NCBI GenBank assembly: GCA_037721215.1 | Contig: JBBJNV010000002.1 | Coordinates: 62,001 to 126,000, forward strand | DNA from: Gemmatimonadaceae bacterium | GTDB taxonomy: Bacteria > Gemmatimonadota > Gemmatimonadetes > Gemmatimonadales > Gemmatimonadaceae | Length of the DNA: 64,000 bases | Reading direction: 5' to 3' | Shown here: positions 1-64,000 of the stretch, piece by piece | Position numbering within the stretch: the stretch's first letter is position 1 | Layout of the letters: every line of letters begins with the position of its first letter | Notes under the pieces: model-generated | What the model was told of the DNA's origin: nothing | Databases searched by the model: none | What the model saw: the letters and a program-made list of their open reading frames with translations, nothing else | Translations under genes and position numbers: made by a program

Positions 1-108
1 CCGAATGAAGTCAGATGTTTAGCCGGGAGCGCTCATTCAAATTGCGGCCAGGAAAGTGCGTGAGAGCCTGCCATCGGCTGCGCCCTTACAACTACTGAAG
101 GAGAACGG

Positions 109-369
109 ATGGACCTACTTACCTGGCTAATAGTCGGATTGATCGCAGGCGTTCTCGCATCTCTGGTTATGGGCGGGACGGGCTACGGTCTGATCGGGGA
201 CATCGTCATCGGAATCGTTGGCGCTTTCGTCGGAGGCTGGCTGTTCAGCGCAACGGGGGTAACAGTCCCGCTTGCCGGACTGCCCGGCACGATACTGGTC
301 GCGTTCGTAGGAGCGGTAGTGCTGTTGTTCGTCATCAGGCTGATCAGGCGCGGTAGCGCGAGACGCTGA
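109..369 (+). CDS. GlsB/YeaQ/YmgE-family small membrane protein
   Basis: An 86-residue, glycine-rich integral membrane protein with three hydrophobic segments (about residues 5-22, 28-48 and 58-78) and a short basic tail (RLIRRGSARR). This matches the transglycosylase-associated / GlsB-YeaQ-YmgE family, usually 80-90 aa, which is linked to general stress and alkaline tolerance; the biochemical role is not established. An AAGGAG Shine-Dalgarno lies 5 nt before the ATG, so the start is well supported. It stands alone, upstream of the xanthine dehydrogenase genes, with 285 bp between them and no sign of co-transcription. Confidence 0.85.
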   Translation: MDLLTWLIVGLIAGVLASLVMGGTGYGLIGDIVIGIVGAFVGGWLFSATGVTVPLAGLPGTILVAFVGAVVLLFVIRLIRRGSARR

Positions 370-654
370 CACCCGGTCAGCCGGGCTTTCACGACCGTCC
401 CAGACGTCCGCGGGTGCCGGTGACTGGCGAGGTGTATTGACCAGGAGGTCTAAGCCAATCATTTCGGCGTTGAGCGCCCGACGCAGGAACTGTTGCCCAT
501 TTTGTGGGCGGAGCCGGCTCAGCGCATCGGTGAGATCGTATCAGGTAAGCGTGCGATTACTGCGGACAGTGAAGTGAACTGCATCTTCCCGTCGTCCACG
601 CAAGGCGGCAAGTTGCGCTGATTGCGGCACAGACCCCCAAGGCCACAGCACTCA
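370..654. other. Intergenic region upstream of the purine operon
   Basis: There is no convincing gene here. The short open frames are on the opposite strand and have arginine/cysteine-rich, non-protein-like composition. The promoter of the plus-strand xanthine dehydrogenase block should lie in this stretch, but I cannot point to a clear -35/-10 pair or operator. Confidence 0.5.
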
Positions 655-2769
655 ATGTCAGCAGTCGGCAACAGCGTCGCGCGCAAAGACGGAATCGGGA
701 AGGCCACCGGTGCCGCTCTCTACGCCGACGATATCGTATTTCCAGGCATGATCCACGGCCGGACAATCCGATCGACGATCCCGTGTGGCCGCATTCGCTC
801 CATTCGGTACGACTTCGACACCACCGGCTTCACAATTGTCGACTTCCACGACGTACCATCGAAGAACATCGTCGACCTCATGGTGCAGGACCAGCCATTT
901 CTGGCCGAGCGGGAAGTGCGGCACATGGCGGAGCCGATCGTGCTGCTGGCGCACGAAGATCGCGAAACACTGAACGCGGCAAAGGTCACGATCGAGTACG
1001 AAGAAGATCCGCCGCTGTTCGATCCCGAACTCTCGACGCAGATATTCAAGACGGTGGAAATTCTGAAGGGCGACGCGGCCGGCGCATTCGCATCCGCAGA
1101 CATCGTCGTCGAGGGGACGTACCGTACCGGCCACCAGGAGCATGTGTACATCGAACCCAACGGAGTGATAGCGGTTCCTGAAGACGGTGGAATCGCAATT
1201 CACGGCTCGGTGCAATGCCCCTTCTACGTGATCAAGGCCCTCCGCTGCCTGCTGGGCTCCGCGCACCCGAACGTACGGGTCATACAGACGGAAACCGGCG
1301 GTGGATTCGGCGGAAAGGAAGAGTATCCGTCGATGATCGCGGGACACGCGGTGATGCTCGCGATGAAGTCCGGACGTCCGGTAAAAATCATCTACGATCG
1401 CGCGGAGGACATGGTCGCCACCACCAAGCGCCACCCGTCGATAGTACGGCACCGTACCGGTGTCATGCGGGATGGGCGGCTCGTCGCAATGGATATCGGT
1501 GTGCTGCTGGACGGCGGAGCGTACGTGACACTGAGCCCGACGGTGCTGTCACGCGGGTGCATCCACGCGGCCGGTCCGTACCGCTGCGACAACATCCGCA
1601 TCCACGGGACCACGGTCTTCACCAACACTCCCCCAAACGGTGCGTTCCGTGGGTTCGGCGCGCCGCAGACGGAGTTTGCCGTCGAAGTCCACATGGACCG
1701 CATCGCTGAAACACTTGGCATGGATCCCGTCGAGCTGCGCAGGATCAATGCACTCCGCCCGGGCGATACCACGGCCACTGGTCAGACACTGCGCGAGGAT
1801 TGCAGCGCACTGATGGTGCTCGAGGAAGCTGTCGAGCGCACTGATTTTCTCCGAAAGCGTCAGGAATATAAGGGATCCCATAGATCGATCGGGCTCTCGC
1901 TGTTCTACCACGGAGCCGGATTCACCGGCGCGGGCGAACGGAATCTGAAATCGAAAGCGAGGCTGGAGCTAACACCCACAGGCGTGCGCATCGCGACCGG
2001 GAGCACCGAGATAGGACAGGGAACTCGCACCATGCACGCGCAGATAGTCACCGACGCGCTCGGCATTCCCTACGAAGACGTTGAAGTTGCGCAGCCAGAT
2101 ACGTCAAAGGTCGCCGACAGCGGGCCGACCGTAGCATCACGCACCTGCATGGTGGTCGGAAAGATCCTCGAAGAATGCGCATACGAGATGAAGGAACGGC
2201 TCGGCGGACTGTCTCCCGCGGAGTACCACACAAGAAATGGAAGTTTCACCGTGGAGCGTACATACGAGCCGCCGGATTGGATACAGTGGGACGATCAGGC
2301 CTACACCGGCGACGCCTATGCCACATATGGGTGGGGATGTGACGTCGCCGAGCTCGAGGTGGATCCCGACACCTTCGAGGTACGCCCGCTCAAGCTCACC
2401 GCGGTTCAGGAGTTCGGGCGCCCCATTCATCCTGCGCTTGCGCGCGGCCAGATCGAAGGTGGCACCGCGCAGGGGTTGGGTTACGCGCTCCTCGAGCGCG
2501 TGGTGATGCGGAATGGCGCGATGGCGAACGGGCAGCTCACCAACTATACCATCCCGACGACGCTCGACACTCCCGAGATCGACGTCGTAATGATGGAGAA
2601 TCCGTATCCAGGCGGACCATTCGGCGCAAAAGGTTTGGGAGAGCTGCCGATGGACGGGCCCGCGCCGGCGGTCGTCAATGCACTGCGCCACATGGGCCTG
2701 GACGTGCGGGAGATTCCAGCGACGCCCGAACTGATTGCGCGATGCGTTCCAGCATCCACCACCCGATGA
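655..2769 (+). CDS. Xanthine dehydrogenase, molybdopterin-binding subunit
   Basis: About 704 aa; the large subunit of a three-subunit xanthine dehydrogenase that oxidises hypoxanthine/xanthine to urate in the cytoplasm. Visible family motifs are GGGFGGKEE near residue 215 (molybdopterin contact), FRGFGAPQ near residue 333 and GAKGLGE near residue 660, whose glutamate is the conserved catalytic base. Length agrees with PucD-type subunits (about 700-760 aa). ATG at 655 is preferred over the in-frame TTG at 622 because the extra 11 residues are not family-like. It is the first gene of a tight block with the Fe-S and FAD subunits, allantoinase and allantoicase, which supports purine rather than CO or nicotinate substrates. 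Confidence 0.88.
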   Translation: MSAVGNSVARKDGIGKATGAALYADDIVFPGMIHGRTIRSTIPCGRIRSIRYDFDTTGFTIVDFHDVPSKNIVDLMVQDQPFLAEREVRHMAEPIVLLAHEDRETLNAAKVTIEYEEDPPLFDPELSTQIFKTVEILKGDAAGAFASADIVVEGTYRTGHQEHVYIEPNGVIAVPEDGGIAIHGSVQCPFYVIKALRCLLGSAHPNVRVIQTETGGGFGGKEEYPSMIAGHAVMLAMKSGRPVKIIYDRAEDMVATTKRHPSIVRHRTGVMRDGRLVAMDIGVLLDGGAYVTLSPTVLSRGCIHAAGPYRCDNIRIHGTTVFTNTPPNGAFRGFGAPQTEFAVEVHMDRIAETLGMDPVELRRINALRPGDTTATGQTLREDCSALMVLEEAVERTDFLRKRQEYKGSHRSIGLSLFYHGAGFTGAGERNLKSKARLELTPTGVRIATGSTEIGQGTRTMHAQIVTDALGIPYEDVEVAQPDTSKVADSGPTVASRTCMVVGKILEECAYEMKERLGGLSPAEYHTRNGSFTVERTYEPPDWIQWDDQAYTGDAYATYGWGCDVAELEVDPDTFEVRPLKLTAVQEFGRPIHPALARGQIEGGTAQGLGYALLERVVMRNGAMANGQLTNYTIPTTLDTPEIDVVMMENPYPGGPFGAKGLGELPMDGPAPAVVNALRHMGLDVREIPATPELIARCVPASTTR

Positions 2770-2828
2770 GAGACTATTTGCGGCGAGGCCGGCCGCTGAG
2801 ACACCTCACGCGCCCGTTTGGTTACCCC

Positions 2829-3314
2829 ATGAAGTTCACGCTGAACGGTGCCGCTACCGACGTCGATGTGCACCCCATGGCACGGCTCATCGATGTGCTG
2901 CGCGAGGACTGCGCTCTCACTGGCACCAAGGAAGGTTGCGGTGAGGGCGAGTGTGGAGCGTGCACAGTGCTGGTGAACGGAGAGCCGGTGTGCTCGTGCA
3001 TCATTCCTGTCGCGCAAGTCGAGAACGCTGACGTTATTACGATCGAAGGCATCGGCGGCGACGACCCGTTGCAGCATCTCTTCATGAACGAGGTCGGCGC
3101 GCAGTGCGGAATCTGCACGCCCGGAATGATCATGGCGGCCCAGGTTCTCGGCCCCGATTCAACGCTGGATGACGTGAAAATCGCGCTCGCCGGAAATCTC
3201 TGCCGCTGCACGGGATACTCGGCGATTTATCGGGCAGTGCTGAAATGGCGCGGGGCAGACGCCGCCGAATCCATCGGGCGTCAGGGCTCCGGCGTAAGTG
3301 GAGTAACACCGTGA
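2829..3314 (+). CDS. Xanthine dehydrogenase, [2Fe-2S] subunit
   Basis: 161 aa, the usual size of the electron-transfer subunit of molybdenum hydroxylases. The N-terminal plant-type ferredoxin cluster is ligated by the cysteines of GCGEGECGACTVLVNGEPVC, and the C-terminal helical [2Fe-2S] domain by QCGICTPGM and LCRCTGY. It carries electrons from the molybdenum cofactor to FAD. ATG at 2829 gives the standard MKFTLNG start. The longer frame from 2742 would overlap the preceding gene and add 29 residues with no family match. It lies 59 bp after the large subunit and 16 bp before the FAD subunit. Confidence 0.9.
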   Translation: MKFTLNGAATDVDVHPMARLIDVLREDCALTGTKEGCGEGECGACTVLVNGEPVCSCIIPVAQVENADVITIEGIGGDDPLQHLFMNEVGAQCGICTPGMIMAAQVLGPDSTLDDVKIALAGNLCRCTGYSAIYRAVLKWRGADAAESIGRQGSGVSGVTP

Positions 3315-3330
3315 GCGGACACGTTGTCGC

Positions 3331-4149
3331 ATGAGAGTCGCGACATCGCAGCTCGACCTGCGACGCGCATCGTCGCTCGACAACGCGCTCGACATTCTCC
3401 GCGACCGCGAGCGAACGCCGATTGCCGGCGCGACCGACCTGTATGTCGCGCTTAACTTCGGCACGCTTGTCCCAAAGCGCTTCGTCGATATCTGGGGTCT
3501 CGATGAGCTGCGTGGAATCTCGGTGCGTGACGACATCCTGGTGATCGGTGCGCTCGCGACGTATTCGGCGCTGATGCGGTCTTCGGTTGTCGCCGAGCGC
3601 CTGCCGATGCTCGCCGAGGCATCGGGGCAGGTGGGTGGGGTGCAGATTCAGAACCGGGGTACGCTTGGCGGGAACATCGCCAACGCGTCGCCGGCGGGGG
3701 ACTCGCTGCCGGTGCTCGCCGCTGCAGATGCTGTTGTCGTGCTGCGCAACGCGGAGCATGAGCGCCGTGTTTCGATCAACGAGTTCTACACGGGATACCG
3801 GGCAACGGTGATGAAGCCGGATGAGCTGATTGTCGCAATCGAAATCGCGGCCGTCGAAGGCAGGCAATGGTTCAGAAAAGTTGGAACGCGTGCGGCTCAG
3901 GCAATATCGAAGATCGTCGTGGCGGGTGTTCGCGGGCCGGCAACGCGGATCGCATTCGGCAGCGTGGCACCCACTGTGGTACGTGCTCCAGAGACCGAAC
4001 GGGCACTCGGCGACGGCGCCAGCATCGATGATGCCGCGGCTGTACTCATGCGAGAGATCAAGCCGATCGACGACATCAGGTCGACGGCGGAATATCGACT
4101 GAGGGTGTCCGCGAATCTGCTTCGCCGGTTCTGGGCCGACACTGCCTGA
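3331..4149 (+). CDS. Xanthine dehydrogenase, FAD-binding subunit
   Basis: 272 aa of the CoxM/PucC medium-subunit family, which binds FAD and passes electrons to NAD+. The FAD-binding signatures are visible: PIAGATDLYV near residues 31-40 and TLGGNIANASPAGDSLP near residue 110. The gene follows the Fe-S subunit at 16 bp, so all three subunits are probably co-translated as a 1:1:1 complex. Its last 8 bases overlap the proposed CTG start of the allantoinase gene. Confidence 0.88.
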   Translation: MRVATSQLDLRRASSLDNALDILRDRERTPIAGATDLYVALNFGTLVPKRFVDIWGLDELRGISVRDDILVIGALATYSALMRSSVVAERLPMLAEASGQVGGVQIQNRGTLGGNIANASPAGDSLPVLAAADAVVVLRNAEHERRVSINEFYTGYRATVMKPDELIVAIEIAAVEGRQWFRKVGTRAAQAISKIVVAGVRGPATRIAFGSVAPTVVRAPETERALGDGASIDDAAAVLMREIKPIDDIRSTAEYRLRVSANLLRRFWADTA

Positions 4150-5449
4150 TTTCATCATTCGCGGCCAGCGGGTCGTCACGGCAGAGGGCCTCGGCCCTGC
4201 ATCGCTTCACATCGCGAGCGGACGGATCAGCCGCGTGGCTGCGTGGGACGATGTCGGTGCGAACGCATCGGTCACGGATGCGGGCGAGTTTCTTGTCATG
4301 CCCGGTCTTGTCGACACCCACGTCCATATCAACGAGCCGGGACGAACTGAATGGGAAGGATTCGAGAGCGCCACGCGGGCGGCGGCGGCAGGTGGCATAA
4401 CGACGATCCTCGACATGCCGCTGAACGCGATTCCGGCGACCACCACCGCCGGCGCGCTTGAAGCAAAGCGGACCGCGGCAAACGGCAAATGCGTCGTGAA
4501 TGTCGAATACATCGGGGGTGTGGTGCCGGGTAACGCTGGCGAGCTGCCGGGTCTTCGCGACGCGGGAGTACGCGCTTTCAAATGCTTTCTCGTGCCCTCA
4601 GGGGTGGAAGAATTTCCCGCCGTTACCGAAACCAACCTGCGCGTCGCGCTGCCAGTGCTCGCCCGGCTTGGGCTTCCACTGATGGTGCACGCCGAGGATC
4701 CCGCGTGGCTGCTCACCCACCACGGTAGTGGATCGCGCATTTACGCCGACTATCTGGCGTCGCGTCCCGTTGATTCGGAGCGCGCTGCGATCGCGCTCCT
4801 TGTCCGGCTAGTGGAAGAGTATCGGACGCCAATTCACATCGTTCATCTTTCTGCCGCGACCTCCCTCGACCTCGTGCGTGCTGCCCGGGAGGGCGGGCTG
4901 CCGATCACCGTCGAGACATGCCCGCATTATCTCACCTTCGCCGCGGACGATATCCCGGACGGCGCAACCGAATTCAAATGTGCGCCGCCGATTCGTGATG
5001 CCGCCGAGCGGGACGGTCTATGGAACTCCCTCATTGAAGGCGACGTCGATCTCGTCGCATCAGACCACTCGCCGTGCCCGCCCGCGATGAAAGAAACAGC
5101 CGGCGATTTTTTTTCTGCGTGGGGAGGAATTGCGTCGCTGCAGATCGCGCTCGCGGCGGTCTGGACAGGCGCGCGTGAACGCGGTATCTGCGCGGAGCGG
5201 ACAGCTGAATGGATGAGCGCGGCACCGGCCCGGCTCGCGGGGCTCGGCGACAGGAAAGGAAACCTTGCTGCAGGTTGCGATGCAGATATCGTGGTCTGGG
5301 ATCCAGATGCCAGCTTTGTCGTGGATCCCGCGGTTCTTCAGCATCGCCATCCCGTCACTCCGTATGCCGGACGCAAACTATTCGGCAAGGTGCTGGCAAC
5401 CTGGGTCGGCGGACGCCTCGTATTCAGTGACGATCCCTCGTTCCACTGA
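4142..5449 (+). CDS. allB: Allantoinase (probable CTG start)
   Basis: Hydrolyses allantoin to allantoate. It is a cyclic amidohydrolase of the dihydroorotase/hydantoinase superfamily. Metal and carboxy-lysine positions are recognisable: DTHVHINEPG, AFKCFLVPSG (the bridging lysine), MVHAEDP, IHIVHLS, ETCPHYL and DLVASDHSPC. The in-frame GTG at 4235 would remove the first beta strand. The reading frame is open from 4103 and contains no ATG, but a CTG at 4142 yields LPDFIIRGQRVVT, the expected N-terminus, and 435 aa in all (family about 440-460). That start overlaps the stop of the FAD subunit by 8 nt. The gene contains a run of eight T (5107-5114) in otherwise GC-rich sequence. Confidence 0.85.
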   Translation: MPDFIIRGQRVVTAEGLGPASLHIASGRISRVAAWDDVGANASVTDAGEFLVMPGLVDTHVHINEPGRTEWEGFESATRAAAAGGITTILDMPLNAIPATTTAGALEAKRTAANGKCVVNVEYIGGVVPGNAGELPGLRDAGVRAFKCFLVPSGVEEFPAVTETNLRVALPVLARLGLPLMVHAEDPAWLLTHHGSGSRIYADYLASRPVDSERAAIALLVRLVEEYRTPIHIVHLSAATSLDLVRAAREGGLPITVETCPHYLTFAADDIPDGATEFKCAPPIRDAAERDGLWNSLIEGDVDLVASDHSPCPPAMKETAGDFFSAWGGIASLQIALAAVWTGARERGICAERTAEWMSAAPARLAGLGDRKGNLAAGCDADIVVWDPDASFVVDPAVLQHRHPVTPYAGRKLFGKVLATWVGGRLVFSDDPSFH

Positions 5450-5481
5450 CCAATGAAACATTTCCATGTTACGCTTTCCCC

Positions 5482-6519
5482 ATGATCCCAGCTTCCGGTG
5501 ATGCATCCGAAACCCCCGATGCCTCGTTCATGGATCTGCCGGACCTTGCTTCCGAACGGCTCGGCGGGGCGGTGATTGCGGCGAATGATGAATTCTTTGC
5601 GGCGAAAGAGGGATTAACCAGGCTTGGTGCGCCGGAGTGGCGCGAAGGTGCGTACACCGAGCGCGGAAAATGGATGGACGGATGGGAAACCCGGCGCCGG
5701 CGCACTCCCGGCCACGACTGGGCGATCATCCGGCTCGGCGTATCGGGAATCGTACGAGGCGTGGTTATCGATACGAGTTTTTTTACCGGCAACTTTCCGG
5801 AGCACGCCAGCGTCGACGCCTGTGCAATCGGCGGAACACCGTCAGCAGACAGCGTTGCGAGGTCTCAGACACCGTGGGAGCCGCTGCTCGCGCCGTCCCC
5901 ACTCAACGGTAACAGTCAGAATCTGTTCGCTATCGACCGCCATGCAGCGCGCGTGACGCATCTGCGCCTGAACATCTTCCCCGACGGCGGCATCGCCCGG
6001 CTGCGCGTACATGGAGATGTGCTGCCCGATCCGCGGTTGTTCGAGCAGGGCCGCGAAGTCGATCTCGCGGCAATGGAAAGCGGCGGCTTTGTCGTCGCTT
6101 GCAGCGACATGCATTACGGACATCGCCAGAATCTGATCCTGCCAGGCAGGTCGACGCACATGGGCGACGGCTGGGAGACTAAACGGCGTCGCGGACCGGG
6201 GCACGACTGGTCAATTATCCGTCTCGCGCGGCGCGGCTCAATCAATCGCATTGAAATCGATACGGACCATTACAAGGGAAATGCCCCCGGTAGCTGCACG
6301 GTTGAATGCATCGATGCGGAGAAAACAGGCGGAGTCGCATCGATCACTGATTCGGTACAGGAATGGAGCATGCTGCTCGGCGACACGCCGTTGCAGCCGC
6401 ATTCGCGCCATCGGTTCGAGTCCATCGATCAGCGTGCGGCGACGCATGTTCGACTCAGCATCTATCCCGACGGCGGGGTAGCGCGGCTGCGCCTCATCGG
6501 AACGGCTGCTCCGCAATGA
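5482..6519 (+). CDS. alc: Allantoicase
   Basis: 345 aa. Cleaves allantoate to ureidoglycolate plus urea. The protein shows the internal duplication of the family: DGWETRRRRTPGHDW in the first half and DGWETKRRRGPGHDW in the second, each followed by IIRL and later by a YPDGG/FPDGG segment and ARLR. Length matches bacterial and yeast allantoicases (about 330-350 aa). It lies 32 bp after allantoinase. Its TGA overlaps the ATG of the next gene (ATGA, 6516-6519), indicating translational coupling. Confidence 0.92.
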   Translation: MIPASGDASETPDASFMDLPDLASERLGGAVIAANDEFFAAKEGLTRLGAPEWREGAYTERGKWMDGWETRRRRTPGHDWAIIRLGVSGIVRGVVIDTSFFTGNFPEHASVDACAIGGTPSADSVARSQTPWEPLLAPSPLNGNSQNLFAIDRHAARVTHLRLNIFPDGGIARLRVHGDVLPDPRLFEQGREVDLAAMESGGFVVACSDMHYGHRQNLILPGRSTHMGDGWETKRRRGPGHDWSIIRLARRGSINRIEIDTDHYKGNAPGSCTVECIDAEKTGGVASITDSVQEWSMLLGDTPLQPHSRHRFESIDQRAATHVRLSIYPDGGVARLRLIGTAAPQ

Positions 6520-7358
6520 CTCTTACGGTGCATGATTTCAACGCGCTTCCGGCGGACGCATCCGCCGAGCTGCTGAGGTCGTGCTGCGGTTCCTCGCGAT
6601 GGGTCGACGAGATGATCGGCCGGAGGCCCTTCGGCTCGCTCGACGCGCTCCTGCTTGCAGCTGACCAGGCCTGGGCATCGACCGATGCGGGCGACTGGCA
6701 TGAAGCTTTCGCCCATCACCCGCGGATCGGTGAAACGCAGAGCGTCGCGGCTCAGGATGCGCGTGCGTCGTCATGGTCGCGCGCGGAACAAGAAGCGATC
6801 GGCGCGGCATCCGAAGGAACGCAGGCGGAGATCGCTGACATGAACAAGGAGTACGAGCGTCGCTTCGGCCACATTTACATCGCGTGCGCAAACGGAAGGA
6901 CGCCGAGTGAGTTGCTGACTGTCGCCAGGAAGCGCCTGGCAAACGATGCCGATATCGAGCTGCGGACGGCAGCCGATGAGCAGCGGCAGATAACGCAGCT
7001 CCGATTGCGGAAACTGTTCGGGGGACGAATGATTACCATCAGCACCCACGTACTCGACACGGCGCTCGGCAAACCTGCCGCGGGTATTCGAGTGGCGCTT
7101 TCCCGGGGAGATGCCGCTATCGGGTCTGGGACGACAGATGCCGACGGCCGCGTTCGCGATTTGAATGCAGCGGGAGTTGCGCTTGCGGAGGGAGAGTATC
7201 GACTGGCCTTCGCCGTTGGTGAGTACTTCGACGCGACTGCACGTGAGGCGTTCTATTCAGAAGTCGTGGTCAGTTTTCGTATCAATGGCGGAGGAGAGCG
7301 CTACCACGTGCCTCTGCTGCTCAGTCCGTTCGGATATTCCACATATCGCGGGAGTTGA
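6516..7358 (+). CDS. Fused OHCU decarboxylase / HIU hydrolase
   Basis: A 280-aa bifunctional enzyme. Residues 1-168 are a 2-oxo-4-hydroxy-4-carboxy-5-ureidoimidazoline decarboxylase (UraD) with HHPRIG at 67-72 (catalytic His), the Glu of SRAEQ near 91, and FGHIYIACANGRTP. Residues 173-280 are a transthyretin-like 5-hydroxyisourate hydrolase with STHVLD at 176-181, YHVPLLLSPFGYSTYRGS and the diagnostic YRGS C-terminus. Together the two halves convert HIU to S-allantoin. The start at 6516 overlaps the allantoicase stop. An upstream frame to 6363 lies wholly inside allantoicase and is not used. The domain order is the same as in plant allantoin synthase. Confidence 0.92.
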   Translation: MTLTVHDFNALPADASAELLRSCCGSSRWVDEMIGRRPFGSLDALLLAADQAWASTDAGDWHEAFAHHPRIGETQSVAAQDARASSWSRAEQEAIGAASEGTQAEIADMNKEYERRFGHIYIACANGRTPSELLTVARKRLANDADIELRTAADEQRQITQLRLRKLFGGRMITISTHVLDTALGKPAAGIRVALSRGDAAIGSGTTDADGRVRDLNAAGVALAEGEYRLAFAVGEYFDATAREAFYSEVVVSFRINGGGERYHVPLLLSPFGYSTYRGS

Positions 7359-7385
7359 CGGCGCCGGCTGTCATTCTTACTGCAT

Positions 7386-8419
7386 ATGGAAATCGGCGTC
7401 TATACTTTCGCTGAAGTGAACCCTGATGAGGCTACCGGTTCGCCGGAGCAGGCTGGCCAGCGACTTCGCGATCTGATCGAGGAATCGAGCTCGCCGACGA
7501 GGTAGGCCTGGACGTCTTCGGCGTCGGCGAGCATCACCGTCCTGATTACGCCGTGTCTGCACCTGCGGTCGTCCTCGCCGCGGCAGCAACCCGTACAAAG
7601 AACATCAGGCTCACCAGCGCAGTCACGGTCCTCAGCTCCGACGATCCGGTGCGTGTGTTCCAGGACTTTGCGACGCTCGATCTTCTGTCTGGCGGGCGGG
7701 CGGAAATCATGGCCGGTCGAGGGTCGTTCATAGAATCTTTTCCGCTGTTTGGCTACGACCTCGACGACTACAGCGACCTTTTCTCGGAAAAGCTCGACCT
7801 TCTGCTGAAGCTGCGTGATTCGGTGAAAGTCAACTGGGCAGGCAGTCATCGAGCGCCGATAGATGGGCTTGGGGTGTACCCGAGACCGCTCCAGAATCTG
7901 CTGCCAGTGTGGATTGCTGTTGGTGGAACCGCGCAGTCTGTCGTACGCGCGGCGACCCTGGGGCTTCCCATGGCGCTGGCGATCATCGGGGGACAGCCAG
8001 CGCGCTTTGCGTCACTCATCAATCTGTACCGCCACACGGCGGAGAAGGCCGGGCGCGATCCAGCCGCGATGCGGGTGAGCATCAACTCGCACGGGTTCAT
8101 CGGAGACGACTCGCGGCAGGCAGCCGACGATTTCTTTCCGCCATATGCCGAGGTAATGACGAGGGTTGGCGCCGAGCGGGGCTGGCCGCCAACGACGCGG
8201 CGGGATTTTGAGCAGGCGCGTCTGCTGCACGGGGCTCTCGCAGTCGGAAGTCCGCAGGAAGTGATCGACAAAATCCTCTATCAATACGAGATCTTCCGTC
8301 ACGACCGTTTCCTCATGCAACTCACCGTCGGACCGCTGCCGCACGCAAAGGTGATGCGCGCCATCGAGCTGTTCGGCACCAGGGTCGCCCCTGTGATCAG
8401 GAGGGAAACCTCGGCCTGA
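7386..8419 (+). pseudogene. LLM-class flavin-dependent oxidoreductase, frameshifted
   Basis: A luciferase-like monooxygenase family protein. The ATG at 7386 gives [18 protein letters not shown], the usual N-terminus, but the frame ends at a TAG at 7503. The rest ([16 protein letters not shown] onward, to RRETSA) continues in a second frame to 8419. The break lies near 7480-7490, where GAGGAATCGAG would read through as GAGGAAATCGAG with one more A. A repaired gene would encode 344 aa, the normal family length. It follows the OHCU/HIU fusion by 27 bp, so it belongs to the same operon; a role in the purine pathway is not known. The frameshift may be real decay or a one-base sequence error. Confidence 0.8.
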
Positions 8420-8438
8420 GGTGGCCCTTGTCGTCCCG

Positions 8439-8524
8439 CCGATCGAGAGAGAACCCCGATAGGCGGCGCTACAACCTCCCACCGATGGAGAGAGAACCCC
8501 GATTGGCGGCGCTATAACCTCCCA
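8439..8524. repeat. Two tandem copies of a 43-bp unit
   Basis: Copies at 8439-8481 and 8482-8524 are identical except for three substitutions (C/G, A/T, C/T). The unit includes the last codons and stop of the minus-strand puuD gene, so copy 1 is a duplicated gene tail lying between the two convergent transcription units. Confidence 0.85.
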
Positions 8525-9726
8525 CCGGCGCGCGCGCCGGCGGCGATCCACCTGCCGAGTAGCGCGCGCTCGGCGTCCGTGATATTCGACTTGTTGCCGG
8601 GCGGCATCGTCCGCGTGACGACGGCCCGCTCCCGGATGCGCGCTGCGTGGGCGATGATCTGCCCAGGCGTGTCGAACATCACGCCGCCTGGTGCAACACC
8701 GAACGATCGATCAGCCGGTTCACTCGAATGGCATACCGTGCAACGCTGGTCGATGACGTGCCGTGCATCCTCAAATGTCAATGGCCCTCGGGAGCCAGCG
8801 ACGGACTGTCGGGGCGCGGCCCCAGCATGGATTATGACGTACAGGGCTACGACACTCGACGCAATCGTCGCTGCGAGTGCCGGTTTCCAGTGCGGGTACG
8901 TAAATCGGATGTTGAGAGCATGACGAACTCCGGCGCCAGCAGCGACCATGACCAGAAGGAGCAGCCAATTATATGGGTGCCCATATAATCCTGGAAAATG
9001 ACCACTCAACATCAGTGCGATGACCGGGAACGTGAGATAGTTGTTGTGAAGCGATACGCGCTTCGCCCTCGCCGCGATCACCGGATCCGCGCCCCTGCCT
9101 TCGCCCACCGATTTCACCAGTTCGCGCTGGGAAGGCATGAGGGTCTCGGCGACGTTCGCCGCCATGATCGTTCCAAGCATGGCGCCTGCATGCAGGAAGG
9201 CGGCCCGTCCGCTCAACAGCTGCGTCAATGCAACGGAGATCGCCGCGAGCGCCACGACCCACGCGACCACCGCAACCGTCTCCGATTTCGGTGCGACCGA
9301 GCGTTGCATGGTTTCGTAGAAAGCGCGACCCAGTACCAGGGCGCCGACGCCTACAGCAACCGCCTGCCAGTGGCTCAAACCTGCAACCAGAGGGTCGGCC
9401 AGCACCGCCCGCCCGCCTGCGTAGTACACGACGATCAGCAACGCAATCCCGCTGATGAAGGTCGTGTACGCCTGCCACTTGAACCAGTGCAGAGGTGCGG
9501 GGAGTTTCTCGCCCTTCAGCGGCGTCTTCTCTACGTAGTAGAACCCGCCCGAATGAAGCAGCCAGATGGTACCGATTGGCGAGCGCGTGTGCCCGGGGCC
9601 GGTTGCACCAATCAGCGATCGGTCAAGCCAGTTGAAGAGGAGAGAATTGCCCACCCACATGATCGCAGCGATCACATGAACCCACCGTGCAATCAGGTCC
9701 AGCAGCTCCACGGTCTGCCCGCTCAC
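8512..9726 (-). CDS. puuD: Membrane urate oxidase with C-terminal cytochrome c (PuuD)
   Basis: 404 aa. The N-terminal about 310 residues form a polytopic membrane domain beginning VELLDLIARWVHVIAAIMWVGNS, with conserved FNWLDRSL, GGFYYVEK, HWFKW and NNYLTFPVIALML segments. The tail is a c-type cytochrome with heme motif CTVCH at 329-333 and a likely axial Met at 374 (TMPPGN). This is the PuuD family, which oxidises urate to 5-hydroxyisourate using the electron transport chain rather than O2 directly. GTG at 9726 is chosen: it overlaps the stop of the upstream gene (GTGA, 9726-9723). The longer frame to 10077 is antisense-like inside that gene. It supplies the urate oxidation step missing from the plus-strand block. 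Confidence 0.9.
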   Translation of the reverse strand: MSGQTVELLDLIARWVHVIAAIMWVGNSLLFNWLDRSLIGATGPGHTRSPIGTIWLLHSGGFYYVEKTPLKGEKLPAPLHWFKWQAYTTFISGIALLIVVYYAGGRAVLADPLVAGLSHWQAVAVGVGALVLGRAFYETMQRSVAPKSETVAVVAWVVALAAISVALTQLLSGRAAFLHAGAMLGTIMAANVAETLMPSQRELVKSVGEGRGADPVIAARAKRVSLHNNYLTFPVIALMLSGHFPGLYGHPYNWLLLLVMVAAGAGVRHALNIRFTYPHWKPALAATIASSVVALYVIIHAGAAPRQSVAGSRGPLTFEDARHVIDQRCTVCHSSEPADRSFGVAPGGVMFDTPGQIIAHAARIRERAVVTRTMPPGNKSNITDAERALLGRWIAAGARAGGRL

Positions 9727-11081
9727 ATCCGTCCTTTCATGATCCTGACGAACGAACGTTGCCGGAAATCTTCGGGGGTAAGTCCGGTCATTTCCAACGC
9801 TTCGGCTTCGGTGATCGCCCCGGAGTTGATTCCGCGCAGAAAGAAATTGAGCAGCCCCTGGCCTGTTGCGGCGTCGTCGAAGACATCGCCAATCAGCGTG
9901 GCCTGTGCCGCTTTGCCGACGAAACTCTTCAATCGCACGCCGGCGGCATCGATGCCCTCGAGGAAAAAACTGTAGAGTGCAGCATACCTGGTTACGAGTT
10001 GCGCCGGATGCAGATCCCACCCCTGATAGAATCCGCCAGACAGCGAATGCCGGACGTCGTCGAAGTGCATCTTCCACGCGGCATGGACGCTCGTTTCGTT
10101 CGCCGCCACCTCGTCAGACGTGAGCGACTTGCCACCCGCAACCGCGCGATGAATCGCAACGGGCATTACCGTTGTCGATCCGTCGGACAGCCAGACATCC
10201 GTACCGGCAAACGCAACCTGCATGAAGTGCTTCGCGAAGTCGCACGCTGGATGCTTCATGCGCTGATACGCAGCCGTAATGTTGCAGCTGGCCGTGTAGT
10301 CGTACGTCCCGAAGTGAGCGCCGCGCAACCGCCCGTCAGACGCGCCGAGCAGCCGCGGCAGCAGCGACGTACCACTCTCGTCCAGAATTATCTGCGGAGT
10401 TTCTACCATCACTTCGAACCGCAGCGTTCCATCGGCAAGACCAAGGTTTTGCTCGAGCACTCGAAGTACGTTAACCGTGTATTCCACCTGCTGAATCACA
10501 GTGACCTTTGGAACGGTGACGATCCAGTTTTCCGGAATGCCGCCAGCCTCGACAAGAGCGGTCGTCACCATATCCAGGGTGCGAATGCTGCGGCCGCGGA
10601 GCTCCTCGGTGAGCGGTTTGATTCGCATTCCGATGAATGGCGAAAGCGTCTTCTCTCTCATCCCCTTCGCGACTTCGTGAGCGACCGACTCGGCGTGACC
10701 ATCTTCTTCGGCATCGGGCCGGTTGCCGTACCCATCCTCGAAGTCGATGCGAAAATCCTCGATCGGCTCGCGGACCAGTTTGTCGCGAAGTCTCTGGTCG
10801 ATGACGGCAAGCGAAGAATGATCGAGAATGCCGAGCGCGCGTCCGAGGTCGGCGGGATCCGCGGCGTACTGTGTCAGCGCGCGTAAGGCGATCGATCCGA
10901 GCTTTGGGACCGAATCAGCAGAAAACAACTGCGCCCCGCCGTACACAGTATGAACGGGCTGGCGACCCGGACCCTCGCCAGGATGCGCACTGGCAAAGGC
11001 GATATTCGCCTCGCGCAACGAATCTGTGGCATCGGCGAGCATCGAGGGTTCGAGAGTAGTGGCTGACGGATGTCGACTCAT
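9723..11081 (-). CDS. DUF6986-type HpcH/HpaI aldolase/citrate-lyase-fold protein
   Basis: 452 aa, a TIM-barrel protein of the citrate lyase beta / HpcH-HpaI / malate synthase-like superfamily. Acidic and basic positions typical of the fold are visible: FRIDFEDGYG near residue 112, IGMRIKPL, RFEVMVETPQII (metal-ligand Glu) and GAHFGTYDYTASCNI. From memory, relatives called DUF6986 occur beside urate and allantoin genes in actinobacteria. The substrate is unknown. It is translationally coupled to puuD by a 4-nt overlap. No ureidoglycolate lyase is seen in this window, so a role in processing ureidoglycolate or glyoxylate is attractive but inferred. Confidence 0.75.
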   Translation of the reverse strand: MSRHPSATTLEPSMLADATDSLREANIAFASAHPGEGPGRQPVHTVYGGAQLFSADSVPKLGSIALRALTQYAADPADLGRALGILDHSSLAVIDQRLRDKLVREPIEDFRIDFEDGYGNRPDAEEDGHAESVAHEVAKGMREKTLSPFIGMRIKPLTEELRGRSIRTLDMVTTALVEAGGIPENWIVTVPKVTVIQQVEYTVNVLRVLEQNLGLADGTLRFEVMVETPQIILDESGTSLLPRLLGASDGRLRGAHFGTYDYTASCNITAAYQRMKHPACDFAKHFMQVAFAGTDVWLSDGSTTVMPVAIHRAVAGGKSLTSDEVAANETSVHAAWKMHFDDVRHSLSGGFYQGWDLHPAQLVTRYAALYSFFLEGIDAAGVRLKSFVGKAAQATLIGDVFDDAATGQGLLNFFLRGINSGAITEAEALEMTGLTPEDFRQRSFVRIMKGRM

Positions 11082-11147
11082 CCGGGGAAGGTTGCCACCA
11101 ACGGCCCGCGCGCGGAAGGCTGTCGCTGTGTGCCGGTTACCCGTGTT

Positions 11148-14100
11148 TCACGGCGTTCTTCGAATCTGAACCTCTCCGCTCGGTGCGCTTCCAGCCCGTG
11201 CGGCGGGGAAGGTCACGGGATTACCGAACTGCCACTGGCTTTGCTCCCGCTCGCGCGCCGGGATTAGCAGCATCGACCTGAACATCGGAATGAGCTCCCG
11301 CTGCGCTGGCGACACGATCTCAGCAGCTATTTCCGGCTGTTCCCAGAAGATCTTCCAATACGCCTTCTGCACCGACTTCACGCTGTCCATCTGCGTCTTG
11401 CCGGCGCCACCGTCACCATGCGATAGAAACTGCCCGAGTGGCGCGTAGATGCCCACGACCCGCGCGGAATACACGGAGTCCGCCGTCCGGAGCGCCGCTA
11501 CCTGGGTCTTGCTCAGGAAGAGCGAATCGGTTTCCCGTATCAGCAGCTTGTGAACACTCGATGTGTTGGTGAGATAGAATGCCGCTAGCGAATCCGCCGA
11601 TCGGCGTTCCAGTCCCCTGGGATTGCGCACCGGCTCGACGGCGCGTCGCAGCTGCTGCAGATCAAAATCGGTGGAGAGGTTCAGAGAGAAGTCGATCACA
11701 ATCCGGAAAGGGTCGCGGCCGAGCGTGCGACCATGTCGCGTTGCACCGAATCGCGAGTTGACATCGTAGCGAAAACGGCGGGCCGCCGCGTCGAAGCCGC
11801 GTGGCACCAGCAGCACAGGATCAGGCGCCGCCTGCGAGCCCCAGCCGCGCAGTAAGCCGTTGCCATGAATGGCCTGATCGAGGCCCGCAAGAACATTCTG
11901 CAGGTACACATTCGGTATGAGACGACTTCCCCACCGCCGCGGCAGGACAGGTCTCCACTGGATGTTGAGCGACTGAGTCCACGGCCCGCGGCATCCGTTG
12001 CGGCTTGCCACCTGGCCGAGGTTGGCGAGCAGGCACGTCTTTGCCGTCGGTGCACCGGTCTCGATGAGGTTCCGGAGCTGCCCGGCGAGCGCGAGGTCGC
12101 TTTCGGTGTCGGGATTCGGGATGAATGCCCGATCGCCGCTGCGGCCGTCGCCGTTGATGTCACCCTGCACAGTGGGCGTAAAGGGCAGGCCGGACTGCGC
12201 CCGGGCGAACATGGTGATCGTTCCGACTTTCGGAGTTGAGAAGCCGCCGCTGAGAACGATCACGTTGCGTGCGTCGTTCGTGCCTGGTGACCACTCGACC
12301 TGCCGTGGATCGCCGAATCCGCCGCCGTCGAATCCCCGGAACTGGCGGTGGCTCCACTGAAGAGTGTAGGCGGCCGATGCGAACATCGAAAATCGCGGGC
12401 GCATCTTGAACACGTCCGGCGAAACGTTGAGCGTCATCTGCCCGCCATAGCCCCGCAGATCGCTCACTCTACTGCTGACGCGCCCGAACTCGCTCGTCCT
12501 CCGCGATTCCGCCGCCGACACGGAACCGCTGAGGGGATCGATTGCCGCAGCAGAAACAAACACCGGCCGCTCCGATTCGCTGGCGAGGGTGATCCGCTGG
12601 ACACCCGCGAAATTCGCGTCCACTACGCCAGGCTGCGACAGATCGTAGGAGCCAAGTCCGCTCAACCTCACCACCCATTTGTGAAAGCTCGTATTCCAGT
12701 CGAGCGATGCGCGCCAGGTGCGCGGGACATCGTAGGATGGATCGATCAGGGTCACCCCGGGCGCACGCTCAGCCAGGACGCCGCTGCCATCGACACACTG
12801 TGCCGGAAGGCGTGTCGGATCGCTCTCGAACAGCGGAAAGTCCGGGGCCGGAACTCCGCCGCCGACGCAGGACAGGAATGACGTTGCGCCGGGGAGCCCA
12901 GTTGCCGCAGAGGCATCGGCGAGAATGCCGGGGCGAAGCAGATCGCGGAACTCGCCGATACCACCGCGGATGACGCCGGATGTCGTGCGATAAAACCGGC
13001 CGACATTGCTCTGGTTCGTACCGTTTCCATTATCGCGATCGCGATTGTAGGTGTACGAAAAGCCCGCTCGCGGGCTCACATGAACGCGGCCGGGTGCGAC
13101 GCCCGAGCGCACGCCAAGCGCGCGTTCGAGCTCAGGGTTTGCGGCGGGAGTATCCATGAATCCGTCAGCCTCGAAGCGAGCTCCGTAAAGAATGCTCAGA
13201 AACCCGGTTGGTGCGTACTGATGCGCCAGGGCAGCAGCCGCGTTCCAAACCGAGCCGGATCGAACTGGCTGGGAGAGCGTGCGCGAAAAACTGGAAGCAC
13301 GTCCCGCCGCCAGATCTTCAAGAGAGTTGAACGCGAAGGAGCCAAGCGAGTTCGAAATACCTTCCTGCCTCAGGCCATCGGCGCGCGCCCATAGAAAGCC
13401 CTTGAACCGGTGGCGCCTGCCCTGCGCATTCCAGATGGTTTCATTCGCGCCCTCGGCTGTCCATCGCGCGTCGTCCGCGTTGAGCGACGACCCGCCGCCG
13501 AGCGTGAGACTGGTGATGTCGCTGCCGGCGCCGGGAGTCGACGAGCGAACGATCACGCTCGCACTAGGGAGAGAGAGATACGGCGTGACATCGGTGCGGA
13601 TGTGGCTGGCAGCAAACCGCGATTCGTTCAGCACCCGCCGCGCGGCGCCTAGATATCTGCCGAGTGTGAGCTGCGCGCCCAGCGTGCGCTCGTTGCGTTC
13701 GCCGGCAGATGATGGCGCAATGAGAGGTCCGAATCCGAGAGCTCCGTCGCGGGTGAGACCGGCGTAAGTCGTGAAAGCGCGCGTCTGGAGAGTGTCCCGG
13801 GTATCGTCGAGTCTGCCGAGCCAGGTGATTGCCCGGTGCTGCCTGTCGAGTGGAATGCCGTTGCTCGAAAGGCCGAGCCCGAGCGGATCGGCGAGTGCGA
13901 TGACACGGGCGACGGAATCGGGCGACACGCCCGCCAGGAGCAGCTCTTCTGCACCGACGTTGACGAGCGTTGCGGGGTCACTGGAATTTCTTGCTACATC
14001 GACTGCGACGTTGTATGTGAGCGCCCGCCTGATCAGCTCTCCGTCTGCTCCGAAGCTGGCGCGAAAACCTGCAGGTGTGGCTCCCACTGATCGCGAAAGC

Positions 14101-14879
14101 GGATCCGAGAACTGGAGCGACTGGGGATCGAGAGTGACGAATCCGTTCCGACGCTGATAATTGCGGCTCCCCGGTCCGAGGCGGACGTCGACATTCGCCC
14201 CGGCAAATCCACCGCGCGTCGGGTCGAATGTAGCACCGGTAACGCGCGTCTCGGTGCGCGCCGCGCGCGGGATGGCACCGGCTGCGAATCCCATTCCGTT
14301 CAACGTGTTGAGATTCGACTCCGATCCCGATCCAACGATCGACGCGCCCCCGGGAGTGAGCGTGACGTTCGACATTGTGCCGGCGATTGCAGTGAGATCG
14401 CCTGCGACAGTTGGTGGAAGCTGGCCAGCGACGCCGTCGCTCCAGCGTTCGGAGGAGCCCGGCTCGATTTGTTGAGTTGGCGTGATGTTATTGCTGGCAC
14501 GGACGGGACGTCGCGCCGAAACACGGACTGCCTCGAGCTGAGCGACATCGCTGCCCAGCGAAAAGTTGGCGACGAGTTCGGTTTCCGTACCCTCGCGCTG
14601 TACGCGTCGGCGCGCTGCCCTGAATCCCGGCGCAGTGACGTATACCAGATAGTCGCCGGTTCCCTGTTCGAACCTCACGCGATAATTGCCCGTGCTGTCT
14701 GTCGTATCCGACTGCGTGAGGCGGTCGGGCCCGCGGGTTACCGTGACCGTTGCGACGAGTGCGCGGGATGAGTCATCGGTGATACGTCCGCGAATGACGT
14801 CGGCCGCGGTCTGCTGGGCTCCCAGAAAACGAGCTGATGATGCTGCGAGCAGAATGAAGACCAGCGGGTAGATTTTCAC
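11148..14879 (-). CDS. TonB-dependent receptor-like outer membrane protein
   Basis: 1243 aa from a GTG at 14879, placed directly before a signal peptide (KIYPLVFILLAASSARFLGAQQ). The frame to 14969 adds 30 residues that do not look like an export signal. Residues about 35-115 are a carboxypeptidase-regulatory-like domain (VIRGRITDDSS, TGNYRVRFEQG); about 120-260 resemble a plug domain; most of the rest is a beta barrel rich in alternating aromatic/polar strands. After the barrel come about 190 residues of predicted helix containing LSKTQVAALRTADSVYSAR and SPAQRELIPMF, an LTxxQ-like pattern. It lies between the guanine deaminase and DUF6986 genes on the same strand, suggesting uptake of purines or ureides (inference). 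Confidence 0.8.
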   Translation of the reverse strand: MKIYPLVFILLAASSARFLGAQQTAADVIRGRITDDSSRALVATVTVTRGPDRLTQSDTTDSTGNYRVRFEQGTGDYLVYVTAPGFRAARRRVQREGTETELVANFSLGSDVAQLEAVRVSARRPVRASNNITPTQQIEPGSSERWSDGVAGQLPPTVAGDLTAIAGTMSNVTLTPGGASIVGSGSESNLNTLNGMGFAAGAIPRAARTETRVTGATFDPTRGGFAGANVDVRLGPGSRNYQRRNGFVTLDPQSLQFSDPLSRSVGATPAGFRASFGADGELIRRALTYNVAVDVARNSSDPATLVNVGAEELLLAGVSPDSVARVIALADPLGLGLSSNGIPLDRQHRAITWLGRLDDTRDTLQTRAFTTYAGLTRDGALGFGPLIAPSSAGERNERTLGAQLTLGRYLGAARRVLNESRFAASHIRTDVTPYLSLPSASVIVRSSTPGAGSDITSLTLGGGSSLNADDARWTAEGANETIWNAQGRRHRFKGFLWARADGLRQEGISNSLGSFAFNSLEDLAAGRASSFSRTLSQPVRSGSVWNAAAALAHQYAPTGFLSILYGARFEADGFMDTPAANPELERALGVRSGVAPGRVHVSPRAGFSYTYNRDRDNGNGTNQSNVGRFYRTTSGVIRGGIGEFRDLLRPGILADASAATGLPGATSFLSCVGGGVPAPDFPLFESDPTRLPAQCVDGSGVLAERAPGVTLIDPSYDVPRTWRASLDWNTSFHKWVVRLSGLGSYDLSQPGVVDANFAGVQRITLASESERPVFVSAAAIDPLSGSVSAAESRRTSEFGRVSSRVSDLRGYGGQMTLNVSPDVFKMRPRFSMFASAAYTLQWSHRQFRGFDGGGFGDPRQVEWSPGTNDARNVIVLSGGFSTPKVGTITMFARAQSGLPFTPTVQGDINGDGRSGDRAFIPNPDTESDLALAGQLRNLIETGAPTAKTCLLANLGQVASRNGCRGPWTQSLNIQWRPVLPRRWGSRLIPNVYLQNVLAGLDQAIHGNGLLRGWGSQAAPDPVLLVPRGFDAAARRFRYDVNSRFGATRHGRTLGRDPFRIVIDFSLNLSTDFDLQQLRRAVEPVRNPRGLERRSADSLAAFYLTNTSSVHKLLIRETDSLFLSKTQVAALRTADSVYSARVVGIYAPLGQFLSHGDGGAGKTQMDSVKSVQKAYWKIFWEQPEIAAEIVSPAQRELIPMFRSMLLIPAREREQSQWQFGNPVTFPAARAGSAPSGEVQIRRTP

Positions 14880-15034
14880 AGTTGGGGGGCGAAGATCAGA
14901 GCCTGTGACAGAATGTGTGAGCAGAGCCACGAGGGGCTCAGGCGATTGGCGAAGCCAACGATGTGACACATTCCGGACGGCAACGGTTCGGCCAGATGTC
15001 TCCGAATCGTGTCAGGTTACTGTAAAGGCTGGCG

Positions 15035-15616
15035 TCAGCCGTTGTAGATTTTCCCGCTTCGTTCCCGATACAGCTCGAGCACTGCGCGTGCCTCGTCGCG
15101 CAGAACGGCCCGCTCGATTCTGATGCCGCGGTCTTCGAGATACCGGTAAGATTCGGGGAAGACCGGCCCTTCTTCGAAATTGAGGCGGGACGCGTCGTCG
15201 CGGGTAGCTCCGTACACAACTCGCTCGACACCGCTCCAGAGCGTTGCGCCGAGGCACATCGCACATGGCTCGCACGAAGTGAAGAGCTCGTGGGCGCTCA
15301 GGTGCGGGGCGTTAAGCGTGAACGAGCCTAACCGCTGCTGGGCCATCATGAATGCGACCATCTCGCCGTGGAGCGTGCAGTTGTTGTGGCGCACCACGCT
15401 GTTCATGCCTGCCGCAATCACCCTCCCTGAGCCCGATTCAAAAATTGCGGCGCCGAAGGGGCCACCGTCCCCGCGCTCGACATTTACCCGCGACAGCGTG
15501 ATTGCAAGCCGCATCCGCTCGTCATCGGACTCGAAGCGATGATTCCAATCCACGACCTCGTTCACCCACGAGGGGTACTCCACATGCACCACGGGGTGCG
15601 GCATGCCTGTCGTCAT
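15035..15616 (-). CDS. Nucleoside/guanine deaminase (CDA fold)
   Basis: 193 aa. A zinc-dependent cytidine-deaminase-fold enzyme with the TLHGEMVAF segment (zinc His and catalytic Glu) and TSCEPCAMCLG (two zinc cysteines). Bacterial guanine deaminases of the GuaD type and tRNA adenosine deaminases share these motifs. The length, the C-terminal tail with FPESYRYLEDRGI and the purine-catabolic neighbourhood favour deamination of guanine to xanthine. The start at 15616 (MTTGMPHP) could equally be the internal ATG at 15604. It is the first gene of the minus-strand block, 155 bp upstream of the TonB receptor. Confidence 0.8.
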   Translation of the reverse strand: MTTGMPHPVVHVEYPSWVNEVVDWNHRFESDDERMRLAITLSRVNVERGDGGPFGAAIFESGSGRVIAAGMNSVVRHNNCTLHGEMVAFMMAQQRLGSFTLNAPHLSAHELFTSCEPCAMCLGATLWSGVERVVYGATRDDASRLNFEEGPVFPESYRYLEDRGIRIERAVLRDEARAVLELYRERSGKIYNG

Positions 15617-15628
15617 CAGGGAAGCTTG

Positions 15629-15683
15629 CCGTGATCATGAGCCCCACGGAAGTCTTTGCCGATGATTACCCGTGATCATGGGC
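15629..15683. promoter_or_regulatory. Paired GTGATCATG sites upstream of the deaminase gene
   Basis: The string CCGTGATCATGRGC occurs at 15629-15642 and again at 15670-15683, 41 bp (about four helical turns) apart, in the 102-bp gap between the deaminase start and the next gene. The core TGATCA is palindromic. The spacing and position suit an operator for a dimeric regulator, but no regulator gene is adjacent, so this is only a candidate. Confidence 0.3.
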
Positions 15684-15718
15684 ACAATCGCCCGGCACTC
15701 GTCCGGCCCCATTCACGA

Positions 15719-16618
15719 TCAGATGGAACCGCCGCCACGGGCGCATTGCGCCGCCGGGTCCTGAATAAAGCGAATGACGTCATTGAGGACGGGAGCGCTC
15801 GCGAGTGAAGGAAACATTGCAGCGAGAATTATCGGAACGTGGCCAATTCCATCGTAAATCCTTGCTGCGGCACACCCTCCAACAGCCCGAATGCGCTCAG
15901 CAAGCCGTATCGAATGGAGGTAACTGACGGTCTTGTCATCGCTCCCATGAAGAAAGAGAACCGGCCGCTCGGTTCCATCGATGAAGGTGGCCGGGTAGGT
16001 CGCGGCCCAGCCTTCCTTGGGGCCCATGAGCGCCTGAATGTCGGGATCGGTCCATGTAGTTTCGACAGGCCCGGCGATACTCACGTAGGCGCGGACTGAG
16101 CCCGGTGATACGCCGGCCGCGCGCAGATACCGTTCGTCGAGCGCGAGCAGAGCCGCCGTATGACCACCAGCCGAATGTCCGACAACTGAGACCCGTGCGG
16201 TATCGCCTCCGAGACGCGCCGCGTTATCGAAGGCCCATCTGATTGCCCGCGCGCCATCCTCCACCCAGGCTGGAAATTTTACGTCGGGGTAGAGACGATA
16301 ATCCGGGACGATTACAATCCACCCGCGGCCGGTGAAGGCATTCGCGAGTGCCCTGTAGTCGTGGCGGGTGCCGGACGACCATCTCCCGCCGTACAGGAAT
16401 ACGATGACAGGCGGCGCGGTGCGGCTCGCGCCCGGGCGGTAGACATCGAGAACCTGCTGGGGCGAAACACCGTATGCATTTCCAGTTTCGGCCGGCGCAT
16501 CACCTCGCACAACTATTCGTTCAGCGAACGCCCGCGGAGAACACGCGGTAACGGTTAGAGCAAGCAGCAAAGAGCTCAGGCAATGCGGCAATCCCGTAGT
16601 CCAGTCAGCCCTGGTCAT
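15719..16618 (-). CDS. Alpha/beta-hydrolase lipoprotein (esterase/lipase family)
   Basis: 299 aa with an N-terminal export signal and lipobox-like TVTAC (cleavage before Cys near residue 26). The catalytic serine lies in GHSAGGH near residue 148, the acid probably in HGSDDKTVSY, and the histidine in GIGHVPI. The oxyanion segment reads FLYGGRWSSG rather than the common HGGG. Similar proteins are carboxylesterases of the BD-FAE/hormone-sensitive-lipase type acting on small esters. Its start overlaps the 3' end of the upstream AI-2E transporter by 14 bp, so the two are probably co-transcribed. The substrate is unknown. Confidence 0.8.
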   Translation of the reverse strand: MTRADWTTGLPHCLSSLLLALTVTACSPRAFAERIVVRGDAPAETGNAYGVSPQQVLDVYRPGASRTAPPVIVFLYGGRWSSGTRHDYRALANAFTGRGWIVIVPDYRLYPDVKFPAWVEDGARAIRWAFDNAARLGGDTARVSVVGHSAGGHTAALLALDERYLRAAGVSPGSVRAYVSIAGPVETTWTDPDIQALMGPKEGWAATYPATFIDGTERPVLFLHGSDDKTVSYLHSIRLAERIRAVGGCAAARIYDGIGHVPIILAAMFPSLASAPVLNDVIRFIQDPAAQCARGGGSI

Positions 16619-17636
16619 GCTCTTCTGCCGGCGCCGACAGCAGCGCCCAGATCCAGCGCGTCTCCTCGAAATGGCGTGTCACTATCGTGATCGCCACAGT
16701 GATGGGCACACCGAGCAGGGCGCCCGCCGGTCCCCAGAGCCATCCCCAGAAGACAATAGAGAAGAGCACGACGAGGGGAGATACCGACAGCAATCGTCCC
16801 TCGAGCCGCGGGTCGATATAGTTGCCGAGATAGAGCTGTCCCACAGTCAGTGCCGCAAGCAATCCGAGAGGCTCGCCGAACCCATTGAACTGCACCAGGG
16901 CATAGAGTACGGGTGGCACTACGGCGAGCAGTGACCCGATCGTCGGCACGTACTCGAGAAGAAACGCAAACAGTGCCCATATCAGTGCGAACTTGAGACC
17001 GAAGGCCAGCGCAATGACACCGGTCATTACGCCGGAGATCACACTTGTCAGCGATTTTGCGCGGAAATACTGGCGCGCCGCCGTCGTGACTTTCGATGAA
17101 ATCTCAATGACTGTGTCGCCCGGTCCTCCCGGAAACCGCTTCATGATTCTCTCGGCGGCCTCCCGCCGCTCCGCCAGCGCCAGTGCCGCGAATCCGATGG
17201 AAAGGGCGAGGTAGCCAAAAACCGCGAACAGTGCTCCCGCGACGGATTTCGCCAGACCGCTTACGCTGCCGTTCCCGGCGGCGCCGGAGCTCTGTCCACC
17301 GCCAATCTGCGGGAGCGTGATTCCAAACTGCTCTACAACTGCGCCCAACCGAAACTGAAGGGCCGCAATCCGGTCAGTTTGCGCCTGAAGGTCGCGCACG
17401 ATGGTAGTAGCGCTCCAGCTGATGGTCGCGAGCAGCGCCGCGATCACCGAAGTAACGGCCAGAATCGTAACGAGAAGCGCAGCCCACGACGGAATTCTGC
17501 GCTCGAGGTAATGGAGGAGCGGCCACGCAAGCGCCGCGATCATGAGGCCCGCGACGACCGGCAGCATGACAGGACGGCTGAAATGGAGAGCCGCCAGCGA
17601 CAATAGGACGGCGATGATCGCGACCAGCCGCTTCAT
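16605..17636 (-). CDS. AI-2E family transporter (PerM/TqsA-like permease)
   Basis: 343 aa with about seven to eight membrane helices arranged as in the AI-2E transporter family: two pairs at the N-terminus, a soluble loop (about residues 90-150, glycine/serine-rich near GGGQSSGAAGNG), then four helices including LLEYVPTIGSLLAVVPP and the GxxxGxLLxVPI segment GPAGALLGVPITVAI. Members export small molecules or ions. ATG at 17636 gives MKRLVAIIAVLLSLAAL; the 102 residues upstream in frame are unlike the family and overlap the VOC remnant region. The last 14 bp overlap the hydrolase gene. Confidence 0.85.
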   Translation of the reverse strand: MKRLVAIIAVLLSLAALHFSRPVMLPVVAGLMIAALAWPLLHYLERRIPSWAALLVTILAVTSVIAALLATISWSATTIVRDLQAQTDRIAALQFRLGAVVEQFGITLPQIGGGQSSGAAGNGSVSGLAKSVAGALFAVFGYLALSIGFAALALAERREAAERIMKRFPGGPGDTVIEISSKVTTAARQYFRAKSLTSVISGVMTGVIALAFGLKFALIWALFAFLLEYVPTIGSLLAVVPPVLYALVQFNGFGEPLGLLAALTVGQLYLGNYIDPRLEGRLLSVSPLVVLFSIVFWGWLWGPAGALLGVPITVAITIVTRHFEETRWIWALLSAPAEEHDQG

Positions 17637-17743
17637 CGGTAAAGACGCATCAGCTTGCTCAAAACCCTGGCTTGCATCAGTCCCCGTGTTAAGCTCGATT
17701 TGAGAACGACCGCGCCCTGCGATTCCACGGCCGTCCAATGTGA

Positions 17744-17989
17744 ATGGCATCAGACAAACCTGACTCGGTGAGCCGCACTCCTTCCACTTCGCTTCCCCTT
17801 GTACGCGATCTTCAGTCCACCCGCGATTTCTATGCGGGAGTTTTCGATTGTCCCGAAGGCAGGGCGGTTCCGATGCCCCATTTCCGCGCCATCGTCCCGT
17901 GGGATGAATTCCACCCGCGCACGCGCCGCTGGGGGACCACATATTCTCGGCTGATTCCTTTGAGTGTGGACCGGGTTTTTCGTTCTTAA
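17744..17989 (+). pseudogene. Internally deleted VOC/glyoxalase-family remnant
   Basis: The frame encodes SLPLVRDLQSTRDFYAGVFD then CPEGRA, the start of a VOC dioxygenase/glyoxalase fold, followed directly by VPMPHFRAIVPWDEFH, which in intact relatives lies some 50 residues further on. After RTRRW the frame has no family match and ends at 17989. The gene therefore seems to have lost an internal block and its 3' end. It is short (81 aa against about 140) and lies between the AI-2E transporter and the aminotransferase genes. Confidence 0.6.
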
Positions 17990-18008
17990 CGCAGACCAGA
18001 GGATTACA

Positions 18009-19364
18009 GTGCCCCTGAACCGCACCAACCGTCGCTCTTTCCTTCGTGAGTCTGCACGTGCCGCCACCGTCGCATCGGGTGCCCTCGCATTTCCTTTCAC
18101 GGTGCGCGACGCGTCAGCGTTCGAATCGTGGGTCAATGGCCGGAACATTCCGGCGTTCGATGACCCTCGAACCGACGAAGCTGTCGCGCGCGACGAAGCA
18201 TATTGGTCGCGCGTTCGGGCACTCTATGATCTCCAGCCCGGCGTCGTAAATCTGGACCATGGATGGACCAATCCAGCGTCGCGCTCGGCGATGGAGGAGC
18301 TTGTACGCCAGGCGCGCGCGCTCGAAGCGCTTCCCGCTGAGCAGCTTCCGAAGCAGTGGGAAACTTTTTCTACAACTCGGCTTCGTGCCGCGCTGGCGTC
18401 GGCGATGGAAGTCTCGCCGGCTGAAATCAGTCTCATTCGGAACGCCACCGAAGCGCTGCACACGGTGCTTCTCGGCTTCCCGCTCAAGCCAGGTGATGAA
18501 ATAGTCTGCTCATCGCACGACTACTACGCCACGCTGGATGCACTGGAACAGCGACGGGCGAGGGACGGTGTTGTACTGAAAATGGTAATGCCCCCCGTGC
18601 CCGCGACTTCCATGGCGTCGCTCGAAGCGCTTTATGCCGAAGCCATCGGGCCGCGAACCCGGCTTGTGCTGCTTACTCACCCCAGCAATCTGACTGGTCA
18701 GTACCTGCCCGTCAGGCGAATCGCCGACCGCGCTCATTCATTCGGTGCACAGGTTGTCGTTGACGGTGCCCAGTCACTCGGTCTCCTCGCCAATCCGGTT
18801 CGGTCACTCGGCTGCGACTACTACGGCGCGAGCGCCCACAAGTGGCTCGGCACACCGGTCGGGCTCGGCGTGCTCTGGATGCGCCCGGAAAATGTAACGA
18901 CTGTTTGGCCGCTCATGCCTCCCATGAGGGATCAGCAAGGCATGGGGCGGTTCGAGTGGACTGGTACTGTCCCGGAATACATCAATCTCGCGGCGATTCC
19001 TGCACTGGCTTTGCATTCCTCGCTGGCACCCGCTCGCAAAGCTGCACGACTGCGCTATCTGGCCTCAATTGTTCGAAAACATGTCTCGAGCGCGGTGCCT
19101 GACGCGCGTTTCTATGCGACTGGCGACGCGGCCATGACTTGCGCTCTCACCGCAGTAGAGATTCCGGGGGTCGATCCGGCGTCGATTCAGAAGACGCTTC
19201 GGGAACGGCACGGAATACTGGTGCAGGGAATGGGAGGGATTCGCAGTGACCCAGGTCTTCGCGCCTTCCGCGTATCTCCCAACGTCTATACACCGATGCT
19301 CGAGATCGACCGCTTCGGGGCCGCCCTGGCAAGCGAGATCAAGTCCCTTCGCGCAGGGCGGTAA
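18009..19364 (+). CDS. Tat-exported class V aminotransferase-fold PLP enzyme
   Basis: 451 aa. The N-terminus NRRSFLRESARAATVASGALAF is a twin-arginine signal, so the enzyme is predicted to be periplasmic. The body is a fold-type I PLP enzyme of the class V aminotransferase / isopenicillin-N-epimerase-like group: VVDGAQSLG (cofactor Asp) and YGASAHKWLGTPVGLGVLW, with the Schiff-base lysine in AHKW. GTG at 18009 is chosen because it follows an AGAGGA ribosome site and begins the Tat signal; the frame upstream to 17964 overlaps the VOC remnant. The substrate is unknown. Exported relatives are common in Gemmatimonadota-like genomes (recollection). Confidence 0.85.
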   Translation: MPLNRTNRRSFLRESARAATVASGALAFPFTVRDASAFESWVNGRNIPAFDDPRTDEAVARDEAYWSRVRALYDLQPGVVNLDHGWTNPASRSAMEELVRQARALEALPAEQLPKQWETFSTTRLRAALASAMEVSPAEISLIRNATEALHTVLLGFPLKPGDEIVCSSHDYYATLDALEQRRARDGVVLKMVMPPVPATSMASLEALYAEAIGPRTRLVLLTHPSNLTGQYLPVRRIADRAHSFGAQVVVDGAQSLGLLANPVRSLGCDYYGASAHKWLGTPVGLGVLWMRPENVTTVWPLMPPMRDQQGMGRFEWTGTVPEYINLAAIPALALHSSLAPARKAARLRYLASIVRKHVSSAVPDARFYATGDAAMTCALTAVEIPGVDPASIQKTLRERHGILVQGMGGIRSDPGLRAFRVSPNVYTPMLEIDRFGAALASEIKSLRAGR

Positions 19365-19422
19365 GGCAATCGCAGTGGTTTTTCAACCCGCGGTGAGAAC
19401 TGTTTCCCACACTCATCTACTT

Positions 19423-20742
19423 ATGAACAGGCTCATACGCATCTGGCAATTTCTCGTTCTCGGTGTCATCATCGCGGCGTGCGCCCGATCGATTTCAGGG
19501 GTTGTGCGCGGTCGCACCGCATCTGTCACGCCGCCGTGTTGCGCCATGCATGCCCGCGCCATATCAGAACGTCACCGCGTTGCCGCGATCAGCACTCGCA
19601 AGTTTACCCACGCGCAGCTTTGGACAGCGCTCGAACCGATAATTCGACGTCCCGACCTCGCGGTTCAGGAAATTGGCCGCTCCGTTCAGGGGCGGCCAAT
19701 CCGTGCGATCACCTATGGTACGGGACCGGTGAACGTGTTGCTCTGGTCGCAGATGCACGGCGACGAGTCGACCGCCACAATGGCGCTTGCGGACCTCATG
19801 TCGTGGTTCGCCGGAGGTGCAGCGATAGTCGATCCGCTTCGCAATCGAATCGCATCCCGGTTGAAGGTCGTGATGGTTCCAATGCTGAACCCGGATGGTG
19901 CGGAGCTGTTTCAAAGGGAGAACGCGGTAGGCGTCGATATCAATCGCGATGCGCGCAGCCTCGTGACTCCGGAGGCCCGCGCGCTCAAGGCGCTGCGCGA
20001 TTCGATCAAGCCTGAATTCGGGTTTAACCTGCACGACCAGAACGCTCGTACACTTTCGGAGGGGGCGGGCAGGCAGGTTGCGATTGCGCTCCTCGCGCCG
20101 ACGGCCGACGAGGAGCGGACCTACGGACCCGCACGTACGACGGCACGACTCGTTGCAGCGGAGATCGCGTCGGTTCTCGAGGCGGAGATTCCCGGACGCA
20201 TCGCGAAATACAACGACGCGTTCGAGCCGCGGGCGTTTGGTGATCTCATGCAGCAGTGGGGAACGAGCACCGTGCTCATCGAGAGCGGCGCGCTTCCGAA
20301 TGACCCGGAGAAGCAGCGGCTGCGCGCTCTGAATGTCGCAGCGATTCTTTCCGCTCTCGATGCAATTGCCACCGAGCGTCACCTTGCGGCTGATCCAGCG
20401 GTATACGATGCGCTACCGACCAACGCGCGTGCAGCGGTCGATGTGCTCGTGCGTGGAGGCAGCATCGTGTTGCCCGGCGCTGAGCCTCTTCGGGTTGACG
20501 TTGCGCTCAACTATGACGAGTCGCTTGCCCGGCTTCGGCCGCGCGTGCGGGAAGTGGGTGATCTTGCCAGCGTAACGGCGCTCGACACCGTTGACGCAAC
20601 TGGTCTTTTTCTTCACCCCTCGCCGTCGATGCTGGCCCTCAGGAACGGGATGCGCTGGATCCGGTTCGACACGACCGCGGTGTTTACGGTTCGCCGTGGG
20701 CGAGACACGACCAGCGAAGTGGTCTCGACCAGAATCTGGTAG
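19423..20742 (+). CDS. M14-family zinc carboxypeptidase, lipoprotein
   Basis: 439 aa. It begins with a hydrophobic signal (IWQFLVLGVIIAACARS) and an AAC lipobox. Zinc ligands are seen in WSQMHGDES (HxxE) and FNLHDQNARTL (third His). The catalytic glutamate is probably that of STVLIESGALPND. The C-terminal about 130 residues form a separate domain seen in bacterial M14 proteins. It would trim peptides or peptidoglycan stems in the periplasm. ATG at 19423 is chosen because 59 upstream codons in the same frame overlap the aminotransferase gene. It is 58 bp downstream of that gene and 72 bp upstream of the TPR gene, all on the plus strand. Confidence 0.85.
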   Translation: MNRLIRIWQFLVLGVIIAACARSISGVVRGRTASVTPPCCAMHARAISERHRVAAISTRKFTHAQLWTALEPIIRRPDLAVQEIGRSVQGRPIRAITYGTGPVNVLLWSQMHGDESTATMALADLMSWFAGGAAIVDPLRNRIASRLKVVMVPMLNPDGAELFQRENAVGVDINRDARSLVTPEARALKALRDSIKPEFGFNLHDQNARTLSEGAGRQVAIALLAPTADEERTYGPARTTARLVAAEIASVLEAEIPGRIAKYNDAFEPRAFGDLMQQWGTSTVLIESGALPNDPEKQRLRALNVAAILSALDAIATERHLAADPAVYDALPTNARAAVDVLVRGGSIVLPGAEPLRVDVALNYDESLARLRPRVREVGDLASVTALDTVDATGLFLHPSPSMLALRNGMRWIRFDTTAVFTVRRGRDTTSEVVSTRIW

Positions 20743-20814
20743 CGTGGAGCCGGAACTACGGAGAGACCTCCTGCGTAGTCCATGTGACCCTCGCCAATAC
20801 TCCCAGGAACCCGG

Positions 20815-21774
20815 ATGAAAACATTTTTGCTGCTGGCGGCATTTGGCGTCGCCAATGCCGCCCCGCTCGACGCTCAGTCACCGCAGTCCGATCAGGGAAA
20901 GAAGCTGTTCGATGATAAGCGGTACGCCGAAGCCCGAGCAGTGCTTCAGCCGGTTGGTTCAAGAGAGGCGCCAGCCGCATATCTTCTCGGCCGCATTGCC
21001 CTCGAGCAGAACGACGCACCGAAGGCTGTCGACTGGCTCGAAAAAGCGGTGTCGATGAATCCACGGAGCTCTGTCTACTACGGTTGGCTCGGCAGAGCGT
21101 ACGGCACGCAGGCGCAGAAGGCGAGCAAGCTCAAGCAGCCCTTCCTGGCCAACAAGACAAAGGCCGCCTGGGAGAAGGCAATTGCGCTTGATCCGGACAA
21201 CCTCGAAGCAAAGTCCGACATGATCCAGTACTACCTGCAGGCGCCCGGTTTCCTCGGCGGTAGCAAGGAAAAGGCGCGAGCGATGGCGCAGGAGATCAGG
21301 AAGCGCAATCCATACCTCGGGGCGATCGCGGTGGCCAGCGTGTGTAGCGAGATGAAGGACAAGGTCTGTGTCGAGCGCGAGATGTTGTCAATCACTACGA
21401 CGTATCCCGATAGCGCGGCGGGTCCGAGCTCCCTCGCCGCTTTCTACGCGACTAACGGACAATACGACAAGTCCTTCGCCGTAATCGATCAGCGACTGAA
21501 ACTGAAGCCCGGTGATCCCTCTGCATTGTACGCGCTCGGGAGAACTGCCTCACTCTCGGGGCAGAATCTCGACAGGGGTGTGGATGCGCTCACGAGGTAT
21601 ATCGCCCACCCTTTACAGGGAGGTCCCGCCGTCGCGAATGCGCACTACCGGCTGGGGATGATTCACGAGAAAAAAGGCGCGCGCGACCTTGCAAAACGCG
21701 AGTATCAAACAGCGCTCAAGCTCAATCCGGGGCTGCAGGACGCGAAAAAGGCACTGGCTGCGCTTGGCGGCTAA
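20815..21774 (+). CDS. Secreted TPR-repeat protein
   Basis: 319 aa with a signal peptide (MKTFLLLAAFGVANAAPLDAQ). At least five tetratricopeptide-like units follow (KLFDDKRYAEARAVL, ALEQNDAPKAVDWLEKAVSMNP, AYGT..., LAAFYATNGQYDKSFAVIDQRLKLKPGD, LGMIHEKKGARDLAKREYQTALKLNPG). It is a likely periplasmic scaffold with no enzymatic motif. It is the last gene of a plus-strand run and faces the kinase gene convergently, with a hairpin spanning the stop codon. Confidence 0.8.
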   Translation: MKTFLLLAAFGVANAAPLDAQSPQSDQGKKLFDDKRYAEARAVLQPVGSREAPAAYLLGRIALEQNDAPKAVDWLEKAVSMNPRSSVYYGWLGRAYGTQAQKASKLKQPFLANKTKAAWEKAIALDPDNLEAKSDMIQYYLQAPGFLGGSKEKARAMAQEIRKRNPYLGAIAVASVCSEMKDKVCVEREMLSITTTYPDSAAGPSSLAAFYATNGQYDKSFAVIDQRLKLKPGDPSALYALGRTASLSGQNLDRGVDALTRYIAHPLQGGPAVANAHYRLGMIHEKKGARDLAKREYQTALKLNPGLQDAKKALAALGG

Positions 21775-21876
21775 GGCCGCCGGCGACGTTTAGTGGTTGT
21801 TGCGCATGCCCGGAGCTGCGACCAACCAGTCCGGTTAGCAACTGTATTGAATTTCACGCGCGGGATGCCGTGCCTT

Positions 21877-24045
21877 TCAATCCGCTCGTGTCTCGACAGG
21901 CCTGCGCGCGAGAAGGGTCGCAAATCCCGGCTCCGAGCGCAACTTGTCGAGGGTCGAATCATGCTCGATCCACTTCCAGTGCCCGAACCCATTATCAATA
22001 GCTCTTGTCAGTGCTCTGATTCCTTCGGCGGGCATGTCAAGCATGGCGTAGTCGCAGGCGATGTTGTACAGAACCGATGGATCATCGGGGTCCATTGACT
22101 CTGCCCGACGAGTCCAGTCCAGGGCTTTGTCGCGCTCCCCGAGCTCGATGAGCGCGGCCGCTCCCATGTAAAGGGCGCGAGGATTATCGGGATTCAGCTC
22201 GAGATGTTTTCGCGATGCATCGTACGACCTGCGCATCGCTCGCGTCTTATCGTCGACGCGTCCGAGGTCAGCATAGATGCCTCCAAGCAGCATCAGTGCC
22301 GCAAAGTCGTCGGGTCGCACGGCCGTCGCACGCTCGTACCATTTCGCGGCGTCATCGGACTTTCCCTGTGCCGCGCAGGATCGGGCATAGAAGTAAGCCG
22401 CTTCGAATGACTTTGGATTGAGGCGCATGGCCTCCTCGAATTCCTTTTCCGCTTCATCGAAATGTCCAGTCAGCGAAACCGCTAATCCACGGGACGCGTG
22501 TGATTCTGCAAGCTGCGGTGCGAGATCCAATGCGCGGCGGCTGGCAGAATCGGCCTTGCGAAGGTTGTCCGCCGACGCGTCGAAGTATTGATACAGGAAC
22601 GAGCAGCAATCGGCTACTCCGCAGTGCGCGAGGGCATATCCCGGATCCAGCTCGATCGCCCGCTCGTAGAGTTGTCGCGCGAATTCGTGTGCGCGGCGCC
22701 GGTGCTGGTGAAAGAACTGTCGTCCACGAAGGTAGTACTCGTATGCATCAATGTTCGCGGTCGGGACCTGCTCGATTGCCTTCTTCTCGTCCTCGGTGAG
22801 AACTACGCGAAGCGCGGCGACGATGCTCGTAGCAATCTCGTCCTGAATGGCGAAGACGTCCTCGAGTTCCCTGTCATACCGCTCAGCCCACAGTTGCGAG
22901 CTGTCGCTTGTGCTCACGAGCTGCGCGTTCAGGCGCAGTCGCTTGCCCGCCTTCCGAATGCTCCCTTCGAGAATCGTCGACACCTGCAGTTTGCGGCCGA
23001 TCTCGCGGATGTCGTCGTTCTTTCCCTTGAAGGTGAATGACGAGGTGCGTGACACTACCCGGAGCGCCTTGACCTTCGAGAGCGCAGTTATGATCTCATC
23101 AGCAATTCCGTCAGCGAAAAAATCTCCCTCGGGGTCTGCGCTCATGTTCGTGAACGGGAGCACGGCGATGGACTTGCCAGCGCCGCCAGCTTGAAGAGGA
23201 CTTCCGTCGGGTGTCGAGAGGTGGCTCGCCACGAGCGCGCGAGCGAATTCCATCGTCGTGGGAAAACGCTCGGTCGCATCTTTCGACAAAGCCTTGAACA
23301 CCGCGTTCTCGACTTCGTCCGGCGCGGTGTTGAAGACGGCGCGCAGGGAAGGGACTGGCTCGCTGAATCGCTTGCTGAGAACCGCCTGCGCTGTGGCACC
23401 GGTGAAAGGCTTCTTCCCCGAGAGCATCTCGTATAAAACGCATGCAAGGCTGTACTGATCGCTTCTTCCGTCGACCTGCGTCTCTCCGGCCGCTTGCTCC
23501 GGGCTCACGTACGCCGGCGTCCCGACAACCATTCCCATTTGAGTTAGCGTGTCGTCGGACGCAGCGCTCACGGCCTTTCCGATACCGAAATCCATGACGA
23601 CAGCCTCGCCTTCCTGCAGCATCACATTTTCAGGCTTGATGTCGCGGTGGACAATGTTCTGGCGATGCGCATAGTCAAGCGCCGATGCGATGCCTCGCAC
23701 GAGTTGAAGCGATTCGTCGAGTGGGAGCTGTCCGTCGCGCAGCAGGCGGTCGCGGAGCGTCTCACCTTCGACCACGGGCATCACGTAATAGAGAAATCCT
23801 CCGGCCTCTCCGGAATCGAAAAGCGGAACGATATGTGGATGGTTGAGACGCGCGGCGAGCTGGATCTCGCGCAGGAAACGGTCGGGCCCGATGGAGCTGC
23901 TGAGGTCGGGGTGCAGGACCTTCAGCGCCACACGCCGGTTATGCCGGATGTCGTGTGCGAGATAGACCGTCGCCATGCCGCCGCGACCAAGCTCCCTGTC
24001 AATTCTATACGAGCCCGATACGGAATCCTCAAGTCTCTTGTGCAG
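21877..24045 (-). CDS. Ser/Thr protein kinase with TolB-like and TPR domains
   Basis: 722 aa from a CTG at 24045. The first ATG, at 23976, would delete the glycine-rich loop: the frame upstream reads SGSYRIDRELGRGGMATV, a normal kinase N-terminus, is open to a TAG at 24109 and contains no ATG. A GGGAGG lies 5-6 nt before the CTG. Kinase motifs are ALKVLH (Lys), HRDIKPENV (catalytic loop) and MDFGIGKA. Residues about 295-425 form a FlgO/TolB-like domain (IAVLPFTNMSADPEGDFFADGI). Six or more TPR units follow to the end. No transmembrane helix is obvious. An insertion-sequence remnant lies directly upstream in the same frame. Confidence 0.85.
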   Translation of the reverse strand: MHKRLEDSVSGSYRIDRELGRGGMATVYLAHDIRHNRRVALKVLHPDLSSSIGPDRFLREIQLAARLNHPHIVPLFDSGEAGGFLYYVMPVVEGETLRDRLLRDGQLPLDESLQLVRGIASALDYAHRQNIVHRDIKPENVMLQEGEAVVMDFGIGKAVSAASDDTLTQMGMVVGTPAYVSPEQAAGETQVDGRSDQYSLACVLYEMLSGKKPFTGATAQAVLSKRFSEPVPSLRAVFNTAPDEVENAVFKALSKDATERFPTTMEFARALVASHLSTPDGSPLQAGGAGKSIAVLPFTNMSADPEGDFFADGIADEIITALSKVKALRVVSRTSSFTFKGKNDDIREIGRKLQVSTILEGSIRKAGKRLRLNAQLVSTSDSSQLWAERYDRELEDVFAIQDEIATSIVAALRVVLTEDEKKAIEQVPTANIDAYEYYLRGRQFFHQHRRRAHEFARQLYERAIELDPGYALAHCGVADCCSFLYQYFDASADNLRKADSASRRALDLAPQLAESHASRGLAVSLTGHFDEAEKEFEEAMRLNPKSFEAAYFYARSCAAQGKSDDAAKWYERATAVRPDDFAALMLLGGIYADLGRVDDKTRAMRRSYDASRKHLELNPDNPRALYMGAAALIELGERDKALDWTRRAESMDPDDPSVLYNIACDYAMLDMPAEGIRALTRAIDNGFGHWKWIEHDSTLDKLRSEPGFATLLARRPVETRAD

Positions 24046-24108
24046 CTTGCCTCCCGGGTAAAATGATGGCGTGGAAAAATAATCGACCGGTGTTGCAGGC
24101 GCCCTACG

Positions 24109-24421
24109 CTACCCAGACCCCCCCTTTAGCGCGAGGTTCTCTTCAACCACCTCCGCTATTATCCGGCTCTTCTTCTCGATGTCACGCCTGAGGCGTTCAA
24201 GCTCGCGATCCTTTTCGTCCTCACGTGCGCGTGGCCGCTCGCCGAGCGTCCTTAGAATCGCTGCCTTGGCCTCCCCCTCCCAGCGATAAAAGGTGGTCGC
24301 GTCGAGCTGGTGCCGCCACAACACCTCAGCCACGGTCGTCTGCGGTTGTCGTGCCTCCTCGCCTGATGCGCAACTTCTCCTCGGCGCTCAAGCGACGCCG
24401 CGCTTTGCCTGTCCGACTCAT
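24109..24421 (-). pseudogene. Frameshifted transposase OrfA remnant
   Basis: The ATG at 24421 begins MSRTGKARRRLSAEEKLRIR, a typical N-terminus of a helix-turn-helix transposase OrfA. The frame then shifts: QPQTTVAEVLWRHQLDATTF and the coiled-coil tail ELERLRRDIEKKSRIIAEVV are in another frame that ends at a TAG at 24109. No catalytic (DDE) OrfB follows; the Ser/Thr kinase begins instead. I recognise the OrfA type (IS3/IS911-like) but not the exact element. Confidence 0.7.
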
Positions 24422-24512
24422 CGCACTCTCCCTCCAAAGTCCGGTCTCTCGCCGTTCGAGGGAAAAGTGTAACGTCTTCAGATACTTCTAAAGTCCGGTT
24501 TCCGCTGAACCA
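24109..24512 (-). mobile_element. Truncated insertion-sequence remnant
   Basis: The OrfA remnant and its upstream flank. Read on the minus strand, the flank begins TGGTTCAGCGGAAACCGGAC (24512-24493), which looks like an IS terminus. The string AAAGTCCGGT is present twice, at 24436-24445 and 24490-24499. The other end and OrfB are missing; the element stops near 24109. Confidence 0.5.
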
Positions 24513-24563
24513 CTACAATATTTATTGCGCGCTGGCGTGACCGGCGTTAAAGATGACCGCAAC

Positions 24564-25049
24564 ATGATGAGACTGACGAACGGCTTCGCATTCGTGCGCA
24601 TGGCATTTCTCGCTCTGGTGGCTGTCTCGCTGCCCTTGGCAGAGGTACGGGCACAGCGCATATCGGCAGGATACATATCGCAGAGTTCACCCTTCGACGG
24701 CCGCCGCTTTAACCGTCCGGCGTCTCAATCAGAGAAAAACTCGTCTCGAACCGAGCTGATGATATTGTCAGGTTTAGGATTCGGCACCATCGGGTTCATT
24801 TCGGGCATCCTCATCGCGGATGGGCGTACTGCCAACATGTCAACGATTTTCATTTCTGGATTGGTGGGGGAAGCGATACTGCTTCCGTTGGGAGTACACT
24901 TGGCCAACGGCAGACGTGGGAGCAACGTTCAGGCAACTATTGGTTCAGGCTTTCTGGTAGTCCTTGCCACCATTGCGGCGAATGCCTCCAACACCCCGTA
25001 TCCGTTCTTCGCCATGCCTGTTGCACAGTTATACAGCGGGGACGCCTGA
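24564..25049 (+). CDS. Hypothetical secreted/membrane protein
   Basis: 161 aa; no family recognised. It has an N-terminal signal (FVRMAFLALVAVSLPLAEVRAQ), then two glycine-rich hydrophobic segments around residues 65-85 (ILSGLGFGTIGFISGILIA) and 92-112, and a third near 128-145. ATG at 24564 (MMRLTNG) is preferred over the upstream frame to 24525. Its last residues (about AQLYSGDA) are encoded by DNA that on the other strand is the end of a truncated sigma factor. The C-terminus may therefore have been created by a rearrangement. Confidence 0.5.
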   Translation: MMRLTNGFAFVRMAFLALVAVSLPLAEVRAQRISAGYISQSSPFDGRRFNRPASQSEKNSSRTELMILSGLGFGTIGFISGILIADGRTANMSTIFISGLVGEAILLPLGVHLANGRRGSNVQATIGSGFLVVLATIAANASNTPYPFFAMPVAQLYSGDA

Positions 25050-25205
25050 CCCGGGCCATCGTTCCAGTGCCGCAACGAGGGCGTCCTGTGCCAGATCTTC
25101 GGCGAGGCCGACGTCGCGCACTATTCGCGTCAGCCCCGCAATCAGTTTCGCGGACTCGATTCGCCAGACGGCGTCGATAGTCCGATGGGTATCGGAGACC
25201 GTCAC
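25029..25205 (-). pseudogene. Truncated ECF-type RNA polymerase sigma factor (N-terminal fragment)
   Basis: GTG at 25205 opens a 58-residue frame, VSDTHRTIDAVWRIESAKL followed by IAGLTRIVRDVGLAEDLAQ and DALVAALERWPGSGVP, then a stop at 25029. This is region 2 of the long (about 400 aa) SigJ/DUF6596-type sigma factors that usually accompany YCII-domain genes. Only the first seventh of the protein is present. Two YCII genes lie about 1.1 kb upstream on the same strand, separated from it by the YdjM-like gene. Confidence 0.7.
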
Positions 25206-25217
25206 GCGCGGATCAGC

Positions 25218-26150
25218 TTACCGTTGAGTGTCCAGTAGTATCTCAACCTGTGCCCCATATCGCGCATCCACAATCTGCACCCGCGTCGGGTTCGACTCGC
25301 GGTCGATGCGGTACGACGGCAGCCGCGCCCAGTCGAGGAAGCGGCGCCCGCGCTCGGTATTCGAAGCCGCTATCGCGGCCGGATCGTTTGCGTTTTTCAG
25401 GATGAAATCATCGGCGAACGCCAGACGGCCACCCCGGCGTCGCGTAAATAATAGCGTTCCCCGCCAATAACGGTCGCCGTCGTCGGCGTACACGCGCCAT
25501 TGCAGCGGATCCGCCGGAGATGCGACAACGAACAGGGCCTCGCGCGCCTTTGTGCTTCCAACCAGTTCGTCACGCACCGTTCGCTCGGCGAGTTCCTGAA
25601 GGCCCATCATGCTCGCAATGTAGACGACCGCAATTCCGGTTGCGACGCGCGCGGGGTGCGAAGCGTACGCCGCGTCGTTTTTCTCTCGCCGTCGCGACAA
25701 CCACACGCCGAGCCCGAGGATGCCAAGCAGCCACGGGTCTACGATGAAAAGTGAGTCTCCGTAAAACCAGCGGCCACTGAACGGCATGAGCCACCGCATG
25801 CCATACGAGTTCATCCAGTCGAGCGTCGGGTGTGTCAGTATCGATAACGTCGAGAGGAGGAGCAATTCGCGCGGAAGAACGGGAGCGCGGGTCGCATCAT
25901 CCTGCCGGCGCCTGTAACGGTCCCAGGCGATCATCAGCATCGTCAGCACAAACGGCAGGACGACGAGGGCGAGTAAGCCGTGGGTCCACCCCCGTCGAAA
26001 CTCAGTCGCGCGGCCGAGTGGAATCGCGATCACGTCGATGTCGGGGAAGTTGGCGCCGATCATCAGCGTCGCCGCGCCGAGCCCAGTCCGTTTTTTCAGC
26101 CCTGACTGCGCGAGCGCGGCGCCGACCAGGGTGTGGCAGATATTATCCAT
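25218..26150 (-). CDS. YdjM-like membrane-bound metal-dependent hydrolase
   Basis: 310 aa. The N-terminal half has the family's metal-binding pattern: MDNICHTLVGAALAQSGL, IGANFPDIDVI, RRGWTHGLLAL and ILTHPTLDWMNSYG, interleaved with four to five membrane helices. The C-terminal about 130 residues form a soluble domain. The family (formerly DUF457) contains putative metal hydrolases of unknown substrate; some are LexA-regulated in enterics. It sits between the YCII genes and the sigma-factor fragment on the same strand. Confidence 0.8.
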   Translation of the reverse strand: MDNICHTLVGAALAQSGLKKRTGLGAATLMIGANFPDIDVIAIPLGRATEFRRGWTHGLLALVVLPFVLTMLMIAWDRYRRRQDDATRAPVLPRELLLLSTLSILTHPTLDWMNSYGMRWLMPFSGRWFYGDSLFIVDPWLLGILGLGVWLSRRREKNDAAYASHPARVATGIAVVYIASMMGLQELAERTVRDELVGSTKAREALFVVASPADPLQWRVYADDGDRYWRGTLLFTRRRGGRLAFADDFILKNANDPAAIAASNTERGRRFLDWARLPSYRIDRESNPTRVQIVDARYGAQVEILLDTQR

Positions 26151-26284
26151 GATCGGTCGGAGCGCGGTTGAGCCGCCCGGCCGCCGGCGGGCCCGCCGTC
26201 AGCGCGTCGCCTGTCTTCGTCGCCCCTTCGTGGTAAGCTGCGATGCGCGGCGGTCTGACGGCTATGGATGCAGCGACCTCCCGG

Positions 26285-26701
26285 TCACCGCGTATCAAGC
26301 CCTCCCATGATCTGACCCAGATTCTCGAGAGCCTCGCTGTCGCCAAAGTCTGAGAGTTCGTAGAGCGGACGTATTTCGATCTCGACGTTGCCATTTCCGT
26401 CCATGGGCGGCCAGCGCCTCACCCACTCGATCGCCTCTTCCTTCGACTTCACGTCGACGATCGAGAATCCCGCGACAAGCTCCTTGGCCTCGGCGAATGG
26501 ACCGTCGGTCACAGTCGGCTTCCCACCGGAGAACTTCACGCGGGTTCCTGCCGAGCTGGGCTTCAATCCGTCGCCAGCCAGCATCACGCCAGCCTTGATC
26601 ATTTGCTCATTGTACTTCCCCATCGCGGTAATCAGCTCATCGCCAGGCATCATGCCTGCCTCCGTATCGCTGTCTGCCTTGCGCAGGCTAATGAATCTCA
26701 T
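26285..26701 (-). CDS. YCII-domain (DGPF) protein
   Basis: 138 aa, a ferredoxin-like alpha+beta barrel protein with the signature DGPFAEAKELVAGFSIVDV. Such proteins are of unknown biochemical function and are usually encoded next to an ECF sigma factor. The second ATG (26701, MRFISLRKAD) is chosen because GGGAG lies 8 nt before it; the ATG at 26707 would be only 2 nt from that site. It is 15 bp downstream of a second YCII gene, to which it is clearly paralogous (MGKYNEQMIKAGVMLAGDGL against MGKYNEELVNAGVMLSGDGL). Confidence 0.85.
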   Translation of the reverse strand: MRFISLRKADSDTEAGMMPGDELITAMGKYNEQMIKAGVMLAGDGLKPSSAGTRVKFSGGKPTVTDGPFAEAKELVAGFSIVDVKSKEEAIEWVRRWPPMDGNGNVEIEIRPLYELSDFGDSEALENLGQIMGGLDTR

Positions 26702-26716
26702 CGTCATTTCTCCCGT

Positions 26717-27142
26717 TCAGCGCTTTGCGTTCTCGGCAGCCTGCGCGGCGATTCGCTGTTCCTGCTCCCGGAGCACCGGTGTGAACTCAGCGCCGAAATC
26801 CTCTGCCTCGAAAATCTGACGGATCTCGATCGACGTGCCCCCGCCAAACGGAGCGCGCTTCACCCAGTCTATTGCCTCCGCGAGCGAATCCGCCTTCCAG
26901 ATCCAGAACCCTGCGATAAGCTCCTTCGCCTCGGTAAACGGTCCGTCGACGACCGTCGGCTTCCCGCCCTCGAATCTGACGCGGGCTCCCTTTGACGTCG
27001 GGTGCAGGCCATCGCCCGAAAGCATCACGCCAGCGTTTACCAGCTCTTCGTTGTACTTCCCCATCGCAGCGAGCATCTGCTCGTCCGGCATCGCCCCCGC
27101 TTCGCTATTCTTGTCCGCCGGAACCAGAATCATGAACCGCAT
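26717..27142 (-). CDS. YCII-domain (DGPF) protein, paralogue
   Basis: 141 aa. It carries the signature DGPFTEAKELIAGFWIWKAD and GDGLHPTSKGARVRFEGGKP. The start at 27142 (MRFMILVPAD) has AAAGGAG with 8-nt spacing; the ATG at 27148 is too close to that site. It is the first gene of a minus-strand YCII pair, followed by the YdjM-like gene and a fragment of the sigma factor these genes normally accompany. Confidence 0.85.
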   Translation of the reverse strand: MRFMILVPADKNSEAGAMPDEQMLAAMGKYNEELVNAGVMLSGDGLHPTSKGARVRFEGGKPTVVDGPFTEAKELIAGFWIWKADSLAEAIDWVKRAPFGGGTSIEIRQIFEAEDFGAEFTPVLREQEQRIAAQAAENAKR

Positions 27143-27319
27143 TGCCATATCTCCTTTTGTGTCGATGGTCAGAACTTCCTCCGGCACCACGCCGGCTGAA
27201 CATAAGCTCTACCTACACGTCGAACGAGAATGCACGGAATCGACAATGAGAAAAAACTCATACAGCTGGCGCAGGGTTCCAGGACAAATCAAGGCTCGCA
27301 ACGGCGGTGATTTCGGCAT

Positions 27320-28258
27320 TTAGCTTTTCCCACCCACGTTGTCGAGCACCACTGCCGCATTACGCCTGAGGCCCCGCAGTTTCGCGCGTTTCATTGGCGA
27401 ACCTCTGAATGCAACCCGAAACTCCTCGTCGTTCATGGCGAGAATGTCCCGCGCGAGCGTGTCCGCATCCTTGCCCGCGATGGCAGCGCGCGGCTCGAAC
27501 TCGGGTACCTTCAACTCCTGGGCAAACTTGATGTTATAAGGGCAGACTTCCTGACAGATATCGCAGCCGTAAATCAGCGACCCGATTGCGTCGTGAAATT
27601 CGATGGGAATTTCACCTTTCGCCTCGATCGTCAGATAGGAGATGCAGCGCGTCGCATCGAGGACCCCCGGTTCGACAAGTGCTCGCGTCGGACAGGCGTC
27701 GATACACCGGGTGCAGGTACCACATCGATCTTCGTCGAACGGTGCGTCGGGCTCGACATCGAGACCAATCAGCAGTGCACCGATGAAAAAAAAAGAGCCG
27801 AGTCCGGGGTTCAACAGGTTGGTATTCTTGCCGAACCACCCGAGGCCCGCGCGACGCGCGAGATCGCGTTCGAGAATGGGCCCTGTGTCGACGTATGCCT
27901 TCCCGACGACGTCATGGCCCGCGGCAACTTCGATGCTGACATGCAGTGCATCGAGCCTCCGCACCATTACGTCGTGGTAGTCGTCCCCCCGGGCATAACG
28001 GGCGACAGGGCCTGACGGAGATCTGCCACCGTAGTCGAGTCCAACGACGATCGCGCTCGTTGCTCCGGCAAATGGCAGCCGCGTGTCGCGGCGTTTGGCA
28101 GCTCCACGGTGAAGGTACTCCATCTCTCCGGCATATCCCTTCTCGAGCCACTCGTCGTTAGCGACTGCCGTTTGAGCGGGGCCGAGCGTCGCGATTCCCA
28201 CGAGGTCAAAACCGAGCCCGTAGGCCTGGCCCTTTATCAGATTCGACAATGCGGTCAT
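27320..28258 (-). CDS. queG: tRNA epoxyqueuosine reductase QueG
   Basis: 312 aa. Catalyses the last step of queuosine synthesis (epoxyqueuosine to queuosine at position 34 of tRNA) using cobalamin and two [4Fe-4S] clusters. Cluster motifs CGTCTRCIDACP and CDICQEVCPYN are clear, as are KAYVDTGPILERDLARRAGLG and WFGKNTNLL. The start at 28258 is preferred over 28276 because it forms an ATGA overlap with the stop of the small gene upstream. A run of nine A (plus strand, about 27786) codes for FFF. No other queuosine gene is visible. Confidence 0.92.
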   Translation of the reverse strand: MTALSNLIKGQAYGLGFDLVGIATLGPAQTAVANDEWLEKGYAGEMEYLHRGAAKRRDTRLPFAGATSAIVVGLDYGGRSPSGPVARYARGDDYHDVMVRRLDALHVSIEVAAGHDVVGKAYVDTGPILERDLARRAGLGWFGKNTNLLNPGLGSFFFIGALLIGLDVEPDAPFDEDRCGTCTRCIDACPTRALVEPGVLDATRCISYLTIEAKGEIPIEFHDAIGSLIYGCDICQEVCPYNIKFAQELKVPEFEPRAAIAGKDADTLARDILAMNDEEFRVAFRGSPMKRAKLRGLRRNAAVVLDNVGGKS

Positions 28259-28503
28259 GGCTCGCTTGCCGCCCATCGTGCGTATCGCTCGACTTCGTGA
28301 ACGGTTGGTACCGCGTCATGAGCTCCGTACGCAGTGTACATCCGCCAGCGGACATAGGTGGCGTCTGGAAGCGGCAGGAAAGGGAACCGCCGATGCCAGC
28401 CGCGTGACCGGAATCTCCACGCTACCCTGAGCAGGTCGGACGCCAGCCGCGGACGTGTCAATCCCCGAACGGCGAGGTGCAGTGATAGTCGTAACCATGA
28501 CAT
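28255..28503 (-). CDS. Small conserved-looking protein coupled to queG
   Basis: 82 aa, basic and rich in Trp/Arg, with RGWHRRFPFLPLPDATYVRW, RMYTAYGAHDAVPTVHEVER and YARWA. No known domain. The composition and the ATGA overlap with queG argue that it is real and translated. I recall similar short proteins (YVRWRM-TAYG) in related genomes but cannot name a family. The start at 28503 has no strong ribosome site. Confidence 0.6.
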   Translation of the reverse strand: MSWLRLSLHLAVRGLTRPRLASDLLRVAWRFRSRGWHRRFPFLPLPDATYVRWRMYTAYGAHDAVPTVHEVERYARWAASEP

Positions 28504-28524
28504 TGCTCAGGTAATATAGAAGAG

Positions 28525-29010
28525 ATGAAGAACGACCCTCACCACACGATCGTCGGCTTGATTTCAGATACCCACGGCCTTCTCCGCCCCTCGGTTCACG
28601 CGGCTTTACATGGCGTGAGTCTGATTCTGCACGCCGGAGATGTGGGAGGGGACGAGATCCTCGACGAACTGCGTCTGATTGCGCCGGTGCACGCGGTGTA
28701 CGGAAATACCGACCCAATCGATGATCCGGGACTCGTCGGCGAGCTGACACTCGATATCGGTGGAATGAGCGTCCACCTGAGCCACGGCCACGAGACAGGG
28801 GTCCCCTCGCCCGCGAAGCTTCTCGCTCTTTATCCACAGCAGATCCTGATTTATGGTCATACACACCGGCAGCTCGTTGCGAAGATGGCCAACCGTCTGG
28901 TCGTCAACCCCGGCGCGGCCGGCGCCCGGCGATTCAATCTGAGCCCAAGCGTCGCTCGGCTCACAATATCCGAGGGTACGGCTGAGGTTGAGATTGTACC
29001 CATCGATTGA
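28525..29010 (+). CDS. YfcE/MJ0936-type metallophosphoesterase
   Basis: 161 aa, the size of single-domain YfcE-like phosphodiesterases. Metal-ligand motifs in order are ISDTHG, LHAGDVGG, VYGNTDP (GN[HD]), LSHGHETG and IYGHTHRQ. It is a cytoplasmic phosphodiesterase of uncertain substrate. It is divergent from the small gene/queG pair (21 bp apart). Its end overlaps the start of the phosphopantetheinyl transferase gene. Confidence 0.9.
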   Translation: MKNDPHHTIVGLISDTHGLLRPSVHAALHGVSLILHAGDVGGDEILDELRLIAPVHAVYGNTDPIDDPGLVGELTLDIGGMSVHLSHGHETGVPSPAKLLALYPQQILIYGHTHRQLVAKMANRLVVNPGAAGARRFNLSPSVARLTISEGTAEVEIVPID

Positions 29011-29656
29011 GCTGGGGAAAAACGAGGTCGACCTATGGGAGGTCGCACTCGACGTATCAGGCGAAGTCGCGGAAAAATTCGTGGCAATTCTGTCGGCGGA
29101 GGAAGTCGTTCGCATGGCCCGATTCGTCGAACCGCAAGCCGCCCGACAGTACGCGATCTCGCGCGGCAGCCTGCGCGGCATACTCTCCCGTTACCTAGGC
29201 AAGCCGACCAAAGATATTGTGTTCACTACGACCGGCGACGGGAAGCCGGCCCTGGCCGCGCCCAATTCATCTGGTTTTGAGTTCAATACATCGCACTCCG
29301 GCGCGCTGGCATTGATTGGAGTGACAAGGGGCCGACCAATCGGAGTCGATGTCGAGCAGGTGCGAAAAATTCCCAAAGCAGTTCAGCTTGCGGAAAGATT
29401 TTTCTCAGGCGCGGAGTATCGAATGCTGTGCGACCTGCCCGAGGAGGAACGTTCGCCTGCGTTCCTGTCGATCTGGGTGTCGCGCGAAGGCAATGCGAAG
29501 GCCCAGGGCCTCAGCGTATGGCACGGGCTCGCGAAAATGGAGACTTCAGAGCGCTGGACCGTCGTCTCGATCGATCTCGGCGCCGGGTATGTCGGCGCGG
29601 TCGTTGCAGCGGGAACCGATTGGCGGGTCGTCCGTCGGGGTATGTTGGAGGAGTGA
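28988..29656 (+). CDS. 4'-phosphopantetheinyl transferase (Sfp type)
   Basis: About 222 aa. Transfers phosphopantetheine from CoA to acyl- or peptidyl-carrier proteins. Signature regions are FNTSHSGALALIGV, GVDVEQVRK (Mg-binding Asp/Glu) and WVSREGNAKAQG, a variant of WxxKExxxK in which the first Lys is Arg. Only TTG/CTG starts are available: 28988 (shown) overlaps the phosphodiesterase by 23 bp; TTG 28994 has a better-placed GAGG. No polyketide or NRPS gene is nearby, so the target protein is unknown. Confidence 0.82.
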   Translation: MRLYPSIELGKNEVDLWEVALDVSGEVAEKFVAILSAEEVVRMARFVEPQAARQYAISRGSLRGILSRYLGKPTKDIVFTTTGDGKPALAAPNSSGFEFNTSHSGALALIGVTRGRPIGVDVEQVRKIPKAVQLAERFFSGAEYRMLCDLPEEERSPAFLSIWVSREGNAKAQGLSVWHGLAKMETSERWTVVSIDLGAGYVGAVVAAGTDWRVVRRGMLEE

Positions 29657-29740
29657 CGGGGGCGACCTTCGGCCCGAAAATTCTGCAGGCAGCCTGCACC
29701 AGTGGTGAAAATCGTGAATTGTGAAAGATCAGAAGCACAA

Positions 29741-30793
29741 ATGGCGGGACGATTTCCGGCAGCGGTTGCGTCGCTGTTGATCGCTGTTTCGCTTGCGGCC
29801 TGCGCACGCGGCGCCTCCGTTCCCTCGGGTGAGATAGCACCCACCGAATCGTCACGAGAGTTGACGGTGGATGACATCTCGCCGACCGCCGTCAACGCGG
29901 CACCCTCGACAGTGATGCTGAAGTCAGCGGCGGGACCCGTGGTCGCCCGCATCCAGATTCTGCTCGACCGTGCACACTTTTCGCCCGGCGTGATTGACGG
30001 TCACGCCAACCGGAACACGGAGCTGGCGGTTCGCTGGTTTCAGAGTTCCCGCAATCTGCCGGCGACATCGGTGGTCGACTCCGCGACGTACAACGCATTG
30101 CTGGCCGTCGCGGGCACGGGGCCGCTCGTCACCGCATTCACTGTTGACGAAGAGGCGCTAAAAGGTCCGTTCGTCACGATGCCGAAGAACGTCTACGAGC
30201 AGGCGAAAATGAAGTGCCTCTGCTTCGCCTCGGTGAGCGAGAAACTGGCAGAGCGATTTCATACCAGTCTCGAGATGATGCGGAAGCTTAATCCCGGAGT
30301 CGGGTTTGCCGGTCTCAAACCGGGCGACAGGATCTGGGTGCCGGCTGTCGAAACAGCGACCAGCGCGGCACGGCAAAACATCTCGAAGATCCTGGTTTCG
30401 AAAACGGGTTCGTACGTGCATGCCGTGGCGCGTGACGGAAGGGTGCTCTACCACTTTCCGTCGACACTTGGATCGAAATACGATCCGTCTCCCAATGGCA
30501 ACTACAGGGTCACGGCTATCGCGCATGATCCGGTCTTCCGCTACGATCCGACGCTGTTCGCCGATGTGCCTGACTCGAAACCGACGGCAAAGCTGCCGCC
30601 GGGTCCGAATTCCCCCGTTGGCAGAGTCTGGATTGCACTATCCAAAGCGCATGTCGGGATTCATGGCACTCCCACTCCAGAAACGATTGGATCCGCCAGC
30701 TCACATGGTTGTGTCAGACTCACGAACTGGGACGCGCTCAAGCTTGCACGGTCGGCGTCCAGCGGTACGCCGGTTCATTTCACCACGGATTAG
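29741..30793 (+). CDS. L,D-transpeptidase lipoprotein (YkuD) with peptidoglycan-binding domain
   Basis: 350 aa. Signal and lipobox SLAACARG near residue 20; a peptidoglycan-binding domain about 65-125 (IQILLDRAHFSPGVIDG, AVRWFQ); a LysM-like segment near residue 175 (LNPGVGFAGLKPGDRIWVP); and a YkuD catalytic domain ending in GIHGTPTPETIG and SSHGCVRL, with His and Cys in place. It would make 3-3 cross-links or anchor proteins in the cell wall. The start at 29741 begins the signal peptide. The stop overlaps the end of the convergent phosphatase gene by 4 bp. Confidence 0.9.
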   Translation: MAGRFPAAVASLLIAVSLAACARGASVPSGEIAPTESSRELTVDDISPTAVNAAPSTVMLKSAAGPVVARIQILLDRAHFSPGVIDGHANRNTELAVRWFQSSRNLPATSVVDSATYNALLAVAGTGPLVTAFTVDEEALKGPFVTMPKNVYEQAKMKCLCFASVSEKLAERFHTSLEMMRKLNPGVGFAGLKPGDRIWVPAVETATSAARQNISKILVSKTGSYVHAVARDGRVLYHFPSTLGSKYDPSPNGNYRVTAIAHDPVFRYDPTLFADVPDSKPTAKLPPGPNSPVGRVWIALSKAHVGIHGTPTPETIGSASSHGCVRLTNWDALKLARSASSGTPVHFTTD

Positions 30794-32190
30794 ACGAAGG
30801 GCACGCCATCAAGCCCGTGCGGGACGTGGATCCCCAGCGCACGACACGCACTCGGCATGACATCGACCGTGCGGCGAGGAATTGACGCCGGGCGCCGATT
30901 CATCAGTAAGGGCACGAGCATGTGCTCGCGGTGAAGCGCCCCGTGTGACGATGTGTGCGGAATTGGCTCGTACTTCGCCCTGAAGTCCCAGTTCCGGGCC
31001 GCCGAGAGGATGATTTCGCCAGAGCGCGGCGAATCGGACAGTCGTGAGATCTGTACCAGCGAATCAGGATAGTCACTGGCGATAGTCAGATCGTAAGCCG
31101 CGGATTCGTCGAGTCCGCGTTGAGGGCCGATACCAAGCGGATCGCCCGTGTCCGGATCGTAGGAAATACGACCGTCCCGCCATTTCATCAGGGCACTGCC
31201 TCGACCATGGCCGTGCACTTCACAGCAGCCGGGCGCCACGGGAAGAATCATGACGTCTACCGATTCCCGGGCCAGCATGGCGTCCCGGAGCTCCGCCCAC
31301 CGACCGTCGAGCTGTGACAACCAGGGTCGGTCACGCTTTTGGAGGTCGAGGTAGATGTGGGCCATCGCGTTACCACTGACCATCACTGCCACTTCACCCC
31401 GCATCGAATAGACGAAGGGGTGGGCAATCGTTCTGAATCCCATGCCGGTTATGAATGCGTCGAGGTCATCGTGTGCCGTGACCGGAGAATGGCCGTGATC
31501 GCTCACCACCCATAAATGCATGGAGTCCCATGTATTTGCACGCTCCGCGTCACGGCGAATCGCGGCCACGGTATCGTCCACAATCTGAATCGCCAGTTCC
31601 ACGTAAGTACTCGCGTGACCGGCCGAGTGAGAGGTCTTGTCGATGCCGGTGAGGGCGGCGAAGGTGAAGTCGGGGCGAGTGATCCGGATTCGGTCGACAA
31701 CCTCACGCGCAATGTCTTTATCGATTGCGAGCCATCCATCCACCTTGCCGCTGAAATGGGTTCGCGCGGCGCGGGCCGCAAAGCCGACGCTTCGGCCAAT
31801 TCGATCGCGGGGCGCGAGTCCGCGGCCAATCACATTTAGAGCGGCGATGCTCGACCCTGCCAGCTCGAACATCGTCGGTGCATCGGGATCGAGGTCGGTG
31901 TCGACGTGTCGCATCTCCGGGCCGACATAGCTTCGCGAATTGCCGGGCATTCTCGACGTCGTACGCCCGCGGTCGTACCATCTCAGGCCCGGGAGTCCTA
32001 CCGGGCCGGGGTATCTGCCCATGATGAAGGGGGCATAAGCTGGTCCGGTAACTGACGGAAACACCGTCGTGACGGTGTGCAGGGCACCTTCCTCACGCAT
32101 TCTGGCAAGCGCGGGTACGAGGCCTCGATCCATTGCACTGGAGAGAGTGTCCGGCCGCGCTCCGTCGGCGACAATGACGACTACTGACAT
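30790..32190 (-). CDS. Alkaline-phosphatase-superfamily phosphodiesterase
   Basis: 466 aa. Type I phosphodiesterase / nucleotide pyrophosphatase group: metal Asp in VIVADGARPDTL, nucleophilic Thr in FPSVTGPAYAPF, and further ligands in GIDKTSHSAGH, VVSDHGHSPV and the C-terminal TSSHG. It hydrolyses phosphodiesters or sulfates; the substrate cannot be told. No signal peptide is visible. It is convergent with the L,D-transpeptidase (4-bp overlap) and divergent from the LOG-family gene (49 bp). Confidence 0.85.
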   Translation of the reverse strand: MSVVVIVADGARPDTLSSAMDRGLVPALARMREEGALHTVTTVFPSVTGPAYAPFIMGRYPGPVGLPGLRWYDRGRTTSRMPGNSRSYVGPEMRHVDTDLDPDAPTMFELAGSSIAALNVIGRGLAPRDRIGRSVGFAARAARTHFSGKVDGWLAIDKDIAREVVDRIRITRPDFTFAALTGIDKTSHSAGHASTYVELAIQIVDDTVAAIRRDAERANTWDSMHLWVVSDHGHSPVTAHDDLDAFITGMGFRTIAHPFVYSMRGEVAVMVSGNAMAHIYLDLQKRDRPWLSQLDGRWAELRDAMLARESVDVMILPVAPGCCEVHGHGRGSALMKWRDGRISYDPDTGDPLGIGPQRGLDESAAYDLTIASDYPDSLVQISRLSDSPRSGEIILSAARNWDFRAKYEPIPHTSSHGALHREHMLVPLLMNRRPASIPRRTVDVMPSACRALGIHVPHGLDGVPFV

Positions 32191-32239
32191 TGCTTCAACT
32201 GGCGAGTGTCACGCGCTTGCGCGCATTATTCGCGGCCAT

Positions 32240-33238
32240 ATGACGAAAAAGAAAACAATTGCCGCCGTGCCGGCGAAGAAGGTCAGGGAGAAAGCGGCTG
32301 CTGCGACCCGGCAGCCACGCACACCGTCCGGAAAGCGAGCTGATGTCGCGACGCGTACATCGGCGGAAGAGGAATCCCGCGCCGGGATGCGGGAGCGCAC
32401 CGAAGCGGGTCATCGGGCGGCCGGGCGCACCCCTCCATCGCGCAAGAGCTCCGCGCGCCAGGCGGGCGCGACGGTGAGCATTGACGACGCGATTCGCACT
32501 TACGTGCCTCCGATCACGGAGGATGAAAAGCTCCTTCAACAACCACCGACGGGAGTGGATTTCACGCGGACTGATCCGTGGCGTGTAATGCGGATTGCCG
32601 GTGAGTTCATCGAAGGCTTCGATACCCTGTCGACCGTCGAGAGGGGCGTCACGATATTCGGGTCTGCGCGCACATCGCCGGAAGATCCGCAGTACAAGGC
32701 TGCGCAGGAAGTCGCGCGGCTCCTCGCGGAAGCGGGATTCTCGATCATCACCGGCGCAGGCCCCGGGATCATGGAGGCAGGGAACAAGGGTGCCCAGATC
32801 GGTGGAGGCAGATCGATCGGATGCAACATCGAGCTGCCGTTCGAGCAGGGCGCGAATCCGTACGTCGATACACTTGTCAACTTCCGTTACTTCTTCGTCC
32901 GCAAGACGATGTTCATCAAGTATTCGGTGGCGTTCATCATTTTTCCTGGTGGATTCGGAACTCTCGACGAGCTCTTCGAGGCTATTACGCTCATACAGAC
33001 GGGAAAGATCTATCAGTTCCCGGTGATTCTTTTCGGGCGGCACTACTGGGCGGGGTTGCTGCGATGGCTGCAGACCCGTGTGCTCGCTGAAAAGAAAATA
33101 TCGAAGGCCGACATCGATCTGATGATTCTCACCGACGACCCCGCCGAAGCGGCGGCCGCGGTAATCGCCGCCTATGAATCGCAGACATTGATCACCACGA
33201 AGCGCGCCTGGGGTGGGGCCGACCGCAGAAAAGGGTGA
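32240..33238 (+). CDS. LOG-family protein (TIGR00730-like nucleotide 5'-monophosphate phosphoribohydrolase)
   Basis: 332 aa. Residues about 120-300 are the Rossmann-like LOG domain with TIFGSART, ITGAGPGIMEAGNKGA and PGGFGTLDELFE, the family's phosphoribohydrolase motifs (release of free base from nucleoside monophosphates, including cytokinins). The first 80 residues are a lysine/arginine-rich, probably disordered extension beginning MTKKKTIAAVPAKKVREKAA. ATG at 32240 is chosen; the frame upstream overlaps the divergent gene. Confidence 0.85.
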   Translation: MTKKKTIAAVPAKKVREKAAAATRQPRTPSGKRADVATRTSAEEESRAGMRERTEAGHRAAGRTPPSRKSSARQAGATVSIDDAIRTYVPPITEDEKLLQQPPTGVDFTRTDPWRVMRIAGEFIEGFDTLSTVERGVTIFGSARTSPEDPQYKAAQEVARLLAEAGFSIITGAGPGIMEAGNKGAQIGGGRSIGCNIELPFEQGANPYVDTLVNFRYFFVRKTMFIKYSVAFIIFPGGFGTLDELFEAITLIQTGKIYQFPVILFGRHYWAGLLRWLQTRVLAEKKISKADIDLMILTDDPAEAAAAVIAAYESQTLITTKRAWGGADRRKG

Positions 33239-33262
33239 GTGACGGCGGTGACCCGGAGTCGG

Positions 33263-33850
33263 CTAACCGCGCTGCCGCTCCAGCAGCAGCATCATCACGA
33301 TGCTCAACATGCCAAGTAGTTCGTCGTCGCTGTTCATCGCACCCAGCGCTTCGATCTTGTACATACCCTCGAAGAATGCCGGTCGCTTCTGCGCTCGAAG
33401 CACGGCCGTGCCGGTTGCGGAGGAGGAGAGCCGGTACGCGGGGTGGAACAGATAGCCGGAGAGCACGCCTGCCACAGGAATTTCGCTGAACGCTGCGTCG
33501 GCAACCTTGATCCACGGGTTTTCTTCCCGGATGTCGAACACCGGCCCGCCGTCCCTCTGCACCTCGTAATGCGTGCGCCAGAACGACCGCATGCCATGGC
33601 GCTTGATCATGCCTATCGGCTGTCCCGCCATGTCTTCGATGTGATACTGAGCCGAGATGTCGAACACCCGGTCGGCCTTCATGGTGTATAGCGGGCGCGT
33701 CTGTTCTTCGTCCGCGAAGATGGTAACCGTCTCCCTCAGCTTGAAAGCTTTTTGTTTGACATAGCAGAGGAGAAGACCGGAGGAATCCCGCACCGAAATC
33801 TGCGACGCGATTGCGATGATCTTGAATCGAAGCTCGAGCGGAAAGTTCAT
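33263..33850 (-). CDS. LURP-one-related / scramblase-like protein
   Basis: 195 aa. It resembles the LURP-one-related (Tubby C-terminal-like) family: MNFPLELRFKIIAIASQISV then RDSSGLLLCYVKQKAFKLRE, ADEEQTRPLYTMKADRVFD and GMIKRHGMRSFWRTHYEV. A hydrophobic stretch (GMLSIVMMLLL) lies at the C-terminus. Function is unknown; possibly membrane-associated. The start at 33850 matches relatives; 42 in-frame codons upstream look non-coding. Confidence 0.65.
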   Translation of the reverse strand: MNFPLELRFKIIAIASQISVRDSSGLLLCYVKQKAFKLRETVTIFADEEQTRPLYTMKADRVFDISAQYHIEDMAGQPIGMIKRHGMRSFWRTHYEVQRDGGPVFDIREENPWIKVADAAFSEIPVAGVLSGYLFHPAYRLSSSATGTAVLRAQKRPAFFEGMYKIEALGAMNSDDELLGMLSIVMMLLLERQRG

Positions 33851-34122
33851 GTTGTCGAATTTTCGGGGAATGGCCGCGCGGAGCGTGAACAGGGTGATCT
33901 CGGGTCGCGCGTTGAACCGTACCTGAATGAGATATCCAATGCCGCGGCTGATGTATAGGGACCGCCGGTCATCCACGCTGATCTCTCCCGCGGAATAGCG
34001 TTTGTTTCCAGAGATTTTCTCCGGTTCACATTACCAAATTGACTGGTTTCGACGGTTAGCGGTGTGTTCCGGGCGTGCTACCGGATTGCGATGCATTGCC
34101 CCCGTGCCTAGTTTGCGTCACA

Positions 34123-34159
34123 GGGCGCCCCCTCCAAAAGAGCGGGCGCCCATTTTTTT
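34123..34159 (+). terminator. Intrinsic terminator in the greA leader
   Basis: GGGCGCCC at 34123-34130 pairs with GGGCGCCC at 34144-34151 across a 13-nt loop, followed by A and seven T (34153-34159). It lies 33 bp upstream of the greA ATG and points toward it. Since the gene before it is on the minus strand, the only transcript it can end is the greA leader itself. Confidence 0.8.
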
Positions 34160-34191
34160 CTAACCGTTTTTGCGGCGTCACGCCAAAAACC

Positions 34192-34659
34192 ATGATTGAA
34201 GAACTGAAAATCAAGCTCGCCGCGGAAGCTGAAAAGCTGCAACATGAGCTCAATATCGTGCTTCCCGCCGAGATCACGCGTGCGGTCGAGATGGGTGACC
34301 TGAAGGAGAACAGCGAATACAAGGCAGCCCTCGAACGTCAGCAATTTGTTCAGGCCAGGCTTGGGCAACTCCACCAGCGCCTGAGCAAACTCTCGTCGAT
34401 CGACATCACGCAGATTCCGTCCGACAAGGTGGGACTGGGTTCTGAAGTAATGGTGCAGGACGAGAAGACCGGGGTCAAGGAAAAGTACAGCATGGTTTTC
34501 GGCGATTCGGTGGAGCTCGAGGACGGACATGTCAGCATGTCGTCGGCAATCGGCTTGTCACTGGTCGGCCGGTGCGTCGGTGACAGCACACTGCTCAAGC
34601 TGCCCGAGTCGGTGAGGAAGCTCAAAATTGTCGGGCTCAAGACAATCCACGAGATGTAG
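34192..34659 (+). CDS. greA: Transcript elongation factor GreA
   Basis: 155 aa, standard length. The N-terminal coiled coil (ELKIKLAAEAEKLQHELN) carries the tip acidic pair in EMGDLKENSEYKAALERQ, required to stimulate transcript cleavage by stalled RNA polymerase. The C-terminal FKBP-like domain (about residues 80-155) binds the polymerase. ATG at 34192 is supported by length and alignment; the frame upstream passes through the terminator. It is apparently monocistronic, with a strong intrinsic terminator in its leader. Confidence 0.92.
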   Translation: MIEELKIKLAAEAEKLQHELNIVLPAEITRAVEMGDLKENSEYKAALERQQFVQARLGQLHQRLSKLSSIDITQIPSDKVGLGSEVMVQDEKTGVKEKYSMVFGDSVELEDGHVSMSSAIGLSLVGRCVGDSTLLKLPESVRKLKIVGLKTIHEM

Positions 34660-34680
34660 CGCGGGCGGTCGGTTGCTGCG

Positions 34681-35079
34681 CTAAGGGGTTTTGGCGATCG
34701 GCGGGGGTCCGAAGACCACGGCAGCAAAAAGAACGGCGAAAATTATGTAGATGGTTGTCGCGGCAACCGACAGCAGGGCTGTGTTGCTCACCGCGTAACG
34801 GGCGAGCACAAGCGCACCGATGGTGAAGTGGGCCAGGTTTGCCAGCCCGATAGGACGCCCATAAATGCCGCCCATCGGATTCGCCTTCGCCACCCAGTTC
34901 AACATCCCGTACGCGAAGTAGAGCGCTCCCAGAAGCTGGAGAAAGATGGGCAGGGCGCCGTCTGAAGCAGACGCAGGAAGTTTCGCAATTTCATCTGGCA
35001 GAAAGATCAGCATTGCGCCGGCCACGGCCATCGCAACGCCGCTGGCCGCCATAAGCAGCCTGGTGTTGATCATTGGCAC
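34681..35079 (-). CDS. Hypothetical four-helix membrane protein
   Basis: 132 aa with four hydrophobic segments (about residues 8-28, 44-62, 82-97 and 104-124) and conserved-looking GALYFAYGMLNWVAKANPMGG. I know similar uncharacterised proteins but no function. It is convergent with greA (21 bp apart) and 16 bp downstream of another minus-strand gene, so probably co-transcribed with it. Confidence 0.7.
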   Translation of the reverse strand: MPMINTRLLMAASGVAMAVAGAMLIFLPDEIAKLPASASDGALPIFLQLLGALYFAYGMLNWVAKANPMGGIYGRPIGLANLAHFTIGALVLARYAVSNTALLSVAATTIYIIFAVLFAAVVFGPPPIAKTP

Positions 35080-35095
35080 GGCTCAGACTCAGTTG

Positions 35096-35467
35096 TCACT
35101 TGCCGCGGCGATACCAGCGGCACAGCTCATTCGCGAGCCATTCGTCATGGGACACCGACTGAATGATGCGGTGCCATTCGCGCTCGAATAGCGGAGAGAG
35201 CTCAGTCGTCGCGGCCTGTCGAGCGAGAACGAACACCAGCAGGCCGCATTGATAGCGGAGGTAGCTATTATCCTGCTCGAGGAGCAGTGACACTGCCTCG
35301 TCGATAGCCGAGAACGCTTGGGGCGGGCTGAGGGATGACAGCGTGCCATTTCGAAAATAAGTAAAGTACGATTCATCGCGATTCGGCTCGCATGCCCAGT
35401 CGAGGAGCGCGCTTCGGAAGTGGCTGATGTGCTCCGGCGAGCGTGGGTTCGAGGCTTTGTGATTCAT
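35096..35467 (-). CDS. Hypothetical HEAT-like helical protein
   Basis: 123 aa; no family identified. It is predicted mostly helical, with PPQAFSAIDEAVSLLLEQDN and SYLRYQCGLLVFVLARQA, which resembles one or two HEAT-like repeats. The start at 35467 follows GAGGCGGC; frames further upstream overlap the divergent panE gene. Confidence 0.6.
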   Translation of the reverse strand: MNHKASNPRSPEHISHFRSALLDWACEPNRDESYFTYFRNGTLSSLSPPQAFSAIDEAVSLLLEQDNSYLRYQCGLLVFVLARQAATTELSPLFEREWHRIIQSVSHDEWLANELCRWYRRGK

Positions 35468-35534
35468 GCCGCCTCGCAATATATGTTTGGTGTCGCGAAG
35501 CACATTGTCACGACCTATATCGGAGTCACCGCGA

Positions 35535-36470
35535 TTGAAGATTCTCATACTCGGAGCCGGCGGCATTGGTGGCTACGTCGGCGGGCGGTTGGCCGCTTCC
35601 GGGGCCGACGTAACGTTCCTTGTGCGGCCGCGACGGAAAGCGCAGCTCGAGGCGGACGGTCTGGTCATCCGCAGTCCGCTCGGTGACGTTCAACTGCCGG
35701 TGAAAACCGTCCTTGCGCCGCCGGAAGCAGACTTTGACATCGTGCTTCTCACGTGCAAAGCGTACGACCTCGAGCCGGCGATGGAGGCCATTGCGCCCGC
35801 GATGAACGGCCAGTGCGCGATTGTGCCGATGCTCAATGGCATCGCACATCTCGACCGGCTCGACGAGCGCTTTGGACAGTCGGCGGTAATGGGTGGTACG
35901 TGCCTGATCGACGTTGCGCTCGACAGGAGCGGGACGATCAACCACGCGGGCAGCCTTCAGCGGATCATCTTCGGCGAGCGAGACCGTTCGATCTCGCCGC
36001 GTGCACAGGCACTGGCGGGCGTGCTGGCCCAGTCGACGGTCGATTGGGAGATGTCGGACAATATTTTGTTGAGCATGTGGGAGAAGGTCGCGTTTCTCTC
36101 GGTATTGGCGGCGGCAACGTGCCTTTTTCGCGCCAACGTGCGGGAGATTTTGGCGTCGCCGGGCGGGCGGGATGCGATGGAGCGCGCCCTCGCCGTGAAT
36201 ATCGAGATCGCGAAGCGGGAGGGGTTCATTTTGCGGAACGATGTGATGCAGCGGGCACGCGACCGGCTCACTGATCCGGCGGGGGCGTGGAGCGCGTCAA
36301 TGCTTCGTGATCTCGAGGCGGGGGGTTCCGTCGAGGGCGATCACGTGGTGGGGTGGATGCTGGCCAAGGCGAGAAAGCATGGGCTTGATGATACGATTCT
36401 GTCGCTGGCTTTCACTCACCTGCGGGCGTATGAGGAGCGGCGGGCCGCAGGGAGACTGCCGGCCGGTTGA
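35535..36470 (+). CDS. panE: 2-dehydropantoate 2-reductase
   Basis: 311 aa. NADPH-dependent reduction of ketopantoate to pantoate in pantothenate synthesis. The nucleotide-binding GAGGIGGYVGGRLAASG is at residues 7-23; the catalytic lysine probably lies in LLTCKAYDLE; PMLNGI contains the conserved Asn; the C-terminal helical domain has WEKVAFLSVLAAATCLFRAN. The start is TTG at 35535 with GGAG 9 nt upstream. Family members also include other 2-oxoacid reductases, so the substrate is likely rather than proven. Confidence 0.85.
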   Translation: MKILILGAGGIGGYVGGRLAASGADVTFLVRPRRKAQLEADGLVIRSPLGDVQLPVKTVLAPPEADFDIVLLTCKAYDLEPAMEAIAPAMNGQCAIVPMLNGIAHLDRLDERFGQSAVMGGTCLIDVALDRSGTINHAGSLQRIIFGERDRSISPRAQALAGVLAQSTVDWEMSDNILLSMWEKVAFLSVLAAATCLFRANVREILASPGGRDAMERALAVNIEIAKREGFILRNDVMQRARDRLTDPAGAWSASMLRDLEAGGSVEGDHVVGWMLAKARKHGLDDTILSLAFTHLRAYEERRAAGRLPAG

Positions 36471-36582
36471 GGACTGTAGTTCGCAGTCAATCCGCAGTTC
36501 CGAAGTCAGTCCGCAGCCTGGAGTCCCTGCGCGGCAATGCGAGTTTACGGCCGCGACGCGGGTACGATCTCACACGGCCCCG

Positions 36583-37848
36583 TCAACGGCGGGGTGCCAC
36601 CCTCCATAGCTCCCCGTTGGATTCATCGGTCACGATGTAAAGCGCGCCGTCCGGCCCTTGCCGCACATCGCGCACCCGCTTGCCCCGGTCGACCAGCAGA
36701 TGCTCTTCTCCCGTAACCCGGCCGTTTGCGATATTGAGGCGCACCAGCCGCTTCTCCTTCATTGCTCCAACGAACAGACTTCCGCGCCACGCGGGGAACG
36801 CACTGCCCGTGTAATACTGCGCGCCCGATGGAGCAATAACCGGATCCCAATAGTAGACCGGTTGCTCGAAACCGGCGCGGGCGGTGACCGAACCCGCGAT
36901 TGGCCCGCGTGAATATTCCCTTCCGTAACCAACGACGGGCCAGCCGTAGTTCTTTCCTTTCTGGATCCGATTCACCTCATCCCCGCCTCGCGGCCCATGC
37001 TCGATGACCCACAGGCTGCCCCGCGAATCGAACGCCGCGGCCTGAACGTTCCGATGTCCGATGCTCCAGATTTCCGGCAGTGCGCCCGACTGCCCGACGA
37101 GCGGATTATCTCGCGGCACCGAGCCATCCGGTGCGATACGAATGATCTTCCCCATGTGGCTGGCGAGGTCCTGCGCCTGCGGCCGGATCTGCATGTCGGA
37201 ACGCTCGCCGAGCGTGATGTAAAGCATTCTGTCGGGTCCGAACACGAGCCGCGAGCCGTAGTGCATTGTTCCGTTGTAAACGGGCAACGCGCGGAAGATC
37301 ACCTGTACGTTTTCAACACGCGACCTGTCGGCAGCGAGAACACCCCGCGCGACGCTGGTTGCGTTGCCGCCGGTGCGCGGCTCGCTGAAGCTCCAGAAGA
37401 TTGTGCGGTCGGACGCGAAGCGCGGGCTGAGTGCGACATCCAGCAGTCCCCCTTGACCGCGTGCATCGACCGGCGGCAGACCGGCAATCGGCGCACCAAT
37501 CTGTCCGGCGGCTGATACGATGCGCAGACGACCCGGTTTTTCCGTCACCAGAATATCGCCTCCCGGGAGGGGTTCGACTGCCCAGGGTTTTTCGAGTCCG
37601 GTAGCGAGAACGCTTACATCGAACGCGACGTTCGACTGAACGGACGGGCCGCGAGTCTGGCCGGGAAACGCGGGCTGCTGGTCAGGCCCGTTCGCATCGC
37701 GAGTCTCGAGTGGAGGCCCGGTTATCACCGCTGCAGCGGAGGGCTGGGGGAGCGTGCTGTCCGGTTGCTCGGAGGAGCGCTGGGTGCATGCCGCCGCGAG
37801 GGCGACGACGGTAATCAATCCGATGCGCATTATCTGCACTTTACTCAT
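36583..37848 (-). CDS. PQQ-dependent aldose/soluble sugar dehydrogenase, lipoprotein
   Basis: 421 aa. A six-bladed beta propeller of the YliI/soluble-GDH group: GLEKPWAVEPLPGGDILVTE, GGLLDVALSPRFASDRTIFW, SIGHRNVQAAAFD and HGPRGGDEVNRIQKGKNYGW. A signal with lipobox ALAAAC precedes it, so it acts in the periplasm and oxidises sugars with PQQ. The start at 37848 (MSKVQIMRIG) is chosen; the ATG at 37830 is also possible. The 63 residues upstream are unlike the family. Confidence 0.88.
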   Translation of the reverse strand: MSKVQIMRIGLITVVALAAACTQRSSEQPDSTLPQPSAAAVITGPPLETRDANGPDQQPAFPGQTRGPSVQSNVAFDVSVLATGLEKPWAVEPLPGGDILVTEKPGRLRIVSAAGQIGAPIAGLPPVDARGQGGLLDVALSPRFASDRTIFWSFSEPRTGGNATSVARGVLAADRSRVENVQVIFRALPVYNGTMHYGSRLVFGPDRMLYITLGERSDMQIRPQAQDLASHMGKIIRIAPDGSVPRDNPLVGQSGALPEIWSIGHRNVQAAAFDSRGSLWVIEHGPRGGDEVNRIQKGKNYGWPVVGYGREYSRGPIAGSVTARAGFEQPVYYWDPVIAPSGAQYYTGSAFPAWRGSLFVGAMKEKRLVRLNIANGRVTGEEHLLVDRGKRVRDVRQGPDGALYIVTDESNGELWRVAPRR

Positions 37849-38052
37849 ATGAATATTTCCCGTTCCGGGCGGTAGGTCGTGCGGGTCACGAACGTTCGGT
37901 TGGCTTTGGATTTTGCAAGATCCAGTCCCTGAAGCGCAGGAGGGTGCGAACCCGGTGCATGAAATACCCGGCGCCAGACTGCTGCGCGACAATCTGGTCG
38001 AGGCGGGGCCATGGGTGACGAAATCGTCAGTTTTCACCGGTGCCCGAGGTTG

Positions 38053-38841
38053 CTATTGCTTTCGCAGAAGTTTGCCGGCCCGCGCTACGAGTGAATCAAT
38101 GGACGCCAGGGATTTGAGTTCGCCTGTGATTACGTCAAAGATGAAGCCCTGCTCAATTGCGGTGCGTGAATCCCAGTTGGTCTGCCCGGCCGCGGAAGCC
38201 TGAAGTGCAGTGGCTGCAATTGAACGCCGGTCACCCATTGGACGAAAGTCGCTGAGCCACCATCCCGGGGGCAGGACGGGGCGCAGGCGCCTTCCGTCGA
38301 GATCGCTTACGAAGAGCAGCCGCTGGTCATCACCGTCGAGTTCCCCGTCTCCATTCGTGTCGTCAAAGGCAGCCTGGTAGGTAATCCACGTCTGGGTGGA
38401 GTCCGCACCAGCGCCCCGAAGCGCGGGGTACGAGACGCCGGAAATATATGCGGGCCGATCGAAGAGCAGCCGCGCTTCGCCGTCCGTGGGCGACATGAAG
38501 ATCACGTTGACGATCGGACCGTTCGAACGATCACTGCCGTAAGCACCTAAGGGCGGGATTTCGCTGGATGAACCAGGCTGAAATCCGCTGCCGTTGCGGA
38601 CGAGGATGATCATCAGGTCGGTTCCGCGGATGCGCACCGGAACATCGAAGCGAATCGTGCGAGTGTCGCGCGCGCCCGTGTTGCCCGGCGCCGCCACGAT
38701 ATTTTCGCTACGTCCCCGCCGTCCGCCGAACCACAGCATGCTCGCTGCAGAAAGCACGACCAACAGTGTGAGGAGCAAGACGATCCCGTTGATGAACCAC
38801 AGGCGCTTGAAAAGGCGGTCGGGATCGGTATCGCCTGTCAT
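38053..38841 (-). CDS. Hypothetical single-pass membrane protein with EF-hand-like loop
   Basis: 262 aa. One membrane helix near residues 15-35 (FINGIVLLLTLLVVLSAASM) and a periplasmic domain. That domain contains DDTNGDGELDGDD, a calcium-binding DxNxDGxxDxxD loop, followed by QRLLFVSDLDGRRLRPV. No family named. ATG at 38841 is chosen (GAGG 8 nt upstream) over the GTG at 38877. Confidence 0.65.
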   Translation of the reverse strand: MTGDTDPDRLFKRLWFINGIVLLLTLLVVLSAASMLWFGGRRGRSENIVAAPGNTGARDTRTIRFDVPVRIRGTDLMIILVRNGSGFQPGSSSEIPPLGAYGSDRSNGPIVNVIFMSPTDGEARLLFDRPAYISGVSYPALRGAGADSTQTWITYQAAFDDTNGDGELDGDDQRLLFVSDLDGRRLRPVLPPGWWLSDFRPMGDRRSIAATALQASAAGQTNWDSRTAIEQGFIFDVITGELKSLASIDSLVARAGKLLRKQ

Positions 38842-39235
38842 GCTCTTTGCCTCATCGGTGCTTCGGCGAAACGGCACTCTGGGTGAAACGGGTACGCGTG
38901 GCCAGCGGTCGTCATCGGAGCCACCATGAGAGTATGAAGGTGATGGTTGAGCTCATCGGGAGAAACTACCAGGCATGGACGAGTTTTTCGAATCTCGCTT
39001 CGTAACTACTTTGGGGATACCGGGTAAGCGGTGGAAATGCCGAGTCAAGCCGGCCCACGCCACCAATCTGCGCTTTCCGGGTACAAAACCCCGAATGGAC
39101 GCCTGGATGTTGCAGTGGTGAAGTGCCGCCACGTGCAGTTTCGCAGGGATATCATTCGCCCGGAGTCGATGCACACTGTGTGTGGTCGCGGAAGGTCACT
39201 CGTGCGCGCCGCGATGAAGCCTGAAAGTTGAGGTT
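38842..39235. other. 394-bp region without a supported gene
   Basis: Short frames on both strands lack starts with ribosome sites and have no recognisable motif. The region separates the minus-strand hypothetical from the plus-strand DUF305 gene and should contain both promoters, but I cannot identify them. Confidence 0.5.
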
Positions 39236-39955
39236 ATGGATCAAATGAAGAAGTCAACTTGGCCAATGAACCCAGCGACGCTGGTGGCCTTGATCGTCGT
39301 TACCGCATGTAGTGCCTCGACCCAACGGACTGCTCCGGACACAGTCCGTCCCATGATTCAGGGCGGCTCGACCGTCACGCCGGCGGCGCAGGCAAAGGCA
39401 GACAGTGGTCGGCCTCGATACACCGCGGCGGATGTCCGCTTCATGCAAGGCATGATCGGCCACCACACCCAGGCGTTGACCATGGTCGCCCTCGCTCCGA
39501 GCCGTGGCGCGCGGCCAGACGTGCGGATCCTCGCTGAAAGAATCGGCGTATCGCAGCGCGACGAGATTTCGTTGATGCAGCGCTGGCTTGCGGACCGCAA
39601 CGAAACTGTCCCCGACACCACCGCGCACCACGATCACGCAGGGATGACCATGCCTGGAATGACCATGCCCGGCAAGGGTGCCACGGGCGGCATGATGCCC
39701 GGGATGTTGAGCCCGGCGCAGTTGACTCAGCTCACGCGTGCGACAGGATCCGACTTCGACCGGCTTTTCCTTACCTTCATGATCCAGCATCATCAGGGCG
39801 CGGTGACGATGGTGTCGCAGTTGCTGGCGGTGCCGGGCGCCGCCGGAAATGTGGACATCTACCGCTTTGCCGCCGACGTGAACGTCGATCAGACAACAGA
39901 GATCAATCGCATGCGCGTAATGTTGGCGGCGACACCTTCCGGTAAACCGGACTAG
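39236..39955 (+). CDS. DUF305 domain secreted protein
   Basis: 239 aa with a hydrophobic N-terminus and a VVTACSAS lipobox. Two DUF305 (ferritin-like helical) halves: FMQGMIGHHTQALTMVALA and FLTFMIQHHQGAVTMVSQLL. The linker is rich in His and Met (AHHDHAGMTMPGMTMPG, GGMMPGM), suggesting copper or silver binding in the periplasm. It is 58 bp upstream of the LVIVD protein on the same strand. The exact role is unknown. Confidence 0.82.
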   Translation: MDQMKKSTWPMNPATLVALIVVTACSASTQRTAPDTVRPMIQGGSTVTPAAQAKADSGRPRYTAADVRFMQGMIGHHTQALTMVALAPSRGARPDVRILAERIGVSQRDEISLMQRWLADRNETVPDTTAHHDHAGMTMPGMTMPGKGATGGMMPGMLSPAQLTQLTRATGSDFDRLFLTFMIQHHQGAVTMVSQLLAVPGAAGNVDIYRFAADVNVDQTTEINRMRVMLAATPSGKPD

Positions 39956-40013
39956 CGACCAGTTTCACCCACGCAGCAATGCCCTCTCGCTGTCTACTCG
40001 AACTGAATTTCCC

Positions 40014-41846
40014 ATGAACTCCGAATCACTGCCCGGAAGGTCCGTCGCGGTTGCGCGAACCCGCCGCTGTCTCTCGTTATTACTGGCGACCGGAACGCTG
40101 TCAGCTGTGGCCTGCGCGCCATCATCTTCCGCCGGGAGGGCCCCATCTCCCATCGATATGTCGACGACAGCTCCCAGCCCCGACCGCCGTGTCGGACTCG
40201 GCGCGGGATGGATGAACGCCGGCGAGGCGGTCTGGAATCTCGACGTCATTTCGAAGCAAAAGCCATCGAAGGCGTTTTTTAACGAGAGCACTCCCGCCGA
40301 CTCCCGCCTGTGGAACTCAGATCTCGCGTTTATTGGCAACTACGCCATTCAGGGCAACTTCAGCGGATATCAGGTGTGGGACATCTCGAACCCCCGGAAG
40401 CCGACGCTGCGCACGTCCTATGTCTGTCCCGGCTCGCAAGGTGACGTTTCGGTATATCGCAACCTCATGTTCATGTCCTCGGAGGATCAGCGAGGCCGCA
40501 GCGACTGCGGCATGCAGGCATCGACAGATACAGTGAGCAAGGACAGGCTGCGCGGTATCCGCATTTTCGATATTACCGACATCGCAAAGCCAAAACTCCT
40601 GCACACGGTTCAGACCTGCCGCGGCTCGCACACGCACACGGTCGTAACCGATCCGAAGGATGCTGAGAACGTCTACATCTATATCTCGGGCTCGGGACCA
40701 GTTCGGCCGGTCGGCGAGCTCGAAGGCTGCTCGGGCAAGACGATTGCGGAAGACCCGAACACCGCACTGTTCCGCATCGAAGTCATCAAGGTGCCGGTCG
40801 CTGCGCCCCAGCAGGCGCGCATCGTGAGCTCGCCGCGAATTTTCGCCAATCTTGCGCCGGTAATGACGCACGCCGATACGGGTGCCGCGCTGAGGGAGGG
40901 ACGAACCAGTACCCAGTGCCATGACATTACAGTGTATCCCGCGATCGGCCTTGCCGGCGGCGCATGTGGTGGATACGGACATCTGCTCGACATCAGCGAT
41001 GTCGCAAATCCGAAACGAATCTCTGCCGTAAGTGACCCGAACTTTTCGTTCTGGCATTCGGCGACATTCAACAACGATGGCTCGAAGGTTTTGTTTACCG
41101 ACGAGTGGGGCGGTGGCACCGCACCCAGGTGTCGCCCGACTGATAAACCCGAGTGGGGCGCAAACGCGATCTTCACGCGCGTTGGCGCAACCATGGCGTT
41201 CAAGAGCTATTACAAACTGCCCGCACCGCAGACGGCGACCGAGAACTGTGTGGCACACAACGGATCGCTGATTCCAGTGCCCGGACGTGACATAATGGTT
41301 CAGGCGTGGTATCAGGGTGGCATTTCGGTGTTCGATTTCACCGATGCAGCAAACCCGAAGGAAATCGCGTACTTCGATCGCGGGCCCATGGACGCAACAA
41401 AGCTTCTCACCGCCGGATCGTGGTCGAGCTATTGGTATAACGGATACATCGTGAGCTCCGAGATCACCCGCGGCCTCGATATTCTGGCGTTGAGGCCCAG
41501 CGGCTTGCTGTCGCAGAATGAGATCGATGCCGCGAAGCTGGTGCGTTTCGATTATCTGAACGCGCAGGAACAGCCGAAACTGGTGTGGCCCGCACGGTTC
41601 GTGGTTGCACGCGCCTACGTCGATCAGCTCGTGCGCGGCAATGGTCTCTCGCGCGCACGGTCGACCGCTATCGCCCGCGAGCTCGACCGGGTCGAGAAGC
41701 TAGGCGGGGCAGACCAGCGAGCGGCGCTCGCGCTCCTGGGTACCCAGGTGCACGGTGACATGCGAGGCGCGCCAGACGCGGCACGGGTCCATGCGCTGGC
41801 GCTGGTTATCGAACGGCTTGCGACAGCGTCTACCGCATCGCGCTGA
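40014..41846 (+). CDS. LVIVD-repeat beta-propeller lipoprotein
   Basis: 610 aa. A signal with SAVACAPS lipobox, then LVIVD-type beta-propeller repeats recognisable as VWDISNPRKP, IFDITDIAKPKLLHTV, LDISDVANPKRISAV and VFDFTDAANPKEIAYF. Several Cys pairs (CPGSQGD, CRGSHTH, CHDITV, CGGYGH) suggest disulfides, in keeping with export. The C-terminal 100 residues are helical. Function is unknown; it is paired with DUF305 here. It ends 17 bp inside the convergent uracil-DNA glycosylase gene. Confidence 0.78.
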   Translation: MNSESLPGRSVAVARTRRCLSLLLATGTLSAVACAPSSSAGRAPSPIDMSTTAPSPDRRVGLGAGWMNAGEAVWNLDVISKQKPSKAFFNESTPADSRLWNSDLAFIGNYAIQGNFSGYQVWDISNPRKPTLRTSYVCPGSQGDVSVYRNLMFMSSEDQRGRSDCGMQASTDTVSKDRLRGIRIFDITDIAKPKLLHTVQTCRGSHTHTVVTDPKDAENVYIYISGSGPVRPVGELEGCSGKTIAEDPNTALFRIEVIKVPVAAPQQARIVSSPRIFANLAPVMTHADTGAALREGRTSTQCHDITVYPAIGLAGGACGGYGHLLDISDVANPKRISAVSDPNFSFWHSATFNNDGSKVLFTDEWGGGTAPRCRPTDKPEWGANAIFTRVGATMAFKSYYKLPAPQTATENCVAHNGSLIPVPGRDIMVQAWYQGGISVFDFTDAANPKEIAYFDRGPMDATKLLTAGSWSSYWYNGYIVSSEITRGLDILALRPSGLLSQNEIDAAKLVRFDYLNAQEQPKLVWPARFVVARAYVDQLVRGNGLSRARSTAIARELDRVEKLGGADQRAALALLGTQVHGDMRGAPDAARVHALALVIERLATASTASR

Positions 41847-42444
41847 GCTCGGCGGCGATCAGGGCGATGGCCTTATCGACGAGGAGCATGTTGTCGTTCT
41901 GGTAGAACCAGCTGCTCGCGCCTGATGGATGGGGAAGAGGAATGACCACAGACCGTCCGCCAGCGTGCGCGACGGTCTGCTTCGTTCCTACCACTTCCGA
42001 CAGAGGCGAGCGCGGCAGGAAGCGCTCGATCGCAAGTTTACCGACGGGAATCAGCAGCCATGGCCCGATGATTCTCAACTCCTCGTCCAGCCAATCGGCA
42101 CAACGGGCCTGCTCCTGGCGGGTCGGTACGCGATCGCCGCGACCGCTCGGATGCGTGCCGGGAAAGCAGCGAGTCATGGCGGCGATGTAGATGTTCTCAC
42201 GCGCCGTGGTTTCGTCGATGCCCGCGCGTTCCAGCCATCGAAAGAGAGTCCTGCCGGCACGGCCCGAGAACGGTACTCCGCCGTTCGCTTCGATTTTTCC
42301 CGGTGCCTGACCTACGAGCATTGCGCGCGGGTTGATGGCGCGGGATACTACCGGCCGGATGTCGGCGCCGAGCTGGCATCGCTGGCAGGCAGCGAGTGTT
42401 GCGCAGTGGTCGGCAAGTGAGCGGGACGAGGCGGCGGCGGTCAC
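41830..42444 (-). CDS. Uracil-DNA glycosylase family protein (family 4-like)
   Basis: 204 aa. Motif A reads VGQAPGKIEANGGVPFSGRA and the C-terminal motif LPHPSGAS. Cys20-x-x-Cys23 plus Cys in MTRCF and ARCADW fit the [4Fe-4S] cluster of family 4 enzymes. It would excise uracil from deaminated DNA. The KRRIH loop of UdgX is absent. The start is a GTG at 42444. Confidence 0.85.
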   Translation of the reverse strand: MTAAASSRSLADHCATLAACQRCQLGADIRPVVSRAINPRAMLVGQAPGKIEANGGVPFSGRAGRTLFRWLERAGIDETTARENIYIAAMTRCFPGTHPSGRGDRVPTRQEQARCADWLDEELRIIGPWLLIPVGKLAIERFLPRSPLSEVVGTKQTVAHAGGRSVVIPLPHPSGASSWFYQNDNMLLVDKAIALIAAELSAMR

Positions 42445-42633
42445 GGGTGTGGATACTCTGCTATATCAGCGAAAGTTGCACAGTTCCGGGGTGCTCAAAA
42501 GGCACAGTTTTGAGGCGGCCTGAAGTCAGACATCCGTTTTCAGCAACCGCAAACTGAGAAAAGCCGACCCGTCAGAATCCAGCGACGCTGAGTCCAGCGC
42601 GCGAGGTTCAGGGATCAGTGAGGGCGTCTTCTG

Positions 42634-43182
42634 CTACACATTCTTTGGGGCGATTGGAACACGGGAGTGACGCCTGAATGTTCGCGCGCCAGCTACACCA
42701 CCCAGAAAGCCGCCGAGGTGTGCCTGCCAGCTGATGCCAGCGTCGCCCGGCACCACGCCGATGATGATGCTGCCCCACACGAAAGTGACGAACACACTGA
42801 GGGCAATACTGCCAGGGCTCCGCGCGAACCATCCACTGAGGATGAGAAAACCGAGATAGCCGAAGATCAGGCCACTGGCGCCGATATGAACCGAGCCGGG
42901 CGCGCCGAGGAGCCACGCGGTCAGGCCGGAGCCCAGCATCGCGTAGAGCGTAACCGGAATGAAATGTCGCGCGTCGCGCAGCATCACCAGCCAGCCGAGT
43001 ATCAGAAAAGGTATGCTGTTGGCGACGATGTGGTTCAGACTGCCGTGAAGGAACGGCGCAAAGAGAATTCCGCGTAGCCCGGCGATGGTGCGTGGAATTA
43101 CGCCGAAGGTGAGAAGCGCTCCGCCGGACAATCCGCTTGCGGCGAAGACCAGCCAGAACAGGATGAGCGTCGTGCCGAGCAC
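42634..43182 (-). CDS. Rhomboid-family intramembrane serine protease
   Basis: 182 aa with about six membrane helices. The catalytic serine is in HIGASGLIFGYLGFL, the histidine in QAHLGGFLGG, and the loop residues in FLHGSLNHIVANS. It cleaves membrane proteins within the bilayer. GTG at 43182 is used; an upstream CTG would add about 18 residues (LTHRGHFAIRNLKAQAS). It is 47 bp downstream of the DHFR-fold gene on the same strand. Confidence 0.88.
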   Translation of the reverse strand: MLGTTLILFWLVFAASGLSGGALLTFGVIPRTIAGLRGILFAPFLHGSLNHIVANSIPFLILGWLVMLRDARHFIPVTLYAMLGSGLTAWLLGAPGSVHIGASGLIFGYLGFLILSGWFARSPGSIALSVFVTFVWGSIIIGVVPGDAGISWQAHLGGFLGGVAGARTFRRHSRVPIAPKNV

Positions 43183-43229
43183 GGACGCCTGAGCTTTGAG
43201 ATTTCTTATGGCGAAATGCCCACGGTGCG

Positions 43230-43802
43230 TCAGCTTTCCGGGCGCCTGGCTGGCGCGCTCGCAATCAGTACCCCGTACCTGGTCTGAACGAACCCGTTGT
43301 CGAAGCTCAACGTCTCGCGATGAATCAACTGCACATCCCCTCCAATAAACCCGAACAACGGGATACCTTCGCCGAGGAGCACAGGAATGCGGGTAATGGT
43401 CATCTCGTCGATAAGCTTCGCCTGCAAAAACCGCTGAATGGTTACGCCGCCATCGATGTACAAATGCGTCCTACCTTCGGATTTGAGTCGCGCGACGAGC
43501 TCCCGAGGCGTCGAATTCTCGGCGGTCACCGATCCAGCGAGATGATCGGGGATCGCCAGCTCACGGGTCGACAACACAATGACGGGGGTCTTGTCATAGG
43601 GCCATGTCGGGAAGCTCAATACTTTCTCGAAGCTGTTCCGCCCCATGACCAGCACGTCGACGGACGCGATGAACTCGTCATAGCCGAACGGGCCTCCGCC
43701 CGCGCCGGAAGCGTACTCGGGGTTGAGCAGCCAGTCGATATCGCCGTCCGGTCGCGCAATGAACCCATCGACGCTTGCTGCAATGAAGACTGAGCATTTC
43801 AT
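43230..43802 (-). CDS. Dihydrofolate-reductase-fold protein (RibD C-terminal family)
   Basis: 190 aa: MKCSVFIAASVDGFIARPDG, DVLVMGRNSFEKVLSF, HLYIDGGVTIQRFL and ITRIPVLLGEGIPLF are characteristic of the RibD-C/YyaP family, NADPH-dependent reductases of unknown substrate related to dihydrofolate reductase. The start at 43802 is the normal family N-terminus; 37 upstream codons overlap the DinB gene. It lies 7 bp downstream of the DinB pseudogene. Confidence 0.87.
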   Translation of the reverse strand: MKCSVFIAASVDGFIARPDGDIDWLLNPEYASGAGGGPFGYDEFIASVDVLVMGRNSFEKVLSFPTWPYDKTPVIVLSTRELAIPDHLAGSVTAENSTPRELVARLKSEGRTHLYIDGGVTIQRFLQAKLIDEMTITRIPVLLGEGIPLFGFIGGDVQLIHRETLSFDNGFVQTRYGVLIASAPARRPES

Positions 43803-43809
43803 CGACGTG

Positions 43810-44273
43810 TCAGCGAACTCCCCATTCCCACAATCCGAACTGAGTCTTTTTATCCACGGGGTGGCCGGCCTGCTTGAGTGTAAGAACAATCTGGCCGCGG
43901 TCGTGAGACTCATGTGAGACGAGGTATCCGAGTAACGCAGCTGCGTGCGGCTTGAAGCCCTTGATTCTTCCGTCTCCCGCCAAAGCTCTCTTCAACAAGT
44001 CGGCGATTGCGGCACCGGATAGCTCGAGCGAACGGCGCAATACGGCAACGTCAGTCGCCGATTCTTTCTCGATCTTGTCGAGACCGGCAAGCAGTTCGGG
44101 CGCCCCGCTTTCAGCCACATGAGTCTAACGTTGTGGATATGGGCAAACTGTTCAGCGACGTTCCGACCCTTCGATGCCGAGACGCTCGTCAGCGCTTCGA
44201 TCGGAACGGCGCTCAGCAAATACTGATTGATCCTATTATGGATCGACCATGTCTCCACTAGTTGATCGTTCAT
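43810..44273 (-). pseudogene. DinB-family protein, frameshifted
   Basis: The ATG at 44273 gives MNDQLVETWSIHNRINQYLL and EQFAHIHNVRLMWLKAG, the DinB/DUF664 N-terminus with its metal His. The second half (PELLAGLDKIEKES, LLGYLVSHESHDRGQIVLTL) is in another frame to 43810. The break is at the four-base G run (plus strand CCCC, 44103-44106): one more G joins the two halves into a 154-aa protein of normal length. It may be a true mutation or a homopolymer error. Confidence 0.8.
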
Positions 44274-44337
44274 TTTGCGGCCACCGCCTGGTTGAGGTGC
44301 CGCTCAGTGGCTTGAATCACTGAGAATCATCGTCGCT

Positions 44338-45315
44338 TTATTTTGGCAGAAAGCGTTTGGGAAATTTGGCAACGACCGAATACAGCGGGTCCACGACATT
44401 GGCGATGGAGCTTTCTCCTACCTGGCCAAGCAGCGCATACGCATCGAGTTTGCCGAACCCGTACTCATCGGCCAGCCATTCGATCAACTCCACGTGCGCC
44501 AACCGGAATGCGTCCATCAGCGGACGCGCCGAGCCGACGACCATGATGTAATCCTTGTTTTCCACCCGGGGCCAGTCGATGGTTTTGCCCTTGATCAGGT
44601 CGAGCTCCAGCACGACGTCCATCGACGTCTCGAGCCCCGTTCCGGCCACTTCGCCGTGACCCTGCCGTGCATGGCCGTCGCCGAAGTAGAAGTACGCGCC
44701 GTCGTGAAAGATCGGCAGATATACGGTAGCGCCTTCCCGAATCTCGGGTGCGTCCATGTTACCGCCGAAGTTGCCGGGCCAGATTCCGCTGAACGCCTCA
44801 GCGCCGCGGGGAGCGACCGCGACGCGGCCGAGCATCGGCTGGAGATCGATTTCGATTTTTTTCATCCGGCTGTCGGGCAGATCCGTCGTGGCTGTGTTGC
44901 GCTTGCGATCGAGCCGCCAGATGTAGCGCCGCGGCTTGATGGGGTCATTGAGCATCCGGACGCGGCTTTCAGTCGCCAGTCCGCCAAAGTCCGAATAGAT
45001 CTGAGCGGCCGCGATGTCGTGGTTAGGCCGTACGCGCCGAATCTTGACAACGAGGATGTCATTGGTCGTCGCGCCTTCGATATATATCGGCCCTACTTCT
45101 CCGGGAAATGCACCACCTGCCTCAGTGTAGTAGGGCCCGAAGTTGGTGCGGGAAATGAGGACTGTCTTCGGCTTGATTCGAAGAACGGGCTCGCGTACGG
45201 CAAAGGTCGGCTGCGCGATCTTTGGTTCGAAGCGAACGGTGTCCTGCGCGACGAGCGGCAGGGCGACAGGAACAGCAAGCACTGCGAGTGTGAGACAGCG
45301 ATTCATGCGACTCAT
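44338..45315 (-). CDS. Acetamidase/formamidase family protein, secreted
   Basis: 325 aa with a signal peptide (CLTLAVLAVPVALPLVAQ). Family segments include TNFGPYYTEAGGAFPGEVGP, PGNFGGNMDAPEIREGATVY, GDGHARQGHGEVAGTGLETS and ENKDYIMVVGSARPL. FmdA/AmdA enzymes hydrolyse short amides to ammonia. An exported form would act on external amides. It has no close operon partner. Confidence 0.88.
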   Translation of the reverse strand: MSRMNRCLTLAVLAVPVALPLVAQDTVRFEPKIAQPTFAVREPVLRIKPKTVLISRTNFGPYYTEAGGAFPGEVGPIYIEGATTNDILVVKIRRVRPNHDIAAAQIYSDFGGLATESRVRMLNDPIKPRRYIWRLDRKRNTATTDLPDSRMKKIEIDLQPMLGRVAVAPRGAEAFSGIWPGNFGGNMDAPEIREGATVYLPIFHDGAYFYFGDGHARQGHGEVAGTGLETSMDVVLELDLIKGKTIDWPRVENKDYIMVVGSARPLMDAFRLAHVELIEWLADEYGFGKLDAYALLGQVGESSIANVVDPLYSVVAKFPKRFLPK

Positions 45316-45403
45316 TTATGGACCGGTTGGTGACGGCATTATCATAGCCGCTGGGTGGTTCCAGCGCACGACAGAGACGCCGCGATCAAAGCATCCAATC
45401 GCA

Positions 45404-45991
45404 TCAGACCGATTCTTCTTCTGGGAGGATTTCTTCGATGCGGCGATCGGGGATCATCCACATTACGGCGACAACGACGAACAGCAACCCGGAGATCAAC
45501 GGGAGCACGTAGGCAACTGGAATGGCGATGAGATACAGAACGGGGGAGAGCTTCCCCTTGGAATCCTTGCCAACAGCCTTTGCCAGTAATGACTCGGGTC
45601 CGTCGCGAGTGATGATGGCGCGCTGAAGGAGGTAATAGGCCACTGCCGACATCAGCAGCACGAAGCCGTAAATGGCCGTCGGGGTGGACGAAAACTGGTC
45701 TTTGCCCATCCAGCCAGTCGCAAACGGAATCAGCGACAGCCAGAACAGCAGGTGCATGTTCGCCCACATAATCGCGCCATCTACATGCTTGGCTACCTGC
45801 ATCATGTGGTGATGGTTGTTCCAGTAGATCGCGAGGTTGACGAAGCTCAGGAGGTAGCTCGCGAAGATTGGGACTACAGGCGTCAACGAGGCGATACTGG
45901 TTCCAGCCGGTACTTTCAACTCGAGCACCATGATGGTCATGATGATCGCGATCACCGCGTCACTGAACGCCTCGAGCCGGGTGGTTCGCAT
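45404..45991 (-). CDS. TMEM175-family potassium channel-like membrane protein
   Basis: 195 aa with five to six helices and the diagnostic first helix RLEAFSDAVIAIIMTIMVLE (RxxxFSD, the pore-lining motif), WNNHHHMM and WANMHLLFWLSLIPF. Bacterial members are single-repeat tetrameric K+ channels. The start at 45991 shares its A with the TGA of the upstream O-methyltransferase gene (TGATG), so the two are translationally coupled. Confidence 0.88.
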   Translation of the reverse strand: MRTTRLEAFSDAVIAIIMTIMVLELKVPAGTSIASLTPVVPIFASYLLSFVNLAIYWNNHHHMMQVAKHVDGAIMWANMHLLFWLSLIPFATGWMGKDQFSSTPTAIYGFVLLMSAVAYYLLQRAIITRDGPESLLAKAVGKDSKGKLSPVLYLIAIPVAYVLPLISGLLFVVVAVMWMIPDRRIEEILPEEESV

Positions 45992-46638
45992 CAGCCGCCC
46001 GCCACTTTGAGCGCCACAATGAGCCCGTCGCGGATGGGGACGAGAGAGGTGATCCACTTGGGACTGGCAGTGATCAGGCGGGTGAATTCCCGCACGCCGT
46101 CTGTGTCGGGAGCGTGATCGGCCGTGTCGAAGATCCGTCCGCTCCAGAGCATGTTGTCGATTATGAGTACGCCTCCGTTCCTCAGCTTCGACTCGATCAC
46201 GGGCAGAGAGGCCGGATATGCGTTCTTGTCGATGTCGTTGAAAACGATGTCGAACTGGTCGTCGCTTTCCCGCAGGGTCTGCACGGCCTCGCCCATGTGA
46301 TATCGGACGATGTCGTTGAAACCCATGTTGCCAAGGTGTTTGCGGGCTTGTTGCGAAAGCTCTTCATCCCAGACAACGTGGTGAACGGCACCTCCACCAT
46401 TTTCCTTGACCGCACGCGCAAAAAACGCCGTCGAGTACCCGAATCCGGATCCGAGCTCGAAGATGTTACGGGCGCCGGTCATGCGTGCGATGAGGTAGCA
46501 GAGGTGTCCGCATGCAGGGCCGATGATCGGAAAGTCGTGCTCGAGCGCGTGCGCTTCCATCTCCGCCAGCTCGGCGACCCGCTCGGGTATCAGCGAGTCG
46601 AGGTAGTTCCGGATTTGTTCCGGTATGACGTAGATCAT
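45991..46638 (-). CDS. SAM-dependent O-methyltransferase (catechol-OMT type)
   Basis: 215 aa. SAM-binding motif I FELGSGFGYSTAFFA near residue 60, VVWDEELSQQARKHL (motif II region), and FNDIDKNAYP followed by LIIDNMLWSG with the metal-binding Asp residues of the class I cation-dependent OMT family. The acceptor is unknown. It is first in a coupled pair with the TMEM175 gene. Confidence 0.85.
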   Translation of the reverse strand: MIYVIPEQIRNYLDSLIPERVAELAEMEAHALEHDFPIIGPACGHLCYLIARMTGARNIFELGSGFGYSTAFFARAVKENGGGAVHHVVWDEELSQQARKHLGNMGFNDIVRYHMGEAVQTLRESDDQFDIVFNDIDKNAYPASLPVIESKLRNGGVLIIDNMLWSGRIFDTADHAPDTDGVREFTRLITASPKWITSLVPIRDGLIVALKVAGG

Positions 46639-46723
46639 GGTTTTACTTTGCGGTCATCGGTAATCGGATCCAACCTCGCACCGGGTTTACGGAGTGCGGG
46701 TAACGGGTAACGGTCAACGCGCA

Positions 46724-49609
46724 TCACTGCCCTCGGCCGAGCATTGGATCCGCCCGGACAACGAGCGTTCCATGATAACGCTTGCCGTCGACCGTCAGCG
46801 TAAGCCGATAACTGCCGGGCCCGACGGTCGCCGCGCGAAACTCACTGGCAAATGCTCCGCCGGCGTCGACAAGTATCTGAATCGCCGCCCTGCGCTCATC
46901 CTCAGTGCGTGCCGCCTTGAACCGCGCGTACGACTCGGCGTAGCTCGCCTGATCCTCGCCCCCCGCGCGGATTACCTGTTCAAACCGCTGAGAAACGGTT
47001 TGTCTCTGTGAATCCGTCAACGCCGGAGCCGCGAAACGGAGATCCCAGCGGTAGCGTTGAATCCCGGCGTTGCGCGGCAGTGTAACGACACGAGTCAGGC
47101 CGCGGCCGTTGGAGATCTCGAGCGTCGCCGCCGAAGCCGGTGACGCCTTGAGGTAGTAAGTGATGAATGCACTGTGCGTGAGACCTGCGCGAGGCAGCGT
47201 GCCGCTTGGCCCCACCGACGGCGGATTTTCCCCCGCAAACAGAAAGTGTCCTCGCTGGCCCCCCCGGCTTCCATTTTCCCAGAGTGTCGCGACACGTTGA
47301 TCGAAAAGGTGCGCCGGTGCCGCGATGATCGCCGGAGTCAATTGCTGAAGGGGCGTGATGTCGTCTGCGATGAAGATGCTGCGGCCGTGAGTGCCGGCGA
47401 TAAGGTCGTTATCGCGCGGATGGATCACGAGATCCTGCGTCGCGACAGTCGGCATTCCATTCATGAAACGAGTCCACCTCTTTCCGCCATTCAGCGATGC
47501 CCACACCGCAAACTCCGTGGCGGCGAAAAGCAGATTCGGATTGCGCAGGTCTTCGCGCACCACGTGCACCACCTGACCCGCGGGAATGTTCGAGGAGATG
47601 TTGGTCCAGGTGCGCCCGTAATCTGAAGTCTTGAAGATCCAGGGGGTGAAGATGTCGCTCCGGTGCCCGTCGAACGCGACGTACGCCGTTGCGGGATCGA
47701 AGTGTGAAGCTTCCACCCGACCTACCCAGGTGCCCGATGGCACGCCACGGACGGCGCCGCGGACGTTGGTCCATCGCGCGCCACCATCTCGCGTGATCTG
47801 AACGTTTCCGTCATCTGTCCCTACCCAGATTACGCCTTCCGCAATCGGCGACTGCGATACCGACGTGATCGTGCCGTGGGTTTCTGCGCCGGTGTTCTCT
47901 CGTGTAATGCCGCCATGCGTTATGCGAGTCTTTGCGGAATCGTTGGTGGTGAGGTCGGCGCTGATAATGCGCCAGCTATCGCCTCGATCGGTGGTGCGAA
48001 ATAAATGGTTGCCGCCAAGAAAGAGTGTCGCCGGATTGTGAGGCGACATTACCAGTGGAGCAGACCAGTTGAAGCGGAACATTCCCGTACCGCGGGCACT
48101 CGTGCCAAGCACCTCGGCATAATTCACGATATTGGCCTGGCTGGGCCGCGAATTGGCCGAGGTGCGCGTCTCGGGATCGTAACGGCGGAAGCTTCCGCCC
48201 TCTGCCTCGGTGTAGACGCGTCGCCAGTCGGTCGGATCGATCTGGATATCCATGCCGTCGCCCCAGTGCACCTTCCAGGTATCGTCGCTGAGAATGCCGC
48301 GCGCGTCGCGGCTGAAGCTCGGGCCGGCGAAGGTCCCATTGTCCTGGAGACCGCCGTAAACGAAGTACGGATCCCGCATGTCGACGCCAATGCGGTAGTA
48401 CTGACCGATCGCAAAGTTGTCGAAGAGTGTGAACTTCCTCCCGTGATCATGGGTGAGTGATGCACCCTTGTCAGCGCCGATGTAGTAGCGGCTCGCGTTT
48501 TTCGGATCGAGCCACATCGCGTGAAAATCGCCGTGAATCTCCTCATCGGCGCTGCCGTTGCGGAAAGATTTGCCACCGTCGTCCGAGACCATGAAGCGCG
48601 TCGTCAACACGTAGACCCGCTGGTGATCCAACGGATTTATCCGGATCTGGCTGTAGTAAAAGGGACGGTTGTTGTAGGTGTTGACGTATGTCCAGGAGTT
48701 GCCGCCGTCTTCGGAGCGGTAGATGCCGGAGCCCGGTTGGGCGAGGTCGTTGGTCTGTGCAGCTTCGACGATCGCCATGACGATCTGCGGGTTCTGTCGG
48801 GAAATCGCGAGGCCGATACGTCCGGTTTCTCCGGGAGGTAAGCCGCGGGTGAGCCTTGTCCACGTTGCGCCGGCGTCGGTGGATTTATAGATGCCGCCAG
48901 TCTTGCCGCCACTGGTGAAAGTCCAGGGTTTTCGAAGTCGGTCGTAGAGTGCCGTGTAAAGGACGTTCGGATTTGTCGGGTCCATCACCAGCTCGATCGC
49001 GCCCGCCCGTTTGTCAGCGGGAAGGCCGCCACCCAGCTTCGCCCAGGTGGTGCCGCCGTTGGTAGTGCGGAAAAGACCGCGATCGCCGGTATACCCCCAG
49101 AGGTGGCCGATGGCGGCGACGTAGACTATGTCCGGATTCGATGGATGCGTGACAACGCGCGCGATCTGATGCGTCGTTCCGAGGCCCATGTTGCGGAACG
49201 TCCGGCCGGCGTCGGCGGATTTGTAGATGCCATCGCCCCACGCCACACTGTTGCGATTGTTGGCTTCGCCGGTCCCGACCCAGACGATGTTCGGATTCGG
49301 TTGAAAGACCGCGACATCTCCGATCGACGCCGAGGGATAATTGTCAAATATGGGCTCCCATGTATTCCCGGCGTTCACTGATTTGAACACTCCTCCTGAC
49401 GCCGAGGCGACATAAACCGTCGCAAATGCCGAATCGAGCGCTTCGATATCCACTACCCGCCCACCCATGCTGGCGGGACCGATGTTCCGCCAGCGAGAGC
49501 TCGACAGGAGCGCGGAATCTGAAGGTTGCGCGCCCGCTGAGGCCACGCCTGCCGCAAAAAGAAGCGCCAGCGAGACGGAATGCGCGGTGTGGAACTCGAA
49601 GCACTTCAT
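46724..49609 (-). CDS. Secreted VPS10/BNR-repeat (sortilin-like) protein
   Basis: 961 aa. A signal peptide (VSLALLFAAGVASAGAQ) is followed by two beta propellers built from Asp-box repeats: SVNAGNTWEPIF, SADAGRTFRNMG, TTNGGTTWAKLGG, STDAGATWTRLT, SEDGGNSWTYVN and TSDYGRTWTNIS. About 170 C-terminal residues lie outside the propellers. Despite frequent annotation as glycosyl hydrolases, such proteins show no catalytic residues I can identify. Typical of environmental bacteria with large secretomes. Confidence 0.85.
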   Translation of the reverse strand: MKCFEFHTAHSVSLALLFAAGVASAGAQPSDSALLSSSRWRNIGPASMGGRVVDIEALDSAFATVYVASASGGVFKSVNAGNTWEPIFDNYPSASIGDVAVFQPNPNIVWVGTGEANNRNSVAWGDGIYKSADAGRTFRNMGLGTTHQIARVVTHPSNPDIVYVAAIGHLWGYTGDRGLFRTTNGGTTWAKLGGGLPADKRAGAIELVMDPTNPNVLYTALYDRLRKPWTFTSGGKTGGIYKSTDAGATWTRLTRGLPPGETGRIGLAISRQNPQIVMAIVEAAQTNDLAQPGSGIYRSEDGGNSWTYVNTYNNRPFYYSQIRINPLDHQRVYVLTTRFMVSDDGGKSFRNGSADEEIHGDFHAMWLDPKNASRYYIGADKGASLTHDHGRKFTLFDNFAIGQYYRIGVDMRDPYFVYGGLQDNGTFAGPSFSRDARGILSDDTWKVHWGDGMDIQIDPTDWRRVYTEAEGGSFRRYDPETRTSANSRPSQANIVNYAEVLGTSARGTGMFRFNWSAPLVMSPHNPATLFLGGNHLFRTTDRGDSWRIISADLTTNDSAKTRITHGGITRENTGAETHGTITSVSQSPIAEGVIWVGTDDGNVQITRDGGARWTNVRGAVRGVPSGTWVGRVEASHFDPATAYVAFDGHRSDIFTPWIFKTSDYGRTWTNISSNIPAGQVVHVVREDLRNPNLLFAATEFAVWASLNGGKRWTRFMNGMPTVATQDLVIHPRDNDLIAGTHGRSIFIADDITPLQQLTPAIIAAPAHLFDQRVATLWENGSRGGQRGHFLFAGENPPSVGPSGTLPRAGLTHSAFITYYLKASPASAATLEISNGRGLTRVVTLPRNAGIQRYRWDLRFAAPALTDSQRQTVSQRFEQVIRAGGEDQASYAESYARFKAARTEDERRAAIQILVDAGGAFASEFRAATVGPGSYRLTLTVDGKRYHGTLVVRADPMLGRGQ

Positions 49610-49702
49610 ACAAGAAGACCCTGGCGATTAGAGAAGAGGCTGTTCCGATGAAGATCAGTCGCAAGCCTGGGCGCAACAAGTCGCGCCAGACGGAGCCGAA
49701 TT

Positions 49703-50488
49703 CTATGCATCCTCCGGCAGGCCGACATCACCTTCCGCAAACAAGTGACGGAAGAAACGCTCAGGCGCGTTCAGAAAATCGCGGGTGAGGGTGAAGTGCT
49801 CCGTTTCGCGGTAGTCAACCGCTGTGATCTCTCCCGAATCGAAACTCAATACCGTCGCGCCTGGCAGGCTTAGAAGTATCGGCGAGTGCGTAGCGACAAT
49901 GAACTGTGCAATTCGCTGCGACGCGAGGTCATGGACGATTCGTAGAAAGGCAAGTTGCCGCTGCGGCGACAGTGCCGCCTCCGGTTCATCAAGAAGGTAA
50001 AGTCCATCCTCGAAACGATGCTCGAACAGCGCGAGAAACGCCTCGCCGTGCGACCGCTCGTGGAACGACTTTCCGCCGTACCGGCTCCAGGTACTCTCGG
50101 CGGATTCAAGCTGCGTCGTGAAACTATGGAGCGTCTCCGCGCGCAGAAAGAATCCGTCGGTGCTTCGCTGGCGCCAGCTCAAACGGAGTGCGCGGCCGAG
50201 TGCGTGTCCTTCGGTGCCGTCGGCGAACTGGTGATCCCGGTTGCCGCCGTGCATGCCGAAGCCGGTGCTCCAGGCGAGAGCCTCTAGAAGCGTCGACTTG
50301 CCCGACCCGTTTTCACCAACGAAGAACGTCACTGGCGTGGTGAATTCGAGAGCGAGGCCGTCGGCCAGAATCGGGAGGGTGAATGGATGCACTCCCGGCA
50401 CCGTTCGATCTTCGCGGAGTGCGACGCGGGTTAGAAAAGGACTACCGACAACTTTTCTGGTTGTCTCCGACTTTGGTCGCGGCGGCAT
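49703..50488 (-). CDS. AAA family ATPase (SMC-like, single domain)
   Basis: 261 aa. Walker A FVGENGSGKSTLLEAL, Walker B LYLLDEPEAALSPQRQLAFL and FIVATHSPILLSLPGA make an ABC/SMC-type head without coiled coil. Similar small ATPases (YbbL-like / predicted AAA) have no established role. The start at 50488 (MPPRPKSETT) is chosen since the 26 codons upstream look non-coding. It is divergent from the amidohydrolase operon (182 bp). Confidence 0.8.
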   Translation of the reverse strand: MPPRPKSETTRKVVGSPFLTRVALREDRTVPGVHPFTLPILADGLALEFTTPVTFFVGENGSGKSTLLEALAWSTGFGMHGGNRDHQFADGTEGHALGRALRLSWRQRSTDGFFLRAETLHSFTTQLESAESTWSRYGGKSFHERSHGEAFLALFEHRFEDGLYLLDEPEAALSPQRQLAFLRIVHDLASQRIAQFIVATHSPILLSLPGATVLSFDSGEITAVDYRETEHFTLTRDFLNAPERFFRHLFAEGDVGLPEDA

Positions 50489-50670
50489 GTCGATTCGGCG
50501 GGCAGTGAGTGGACGGTAACTGGTCAGGCCGGCGACGGCAAGCGGATGGATGACACATGTCACCACCGATATCTGACACCCCTCACTGACCGGAAGTCCC
50601 GGCTGTCCACATGCTTAGCAAGCGCTGTATCGCAATCGCAGACGCACAAACATTTTCCGGATATGAACCC

Positions 50671-52503
50671 ATGTCTCTGGGCATTCGCACGAAACTATCC
50701 AGCGCCATTATGCTGTCGCTCGGAATTCTCATAATGTCGCTTGCACGCAACCTTGCTGCCCAGCCGGCAGTTCCAACCACTCTCGTCCGCAAAGTCAACG
50801 TGTTCGACGGTTCGCGAACCCTCGGAATACGCGACGTTCTGATTTCCGGCGGGAAGATTGTCAGAGTTGCTATGTCCATCGCAGCTCCAGCCGGCGCGTC
50901 AATCGTCGACGGTACGGGCAAGACGCTACTTCCCGGACTGATCGACTCGCATACCCATGTTTTCGGCGATGCGCTAACGCAGGCGCTGGCGTTCGGTGTG
51001 ACTACGGAGCTCGACATGTTCACCGTCGTAAGCGAGGCCGCACGGCTTCGCGCCGAGCAGAGGGCGGGCACCGCGGCATCCCGCGCCGACATTTTCTCAG
51101 CCGGCACACTCGCCACCGCCCCAAAGGGGCACGGCACTGAATACGGCTTTGCGATTCCCACGATCTCGTCGCCCGATTCGGCGCAGTCGTGGGTGGATGC
51201 GCGCATCCGCGAAGGATCCGACTACATCAAGATCGTCTTCGATGACGGCCACGTTTACGGGATGAACACTCCGACGCTCTCACACGCGACTCTCACCGCG
51301 CTCATCGGGGCAGCGCACCGGCGCAGAAAATTGGCAGTCGTACACACCGGCTCCGCGGCGGATGCCCGCATCGCAATCGAAGCTGGAGCCGACGGACTTG
51401 TCCACCTGTTCTCCGATCGCGCGCCGGAAGCGAATTTCGGAAAGCTCGCCGCGCGACACAAGACTTTTATCATTCCCACACTTACGGTTCTTACGAGCAT
51501 CAGCGGAAAGTCTGGAGCGGGCGATCTTGCCGACGATCCGCAGTTCAAGGCGTTTGTGTCCCAGCAGAGCATGGCAACAATCAGAGGAGCGTTCCCGTTT
51601 CCGAAGTCAGCGCCGGCGCGCAGCGTAGCGCCAGCTCATGCGACCATCCGCCAGTTACTCGCGGCGGGGGTTCCAATTCTCGCAGGCACCGATGCGCCGA
51701 ATCCCGGCACTGCTCATGGCATTGCACTTCACCGCGAGCTCGAGTTGCTCGTCAACGCGGGCCTGTCGAATACTCAGGCACTTGCCGCCGCCACCAGCGC
51801 GCCGGCCCGCGCATTCTCACTGCGCGACCGCGGTCGCATCGCCGCTGGCATGCGGGCAGATCTGCTGCTCGTCTCCGGGAATCCCGCCATTAACATCGCC
51901 GCAACGCGCAATATCGAAGGCGTATGGAAAGGGGGCGTCCGATTCGATCGAAAAGCGTATGCCGCATCTCTGGCCCCCGCAGCTGCCGCTTCAGCGAAAA
52001 CAATTGGTGTCGGACTGATCAGCGACTTCGACGACGGCAGCACCAAAGCATCGTTCGGCTCAGGCTGGCTCGTCTCGACTGATCAGATGGCAGGCGGGTC
52101 CTCAACCACGAAGATCAAGGTGCTCGACGGGGGCGCCATCGCCACGCCGAAGCACCTCGGTGTGTCTGGCAATATCGTTGGCCCGCTTCCGTACGCATGG
52201 GGAGGGGTGATGTTCATGACCGGCTCGCAGCCAATGCAGCCGGCGAATCTGAGCGCGGCGAAGGGCGTTCGTTTCTGGGCCAGAGGCGACGGCAAGACCT
52301 ACAGGATCATGATGTTCTCACAGGGAAAGGGCATGCAGCCACTGGTTCAGAGTTTCGTCGCCGGCGCAAACTGGAAGGAGTATGACTTTTCGTTTGCGTC
52401 GTTCGACGGCGTCGACGGCCGTGACATCATGGGATTCGTGTTTGCCGGAGGTCCCGCGCCAGGACCATTCAGCATGCAGATTGACCAGATCTCTCTTCGA
52501 TGA
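50671..52503 (+). CDS. Secreted amidohydrolase with C-terminal CIA30-like domain
   Basis: 610 aa. The signal (KLSSAIMLSLGILIMSLARNLAAQ) favours ATG 50671 over ATG 50611. Residues about 40-430 are an imidazolonepropionase-like amidohydrolase: LLPGLIDSHTHVFGD (metal HxH), YIKIVFDDG (carboxy-lysine position), LAVVHTGSA, DGLVHLFSD and ILAGTDAPNPG. Residues about 450-610 form a beta-sandwich CIA30/NADH-dehydrogenase-factor-like domain (GLISDFDDGSTKASFGSGW, GVRFWARGDGKTYRIMMFS, DFSFASFDGVDGRDIMGFVF), seen elsewhere fused to amidohydrolases. Its TGA overlaps the ATG of the ABC ATPase, an unusual partner. The substrate is unknown. Confidence 0.85.
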   Translation: MSLGIRTKLSSAIMLSLGILIMSLARNLAAQPAVPTTLVRKVNVFDGSRTLGIRDVLISGGKIVRVAMSIAAPAGASIVDGTGKTLLPGLIDSHTHVFGDALTQALAFGVTTELDMFTVVSEAARLRAEQRAGTAASRADIFSAGTLATAPKGHGTEYGFAIPTISSPDSAQSWVDARIREGSDYIKIVFDDGHVYGMNTPTLSHATLTALIGAAHRRRKLAVVHTGSAADARIAIEAGADGLVHLFSDRAPEANFGKLAARHKTFIIPTLTVLTSISGKSGAGDLADDPQFKAFVSQQSMATIRGAFPFPKSAPARSVAPAHATIRQLLAAGVPILAGTDAPNPGTAHGIALHRELELLVNAGLSNTQALAAATSAPARAFSLRDRGRIAAGMRADLLLVSGNPAINIAATRNIEGVWKGGVRFDRKAYAASLAPAAAASAKTIGVGLISDFDDGSTKASFGSGWLVSTDQMAGGSSTTKIKVLDGGAIATPKHLGVSGNIVGPLPYAWGGVMFMTGSQPMQPANLSAAKGVRFWARGDGKTYRIMMFSQGKGMQPLVQSFVAGANWKEYDFSFASFDGVDGRDIMGFVFAGGPAPGPFSMQIDQISLR

Positions 52504-53402
52504 ACGCAGAGGCTGAAATTGTCGCGCGTCTCGATTGCGCAACGAAGCGATACGGAACCACACTCGCTCTGAGTGAAGTGACGTTCGACATCGAGTGCGG
52601 ACGCGTGCTTGCCCTGCTGGGGCCGAACGGCGCAGGCAAAACCACAGCTGTGAAGCTGCTGCTCGGCCTATCGTCGCCCACGAGCGGGACAGCCACGCTG
52701 TTTGGCGGAGATCCGCGGAAGGCCAGCAATCGTCGGAGAATCGGAGCGATGCTTCAGGTGGGCAAAGTCCCGGAGACTCTGCGCGTTCGCGAACATATCG
52801 ATCAGTTTCGCGGATACTATCCGTCGCCACTGCCGGTGAAGGCCGTCGTCGAGCTCGGCGGACTGCAAGGCATCGAGGACAAGAAATTCGGCGAGCTCTC
52901 CGGCGGACAACGACAGCGGGTACTCTTCGCCATCGCACTGTGCGGCGATCCCGAGTTGCTGTTTCTCGACGAGCCAACCCTTGGCTTCGACGTCGAGGTG
53001 CGCCGTGCGTTCTGGAAACAAATCCGCGCCTATGTCTCACTTGGACGAACTGTCCTGCTCACGACGCACTATCTGGAAGAGGCGGACGCTCTGGCCGACA
53101 GAATCATCGTGATCGATCGCGGTTGCATCGTTGCCGACGGAACGCCCACCGAGATCAAGGGGCGCGTCTCAGGCAGGCGCATTCGCTGCATTACCGATCT
53201 GAGCCCTGACGAAATCCACAAAATTGCCGGCGTCAGCAGCGTTTCGCGGGAAGGCGACCGCACCGAAATCATAGCCTCGGCGGCCGAGCAGGTATTGAGA
53301 GAGCTTTTCCACCGCGATGCATCTCTGTCCAATCTGGAGGTGACGAGTGTCGGCCTCGAAGACGCGTTCATGGCATTGATCAACAAAGAGGAAGCTGCAT
53401 GA
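52500..53402 (+). CDS. ABC transporter ATP-binding protein
   Basis: 300 aa. Walker A GPNGAGKTTAVKLLLG, signature LSGGQRQRVLFAIAL, Walker B ELLFLDEPTLGFDVEVRR and switch His in LLTTHYLEEAD. The C-terminal about 80 residues form the accessory domain of the DRA/ABC-2 export group. It pairs with the permease downstream. The start overlaps the amidohydrolase stop (ATGA) and the stop overlaps the permease start. Confidence 0.92.
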   Translation: MNAEAEIVARLDCATKRYGTTLALSEVTFDIECGRVLALLGPNGAGKTTAVKLLLGLSSPTSGTATLFGGDPRKASNRRRIGAMLQVGKVPETLRVREHIDQFRGYYPSPLPVKAVVELGGLQGIEDKKFGELSGGQRQRVLFAIALCGDPELLFLDEPTLGFDVEVRRAFWKQIRAYVSLGRTVLLTTHYLEEADALADRIIVIDRGCIVADGTPTEIKGRVSGRRIRCITDLSPDEIHKIAGVSSVSREGDRTEIIASAAEQVLRELFHRDASLSNLEVTSVGLEDAFMALINKEEAA

Positions 53403-54223
53403 CTGTGCGTCTCCAGAGCACTCAGCAGCGGGTGGTGCCCGTTTCCGAGACGGGCCTCTCGCTCGGAGCCTCTGCACGTATCTACCTGCGTGAGGCAAAG
53501 TACGAACTGCTCAAGCTGCTTCGTCTTCCGGCATTCTTCATTCCCAGCCTCGGCTTTCCGATGATGTTCTATGCGCTGTTTGCGCTGGTGCTTCCCACAA
53601 AATCCGCGTCGTTTCCGATGACGACGTATCTGCTCGGGACATACGGAGCATTCGGCGTGATTGGAATTGCCCTTTTTTCGCTGGGGATCGGTGTGTCGAC
53701 CGAGCGCGCGCAGGGTTGGCTCGCCGTCAAGCGCGCCAGTCCGATGCCCATACCGGCGTACTTCTTCGGAAAGTACGCAATGACTATCCTGTTCAGCGCA
53801 CTTCTTGTGACACTGCTCTGTCTGATGGGCGCTGTTTTTGGACACGTCCGGCTGCAGGCATCCCAGTGGGGGTTGCTGATGCTCGTGCTGATGTTCGGCG
53901 GGATTCCGTTCTGCGCAGCGGGCATCATGGTCGCGTATCTGGTGGGACCAAATTCTGCGCCAGCTGTGGTTAACGCAGTCTATCTGCCAAGCGCGTTTCT
54001 TTCGGGTTTATTCATTCCGGCGGAAATGCTTCCCTCATTTCTCCGCACTTTTGCCCAGTTTCTGCCACCTTATCATCTGGGTCGGCTGGCGCTGAACGTC
54101 ATCGGAATTCCAACGGCTTCGAATGGATGGGTCCACATAGGTGCGCTCGCCGGATTCGCCATTCTGTTCACGATCCTCGCGACAGTTGCCTACCGGCGCG
54201 ATGAAGGAAAGACATACGGCTGA
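53399..54223 (+). CDS. ABC-2 type transporter permease
   Basis: 274 aa with six membrane helices in the ABC-2 arrangement: an amphipathic N-terminus (YLREAKYELLKLLRLP), then helices near 45-62, 75-95, 125-148, 160-185, 196-212 and 240-262. The segment STERAQGWLAVKRASPMPIP is typical of ABC-2 efflux permeases regulated by DesK/DesR-like systems. The cargo is unknown. Confidence 0.9.
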   Translation: MTVRLQSTQQRVVPVSETGLSLGASARIYLREAKYELLKLLRLPAFFIPSLGFPMMFYALFALVLPTKSASFPMTTYLLGTYGAFGVIGIALFSLGIGVSTERAQGWLAVKRASPMPIPAYFFGKYAMTILFSALLVTLLCLMGAVFGHVRLQASQWGLLMLVLMFGGIPFCAAGIMVAYLVGPNSAPAVVNAVYLPSAFLSGLFIPAEMLPSFLRTFAQFLPPYHLGRLALNVIGIPTASNGWVHIGALAGFAILFTILATVAYRRDEGKTYG

Positions 54224-54226
54224 TCG

Positions 54227-55384
54227 ATGACCACGCCTCCGCCTGGAAAACGCAGCTTCCGGCTTCTTCCCGAGGACAATTATCTCGGGTGGACGCCGTA
54301 CGCCTGGCTGGTCTATTTCCCGACACTGTTTCTCCAGCCGGCCATCGCTGGTGCGCCTGCTCATACGTGGGCGCTCACTTCGATCGTTGGGCTCGCCTTT
54401 CTGCCGTTGTACTTTCGTGGGTACTGGGCGAGAGGTGCAGAAGCCTCTGCTATCGCTGGCGCCATCGCTGCACTTGGTGCGCTGCTCGTCCCGTGGAACA
54501 GCTCCGGATTTGTCCTTTTCATTTATGCCGCCGCATTTTTCGGCACACAGCGTCACACGCGTCGGGTGGCCCAGCTGCTCGGTCTGCTTACCGTCATAGT
54601 CGTCGCAGAGGCGTTCGCTCTCCAGCTTCCGCTGCTGGAATGGGCGTGGGCGGCAGTCTTCATCTGGGTGGTCGGCGGAGTCAATTCGCACGGGGCTTCA
54701 GTAAGGTATGCAAACGGCGAGTTGCGCATGGCCCGGGACGAGGTCGAACACCTGGCAACGGTTGCGGAACGGGAGCGAATCGCTCGCGATCTGCACGACC
54801 TTCTGGGTCACACACTTTCGCTGATCACCCTCAAGTCATCGCTGGCATCCAAGCTCGCGGACCGCGATCCTGAGCGGGCGATCGCTGAAATCCGGGACGT
54901 TGAGCGAATCTCGCGCGAGGCTCTTGTCGAAGTGCGGGCAGCAATCGGTGGTTACCGTGATGCCGGCTTCGCTCGAGCAGTTGCCAGCGCACAGCAGATG
55001 CTGGCGGCGGGCGGCATCACCGCGCGCGTCGCAATCGAGGAAGTCGAGATGACGCCTGCCGAGGAAGCGGTGCTCGCACTGGCAGTTCGTGAAGGGGTCA
55101 CCAACGTCGTCAGGCACTCGCGTGCGAAATTCTGTTCGATTACGCTGTCAAGAGACGATAGCGCGAGACGGTTGATGATTGCGGATGACGGAACCTGGAA
55201 ACGCGCGCTCGACGGGAATGGGCTCGCGGGAATGCGTGAGCGGGTCGCGGCGATTGGGGGAGAGTTTTCAGTTGATCGCCACAATGGCACGCTGCTCACG
55301 ATCGAGCTTCCCGATGCACCATTGCAAAAGGATGAACCGGTTACCGCAGACAGCAGGCCTGTCGCGATATCAGTCGTCGCATGA
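54227..55384 (+). CDS. Sensor histidine kinase (DesK/NarL type)
   Basis: 385 aa. About five N-terminal helices (residues 18-165) serve as sensor. The HisKA_3 dimerisation domain has RERIARDLHDLLGHTLSLIT with the phosphorylatable His near residue 190. HATPase has VTNVVRHSRAKF, IADDGTWK and GLAGMRERVAAIGGEF. It starts 3 nt after the permease stop and its stop overlaps the regulator start (ATGA). By analogy it senses the membrane or the transported compound and controls the ABC genes. Confidence 0.92.
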   Translation: MTTPPPGKRSFRLLPEDNYLGWTPYAWLVYFPTLFLQPAIAGAPAHTWALTSIVGLAFLPLYFRGYWARGAEASAIAGAIAALGALLVPWNSSGFVLFIYAAAFFGTQRHTRRVAQLLGLLTVIVVAEAFALQLPLLEWAWAAVFIWVVGGVNSHGASVRYANGELRMARDEVEHLATVAERERIARDLHDLLGHTLSLITLKSSLASKLADRDPERAIAEIRDVERISREALVEVRAAIGGYRDAGFARAVASAQQMLAAGGITARVAIEEVEMTPAEEAVLALAVREGVTNVVRHSRAKFCSITLSRDDSARRLMIADDGTWKRALDGNGLAGMRERVAAIGGEFSVDRHNGTLLTIELPDAPLQKDEPVTADSRPVAISVVA

Positions 55385-55983
55385 TTCGCATTATAGTCGC
55401 CGAGGACCAGGGCATGGTGCTGGGCGCTCTGGCTGCGTTGCTCGAAACCGAAAGTGACATTGAGGTCGTCGCCACCGCTCGCAATGGGGCGGAGGCAATC
55501 TCGCTTACGCGACAGCATTGCCCCGATGTCCTTCTCACCGATATCGAGATGCCGGAGATGACCGGGCTCGAGGTGGCGGCGGCATTGCAGCGCGAGGGCG
55601 CTGCGACGCGGGTGGTAATCGTGACGACGTTCGCCCGATCAGGCTATCTGCGACGCGCGCTCGAGGCCGGCGTGTCGGGGTATCTCCTCAAGGACAGCCC
55701 GTGTGACATGCTGGCGAATGCAGTGCGACGCGTGCATTCCGGGCTTCGGGCTATTGATCCCGAGCTTGCGGCCGGAGCTTGGGATGAAGCGGACCCTTTG
55801 ACCGATCGAGAGCGCCAGGCCTTGCGCCTGGCGGGGGAAGGGAAGGCGACTGTCGACATCGCCGCGGCACTCAGGTTATCGGAAGGCACGGTGCGGAATT
55901 ATCTATCCGACGCCATGACCAAGGTTGGCGCCATCAACCGCGTGGAGGCGTCGCGGATAGCCCGGGCGAAGGGCTGGCTGTAG
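55381..55983 (+). CDS. NarL/FixJ-family response regulator (DesR type)
   Basis: 200 aa. Receiver domain with acidic pocket AEDQ and phosphoacceptor Asp54 in DVLLTDIEMPEMTG. The LuxR-type helix-turn-helix is at about residues 137-195 (LTDREREALRLAGEGKATVD-type spacing and LSEGTVRNYLSDAMTKVGA). Last gene of the operon; its 3' end overlaps the convergent flavoprotein gene by 50 bp. Confidence 0.92.
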   Translation: MIRIIVAEDQGMVLGALAALLETESDIEVVATARNGAEAISLTRQHCPDVLLTDIEMPEMTGLEVAAALQREGAATRVVIVTTFARSGYLRRALEAGVSGYLLKDSPCDMLANAVRRVHSGLRAIDPELAAGAWDEADPLTDRERQALRLAGEGKATVDIAAALRLSEGTVRNYLSDAMTKVGAINRVEASRIARAKGWL

Positions 55984-57289
55984 CTGTTCTGCGTGCAGCA
56001 CTAATCCCGGCCAGACGGCCAGTGGCCCACGACCACAGGAAGTTGTAACCGCCAACCGGGCCGAACGCATCGAGCACTTCACCGCAGATGTACAATCGGG
56101 AATGCCGGCGGCTCTCCATCGTCCGCGGATCCACTTCTGCAAGATTGATCCCGCCCCCAGTCACTTCCGCTTTCCGGTAGCCCTCGTCTCCGCTCCACGG
56201 CAATGGGCATGCAACCAGTGCATTGATTACGCGAACGCGTTCGTCACGACGGAGCTCCGCCAGCGAGCGCGCGGGATCGCAGCCGGCCAGCCCGATGAGT
56301 ACGCCAGCCAGACGATCAGGAAGATGGGCTCGAACAGCTCCCGCCAGTGTCCGATTGCCGTGCGGTTGCAGCGCGGTTTCCCATGCGGCGGCATCGAGCT
56401 CCGTCCACTGCACGGTCACGCGCGCCGAGCCGTTCGCTTCCGCTCGCGAACGCACGGCAACGTGGGAGACATCGAGCACGGCTGGACCGCTGTAACCTTT
56501 GTGCGTGAACAGAAAGCCGCCCGTTGCTGTTGCCGAACGCGTGGTCACGTCGTCGCGCGCAGTGATCGTCACGCGCAGTGAAACGCCACTCAGGCCGGCA
56601 AAGGGCGATTCGCCCGCCGACGTGAGCGGCGTGAGCGCAGGGTAGACCGGATTTATCGTGTGGCCGAGTCGCAACAGCTCTCGAATGCCAAGACCGTCGC
56701 TTCCGGTGTTCGGTACCGAGAGACCGCCGGTAGCGACGATGACAGCATCGCATTCAATCGCTGGTGAACTTTCGGATTCAATCAGCCATCCGTCTTTCGC
56801 GGGTGCGAAGCCGGTCACGATGGTCTCGTTCCGGATCGTGGTGCCGGCGCGCGTTGCGTAAGCGAGCAGACCGTCCCGCACATCGCGAGCTCTGTTTGAA
56901 ACAGGGAAAAGCTTTGCGGACTGCGGCTCCTCGGCGAGTGGAATGCGCAACTCATTCTGGAAGAAGTCGATCTGCCCGGCAAGTGGCCACGAGCGCAGAA
57001 TCTTGCGCAGAGAGTTCGGAGATGAGTCAGTGACGAAACGCGACTCATCAACGCGCATGGGCAGCACGTTGCATCGTCCGCCCCCGCTTATCAGAATCTT
57101 TCTGCCGCCATCGCGGGTGCGTTCGAGCAGAATTGTTTCTGCACCACCGGTTGCAGCAAAGATGGCTGCCATCGATCCCGCTGCACCGGCCCCGATAACA
57201 ACGACGCGGGGGCACGAGCGCCGATTTTCACTGCCTGGCACGTCGGACGCACAAGCGCCGGGCGGTCGTCTGAAACCGATCGATTTCAT
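55934..57289 (-). CDS. HI0933/BaiN-family NAD(P)/FAD-dependent oxidoreductase
   Basis: 451 aa. FAD-binding VVVIGAGAAGSMAAIFAATG, then RDGGRKILISGGGRCNVLP (family signature), VIVATGGLSVPNTGSDG, GFLFTHKGYSGPAVLDVSH and the C-terminal GEVLDAFGPVGGYNFLWSWATG. The family comprises flavoproteins of broadly unknown substrate (a BaiN relative acts on bile acids). The start at 57289 is chosen; 16 upstream codons are Arg-rich. It is convergent with and overlaps the response regulator. Confidence 0.88.
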   Translation of the reverse strand: MKSIGFRRPPGACASDVPGSENRRSCPRVVVIGAGAAGSMAAIFAATGGAETILLERTRDGGRKILISGGGRCNVLPMRVDESRFVTDSSPNSLRKILRSWPLAGQIDFFQNELRIPLAEEPQSAKLFPVSNRARDVRDGLLAYATRAGTTIRNETIVTGFAPAKDGWLIESESSPAIECDAVIVATGGLSVPNTGSDGLGIRELLRLGHTINPVYPALTPLTSAGESPFAGLSGVSLRVTITARDDVTTRSATATGGFLFTHKGYSGPAVLDVSHVAVRSRAEANGSARVTVQWTELDAAAWETALQPHGNRTLAGAVRAHLPDRLAGVLIGLAGCDPARSLAELRRDERVRVINALVACPLPWSGDEGYRKAEVTGGGINLAEVDPRTMESRRHSRLYICGEVLDAFGPVGGYNFLWSWATGRLAGISAARRTATASPSPGLSATPPRG

Positions 57290-57583
57290 GCAGGCCGTCT
57301 TCAAGGGTCGAGGCGACGCGTGGCGAAGCCGGGGCAATGCGCATGAACGATTCCGGATTGAACGTTTCAGCTGAAACGTATGGGTTGGCCGGTGAAATAT
57401 GTCCTTGCCGGACCTGGGTTGTGACGACTAACAGAACTCGCACGCTTACCGGATTGACAAGGGCTGCCGCCTCGCCGAGGGCCCGTTGCGTACCGGGTAC
57501 GTCAGCCATACAATTGGATTGACGCAATAGCGACAGTCCTGCCTCGCGACCGGGACAAACTTCGCTATCTGATGAGGTATGCG
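57290..57583. other. Divergent intergenic region, no gene seen
   Basis: 294 bp between the divergent flavoprotein and beta-lactamase-fold genes. The open frames on both strands overlap each other and look like noise. Promoters for both genes should be here but are not obvious. Confidence 0.45.
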
Positions 57584-58984
57584 ATGACTCGCATTTTTAT
57601 GCTGGCGCTGATTGCGCCCTTGGTTGTGGCCTGTAACGGATCGGATCCCGCGTCGCCGCCGCTTCCGCTTCCACCGCCGGTTGTCGCGGTCGCTTCCGTT
57701 ACGCTGAACGGCGCACCCGCCGAACTGGAGGTTGGGCGCACGGCCACTATTCAGGCGACTGCGCGCGACTCGCAGGGGAATGCGCTCACCGGCCGAACAA
57801 TCGTCTGGACTAGCGGGAGCGACGCGATCGCGACCGTCTCGACCGCCGGCGCCATTGTTGGCGCTGGCAGTGGCACTGCTTCGATTACGGCGACCTCTGA
57901 AGGGAAGTCGGCATCAGCTTCCATAACGATCGATACCCGAGCGGGTTTTCTTGCGGCGATTGTGGAATCGGTTCGCCAGACGTACGATCTTCCCGCACTC
58001 TCCGGAGCAATCGTCACCCGGGGCGGAGGGATGTTTGGAAGCGCCGTTAGCGGGCGCCGCCGTGCCAGCGCTGCTGCGCCGGTTACCATCAACGACATGT
58101 GGCACATCGGTTCCAACCTCAAAGCGATTACTGCCCATGTCGCTGGTATCGCCGTCGCTCAAGGTGCCATCAGCTGGTCGACCACGCTGGCTCAAGCCTA
58201 TCCCGAACTTTCCGGCACGATGCGAGCGGAGTATCGCGACGTCACGCTGCGGCAGCTGCTTGGCCACATTGGTGGCATCATTCCCAACGTACCAAATCCA
58301 TCTTCCGTTGCGGGATCAGGGTAGCTGACCGCTCAGCGCGCGGCGATCGCGTCGTGGGCGACTGCGATGATGCCAACCGGCGGTGGTGTCGGTCAGTACA
58401 CCTATTCGAACGTTGGCTTCATGATCGCGGCGAATATGGTCGAACGCGCATTGAGCAGCCCGTGGGAAACAGTCATGGAGGTTCGTCTCCTCTCTCCGCT
58501 GGGAATCACGGCGTTTGGGTGGGGTCCCGCCCCCGCGGCCCAGAATCCGGTCGGGCATCAGCGAAACGGCAGCGGCTGGATCGAGTTTCCGACGCTTGAC
58601 AATCCTCCATATCTCTCAGCGGCCGGACGCTCGCACTGGTCGCTCGATGCATGGGGTAAGGTGGTTCAGGAAATCATGAGAGCAGACCAGGGACAATCCG
58701 CGCTCGTACCGCAGGCGATTGCGCGCATCAATACGACTTCTCAGTCCGGCGCGAACTACGCATCCGGTTGGTTGACGAGCTCGGCCGCATGGGCGATGGG
58801 CCGCGGCGTGGAGCACGATGGGTCCAACACCCTCAACTATGCACGGATTCAGGTGGCACTGGATCGCGGCGTCTCGGTGATGGGAGTGACGAATTCACAC
58901 GAAACGAGCGGCAGTCGGTCGACCAGCGCGATGGCGCAGCTGATGACCCGGCTCTGGGCGTATTACAACCGGCATGGACAGTGA
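57584..58984 (+). pseudogene. Serine beta-lactamase-fold lipoprotein with Big_2 domain, in-frame TAG
   Basis: A 466-codon frame interrupted once by TAG at 58322-58324 (after SSVAGSG). GAGG 6 nt upstream favours ATG 57584. It has a signal and VVACNGS lipobox, a proline linker, an Ig-like Big_2 domain (residues about 35-115, SVTLNGAPAELEVGRTATI, SITATSEGKSASASITI), and a class-C-like serine hydrolase domain with SNLK (SxxK), YSN in YTYSNVGFM and HDG in GVEHDGSN. The amber lies between SxxK and YSN, so neither part alone can be active. Everything after the TAG is still in frame and well conserved in style, so the change looks recent, or is a sequence error. Confidence 0.8.
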
Positions 58985-58990
58985 TCGCAA

Positions 58991-59173
58991 TCACGCGGCG
59001 GTGCGACGCATCAAGGCGGTCGTGCTCCGATAAGTGTACCCGTTCAGTGTCACCTTCACCGGCGCGCGTACTTTGTCGAACACGCTCCCTGGATCAAAAG
59101 TCAGCGGGATGAAACACGTCGAACCCTCCGGTGGGCCCCGCGCGTCCGCCCGGCGTCCGGTGCTGATGCTCAA
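58991..59173 (-). pseudogene. DUF1905-like protein fragment
   Basis: A 60-residue frame whose core STCFIPLTFDPGSVFDKVRA then PVKVTLNGYTYRSTTA resembles the start of DUF1905 domains (a small beta-barrel family often fused to a YdeI-like part). The match stops at STTALM and the frame ends with unrelated residues. Only the N-terminal third of a domain is present. Confidence 0.5.
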
Positions 59174-59199
59174 GAATCCGACCGATCACGACGCGCGCG

Positions 59200-59766
59200 G
59201 TGAGGAATGAGAAGCGCGATCGAACAGGTGCACACGCCGAACGTCGAGGCCGCCTATTCTACGCCCGCTCATGCGTTGCGCAGGGTCGTAACGAGGATGC
59301 CGCCAAGTCGTTCGAGCGAGCGATTTCCGTGAGGCCGGACGACTACGCCTCGATCGCGCTTCTCGCAACGACCTACAGCGCCCTCGGGCAGGATGACAAG
59401 TCGATCCAGGCATCGCGCCGCACCTACGCCACTGCGAGGAAGCACCTCGAGCTAACCCCGACGAGCCGCGCGCACTCTATATGGGAGCGATGTCACTCAC
59501 CGCGCTCGGCGAGTCGGACAAGGCGCGGGAGTGGAATCGACGTGCGCTCGAGATGAATCCGGATGATCCGTCGGTGCTCTACCACATTGGCTGCGCGTTC
59601 GCGATGGAGGGCCAATCAGCCGAGGCGATCGACGCCCTCTGCAAGCCGATCGACCAGCGGCTTCGGTCACTGGAGGTGGACCGAACACGATGCGGATCTG
59701 AATTCAGTCAGAAGTGACCCGGCATTTCCGCAACTGCTGGAGAGGAAACCTGCGACTACCGCGTAG
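59200..59766 (+). pseudogene. TPR-region fragment of a TolB/TPR kinase paralogue
   Basis: Three reading frames in succession reproduce the C-terminus of the kinase encoded at 21877-24045: FYARSCVAQGRNEDAAKSFE and RKHLELTP (frame 1), then NPDEPRALYMGAMSLTALGE and NPDDPSVLYHIGCAFAMEGQ (frame 2), then SGFGHWRWTEHDADLNSVRS and DPAFPQLLERKP (frame 3). Shifts lie near 59453 and 59650. The kinase and TolB-like domains are missing. The paralogue counterparts are FYARSCAAQGKSDDAAKWYE and GFGHWKWIEHDSTLDKLRSE. Confidence 0.8.
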
Positions 59767-59795
59767 TCAGCGTTAGACCAGACGGTCAGATAGCG

Positions 59796-60560
59796 TTAGC
59801 TGCCAGATCTGACCGCTCGAATCACAACGGTATCGCGCGGGCTCGCCAGGAGAAGCACTGGGTTATCCTGTCCCGGCGCGAATGAGTATCCCGTCGGCAG
59901 CTTTGTGTGAATTCCCAGTTGGACACCGGTCCGTGTGCCGGTGCCGAAAGCGCGATCGTTGTTGGTGACTCCGTTACTGACAAATCCGTCAGCCGATCTG
60001 AACTGGAAAACGGCGCCGTTCACGAAGCTACCATTCGACTCGCGTACCGAAATGGTGAGTGAACCAGTGGAATAATCTAACTCCCGCCCGCGTCGGTACC
60101 TCATGGTGTGTCCGCCAACACTGAACTCCAGAAGCGGCGCAGAATCGTCCTGCTCCACGGTGCTGCTGTAATTGCCCTGCCGATAAGAGCTGTTTGACCG
60201 GAAGTTTACGCGGCTCTTGGTGGCGGACCAGTAACCGGCATCGGCAACGATTACCCGCGGCGCTGCTGGGGGAACGAAGGTGTCGCAGGTACTCCCGTCA
60301 ACGGCGTCCCAAAAATAGGTTTCGGGAAGTTGGCTTGACCGCAGGCTGAGGAAGAGTACGCCGTAGCGGACAGCCCCTGGGCAAGTGAGGAAATTCGGGT
60401 CCAGGGCCGGCATTCGAACGCCGTCGAGCATCTCAAGCACGTATTCGCCGCTCAAGCTCCTCGCAGTCGCCGTTGGCTCGCTGCATGCCGCCAAGCCCAG
60501 CAACAGAGCAGCAACCGTTTGAAAGCAGCGCCAGCGCGGACGACAATGAGTGTTTGGCAT
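59796..60560 (-). CDS. Hypothetical lipoprotein
   Basis: 254 aa. A clear lipoprotein signal (VAALLLGLAACSEP). The body is beta-rich with repeated strands (GEYVLEMLDGVRMPA, SVGGHTMRYRRG, GSLTISVRESNGSFVNGAVF) and two Cys in the middle. No family recognised. ATG at 60560 begins the signal; the upstream frame to 60746 is unrelated. Next to a decay zone but itself intact. Confidence 0.6.
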   Translation of the reverse strand: MPNTHCRPRWRCFQTVAALLLGLAACSEPTATARSLSGEYVLEMLDGVRMPALDPNFLTCPGAVRYGVLFLSLRSSQLPETYFWDAVDGSTCDTFVPPAAPRVIVADAGYWSATKSRVNFRSNSSYRQGNYSSTVEQDDSAPLLEFSVGGHTMRYRRGRELDYSTGSLTISVRESNGSFVNGAVFQFRSADGFVSNGVTNNDRAFGTGTRTGVQLGIHTKLPTGYSFAPGQDNPVLLLASPRDTVVIRAVRSGS

Positions 60561-60738
60561 TGTGGGTGCGTGGCAGTGGGTTATCAGGGTTGGATTAGCG
60601 CACGTGGACGCGGGCCAAGAGAAATTTAGGCTGCGTAAACCCGCCGACGCATCCGCGCACCAGATTTCCCGCGCCAGAGTCTCCAATAGCGCTGAGTGAG
60701 CCGTACCCTTCTGACGCCTTTCCAAAGTGCAACGACAA

Positions 60739-60945
60739 TTAATCAAAGCTCCAAAACCTTAGTAGCTCGCCATAGGCTGTCGTATTGGCAGAGCCGGCGC
60801 TGCTTCTTTCGTACCAACCCAGAAAATAATAGTTTCTGGGTCCCCAATATCTTTCGACGCCTGACAACCCGTAACGGCTACCCACTTCGTCTATAATCCG
60901 CACATTAGACCTTCCGACATTCGCGTTCGGCAACACCTCCAAAAT
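60739..60945 (-). pseudogene. C-terminal half of a gene split by the IS21 element
   Basis: 69 codons reading ILEVLPNANVGRSNVRIIDE, GVERYWGPRNYYFLGWYERS and a stop after LLRFWSFD. The 5' part is across the IS element at 63082-63322. Deleting the element plus one copy of the target repeat joins the two halves in frame (RPIL then EVLPNANVG). Family uncertain: I see a resemblance to secreted proteins with a GKHANY motif. Confidence 0.75.
60939..60945. repeat. Target-site duplication, left copy
   Basis: CCAAAAT, identical to 63082-63088, directly abutting the left terminus TGTCA of the IS21-family element. Confidence 0.85.
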
Positions 60946-60952
60946 TGTCAAC

Positions 60953-60998
60953 AGCGATTGAAATTGCACACTTTCAGCGATCGAAATTGCTCACTTTT
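60953..60998. repeat. IS21 left-end subterminal repeats
   Basis: Two 23-bp tandem units, AGCGATTGAAATTGCACAC... at 60953-60975 and AGCGATCGAAATTGCTCAC... at 60976-60998. The right end carries inverted counterparts at about 63025-63070. IS21 elements have such repeated transposase sites. Confidence 0.8.
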
Positions 60999-61011
60999 GG
61001 GTGACGGACCG

Positions 61012-61860
61012 TTACGGCGTCGGCACCTCCTGGCGGGTTCGACGCCGTGTGCGTTGGGGGAGTTCTGCCAAGTCCTTCTGGAGCGCCGCCGAAATATCTG
61101 AGTGATGCCGCATCCGGTAGCTGTTGCCCCTGATATTGACGATGTGGCAGTGGTGTACGAGCCGGTCTATGAGGGCGCTCGCCATTACCTCGTCACCGAA
61201 GATTTCGCCCCATTCTTCGAAGCCTTTGTTCGACGTCAGCACTGTTGATGCATGCTCGTAGCGGCGGCTCATCAGCTGGAAGAAGAGCATGGCTCCGGTG
61301 CGGCTGATCGGCAGGTAGCCGATCTCGTCCACGACCAGCAAGCTCGGGAAGACGAGCGTCCGAAGCCGGTGGCCCAAGTGACCCGACTGCTGAGCCTCTT
61401 CGAGTGAAGTGATGAGATCGGCAAGGGTGCCGTAGTACACTCGCCGCCCGCTCTGCGCCGTGGCGATCGCGAGCGAGATCGCCAGGTGGCTCTTGCCCAC
61501 ACCGGGTGGGCCGAGGAGTATCACGTTCTCTTTTCGCTCGACGAATCCAAGTGTGTGCAGGCTCTCGACCTGTTCCCGTTTTAGAGACGGCTGGAAGCTG
61601 AAGTCGAAATCGGAGAGCATCTTGACCGCGGGAAGACGGGATGAGCGCATAGCGGCCACGAGCCGGCGGTTGTTCCTGAGCGAGATCTGGGCGCCCAATA
61701 GCTGCTCCATTGCCTGCGGAGCCTGGAGCTTGCCGCTGTCCACCTCGCTGAGCAGGGTGTCGAGTGCTTCAAGCGCGCCCGGCATCTTGAGATCGGCGAG
61801 CTGCGCGCGGAGCCGGTCACGAAGCGACGGGGCTGTTGGTTTGATTGACGCTTGGCTCAT
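61012..61860 (-). CDS. istB: IS21-family helper ATPase IstB
   Basis: 282 aa, an AAA+ ATPase related to DnaC. Walker A GPPGVGKSHLAISLA, Walker B LLVVDEIGYLPISRTGA, SNKGFEEWGEIFGDEVMASA and IDRLVHHCHIVNIRGNSYR. It assists IstA in target selection and strand transfer. It starts at 61860, overlapping the istA stop (ATGA). Confidence 0.95.
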   Translation of the reverse strand: MSQASIKPTAPSLRDRLRAQLADLKMPGALEALDTLLSEVDSGKLQAPQAMEQLLGAQISLRNNRRLVAAMRSSRLPAVKMLSDFDFSFQPSLKREQVESLHTLGFVERKENVILLGPPGVGKSHLAISLAIATAQSGRRVYYGTLADLITSLEEAQQSGHLGHRLRTLVFPSLLVVDEIGYLPISRTGAMLFFQLMSRRYEHASTVLTSNKGFEEWGEIFGDEVMASALIDRLVHHCHIVNIRGNSYRMRHHSDISAALQKDLAELPQRTRRRTRQEVPTP

Positions 61861-62936
61861 GAGCGGACTACCTCACTGATCCCATGGTTGATCCCTTCGC
61901 TCAGGCGAGCGTACGCGGCCAGTGGACGGCGCTCCACCGAGATATTGGCGATGATATTTGCAATCACCGGCTTCGGCTCTTGCCGGGCAGTGAGCCGCTC
62001 CGGCAGGAGGACGAGTGATTGGTATGGACGCGAGGCGAGTGCAAGAAGTGTTGCTCGCTCATCGCGCTCGAATCGCTCCCTCGGCACCTCGTGCGTGGTA
62101 CCGTGCTCACGCGCATTGGCTGTGCGTACAAGCCATGTCAGAGCATCCGCATTGAGATCGGCGTCGCCAATAAATTCCCGGCCATAAGCGAAATTGTGGC
62201 GGACGTAGTGGATCGGCCGCTCGACTTTACCCTTTGTCTTCGCTCGGTACGGCCGGCATGCCCTGATTCGAAATCCCCAGTGATTCGCAAAACGCAGGAA
62301 CTCCGGATTCTCGAAGAGCTTTCCTCCTCCGGCTCGCTTGTCGTCGATGATCACTGCCTTCATCTGATCGAATAGCAGCTCAGCGGGCACTCCGCCGAAA
62401 TAGGCGAAAGCCTCCTCGAGGCCGCGCATCACCACCTGCATGGTCTGCCTGGGATAGAACTGAAGCCAGAGAAGACGCGAGTAGCCGAGGACTACGAGAA
62501 GGGCGTATCGCTTTCCCCAGGGGAATCTGAATTCAGCGAAATCCACCTGGCCCTGCACCCCCGCGGGCGTCTCGAAGCGGGCGACCTCCTCAATCGGCGG
62601 TCTCGGTCTTAACTCTCGCACAAAGCGTCGCAGCTGACTCTGGCCACCGGGATAGCCTGCCGCCCGGCATTCCTCGAAGAGCCGGACCGCAGAAAGCTCG
62701 GGATAGCTCTCGAGCCGGGCGCGAATTATCTCCTTGTACGGCTCAAGCTTTGGTGGGCCCTGAAACCGCTGCCGGGCCGATGGTGCACCATTACTGAGAT
62801 CAAGCTCGAGCTGGCCGGTTTTTATCCAGTGATGCACAACCCGCCGGCTCACTCCCAGCCGCTCGGCGATGGCTGTCTTCTTGAGTCCTTCTTCCAGCAG
62901 GTGTTTGAGTAACACAAGCATCTCCCATCCGTACAC
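61857..62936 (-). CDS. istA: IS21-family transposase IstA
   Basis: 359 aa. An N-terminal helix-turn-helix (GLKKTAIAERLGVSRRVVHH) is followed by the rve integrase core with Asp in GQVDFAEFRFPWG, Asp in LFDQMKAVIIDD and Glu in KGKVERPIHYVR, the DDE triad. The start is a GTG at 62936. It cuts and joins the ends of the element. Length is slightly short of some IstA proteins (about 400-500 aa) but all catalytic residues are present. Confidence 0.93.
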   Translation of the reverse strand: MYGWEMLVLLKHLLEEGLKKTAIAERLGVSRRVVHHWIKTGQLELDLSNGAPSARQRFQGPPKLEPYKEIIRARLESYPELSAVRLFEECRAAGYPGGQSQLRRFVRELRPRPPIEEVARFETPAGVQGQVDFAEFRFPWGKRYALLVVLGYSRLLWLQFYPRQTMQVVMRGLEEAFAYFGGVPAELLFDQMKAVIIDDKRAGGGKLFENPEFLRFANHWGFRIRACRPYRAKTKGKVERPIHYVRHNFAYGREFIGDADLNADALTWLVRTANAREHGTTHEVPRERFERDERATLLALASRPYQSLVLLPERLTARQEPKPVIANIIANISVERRPLAAYARLSEGINHGISEVVRS

Positions 62937-63081
62937 AGGCGCCTCCGCTAAACCGGGAGACGCAACGTGGCTGATTGACCGGACGGAGGTGAGAAGAACC
63001 TTTCCAACCCCCGCCAGCTGAACAAGAGAAAATGAGCAATTTCAATCGCCCCTTCTGTGCAATTTCATCTCACCGATGACA

Positions 63082-63088
63082 CCAAAAT
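63082..63088. repeat. Target-site duplication, right copy
   Basis: CCAAAAT, directly after the right terminus TGACA of the IS21-family element and identical to 60939-60945. Confidence 0.85.
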
Positions 63089-63322
63089 TGGCCGATTGGG
63101 CTCTGGTCGGTCGCATGTGTCAAAATAAGAGCCGCCGGCGTCGCACGCTGACTTTGACCGATAATTGGCGTGCTTCCCGGCAGCAACCCAAACGACGGGC
63201 CTCGTCCGCAAACCGGCAGGCCCATACTGCAAATCCTCCCAGCTATAGGTGTCCTGAGGCCCGCCCGCGTCAACATTGTATACTGTCACCCCGGCGTTGG
63301 GTACAGGGTTCGCACTAGGCAT
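63082..63322 (-). pseudogene. N-terminal half of a gene split by the IS21 element
   Basis: The frame from ATG 63322 reads TYSWEDLQYGPAGLRTRPVV, WVAAGKHANYRSKSACDAGG, SYFDTCDRPEPNRPIL and then enters the IS end, where a stop follows at 63065. The continuation is at 60945-60739. A TAG lies in frame not far upstream of the ATG, so the reconstructed protein is 146 aa; it may itself be the tail of an older, longer gene. The paired Cys residues suggest an exported protein. Confidence 0.75.
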
Positions 63323-63595
63323 AGCCTTCGCCGTTCGGCCGCATTGGCTCCTGCGAGGGAAACGGCGGGTCTAACGGTCTGGTGAGTCTCCAGGCAGTCC
63401 GTCGGCCCTCTTCAGGGCGGGCTGGCGGATGGTGAACGTAGTGAAGTTGCTCGAATATCGCATCTCAAAGCAGTACTGCTTCGCCCCAACCTCGCCACTC
63501 CCGCCCATCTCTGGCATATTGACTGATAGCGGAACACCGCCCGCATCACGTCAACCTCGTACTTCGATGGCGCAAGCCGAACGAACACAATCACC
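63323..63595. other. Region with only a doubtful 48-codon frame
   Basis: On the minus strand 63517-63371 reads an open frame containing KQYCFEMRYSSNFTTFTIRQ, whose composition is protein-like. It has no convincing ribosome site and no recognised family, and may be the end of another decayed gene. The overlapping frame 63594-63412 is Arg/Ser-rich and looks like noise. Confidence 0.3.
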
Positions 63596-63997
63596 TTAAG
63601 CGCCGCTCACTGACTCGAAGAACGTGAGCAGATTCCCGTCTGGGTCCAGAACGCCGAAGTCGCGCGTACCCCACGGCATGTTCTCGATGTGCCCCTTCGG
63701 ATGCAGGATGCCGAACGACTGGATGCCGCTGTAGAGTTCATCCACACCCTCGACCGCGATTCGACAACTGTGGGTGCCGGCGATGAACGACTCGGCCCCG
63801 GACACCACCGGCTGCGTTCCGTCGCGGCCGCGCCAGCTCTCGTCATTCGCGAGCCAGAGGTGAAGTTCGACCCTGTCGCGGAGAAGCTTCGTGAAACCGT
63901 CATCCTGAAATACGACAGTGAAGCCAAGTTTGTCGCGGTAGAACGCAGCGCTCCGTTCCATGTCGCTGGCCGGCAGTGCCGGGATGGCGTGTATCAT
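63596..63997 (-). CDS. VOC-family (glyoxalase/bleomycin-resistance-like) protein
   Basis: 133 aa: PALPASDMERSAAFYRDKLG, RVELHLWLANDESWRG, ESFIAGTHSCRIAVEG and RDFGVLDPDGNLLTFFE. It contains both beta-alpha-beta-beta-beta modules and the terminal metal-ligand Glu of the VOC fold, closest in style to bleomycin-resistance proteins, which bind and sequester glycopeptide antibiotics. The enzymatic role is unknown. It begins 3 bases from the window edge and appears complete. Confidence 0.88.
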   Translation of the reverse strand: MIHAIPALPASDMERSAAFYRDKLGFTVVFQDDGFTKLLRDRVELHLWLANDESWRGRDGTQPVVSGAESFIAGTHSCRIAVEGVDELYSGIQSFGILHPKGHIENMPWGTRDFGVLDPDGNLLTFFESVSGA

Positions 63998-64000
63998 CTT

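What the first reader, a model, noticed from the sequence alone, without database searches (positions are those of the whole stretch)
9723..11081. DUF6986 protein as candidate for the missing ureidoglycolate/glyoxylate step
The pathway stops at ureidoglycolate and no AllA-type lyase or amidohydrolase is visible. The one uncharacterised enzyme-like protein is a citrate-lyase/malate-synthase-fold TIM barrel that shares a 4-nt overlap with puuD. Its fold suits chemistry on glyoxylate-like C2 substrates.
Basis: inference. Interest (0 to 1): 0.6.

Follow-up and report, generated by a model that had tools for sequence, protein, structure and literature searches.

The report
Malate-synthase-like enzyme for purine breakdown
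An uncharacterised bacterial protein family (DUF6986) travels with the genes that break down uric acid in many phyla; its fold and active-site residues suggest that it joins the toxic end-product glyoxylate to acetyl-CoA, making malate, rather than splitting ureidoglycolate as first proposed.

Summary
Window 9723-11081, minus strand, encodes a 452-aa full-length DUF6986 (PF22484, 585.8 bits) that overlaps puuD by 4 nt, in a purine cluster (XDH, AllB, Alc, UraD-UraH, PuuD). No AllA was found in the 96.6%-complete genome. The purine link is strong: in 249 Gemmatimonadota genomes DUF6986 is in 26 of 29 allantoicase-positive genomes and 14 of 220 others (p = 5e-22), and it sits in purine clusters in many other phyla. 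The fold is malyl-CoA lyase / malate synthase (best Z 27.8). Every catalytic residue shared by the CitE-like enzymes and malate synthases is (nearly) invariant. An invariant Tyr fills the position that is Ala in malyl-CoA lyases but Leu or Trp in malate synthases. This points to condensation of glyoxylate with acetyl-CoA. The ureidoglycolate-lyase half is disfavoured: in Myxococcota, 35 of 43 DUF6986-positive, Alc-positive genomes also carry AllA. One fact remains awkward: AllA and DUF6986 never share an alc cluster there (0 seen, about 7 expected), so a direct role on ureidoglycolate is not excluded. No enzyme assay exists. I classify it as a new variant of a known kind.

The parts
9723..11081 (-). 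DUF6986 (PF22484) protein, 452 aa; proposed glyoxylate + acetyl-CoA condensing (malate-synthase-like) enzyme. Catalytic set: D113/E115/D116 (DFED), R153, E227 and D261 (Mg ligands), Y260, W355/P359, lid D402/D403
8512..9726 (-). puuD, membrane cytochrome-c urate oxidase (Urate_ox_N + C-terminal haem motif); GTG start overlaps the DUF6986 stop by 4 nt
622..4149 (+). xanthine dehydrogenase: Mo subunit (622-2769), 2Fe-2S subunit (2742-3314), FAD subunit (3331-4149)
4235..5449 (+). allB, allantoinase
   Evidence: TIGR03178 516.9 bits, cut-off 357.85
5482..6519 (+). alc, allantoicase (makes ureidoglycolate + urea)
   Evidence: TIGR02961 429.6 bits, cut-off 277.9
6363..7358 (+). uraD-uraH fusion (OHCU decarboxylase + HIU hydrolase); the true start lies within the listed ORF
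15035..15616 (-). cytidine-deaminase-family protein, probably guanine deaminase; relatives sit beside DUF6986 in other loci (L004, L010, L063, L067-L069)

Best explanation
DUF6986 is a malate-synthase-type enzyme dedicated to the end of purine (ureide) breakdown. Allantoicase makes ureidoglycolate. This breaks down to urea and glyoxylate, on its own, through Alc, or through AllA where present (inferred). DUF6986 binds glyoxylate on Mg2+ (E227, D261; D113/E115/D116 order the metal waters and the arginine). R153 and the lid aspartate (D403, next to invariant D402) enolise acetyl-CoA, whose methyl carbon attacks glyoxylate to give malyl-CoA and then malate. Shown here: genetic linkage to allantoicase, fold, and conservation of the catalytic residues and of motifs matching CoA-contacting positions. 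Inferred: substrate identity, thioester hydrolysis and the physiological role.
For: (1) Linkage: 26 of 29 Alc+ against 14 of 220 Alc- Gemmatimonadota genomes carry DUF6986; by genus 18 shared, 3 Alc-only, 3 DUF-only of 110. Same-strand allB-alc-uraD-uraH-uox-DUF6986 runs occur in Acidobacteria (L034, L040, L056, L079), and DUF6986 lies beside guaD and an AllE-like gene in Tsukamurella. A congener without Alc (G063) keeps only DUF6986 fragments. (2) Fold: 4l9y malyl-CoA lyase with Mg, glyoxylate and propionyl-CoA, Z 27.8 over 296 residues; Haloferax malate synthase 24.6, MSA 22.9. Profile matches: MCL E 0.0011, MSG 0.03-0.16; family members score up to 34 bits on PF01274; hhalign with MSA E 3.4e-4. 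(3) Residues named in PMC3832036 as shared by CitE-like enzymes and malate synthases: D113, E115, D116, R153, E227, D261 and D402 in 50/50 sequences, D403 in 49/50. (4) Specificity mark: Ala before the Mg-Asp in malyl-CoA lyases, Leu454 in MSG, Trp277 in MSA; Tyr260 in 50/50 DUF6986; Ala in the six in-phylum MCL-like sequences in which the motif was found. (5) Motifs matching CoA/keto-acid contacts in MSH/MSA: T45 47/50, W355 50/50, P359 49/50, P307 50/50. (6) The own genome has no canonical malate synthase, isocitrate lyase or glyoxylate carboligase match. (7) A Myxococcota genome without a full DUF6986 (G419) has puuD-allB-alc, allA and malate synthase A on one strand within a few kb.
Against: No enzyme assay exists. 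P0001 itself is below the PF01274 cut-off (19.4 against 26.4 bits). Canonical malate synthase coexists with DUF6986 in 14 of 26 Alc+ Gemmatimonadota and most Alc+ Myxococcota, so DUF6986 would often be a second isozyme. AllA and DUF6986 are never both within 15 kb of alc in 54 Myxococcota genomes (0 seen, 7 expected, p = 1e-5 ignoring phylogeny); this looks like alternative enzymes for one step. DUF6986 also occurs in 14 Gemmatimonadota genomes without Alc. What makes malate synthases hydrolyse malyl-CoA is unknown (PMC3832036), so a malyl-CoA product cannot be excluded.
Confidence: 0.6

Rival explanations
1. Ureidoglycolate lyase by a new fold. Mg2+ and R153 would activate the hydroxyl of ureidoglycolate, the C-N bond would break as in the retro-aldol of malyl-CoA, and the lid aspartate would protonate the leaving urea.
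For: No AllA in the own genome or in any of 29 Alc+ Gemmatimonadota. AllA and DUF6986 sit in the same slot after alc-uraD and exclude each other in Myxococcota clusters. In Gordonia DUF6986 is followed by urease.
Against: 35 of 43 DUF6986+ Alc+ Myxococcota genomes also have AllA, and the two are not anticorrelated genome-wide (Fisher p = 1). AllA is almost absent from Gemmatimonadota anyway (5 of 249, none with Alc), so its absence there says little. Motifs matching CoA-contacting residues and the lid aspartate are kept. Three Alc+ genomes lack both genes.
Confidence: 0.13
2. Malyl-CoA lyase type: it makes (or cleaves) malyl-CoA reversibly, and a separate thioesterase completes the step.
For: Best structural matches are malyl-CoA lyases and CLYBL; best sequence-profile match is an MCL. 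In Gordonia a PaaI-type thioesterase gene overlaps DUF6986 by 4 nt.
Against: The Ala that is 100% conserved in MCLs is an invariant Tyr here. No thioesterase was seen as a recurrent neighbour in 80 loci, although rarer neighbours were not exhaustively annotated.
Confidence: 0.13
3. A CitE-superfamily enzyme acting on another keto acid or CoA thioester, only loosely tied to purines.
For: Fourteen Gemmatimonadota genomes have DUF6986 without Alc; in genus g65 it overlaps a Zn-dehydrogenase gene, and in G136 it precedes a proline racemase and a BKACE gene.
Against: Strong co-occurrence with Alc by genome and by genus and repeated operons across phyla. The subfamilies sampled without Alc keep the same active-site residues.
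Confidence: 0.06

Closest known systems
Malate synthases A, G and H (EC 2.3.3.9)
   Same: TIM barrel with C-terminal lid; DxED, Arg, Glu/Asp Mg ligands and lid Asp; bulky residue before the Mg-Asp; motifs matching the Pro that packs on adenine and the Trp at -4. DFED and (E/D)DAAT motifs match MSA letter for letter
   Different: Very low sequence identity; P0001 is below the PF01274 cut-off; the N-terminal domain and five-helix cap of MSA/MSG are not seen; activity untested
Malyl-CoA lyases (R. sphaeroides 4l9y, M. extorquens 5ugr, C. aurantiacus 4l80)
   Same: Closest fold (Z 26.4-27.8); same catalytic residues
   Different: Tyr260 replaces the invariant Ala; about 450 aa against about 320-350; NCBIfam malyl-CoA lyase match is 23.9 against a cut-off of 500 bits
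AllA ureidoglycolate lyase (PF04115, EC 4.3.2.3)
   Same: Occupies the same operon slot after alc-uraD in other genomes
   Different: No sequence relationship detected; different Pfam family; AllA is nickel-dependent (PMC3793230)
HpcH/HpaI aldolases (PF03328)
   Same: Superfamily fold; some DUF6986 members reach the PF03328 cut-off (L105, 34 against 25 bits)
   Different: P0001 itself gives no match; DUF6986 keeps a C-terminal lid with the catalytic aspartate

Membership tests
DUF6986 (PF22484) | full-length match above the gathering score | tested here: met
   585.8 bits, cut-off 27, profile positions 2-408 of 408
Malate synthase / CitE-like superfamily | DxED, Arg, Glu and Asp Mg ligands, lid Asp | tested here: met
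   D113 E115 D116 R153 E227 D261 D402 in 50/50, D403 in 49/50, against PMC3832036
Malate synthase / CitE-like superfamily | TIM barrel with C-terminal lid | tested here: met
   AF2 pLDDT 90.8; aligned to 4l9y over residues 25-419, Z 27.8
Malate synthase (PF01274) | Pfam MS_TIM-barrel match above cut-off | tested here: not met
   the window protein scores 19.4 against 26.4 bits; some relatives pass, up to 34.2 bits
Malate synthase | bulky residue before the Mg-Asp | tested here: met
   Tyr260 in 50/50; Leu454 in MSG, Trp277 in MSA
Malate synthase | acetyl-CoA + glyoxylate to malate + CoA | not testable with these tools
   needs an enzyme assay
Malyl-CoA lyase | invariant Ala before the Mg-Asp | tested here: not met
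   Tyr in 50/50 DUF6986; Ala in the MCL-like comparators where the motif was found
Malyl-CoA lyase (NF041626) | match above the curated cut-off | tested here: not met
   23.9 against 500 bits
AllA ureidoglycolate lyase (PF04115) | PF04115 domain | tested here: not met
   no PF04115 match at E <= 0.001 in the protein or in its genome
HpcH/HpaI aldolase (PF03328) | Pfam match above cut-off | tested here: not met
   no match for P0001; relative L105 34.0 against 25

The most novel reading that the evidence does not exclude
DUF6986 uses ureidoglycolate itself as a masked glyoxylate donor: in one active site urea is expelled and the Mg-bound glyoxylate is condensed with acetyl-CoA, merging the AllA and malate synthase steps. 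This would explain why DUF6986 and AllA never share an alc cluster in the Myxococcota sample, and why a cluster without DUF6986 carries both allA and malate synthase.
Probability: 0.08. Interest if true: 0.75.

Novelty: new variant of a known kind. Interest (0 to 1): 0.5.

Why it matters
It would give a testable function to a widespread domain of unknown function and explain how many soil bacteria that lack the glyoxylate shunt, glyoxylate carboligase and AllA finish purine breakdown and dispose of toxic glyoxylate. It would add another malate-synthase-like group (beside A, G and H). Purine-derived nitrogen and carbon routes in Gemmatimonadota, Acidobacteria and Myxococcota could then be annotated to the end.

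Tried and rejected
(a) Single-sequence search of the PDB found nothing useful; the 50-sequence profile did. (b) Two PF04115 matches in DUF6986-bearing Acidobacteria (L082, L083) lie between respiratory complex I genes and are not the alc-linked AllA; they were not counted as AllA. (c) AllA absence in Gemmatimonadota was first read as support for a lyase role, but AllA is nearly absent from the whole phylum, so the comparison was moved to Myxococcota. (d) Glyoxylate carboligase: only sub-threshold matches, taken as other ThDP enzymes. (e) Malate synthase presence in Alc+ genomes with or without DUF6986 (14/26 against 3/3) is not significant (p = 0.25). (f) hhalign did not align the C-terminal lid; that equivalence rests on the motif and on predicted secondary structure (hairpin 395-402, helix 404-420). 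T45 was matched to MSA Thr95 by motif only. (i) No paper in the PMC library holds 'DUF6986'.

Full report
OBSERVATION. The finding is real and placed correctly. Window 9723-11081 on the minus strand encodes 452 aa, a full-length match to PF22484 (585.8 bits). Its stop codon overlaps the GTG start of puuD by 4 nt. On the plus strand at 622-7358 lie xanthine dehydrogenase, allantoinase, allantoicase and a UraD-UraH fusion. The genome (3.5 Mb, 96.6% complete) has no PF04115 ureidoglycolate lyase.

LINK TO PURINES. Of 80 DUF6986 loci fetched from many phyla, 40 have allB, 37 alc, 35 uraD/uraH, 25 xanthine dehydrogenase, 22 puuD and 13 uricase within about 10 kb, by simple ORF clustering in which the window itself was included; many of these loci are short contigs, so the counts are probably low. 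Several Acidobacteria show a same-strand run allB-alc-uraD-uraH-uox-DUF6986 (L034, L040, L056, L079). In Actinobacteria it sits between guaD and an AllE-like gene (Tsukamurella), between a polysaccharide-deacetylase-type gene and a nucleobase symporter (Paenarthrobacter), and between a thioesterase and the urease operon (Gordonia). In 249 Gemmatimonadota genomes at least 85% complete, strong DUF6986 matches occur in 26 of 29 Alc+ genomes and 14 of 220 Alc- genomes (odds ratio 128, p = 5e-22; by genus 18/3/3/86, p = 8e-15). In the window's own genus, genomes with Alc have DUF6986; one without Alc (G063) keeps only fragments.

FOLD AND ACTIVE SITE. AlphaFold2 on a 50-sequence alignment gave pLDDT 90.8, pTM 0.88. 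The best structural matches are R. sphaeroides malyl-CoA lyase with Mg, glyoxylate and propionyl-CoA (Z 27.8, rmsd 2.5, 296 residues), human CLYBL (26.8), other malyl-CoA lyases, Haloferax malate synthase (24.6) and E. coli / B. anthracis malate synthase A (22.9). Zarzycki and Kerfeld (PMC3832036) list the residues common to the CitE-like superfamily and malate synthases. The equivalents here are D113/E115/D116, R153, E227 and D261, invariant in 50/50 sequences, and D402 (50/50) / D403 (49/50) at the hairpin-helix junction of the lid, where malate synthases carry their catalytic base. The same paper gives a specificity mark: the residue before the Mg-binding Asp is Ala in all malyl-CoA lyases, Leu454 in malate synthase G and Trp277 in A. 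In DUF6986 it is Tyr260 in 50/50; in the six malyl-CoA-lyase-like sequences of the same phylum where the motif was found it is Ala. Motifs matching CoA and keto-acid contacts in malate synthases are kept: Thr45 (47/50), Pro359 (49/50), Trp355 and Pro307 (50/50). Motif to motif, DUF6986 reads DFED / VETP...YDYTAS / GWDLHP / FDDAAT where a malate synthase A from a DUF6986-bearing genome reads DFED / IETL...WDYIFS / GTWVAHP / MEDAAT. Sequence homology is weak but statistically visible.

WHICH STEP. Two readings compete: release of glyoxylate from ureidoglycolate, or use of glyoxylate. For use: the residue set above, and the own genome's lack of canonical malate synthase, isocitrate lyase and glyoxylate carboligase matches. 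Among Alc+DUF+ Gemmatimonadota 12 of 26 have no canonical malate synthase and none of these 12 has isocitrate lyase; the three Alc+ genomes without DUF6986 all have a canonical malate synthase (not significant, p = 0.25). Ureidoglycolate decays spontaneously to glyoxylate and urea (PMC3793230), so the pathway can run without a lyase gene. The decisive comparison needs genomes where AllA also varies. In 54 Alc+ Myxococcota genomes, searched with a joined AllA + DUF6986 + malate synthase A query, AllA and DUF6986 occur together in 35, AllA alone in 9, DUF6986 alone in 8 and neither in 2: no avoidance genome-wide. That speaks against DUF6986 being merely a stand-in for AllA. In G419, which lacks a full DUF6986, allA and malate synthase A lie 38 bp apart on the strand of alc, allB and puuD; in G465, also without DUF6986, a second malate synthase gene lies near alc-allA. 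This fits malate synthase as a natural last step.

WHAT DOES NOT FIT. Within 15 kb of alc, AllA is present in 20 and DUF6986 in 19 of the 54 genomes, yet never both (7 expected; p = 1e-5 without correction for relatedness). They take the same slot after alc-uraD, even in genomes that keep the other gene elsewhere. This may be a clade effect or may mean alternative routes from ureidoglycolate. It keeps alive a direct lyase role and a merged reaction (ureidoglycolate + acetyl-CoA to malate + urea). DUF6986 also exists in 14 Gemmatimonadota genomes without Alc, in other gene contexts with the same active-site residues in the members sampled, so its substrate may come from other sources there.

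VERDICT. DUF6986 works like a malate synthase of the CitE / malyl-CoA lyase superfamily and is best described as a candidate glyoxylate + acetyl-CoA condensing enzyme of the ureide pathway (confidence 0.6). It is not filed as a member of the PF01274 malate synthases (cut-off not met by this protein), of the malyl-CoA lyases (Ala mark and NCBIfam cut-off not met), or of AllA.

Noticed in passing
L107:6856-7581 and L108:6934-7671: Two Alc+ Gemmatimonadota genomes without DUF6986 carry a short BKACE-family (PF05853) gene directly upstream of allB; possibly another way to handle the ureide end-product.
   Followed up: partly
L082, L083 (about 1420-1965): A PF04115 (AllA-like) gene sits between respiratory complex I genes in two Acidobacteria genomes; function unknown, likely not ureidoglycolate lyase.
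   Followed up: partly
L100:8934-11299 and L096:8970-12462: DUF6986 outside purine clusters: overlapping a Zn-dehydrogenase gene (genus g65), or followed by a proline racemase and a full-length BKACE gene (G136).
   Followed up: partly
L118:8468-14820: Gordonia plasmid p174: PaaI-type thioesterase overlapping DUF6986 by 4 nt, then a full urease operon.
   Followed up: no
L113 (G063): Congener without allantoicase retains only DUF6986 fragments beside XDH genes; looks like joint loss.
   Followed up: partly
L114 (G203): DUF6986 copy with an in-frame TGA in an Alc+ genome that also has canonical malate synthase and isocitrate lyase.
   Followed up: no
window 7553-8419: Luciferase-like monooxygenase (Atu2307/SP_0267 family) between uraD-uraH and puuD; role in the cluster unclear.
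   Followed up: no
L064, L065, L074: Melainabacteria-type allB-uraD-uraH-DUF6986 clusters without alc; alc is elsewhere in L074's genome and not found in the other two (incomplete MAGs).
   Followed up: partly

Follow-up and report, generated by a model that had tools for sequence, protein, structure and literature searches.

The greA gene of the Gemmatimonadaceae genome analysed here is preceded by a hairpin with a T-tract that we read, with a probability of about 80%, as a promoter-proximal intrinsic terminator in the greA 5' untranslated region, which would cut off part of greA transcription. This sequence-based reading draws on the hairpin, the one-sided T-tract, the covariation of the stem, a conserved promoter-like pair, and the persistence of the element beside a divergent upstream gene. 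The window (the whole stretch of 64,000 nucleotides that was analysed, positions 62,001 to 126,000 of contig JBBJNV010000002.1) contains the following features in this region:

33263..33976, minus strand: divergent upstream neighbour, 237 aa, from the ORF list; no Pfam match at E 0.001
34086..34091, plus strand: predicted -35-like element TTGCGA, read in the sequence and corresponding to the TTG/TANNNT pair of the family
34109..34114, plus strand: predicted -10-like element TAGTTT, 17-nt spacer; start expected near 34120-34122
34123..34151, plus strand: putative terminator hairpin with an 8-bp GC stem GGGCGCCC/GGGCGCCC, a C.C mismatch, 3 inner pairs and the loop CAAAA
34153..34159, plus strand: T7 tract, the putative terminator U-tract, read in the sequence and consistent with the 3'-side T bias of the family
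34192..34659, plus strand: greA, 155 aa; Pfam GreA_GreB and GreA_GreB_N above cut-off

The hairpin and greA in the window

The element consists of GGGCGCCC (34123-34130), C, CTC (34132-34134), CAAAA, GAG (34140-34142), C and GGGCGCCC (34144-34151), followed by a single A and T7, and each arm is palindromic on its own. The fold of 34123-34151 has 8 + 3 pairs and -21.7 kcal/mol (z -4.4), and none of 200 shuffles is equally stable. The greA start codon (ATG, with its A at 34192) follows 33 bp after the last T. An earlier note on this DNA had described an 8-bp GC stem with seven T, 33 bp before greA on the greA strand, and both the reading of the sequence and the fold confirm this description. The arrangement, with a GC-rich hairpin and then a T-tract on the transcribed strand, is that of an intrinsic terminator, and its d score is 9.4. 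In an exact-pattern search of the 3.5-Mb assembly, GGGCGCCC-N(3-20)-GGGCGCCC occurs only once. A simple consensus scanner listed neither the 34123-34151 hairpin nor a plus-strand promoter; it allows loops of up to 8 and probably counted the C.C mismatch as part of a longer loop, which may explain the miss of the hairpin. A second hairpin beside the ATG (34166-34190) is weak (z -1.4, with 23 of 200 shuffles equally stable) and was dropped.

The downstream gene is the sole PF01272 match found in the genome. Among named records, Gemmatimonadota supply the nearest relatives of this greA. In an alignment to E. coli GreA, both acidic residues of the tip (GDLKEN) are kept, so the protein could be catalytically active and feedback by GreA is possible. 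The nearest plus-strand gene upstream of greA, a LOG-like gene with a Lysine_decarbox match, ends at 33238, which is 885 bp before the hairpin, and the minus-strand gene separates the two in 33239-34191.

Conservation of the element in the family

The greA loci come from three sources: 19 genomes of the window's genus, of which 18 gave a match; 99 family genomes, of which 90 did (six of the 99 are genus members again); and nine named contigs, which were assigned to the family by 65-72% GreA identity. Two family matches were left out, namely that of G099, which begins at the contig end, and a second fragment in G055. After orientation, 112 loci were available, two of which (L029 and L030) are outside the family. 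The remaining 110 family loci gave 101 distinct leaders upon removal of L017 and L124, which have too little upstream sequence, and of seven letter-for-letter repeats.

A hairpin with a T-rich tract is present in 92 of the 101 distinct leaders under a lax rule (dG <= -12, spacer up to 8, a limit widened from 6 after the first look at the sequences), and in 88 of 97 leader clusters formed at 80% ungapped identity. The lax rule is also satisfied by 248 of 1010 shuffles (40/170 for the genus and 208/840 for the other family leaders), i.e., in about a quarter of leaders. For this reason the lax scan was rejected as the sole evidence, and a strict rule, a covariation analysis and a promoter test were added. 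Under the strict rule (dG <= -17, TTTT within 6 nt, at least 6 outer pairs), the element is found in 16 of 17 genus leaders (shuffles 3/340) and in 57 of 84 other family leaders (shuffles 16/1680).

The nine leaders in which the lax rule finds no element are L012, L100, L101, L102, L111, L122, L143, L156 and L182. Five of these (L012, L100, L101, L102 and L182) have greA 18-98 bp behind a LOG-like gene, L122 has a hairpin with its T-tract partly outside the 130 scanned bases, and in L111 the promoter-like pair is still visible by eye.

Among the 92 elements, 80 have TTTT in the 14 nt on the 3' side of the stem, and one has AAAA in the 14 nt on its 5' side. The loop ranges from 3 to 11, and the commonest stem form is CGCCCGGC..GCCGGGCG. 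Identity is 0.93 in the gap-aligned stem and 0.43, ungapped, before the ATG, a comparison that favours the stem. The stem identity hints at recognition by polymerase or a factor; common descent could equally keep the letters. Many family elements would be weak terminators, because only 24 of the 92 reach d > 0 and because several C-rich bases separate the stem from the T-tract in many relatives. The description of the terminator as strong in the earlier note consequently holds for the window but not for the family as a whole. The E. coli greA leader (GraL) itself scores 0.27.

Covariation of the stem

Of the 92 elements, one is identical to another, and 12 of the other 91 were excluded by eye, mainly as near-duplicates, which left 79 for alignment; the counted structure was taken from the hairpin of the window, and the shuffles keep relatedness in place. 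In ten of the 12 stem pairs, both partners have changed and still pair. There are 46 double-change cells against a shuffled mean of 13.2, and none of 500 shuffles is as high on any of five measures. Paired cells amount to 89.8%, whereas sliding the partners by 1-3 columns gives 34-45%. Of 66 sequences, 38 do not form the outermost of the 12 pairs. In the clade of the window itself, the stem letters depart from the family consensus and the pairing is kept.

A covariance model built from 60 elements outside the genus gives its highest score over 364 kb of the genome (22.1 bits, E 0.0013) to the window site. Of the 16 other genus loci scanned with this genus-free model, 13 have a leader match at E <= 0.01 and three (L010, L012 and L015) do not; a second match lies elsewhere in L014, and six loci are also matched on the opposite strand of the same hairpin. 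Searched over whole genomes at E <= 0.01, the model finds the leader in 10 of 19 genus genomes, and at that scale the window's own site falls short of E 0.01. With a family model, 47 of 59 genomes (one of them a tie) have greA in first place, five more have it lower and seven do not have it listed; since the model was trained on greA sites, the top rank is partly built in. Among 12 other matches of the family model, picked by hand, six are centred 37-44 nt and a seventh 60 nt behind the end of a same-strand gene, and these are terminator-like. One further match, at about 1500-1545 of L277, is centred 44 nt before a hisG-like gene with a divergent neighbour and is perhaps a his leader terminator.

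A promoter-like pair before the hairpin

Of the 92 leaders, 74 carry a TANNNT whose distance to the stem core downstream is 11-32 nt, versus 635 of 4600 shuffled segments and 21 of 276 windows further upstream; the shuffles are single-base shuffles of 60-nt segments, and the search window was set after the sequences were seen. A TTG lies 16-19 nt upstream of TANNNT in 61 of the 92 family leaders, versus 28 of 4600 shuffled segments (0.6%). In these 61 leaders the promoter-like pair would place the predicted start site before the element, as expected of a greA-leader attenuator. If transcription starts 7 nt past the -10, the RNA of the 74 leaders with TANNNT is predicted to run for about 7 nt (IQR 4-9) before it enters the stem core and to have a median length of about 41 nt (IQR 38-44) at the T-tract.

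These features suggest how the element may work. Polymerase would start near 34121, and the hairpin would form within the first few nucleotides of the RNA. At T7, a leader RNA of roughly 35-40 nt would be released, or polymerase would read through into greA, and the terminator would in this way set the fraction of initiations that become greA mRNA. The d scores suggest that termination is partial rather than complete. Since the predicted RNA before the hairpin is so short, a classical antiterminator would barely fit upstream, and any regulation would have to target polymerase or its factors. The most likely mechanism is an attenuator that is either fixed or tuned by GreA.

Comparison with known leaders

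In E. coli, the GraL RNAs are 37-47 nt from P2 and 49-59 nt from P1, and about one third of the transcripts read through the greA leader (PMC6829880). GreA is reported to lower greA expression in vivo via the GraL sequence, with its catalytic residues needed, but to have no such effect in vitro; the mechanism of this self-limitation is given as unresolved, with an unknown factor suspected (PMC6829880). The leader described here resembles GraL in that an intrinsic terminator stands close behind a promoter in the greA leader, with stem, one A and seven T in the same order, and in the size of the RNA, 37-47 nt from P2 (PMC6829880) and a predicted median of 41 nt here. The parallel to GraL drawn in the earlier note is therefore borne out in layout, that is, in the order of hairpin, A and T7 and in a similar predicted distance from promoter to terminator. 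It differs in sequence: no similarity to GraL or RF01769 is detectable in the family element, RF01769 has no match at E <= 10 in 33950-34300 (127.5 bits for the E. coli control), and the E. coli greA locus is not listed at E <= 1 with the family model (R1). A scan of the whole window against Rfam gave no hit at the gathering threshold.

If the element is regulated, the likeliest form is negative feedback of the E. coli type by GreA, a further step that we hold to be rather less likely than not. Control of read-through by GreA, as the earlier note had proposed, would be unexpected in direction if GreA were to drive it, because the E. coli data point to GreA raising termination, and this in vivo only (PMC6829880).

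Naville and Gautheret (2010, PMC2965389) describe greA/rnk-leader attenuators in Proteobacteria, bacilli and Clostridia as the seventh-ranked family. The recurrent design anticipated in the earlier note is accordingly real but already published for greA/rnk in those groups. Each of those attenuators is described as having a clear antiterminator (PMC2965389), whereas here about 7 nt of predicted RNA precede the stem core, which is too short for an upstream one. The main text of that paper contains no word beginning with Gemmatimon (PMC2965389), and no report of greA attenuation in Gemmatimonadota or of such a sequence family was found in the open-licence literature. The family element is a separate sequence family in another phylum, of a kind, the greA-leader attenuator, that is already known, and predicted greA attenuation is thereby extended to Gemmatimonadota. 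By analogy, a greA-leader terminator is probably a recurring way to limit GreA.

The rimP-leader of the nusA operon is also similar: it is a short terminator hairpin with conserved stem letters, a T-tract and no visible antiterminator, and it precedes an operon encoding an elongation factor (PMC2965389). It differs in the gene and in the stem orientation, which is GGGc..gCCC there (PMC2965389) and most commonly CGCCCGGC..GCCGGGCG here.

We regard it as possible but rather doubtful that Gemmatimonadaceae independently evolved a minimal GreA feedback attenuator, with a hairpin at the 5' end, no antiterminator, and stem letters read by polymerase together with GreA or NusA. If this is true, the sole Gre factor would gauge its own activity by how often polymerase passes the site, and, together with the rimP hairpin of the same genome, elongation factors in distant phyla would be repeatedly controlled by the step on which they act. 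As a second greA leader, unrelated in sequence and found in 92 of 101 sampled leaders of the family, the element offers natural variants (in stems and T-tracts, with a few losses) for testing what feedback requires.

Alternative explanations

The hairpin could be the 3' terminator of an upstream plus-strand gene, for example of the LOG/lysine-decarboxylase-like gene, that stands before greA by accident. With gene neighbours called by a crude GC3 caller, the element is found in 36 of 41 leaders with a co-directional neighbour and in 9 of the 14 in which a LOG-like gene is the direct neighbour, and similar hairpins occur behind other genes, all of which would suit this explanation. Two loci of another family of the class have a tmRNA gene right before greA (L210:564-931 and L222:545-910), and the terminator-like hairpin between the two genes is probably the tmRNA gene's own terminator. 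However, the element persists in 40 of the 42 leaders whose neighbour within 400 bp is divergent, which argues that it is not simply the terminator of the upstream gene. The window has it as well, with the end of the LOG-like gene 885 bp away, and the promoter-like pair stands immediately 5' of the hairpin in 61 of 92. This origin is therefore quite improbable. The orientation of the neighbour is unclassed in 18 leaders, 16 of which have the element. In 33 leaders, 30 of which have the element, the minus-strand neighbours are similar to each other by blastp, and their THxHxDH motif suggests what we take to be metallo-beta-lactamase-fold proteins.

Stabilisation of the 5' end of greA mRNA by a hairpin that does not terminate transcription is the foremost of the other explanations, and itself improbable. 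In known 5' stabilisers, the hairpin starts within a few nucleotides of the 5' end, and here too it begins a few nucleotides from the predicted 5' end; many T-tracts in the family are also short or offset from the stem. A stabiliser needs no T-tract, however, and the tract lies on the 3' side only (80 versus 1 of 92). A further explanation, which is very improbable, treats the element as a self-standing small-RNA gene that ends in its own terminator; greA would then have another promoter behind it and perhaps a leaderless transcript. Shine-Dalgarno-like sequence is absent before greA in the window (34176-34191), and only 18 of 101 family leaders have an SD-like 4-mer before the ATG, which is compatible with leaderless transcription. 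Between the stem and the ATG, however, there is no promoter-like excess (TANNNT in 11 of 75 stretches, near the 14% of shuffled segments), and the leader near the ATG is little conserved in comparison with the stem (0.43 ungapped versus 0.93 gap-aligned). The least probable explanation makes the inverted repeat a repressor's DNA operator located behind the promoter: the highly conserved stem letters (0.93) and the palindromic arms of the window would fit it, but the loop varies from 3 to 11, unlike a fixed-spacing operator, the pairs covary, and the T-tract is on one strand only. The promoter-proximal terminator remains the reading that we prefer.

Distribution outside the family

The outside-family sample consists of 40 loci fetched of 69 matches and the two named phylum contigs (L029 and L030), 42 loci in all. 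The lax rule finds the element in 15 of 22 loci of the sister family (shuffles 39/220), in one of two of the third family of the order (1/20), in 9 of 16 of other families of the class (30/160) and in both L029 and L030 (7/20). The corresponding strict counts are 4/22 (shuffles 1/440), 0/2 (0/40), 3/16 (6/320) and 2/2 (1/40). At E 0.05, the genus-free model finds at best four of the 42 loci on the greA strand before greA (L227, L216, L030 and L209). In other phyla, the lax rule gives 7/67 (shuffles 34/670) and the strict rule 3/67 (shuffles 0/1340), and a few of these greA-leader elements may be real. A universal greA-leader terminator is not clear from this sample, in which the strict rule finds 3/67 in other phyla.

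Other predicted terminators and leader hairpins in the lineage

In 364 kb of the window genome, d > 0 is reached in two of 138 leaders and three of 138 gene ends (shuffles 0/414 each); the greA leader is outside the 138, presumably because mechanically called ORFs start upstream of its hairpin. One of the two leaders with d > 0 precedes a gene read as metH, where a SAM_alpha riboswitch (RF00521, 40.6 bits; L197:4985-5059, minus strand, contig C1 of the same genome) adjoins, and slightly overlaps, a GC hairpin with T6. Because of this arrangement, leader hairpins of such a type can be regulatory in the window genome. A TPP riboswitch (RF00059, 63.3 bits) is present at L185:13169-13287 (plus strand, contig C2 of the same genome). 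On the minus strand of L185, upstream of 3165, the leader of a gene read as cysteine desulfurase, which has a divergent neighbour, contains a hairpin with T5.

The rimP (PF02576) leader of the window genome, at about 1405-1440 of L281 (plus strand, contig C32), contains a hairpin (TGTGGGG..CCCCACA) and then T7, some 30 nt ahead of the likely ATG. It resembles the published rimP-leader, and no rimP-family match is obtained in Rfam at E <= 1.

In the relative G064, of which 400 kb were scanned, a strong hairpin with a T-tract is found at 11 of 117 gene ends and in 6 of 104 leaders. The possibility that the stem letters are those of the general terminator stem of the lineage was rejected, as CGCCCGG is present in none of the 11 gene-end hairpins. 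The genome of this relative contains 13 matches to the family model, greA included.
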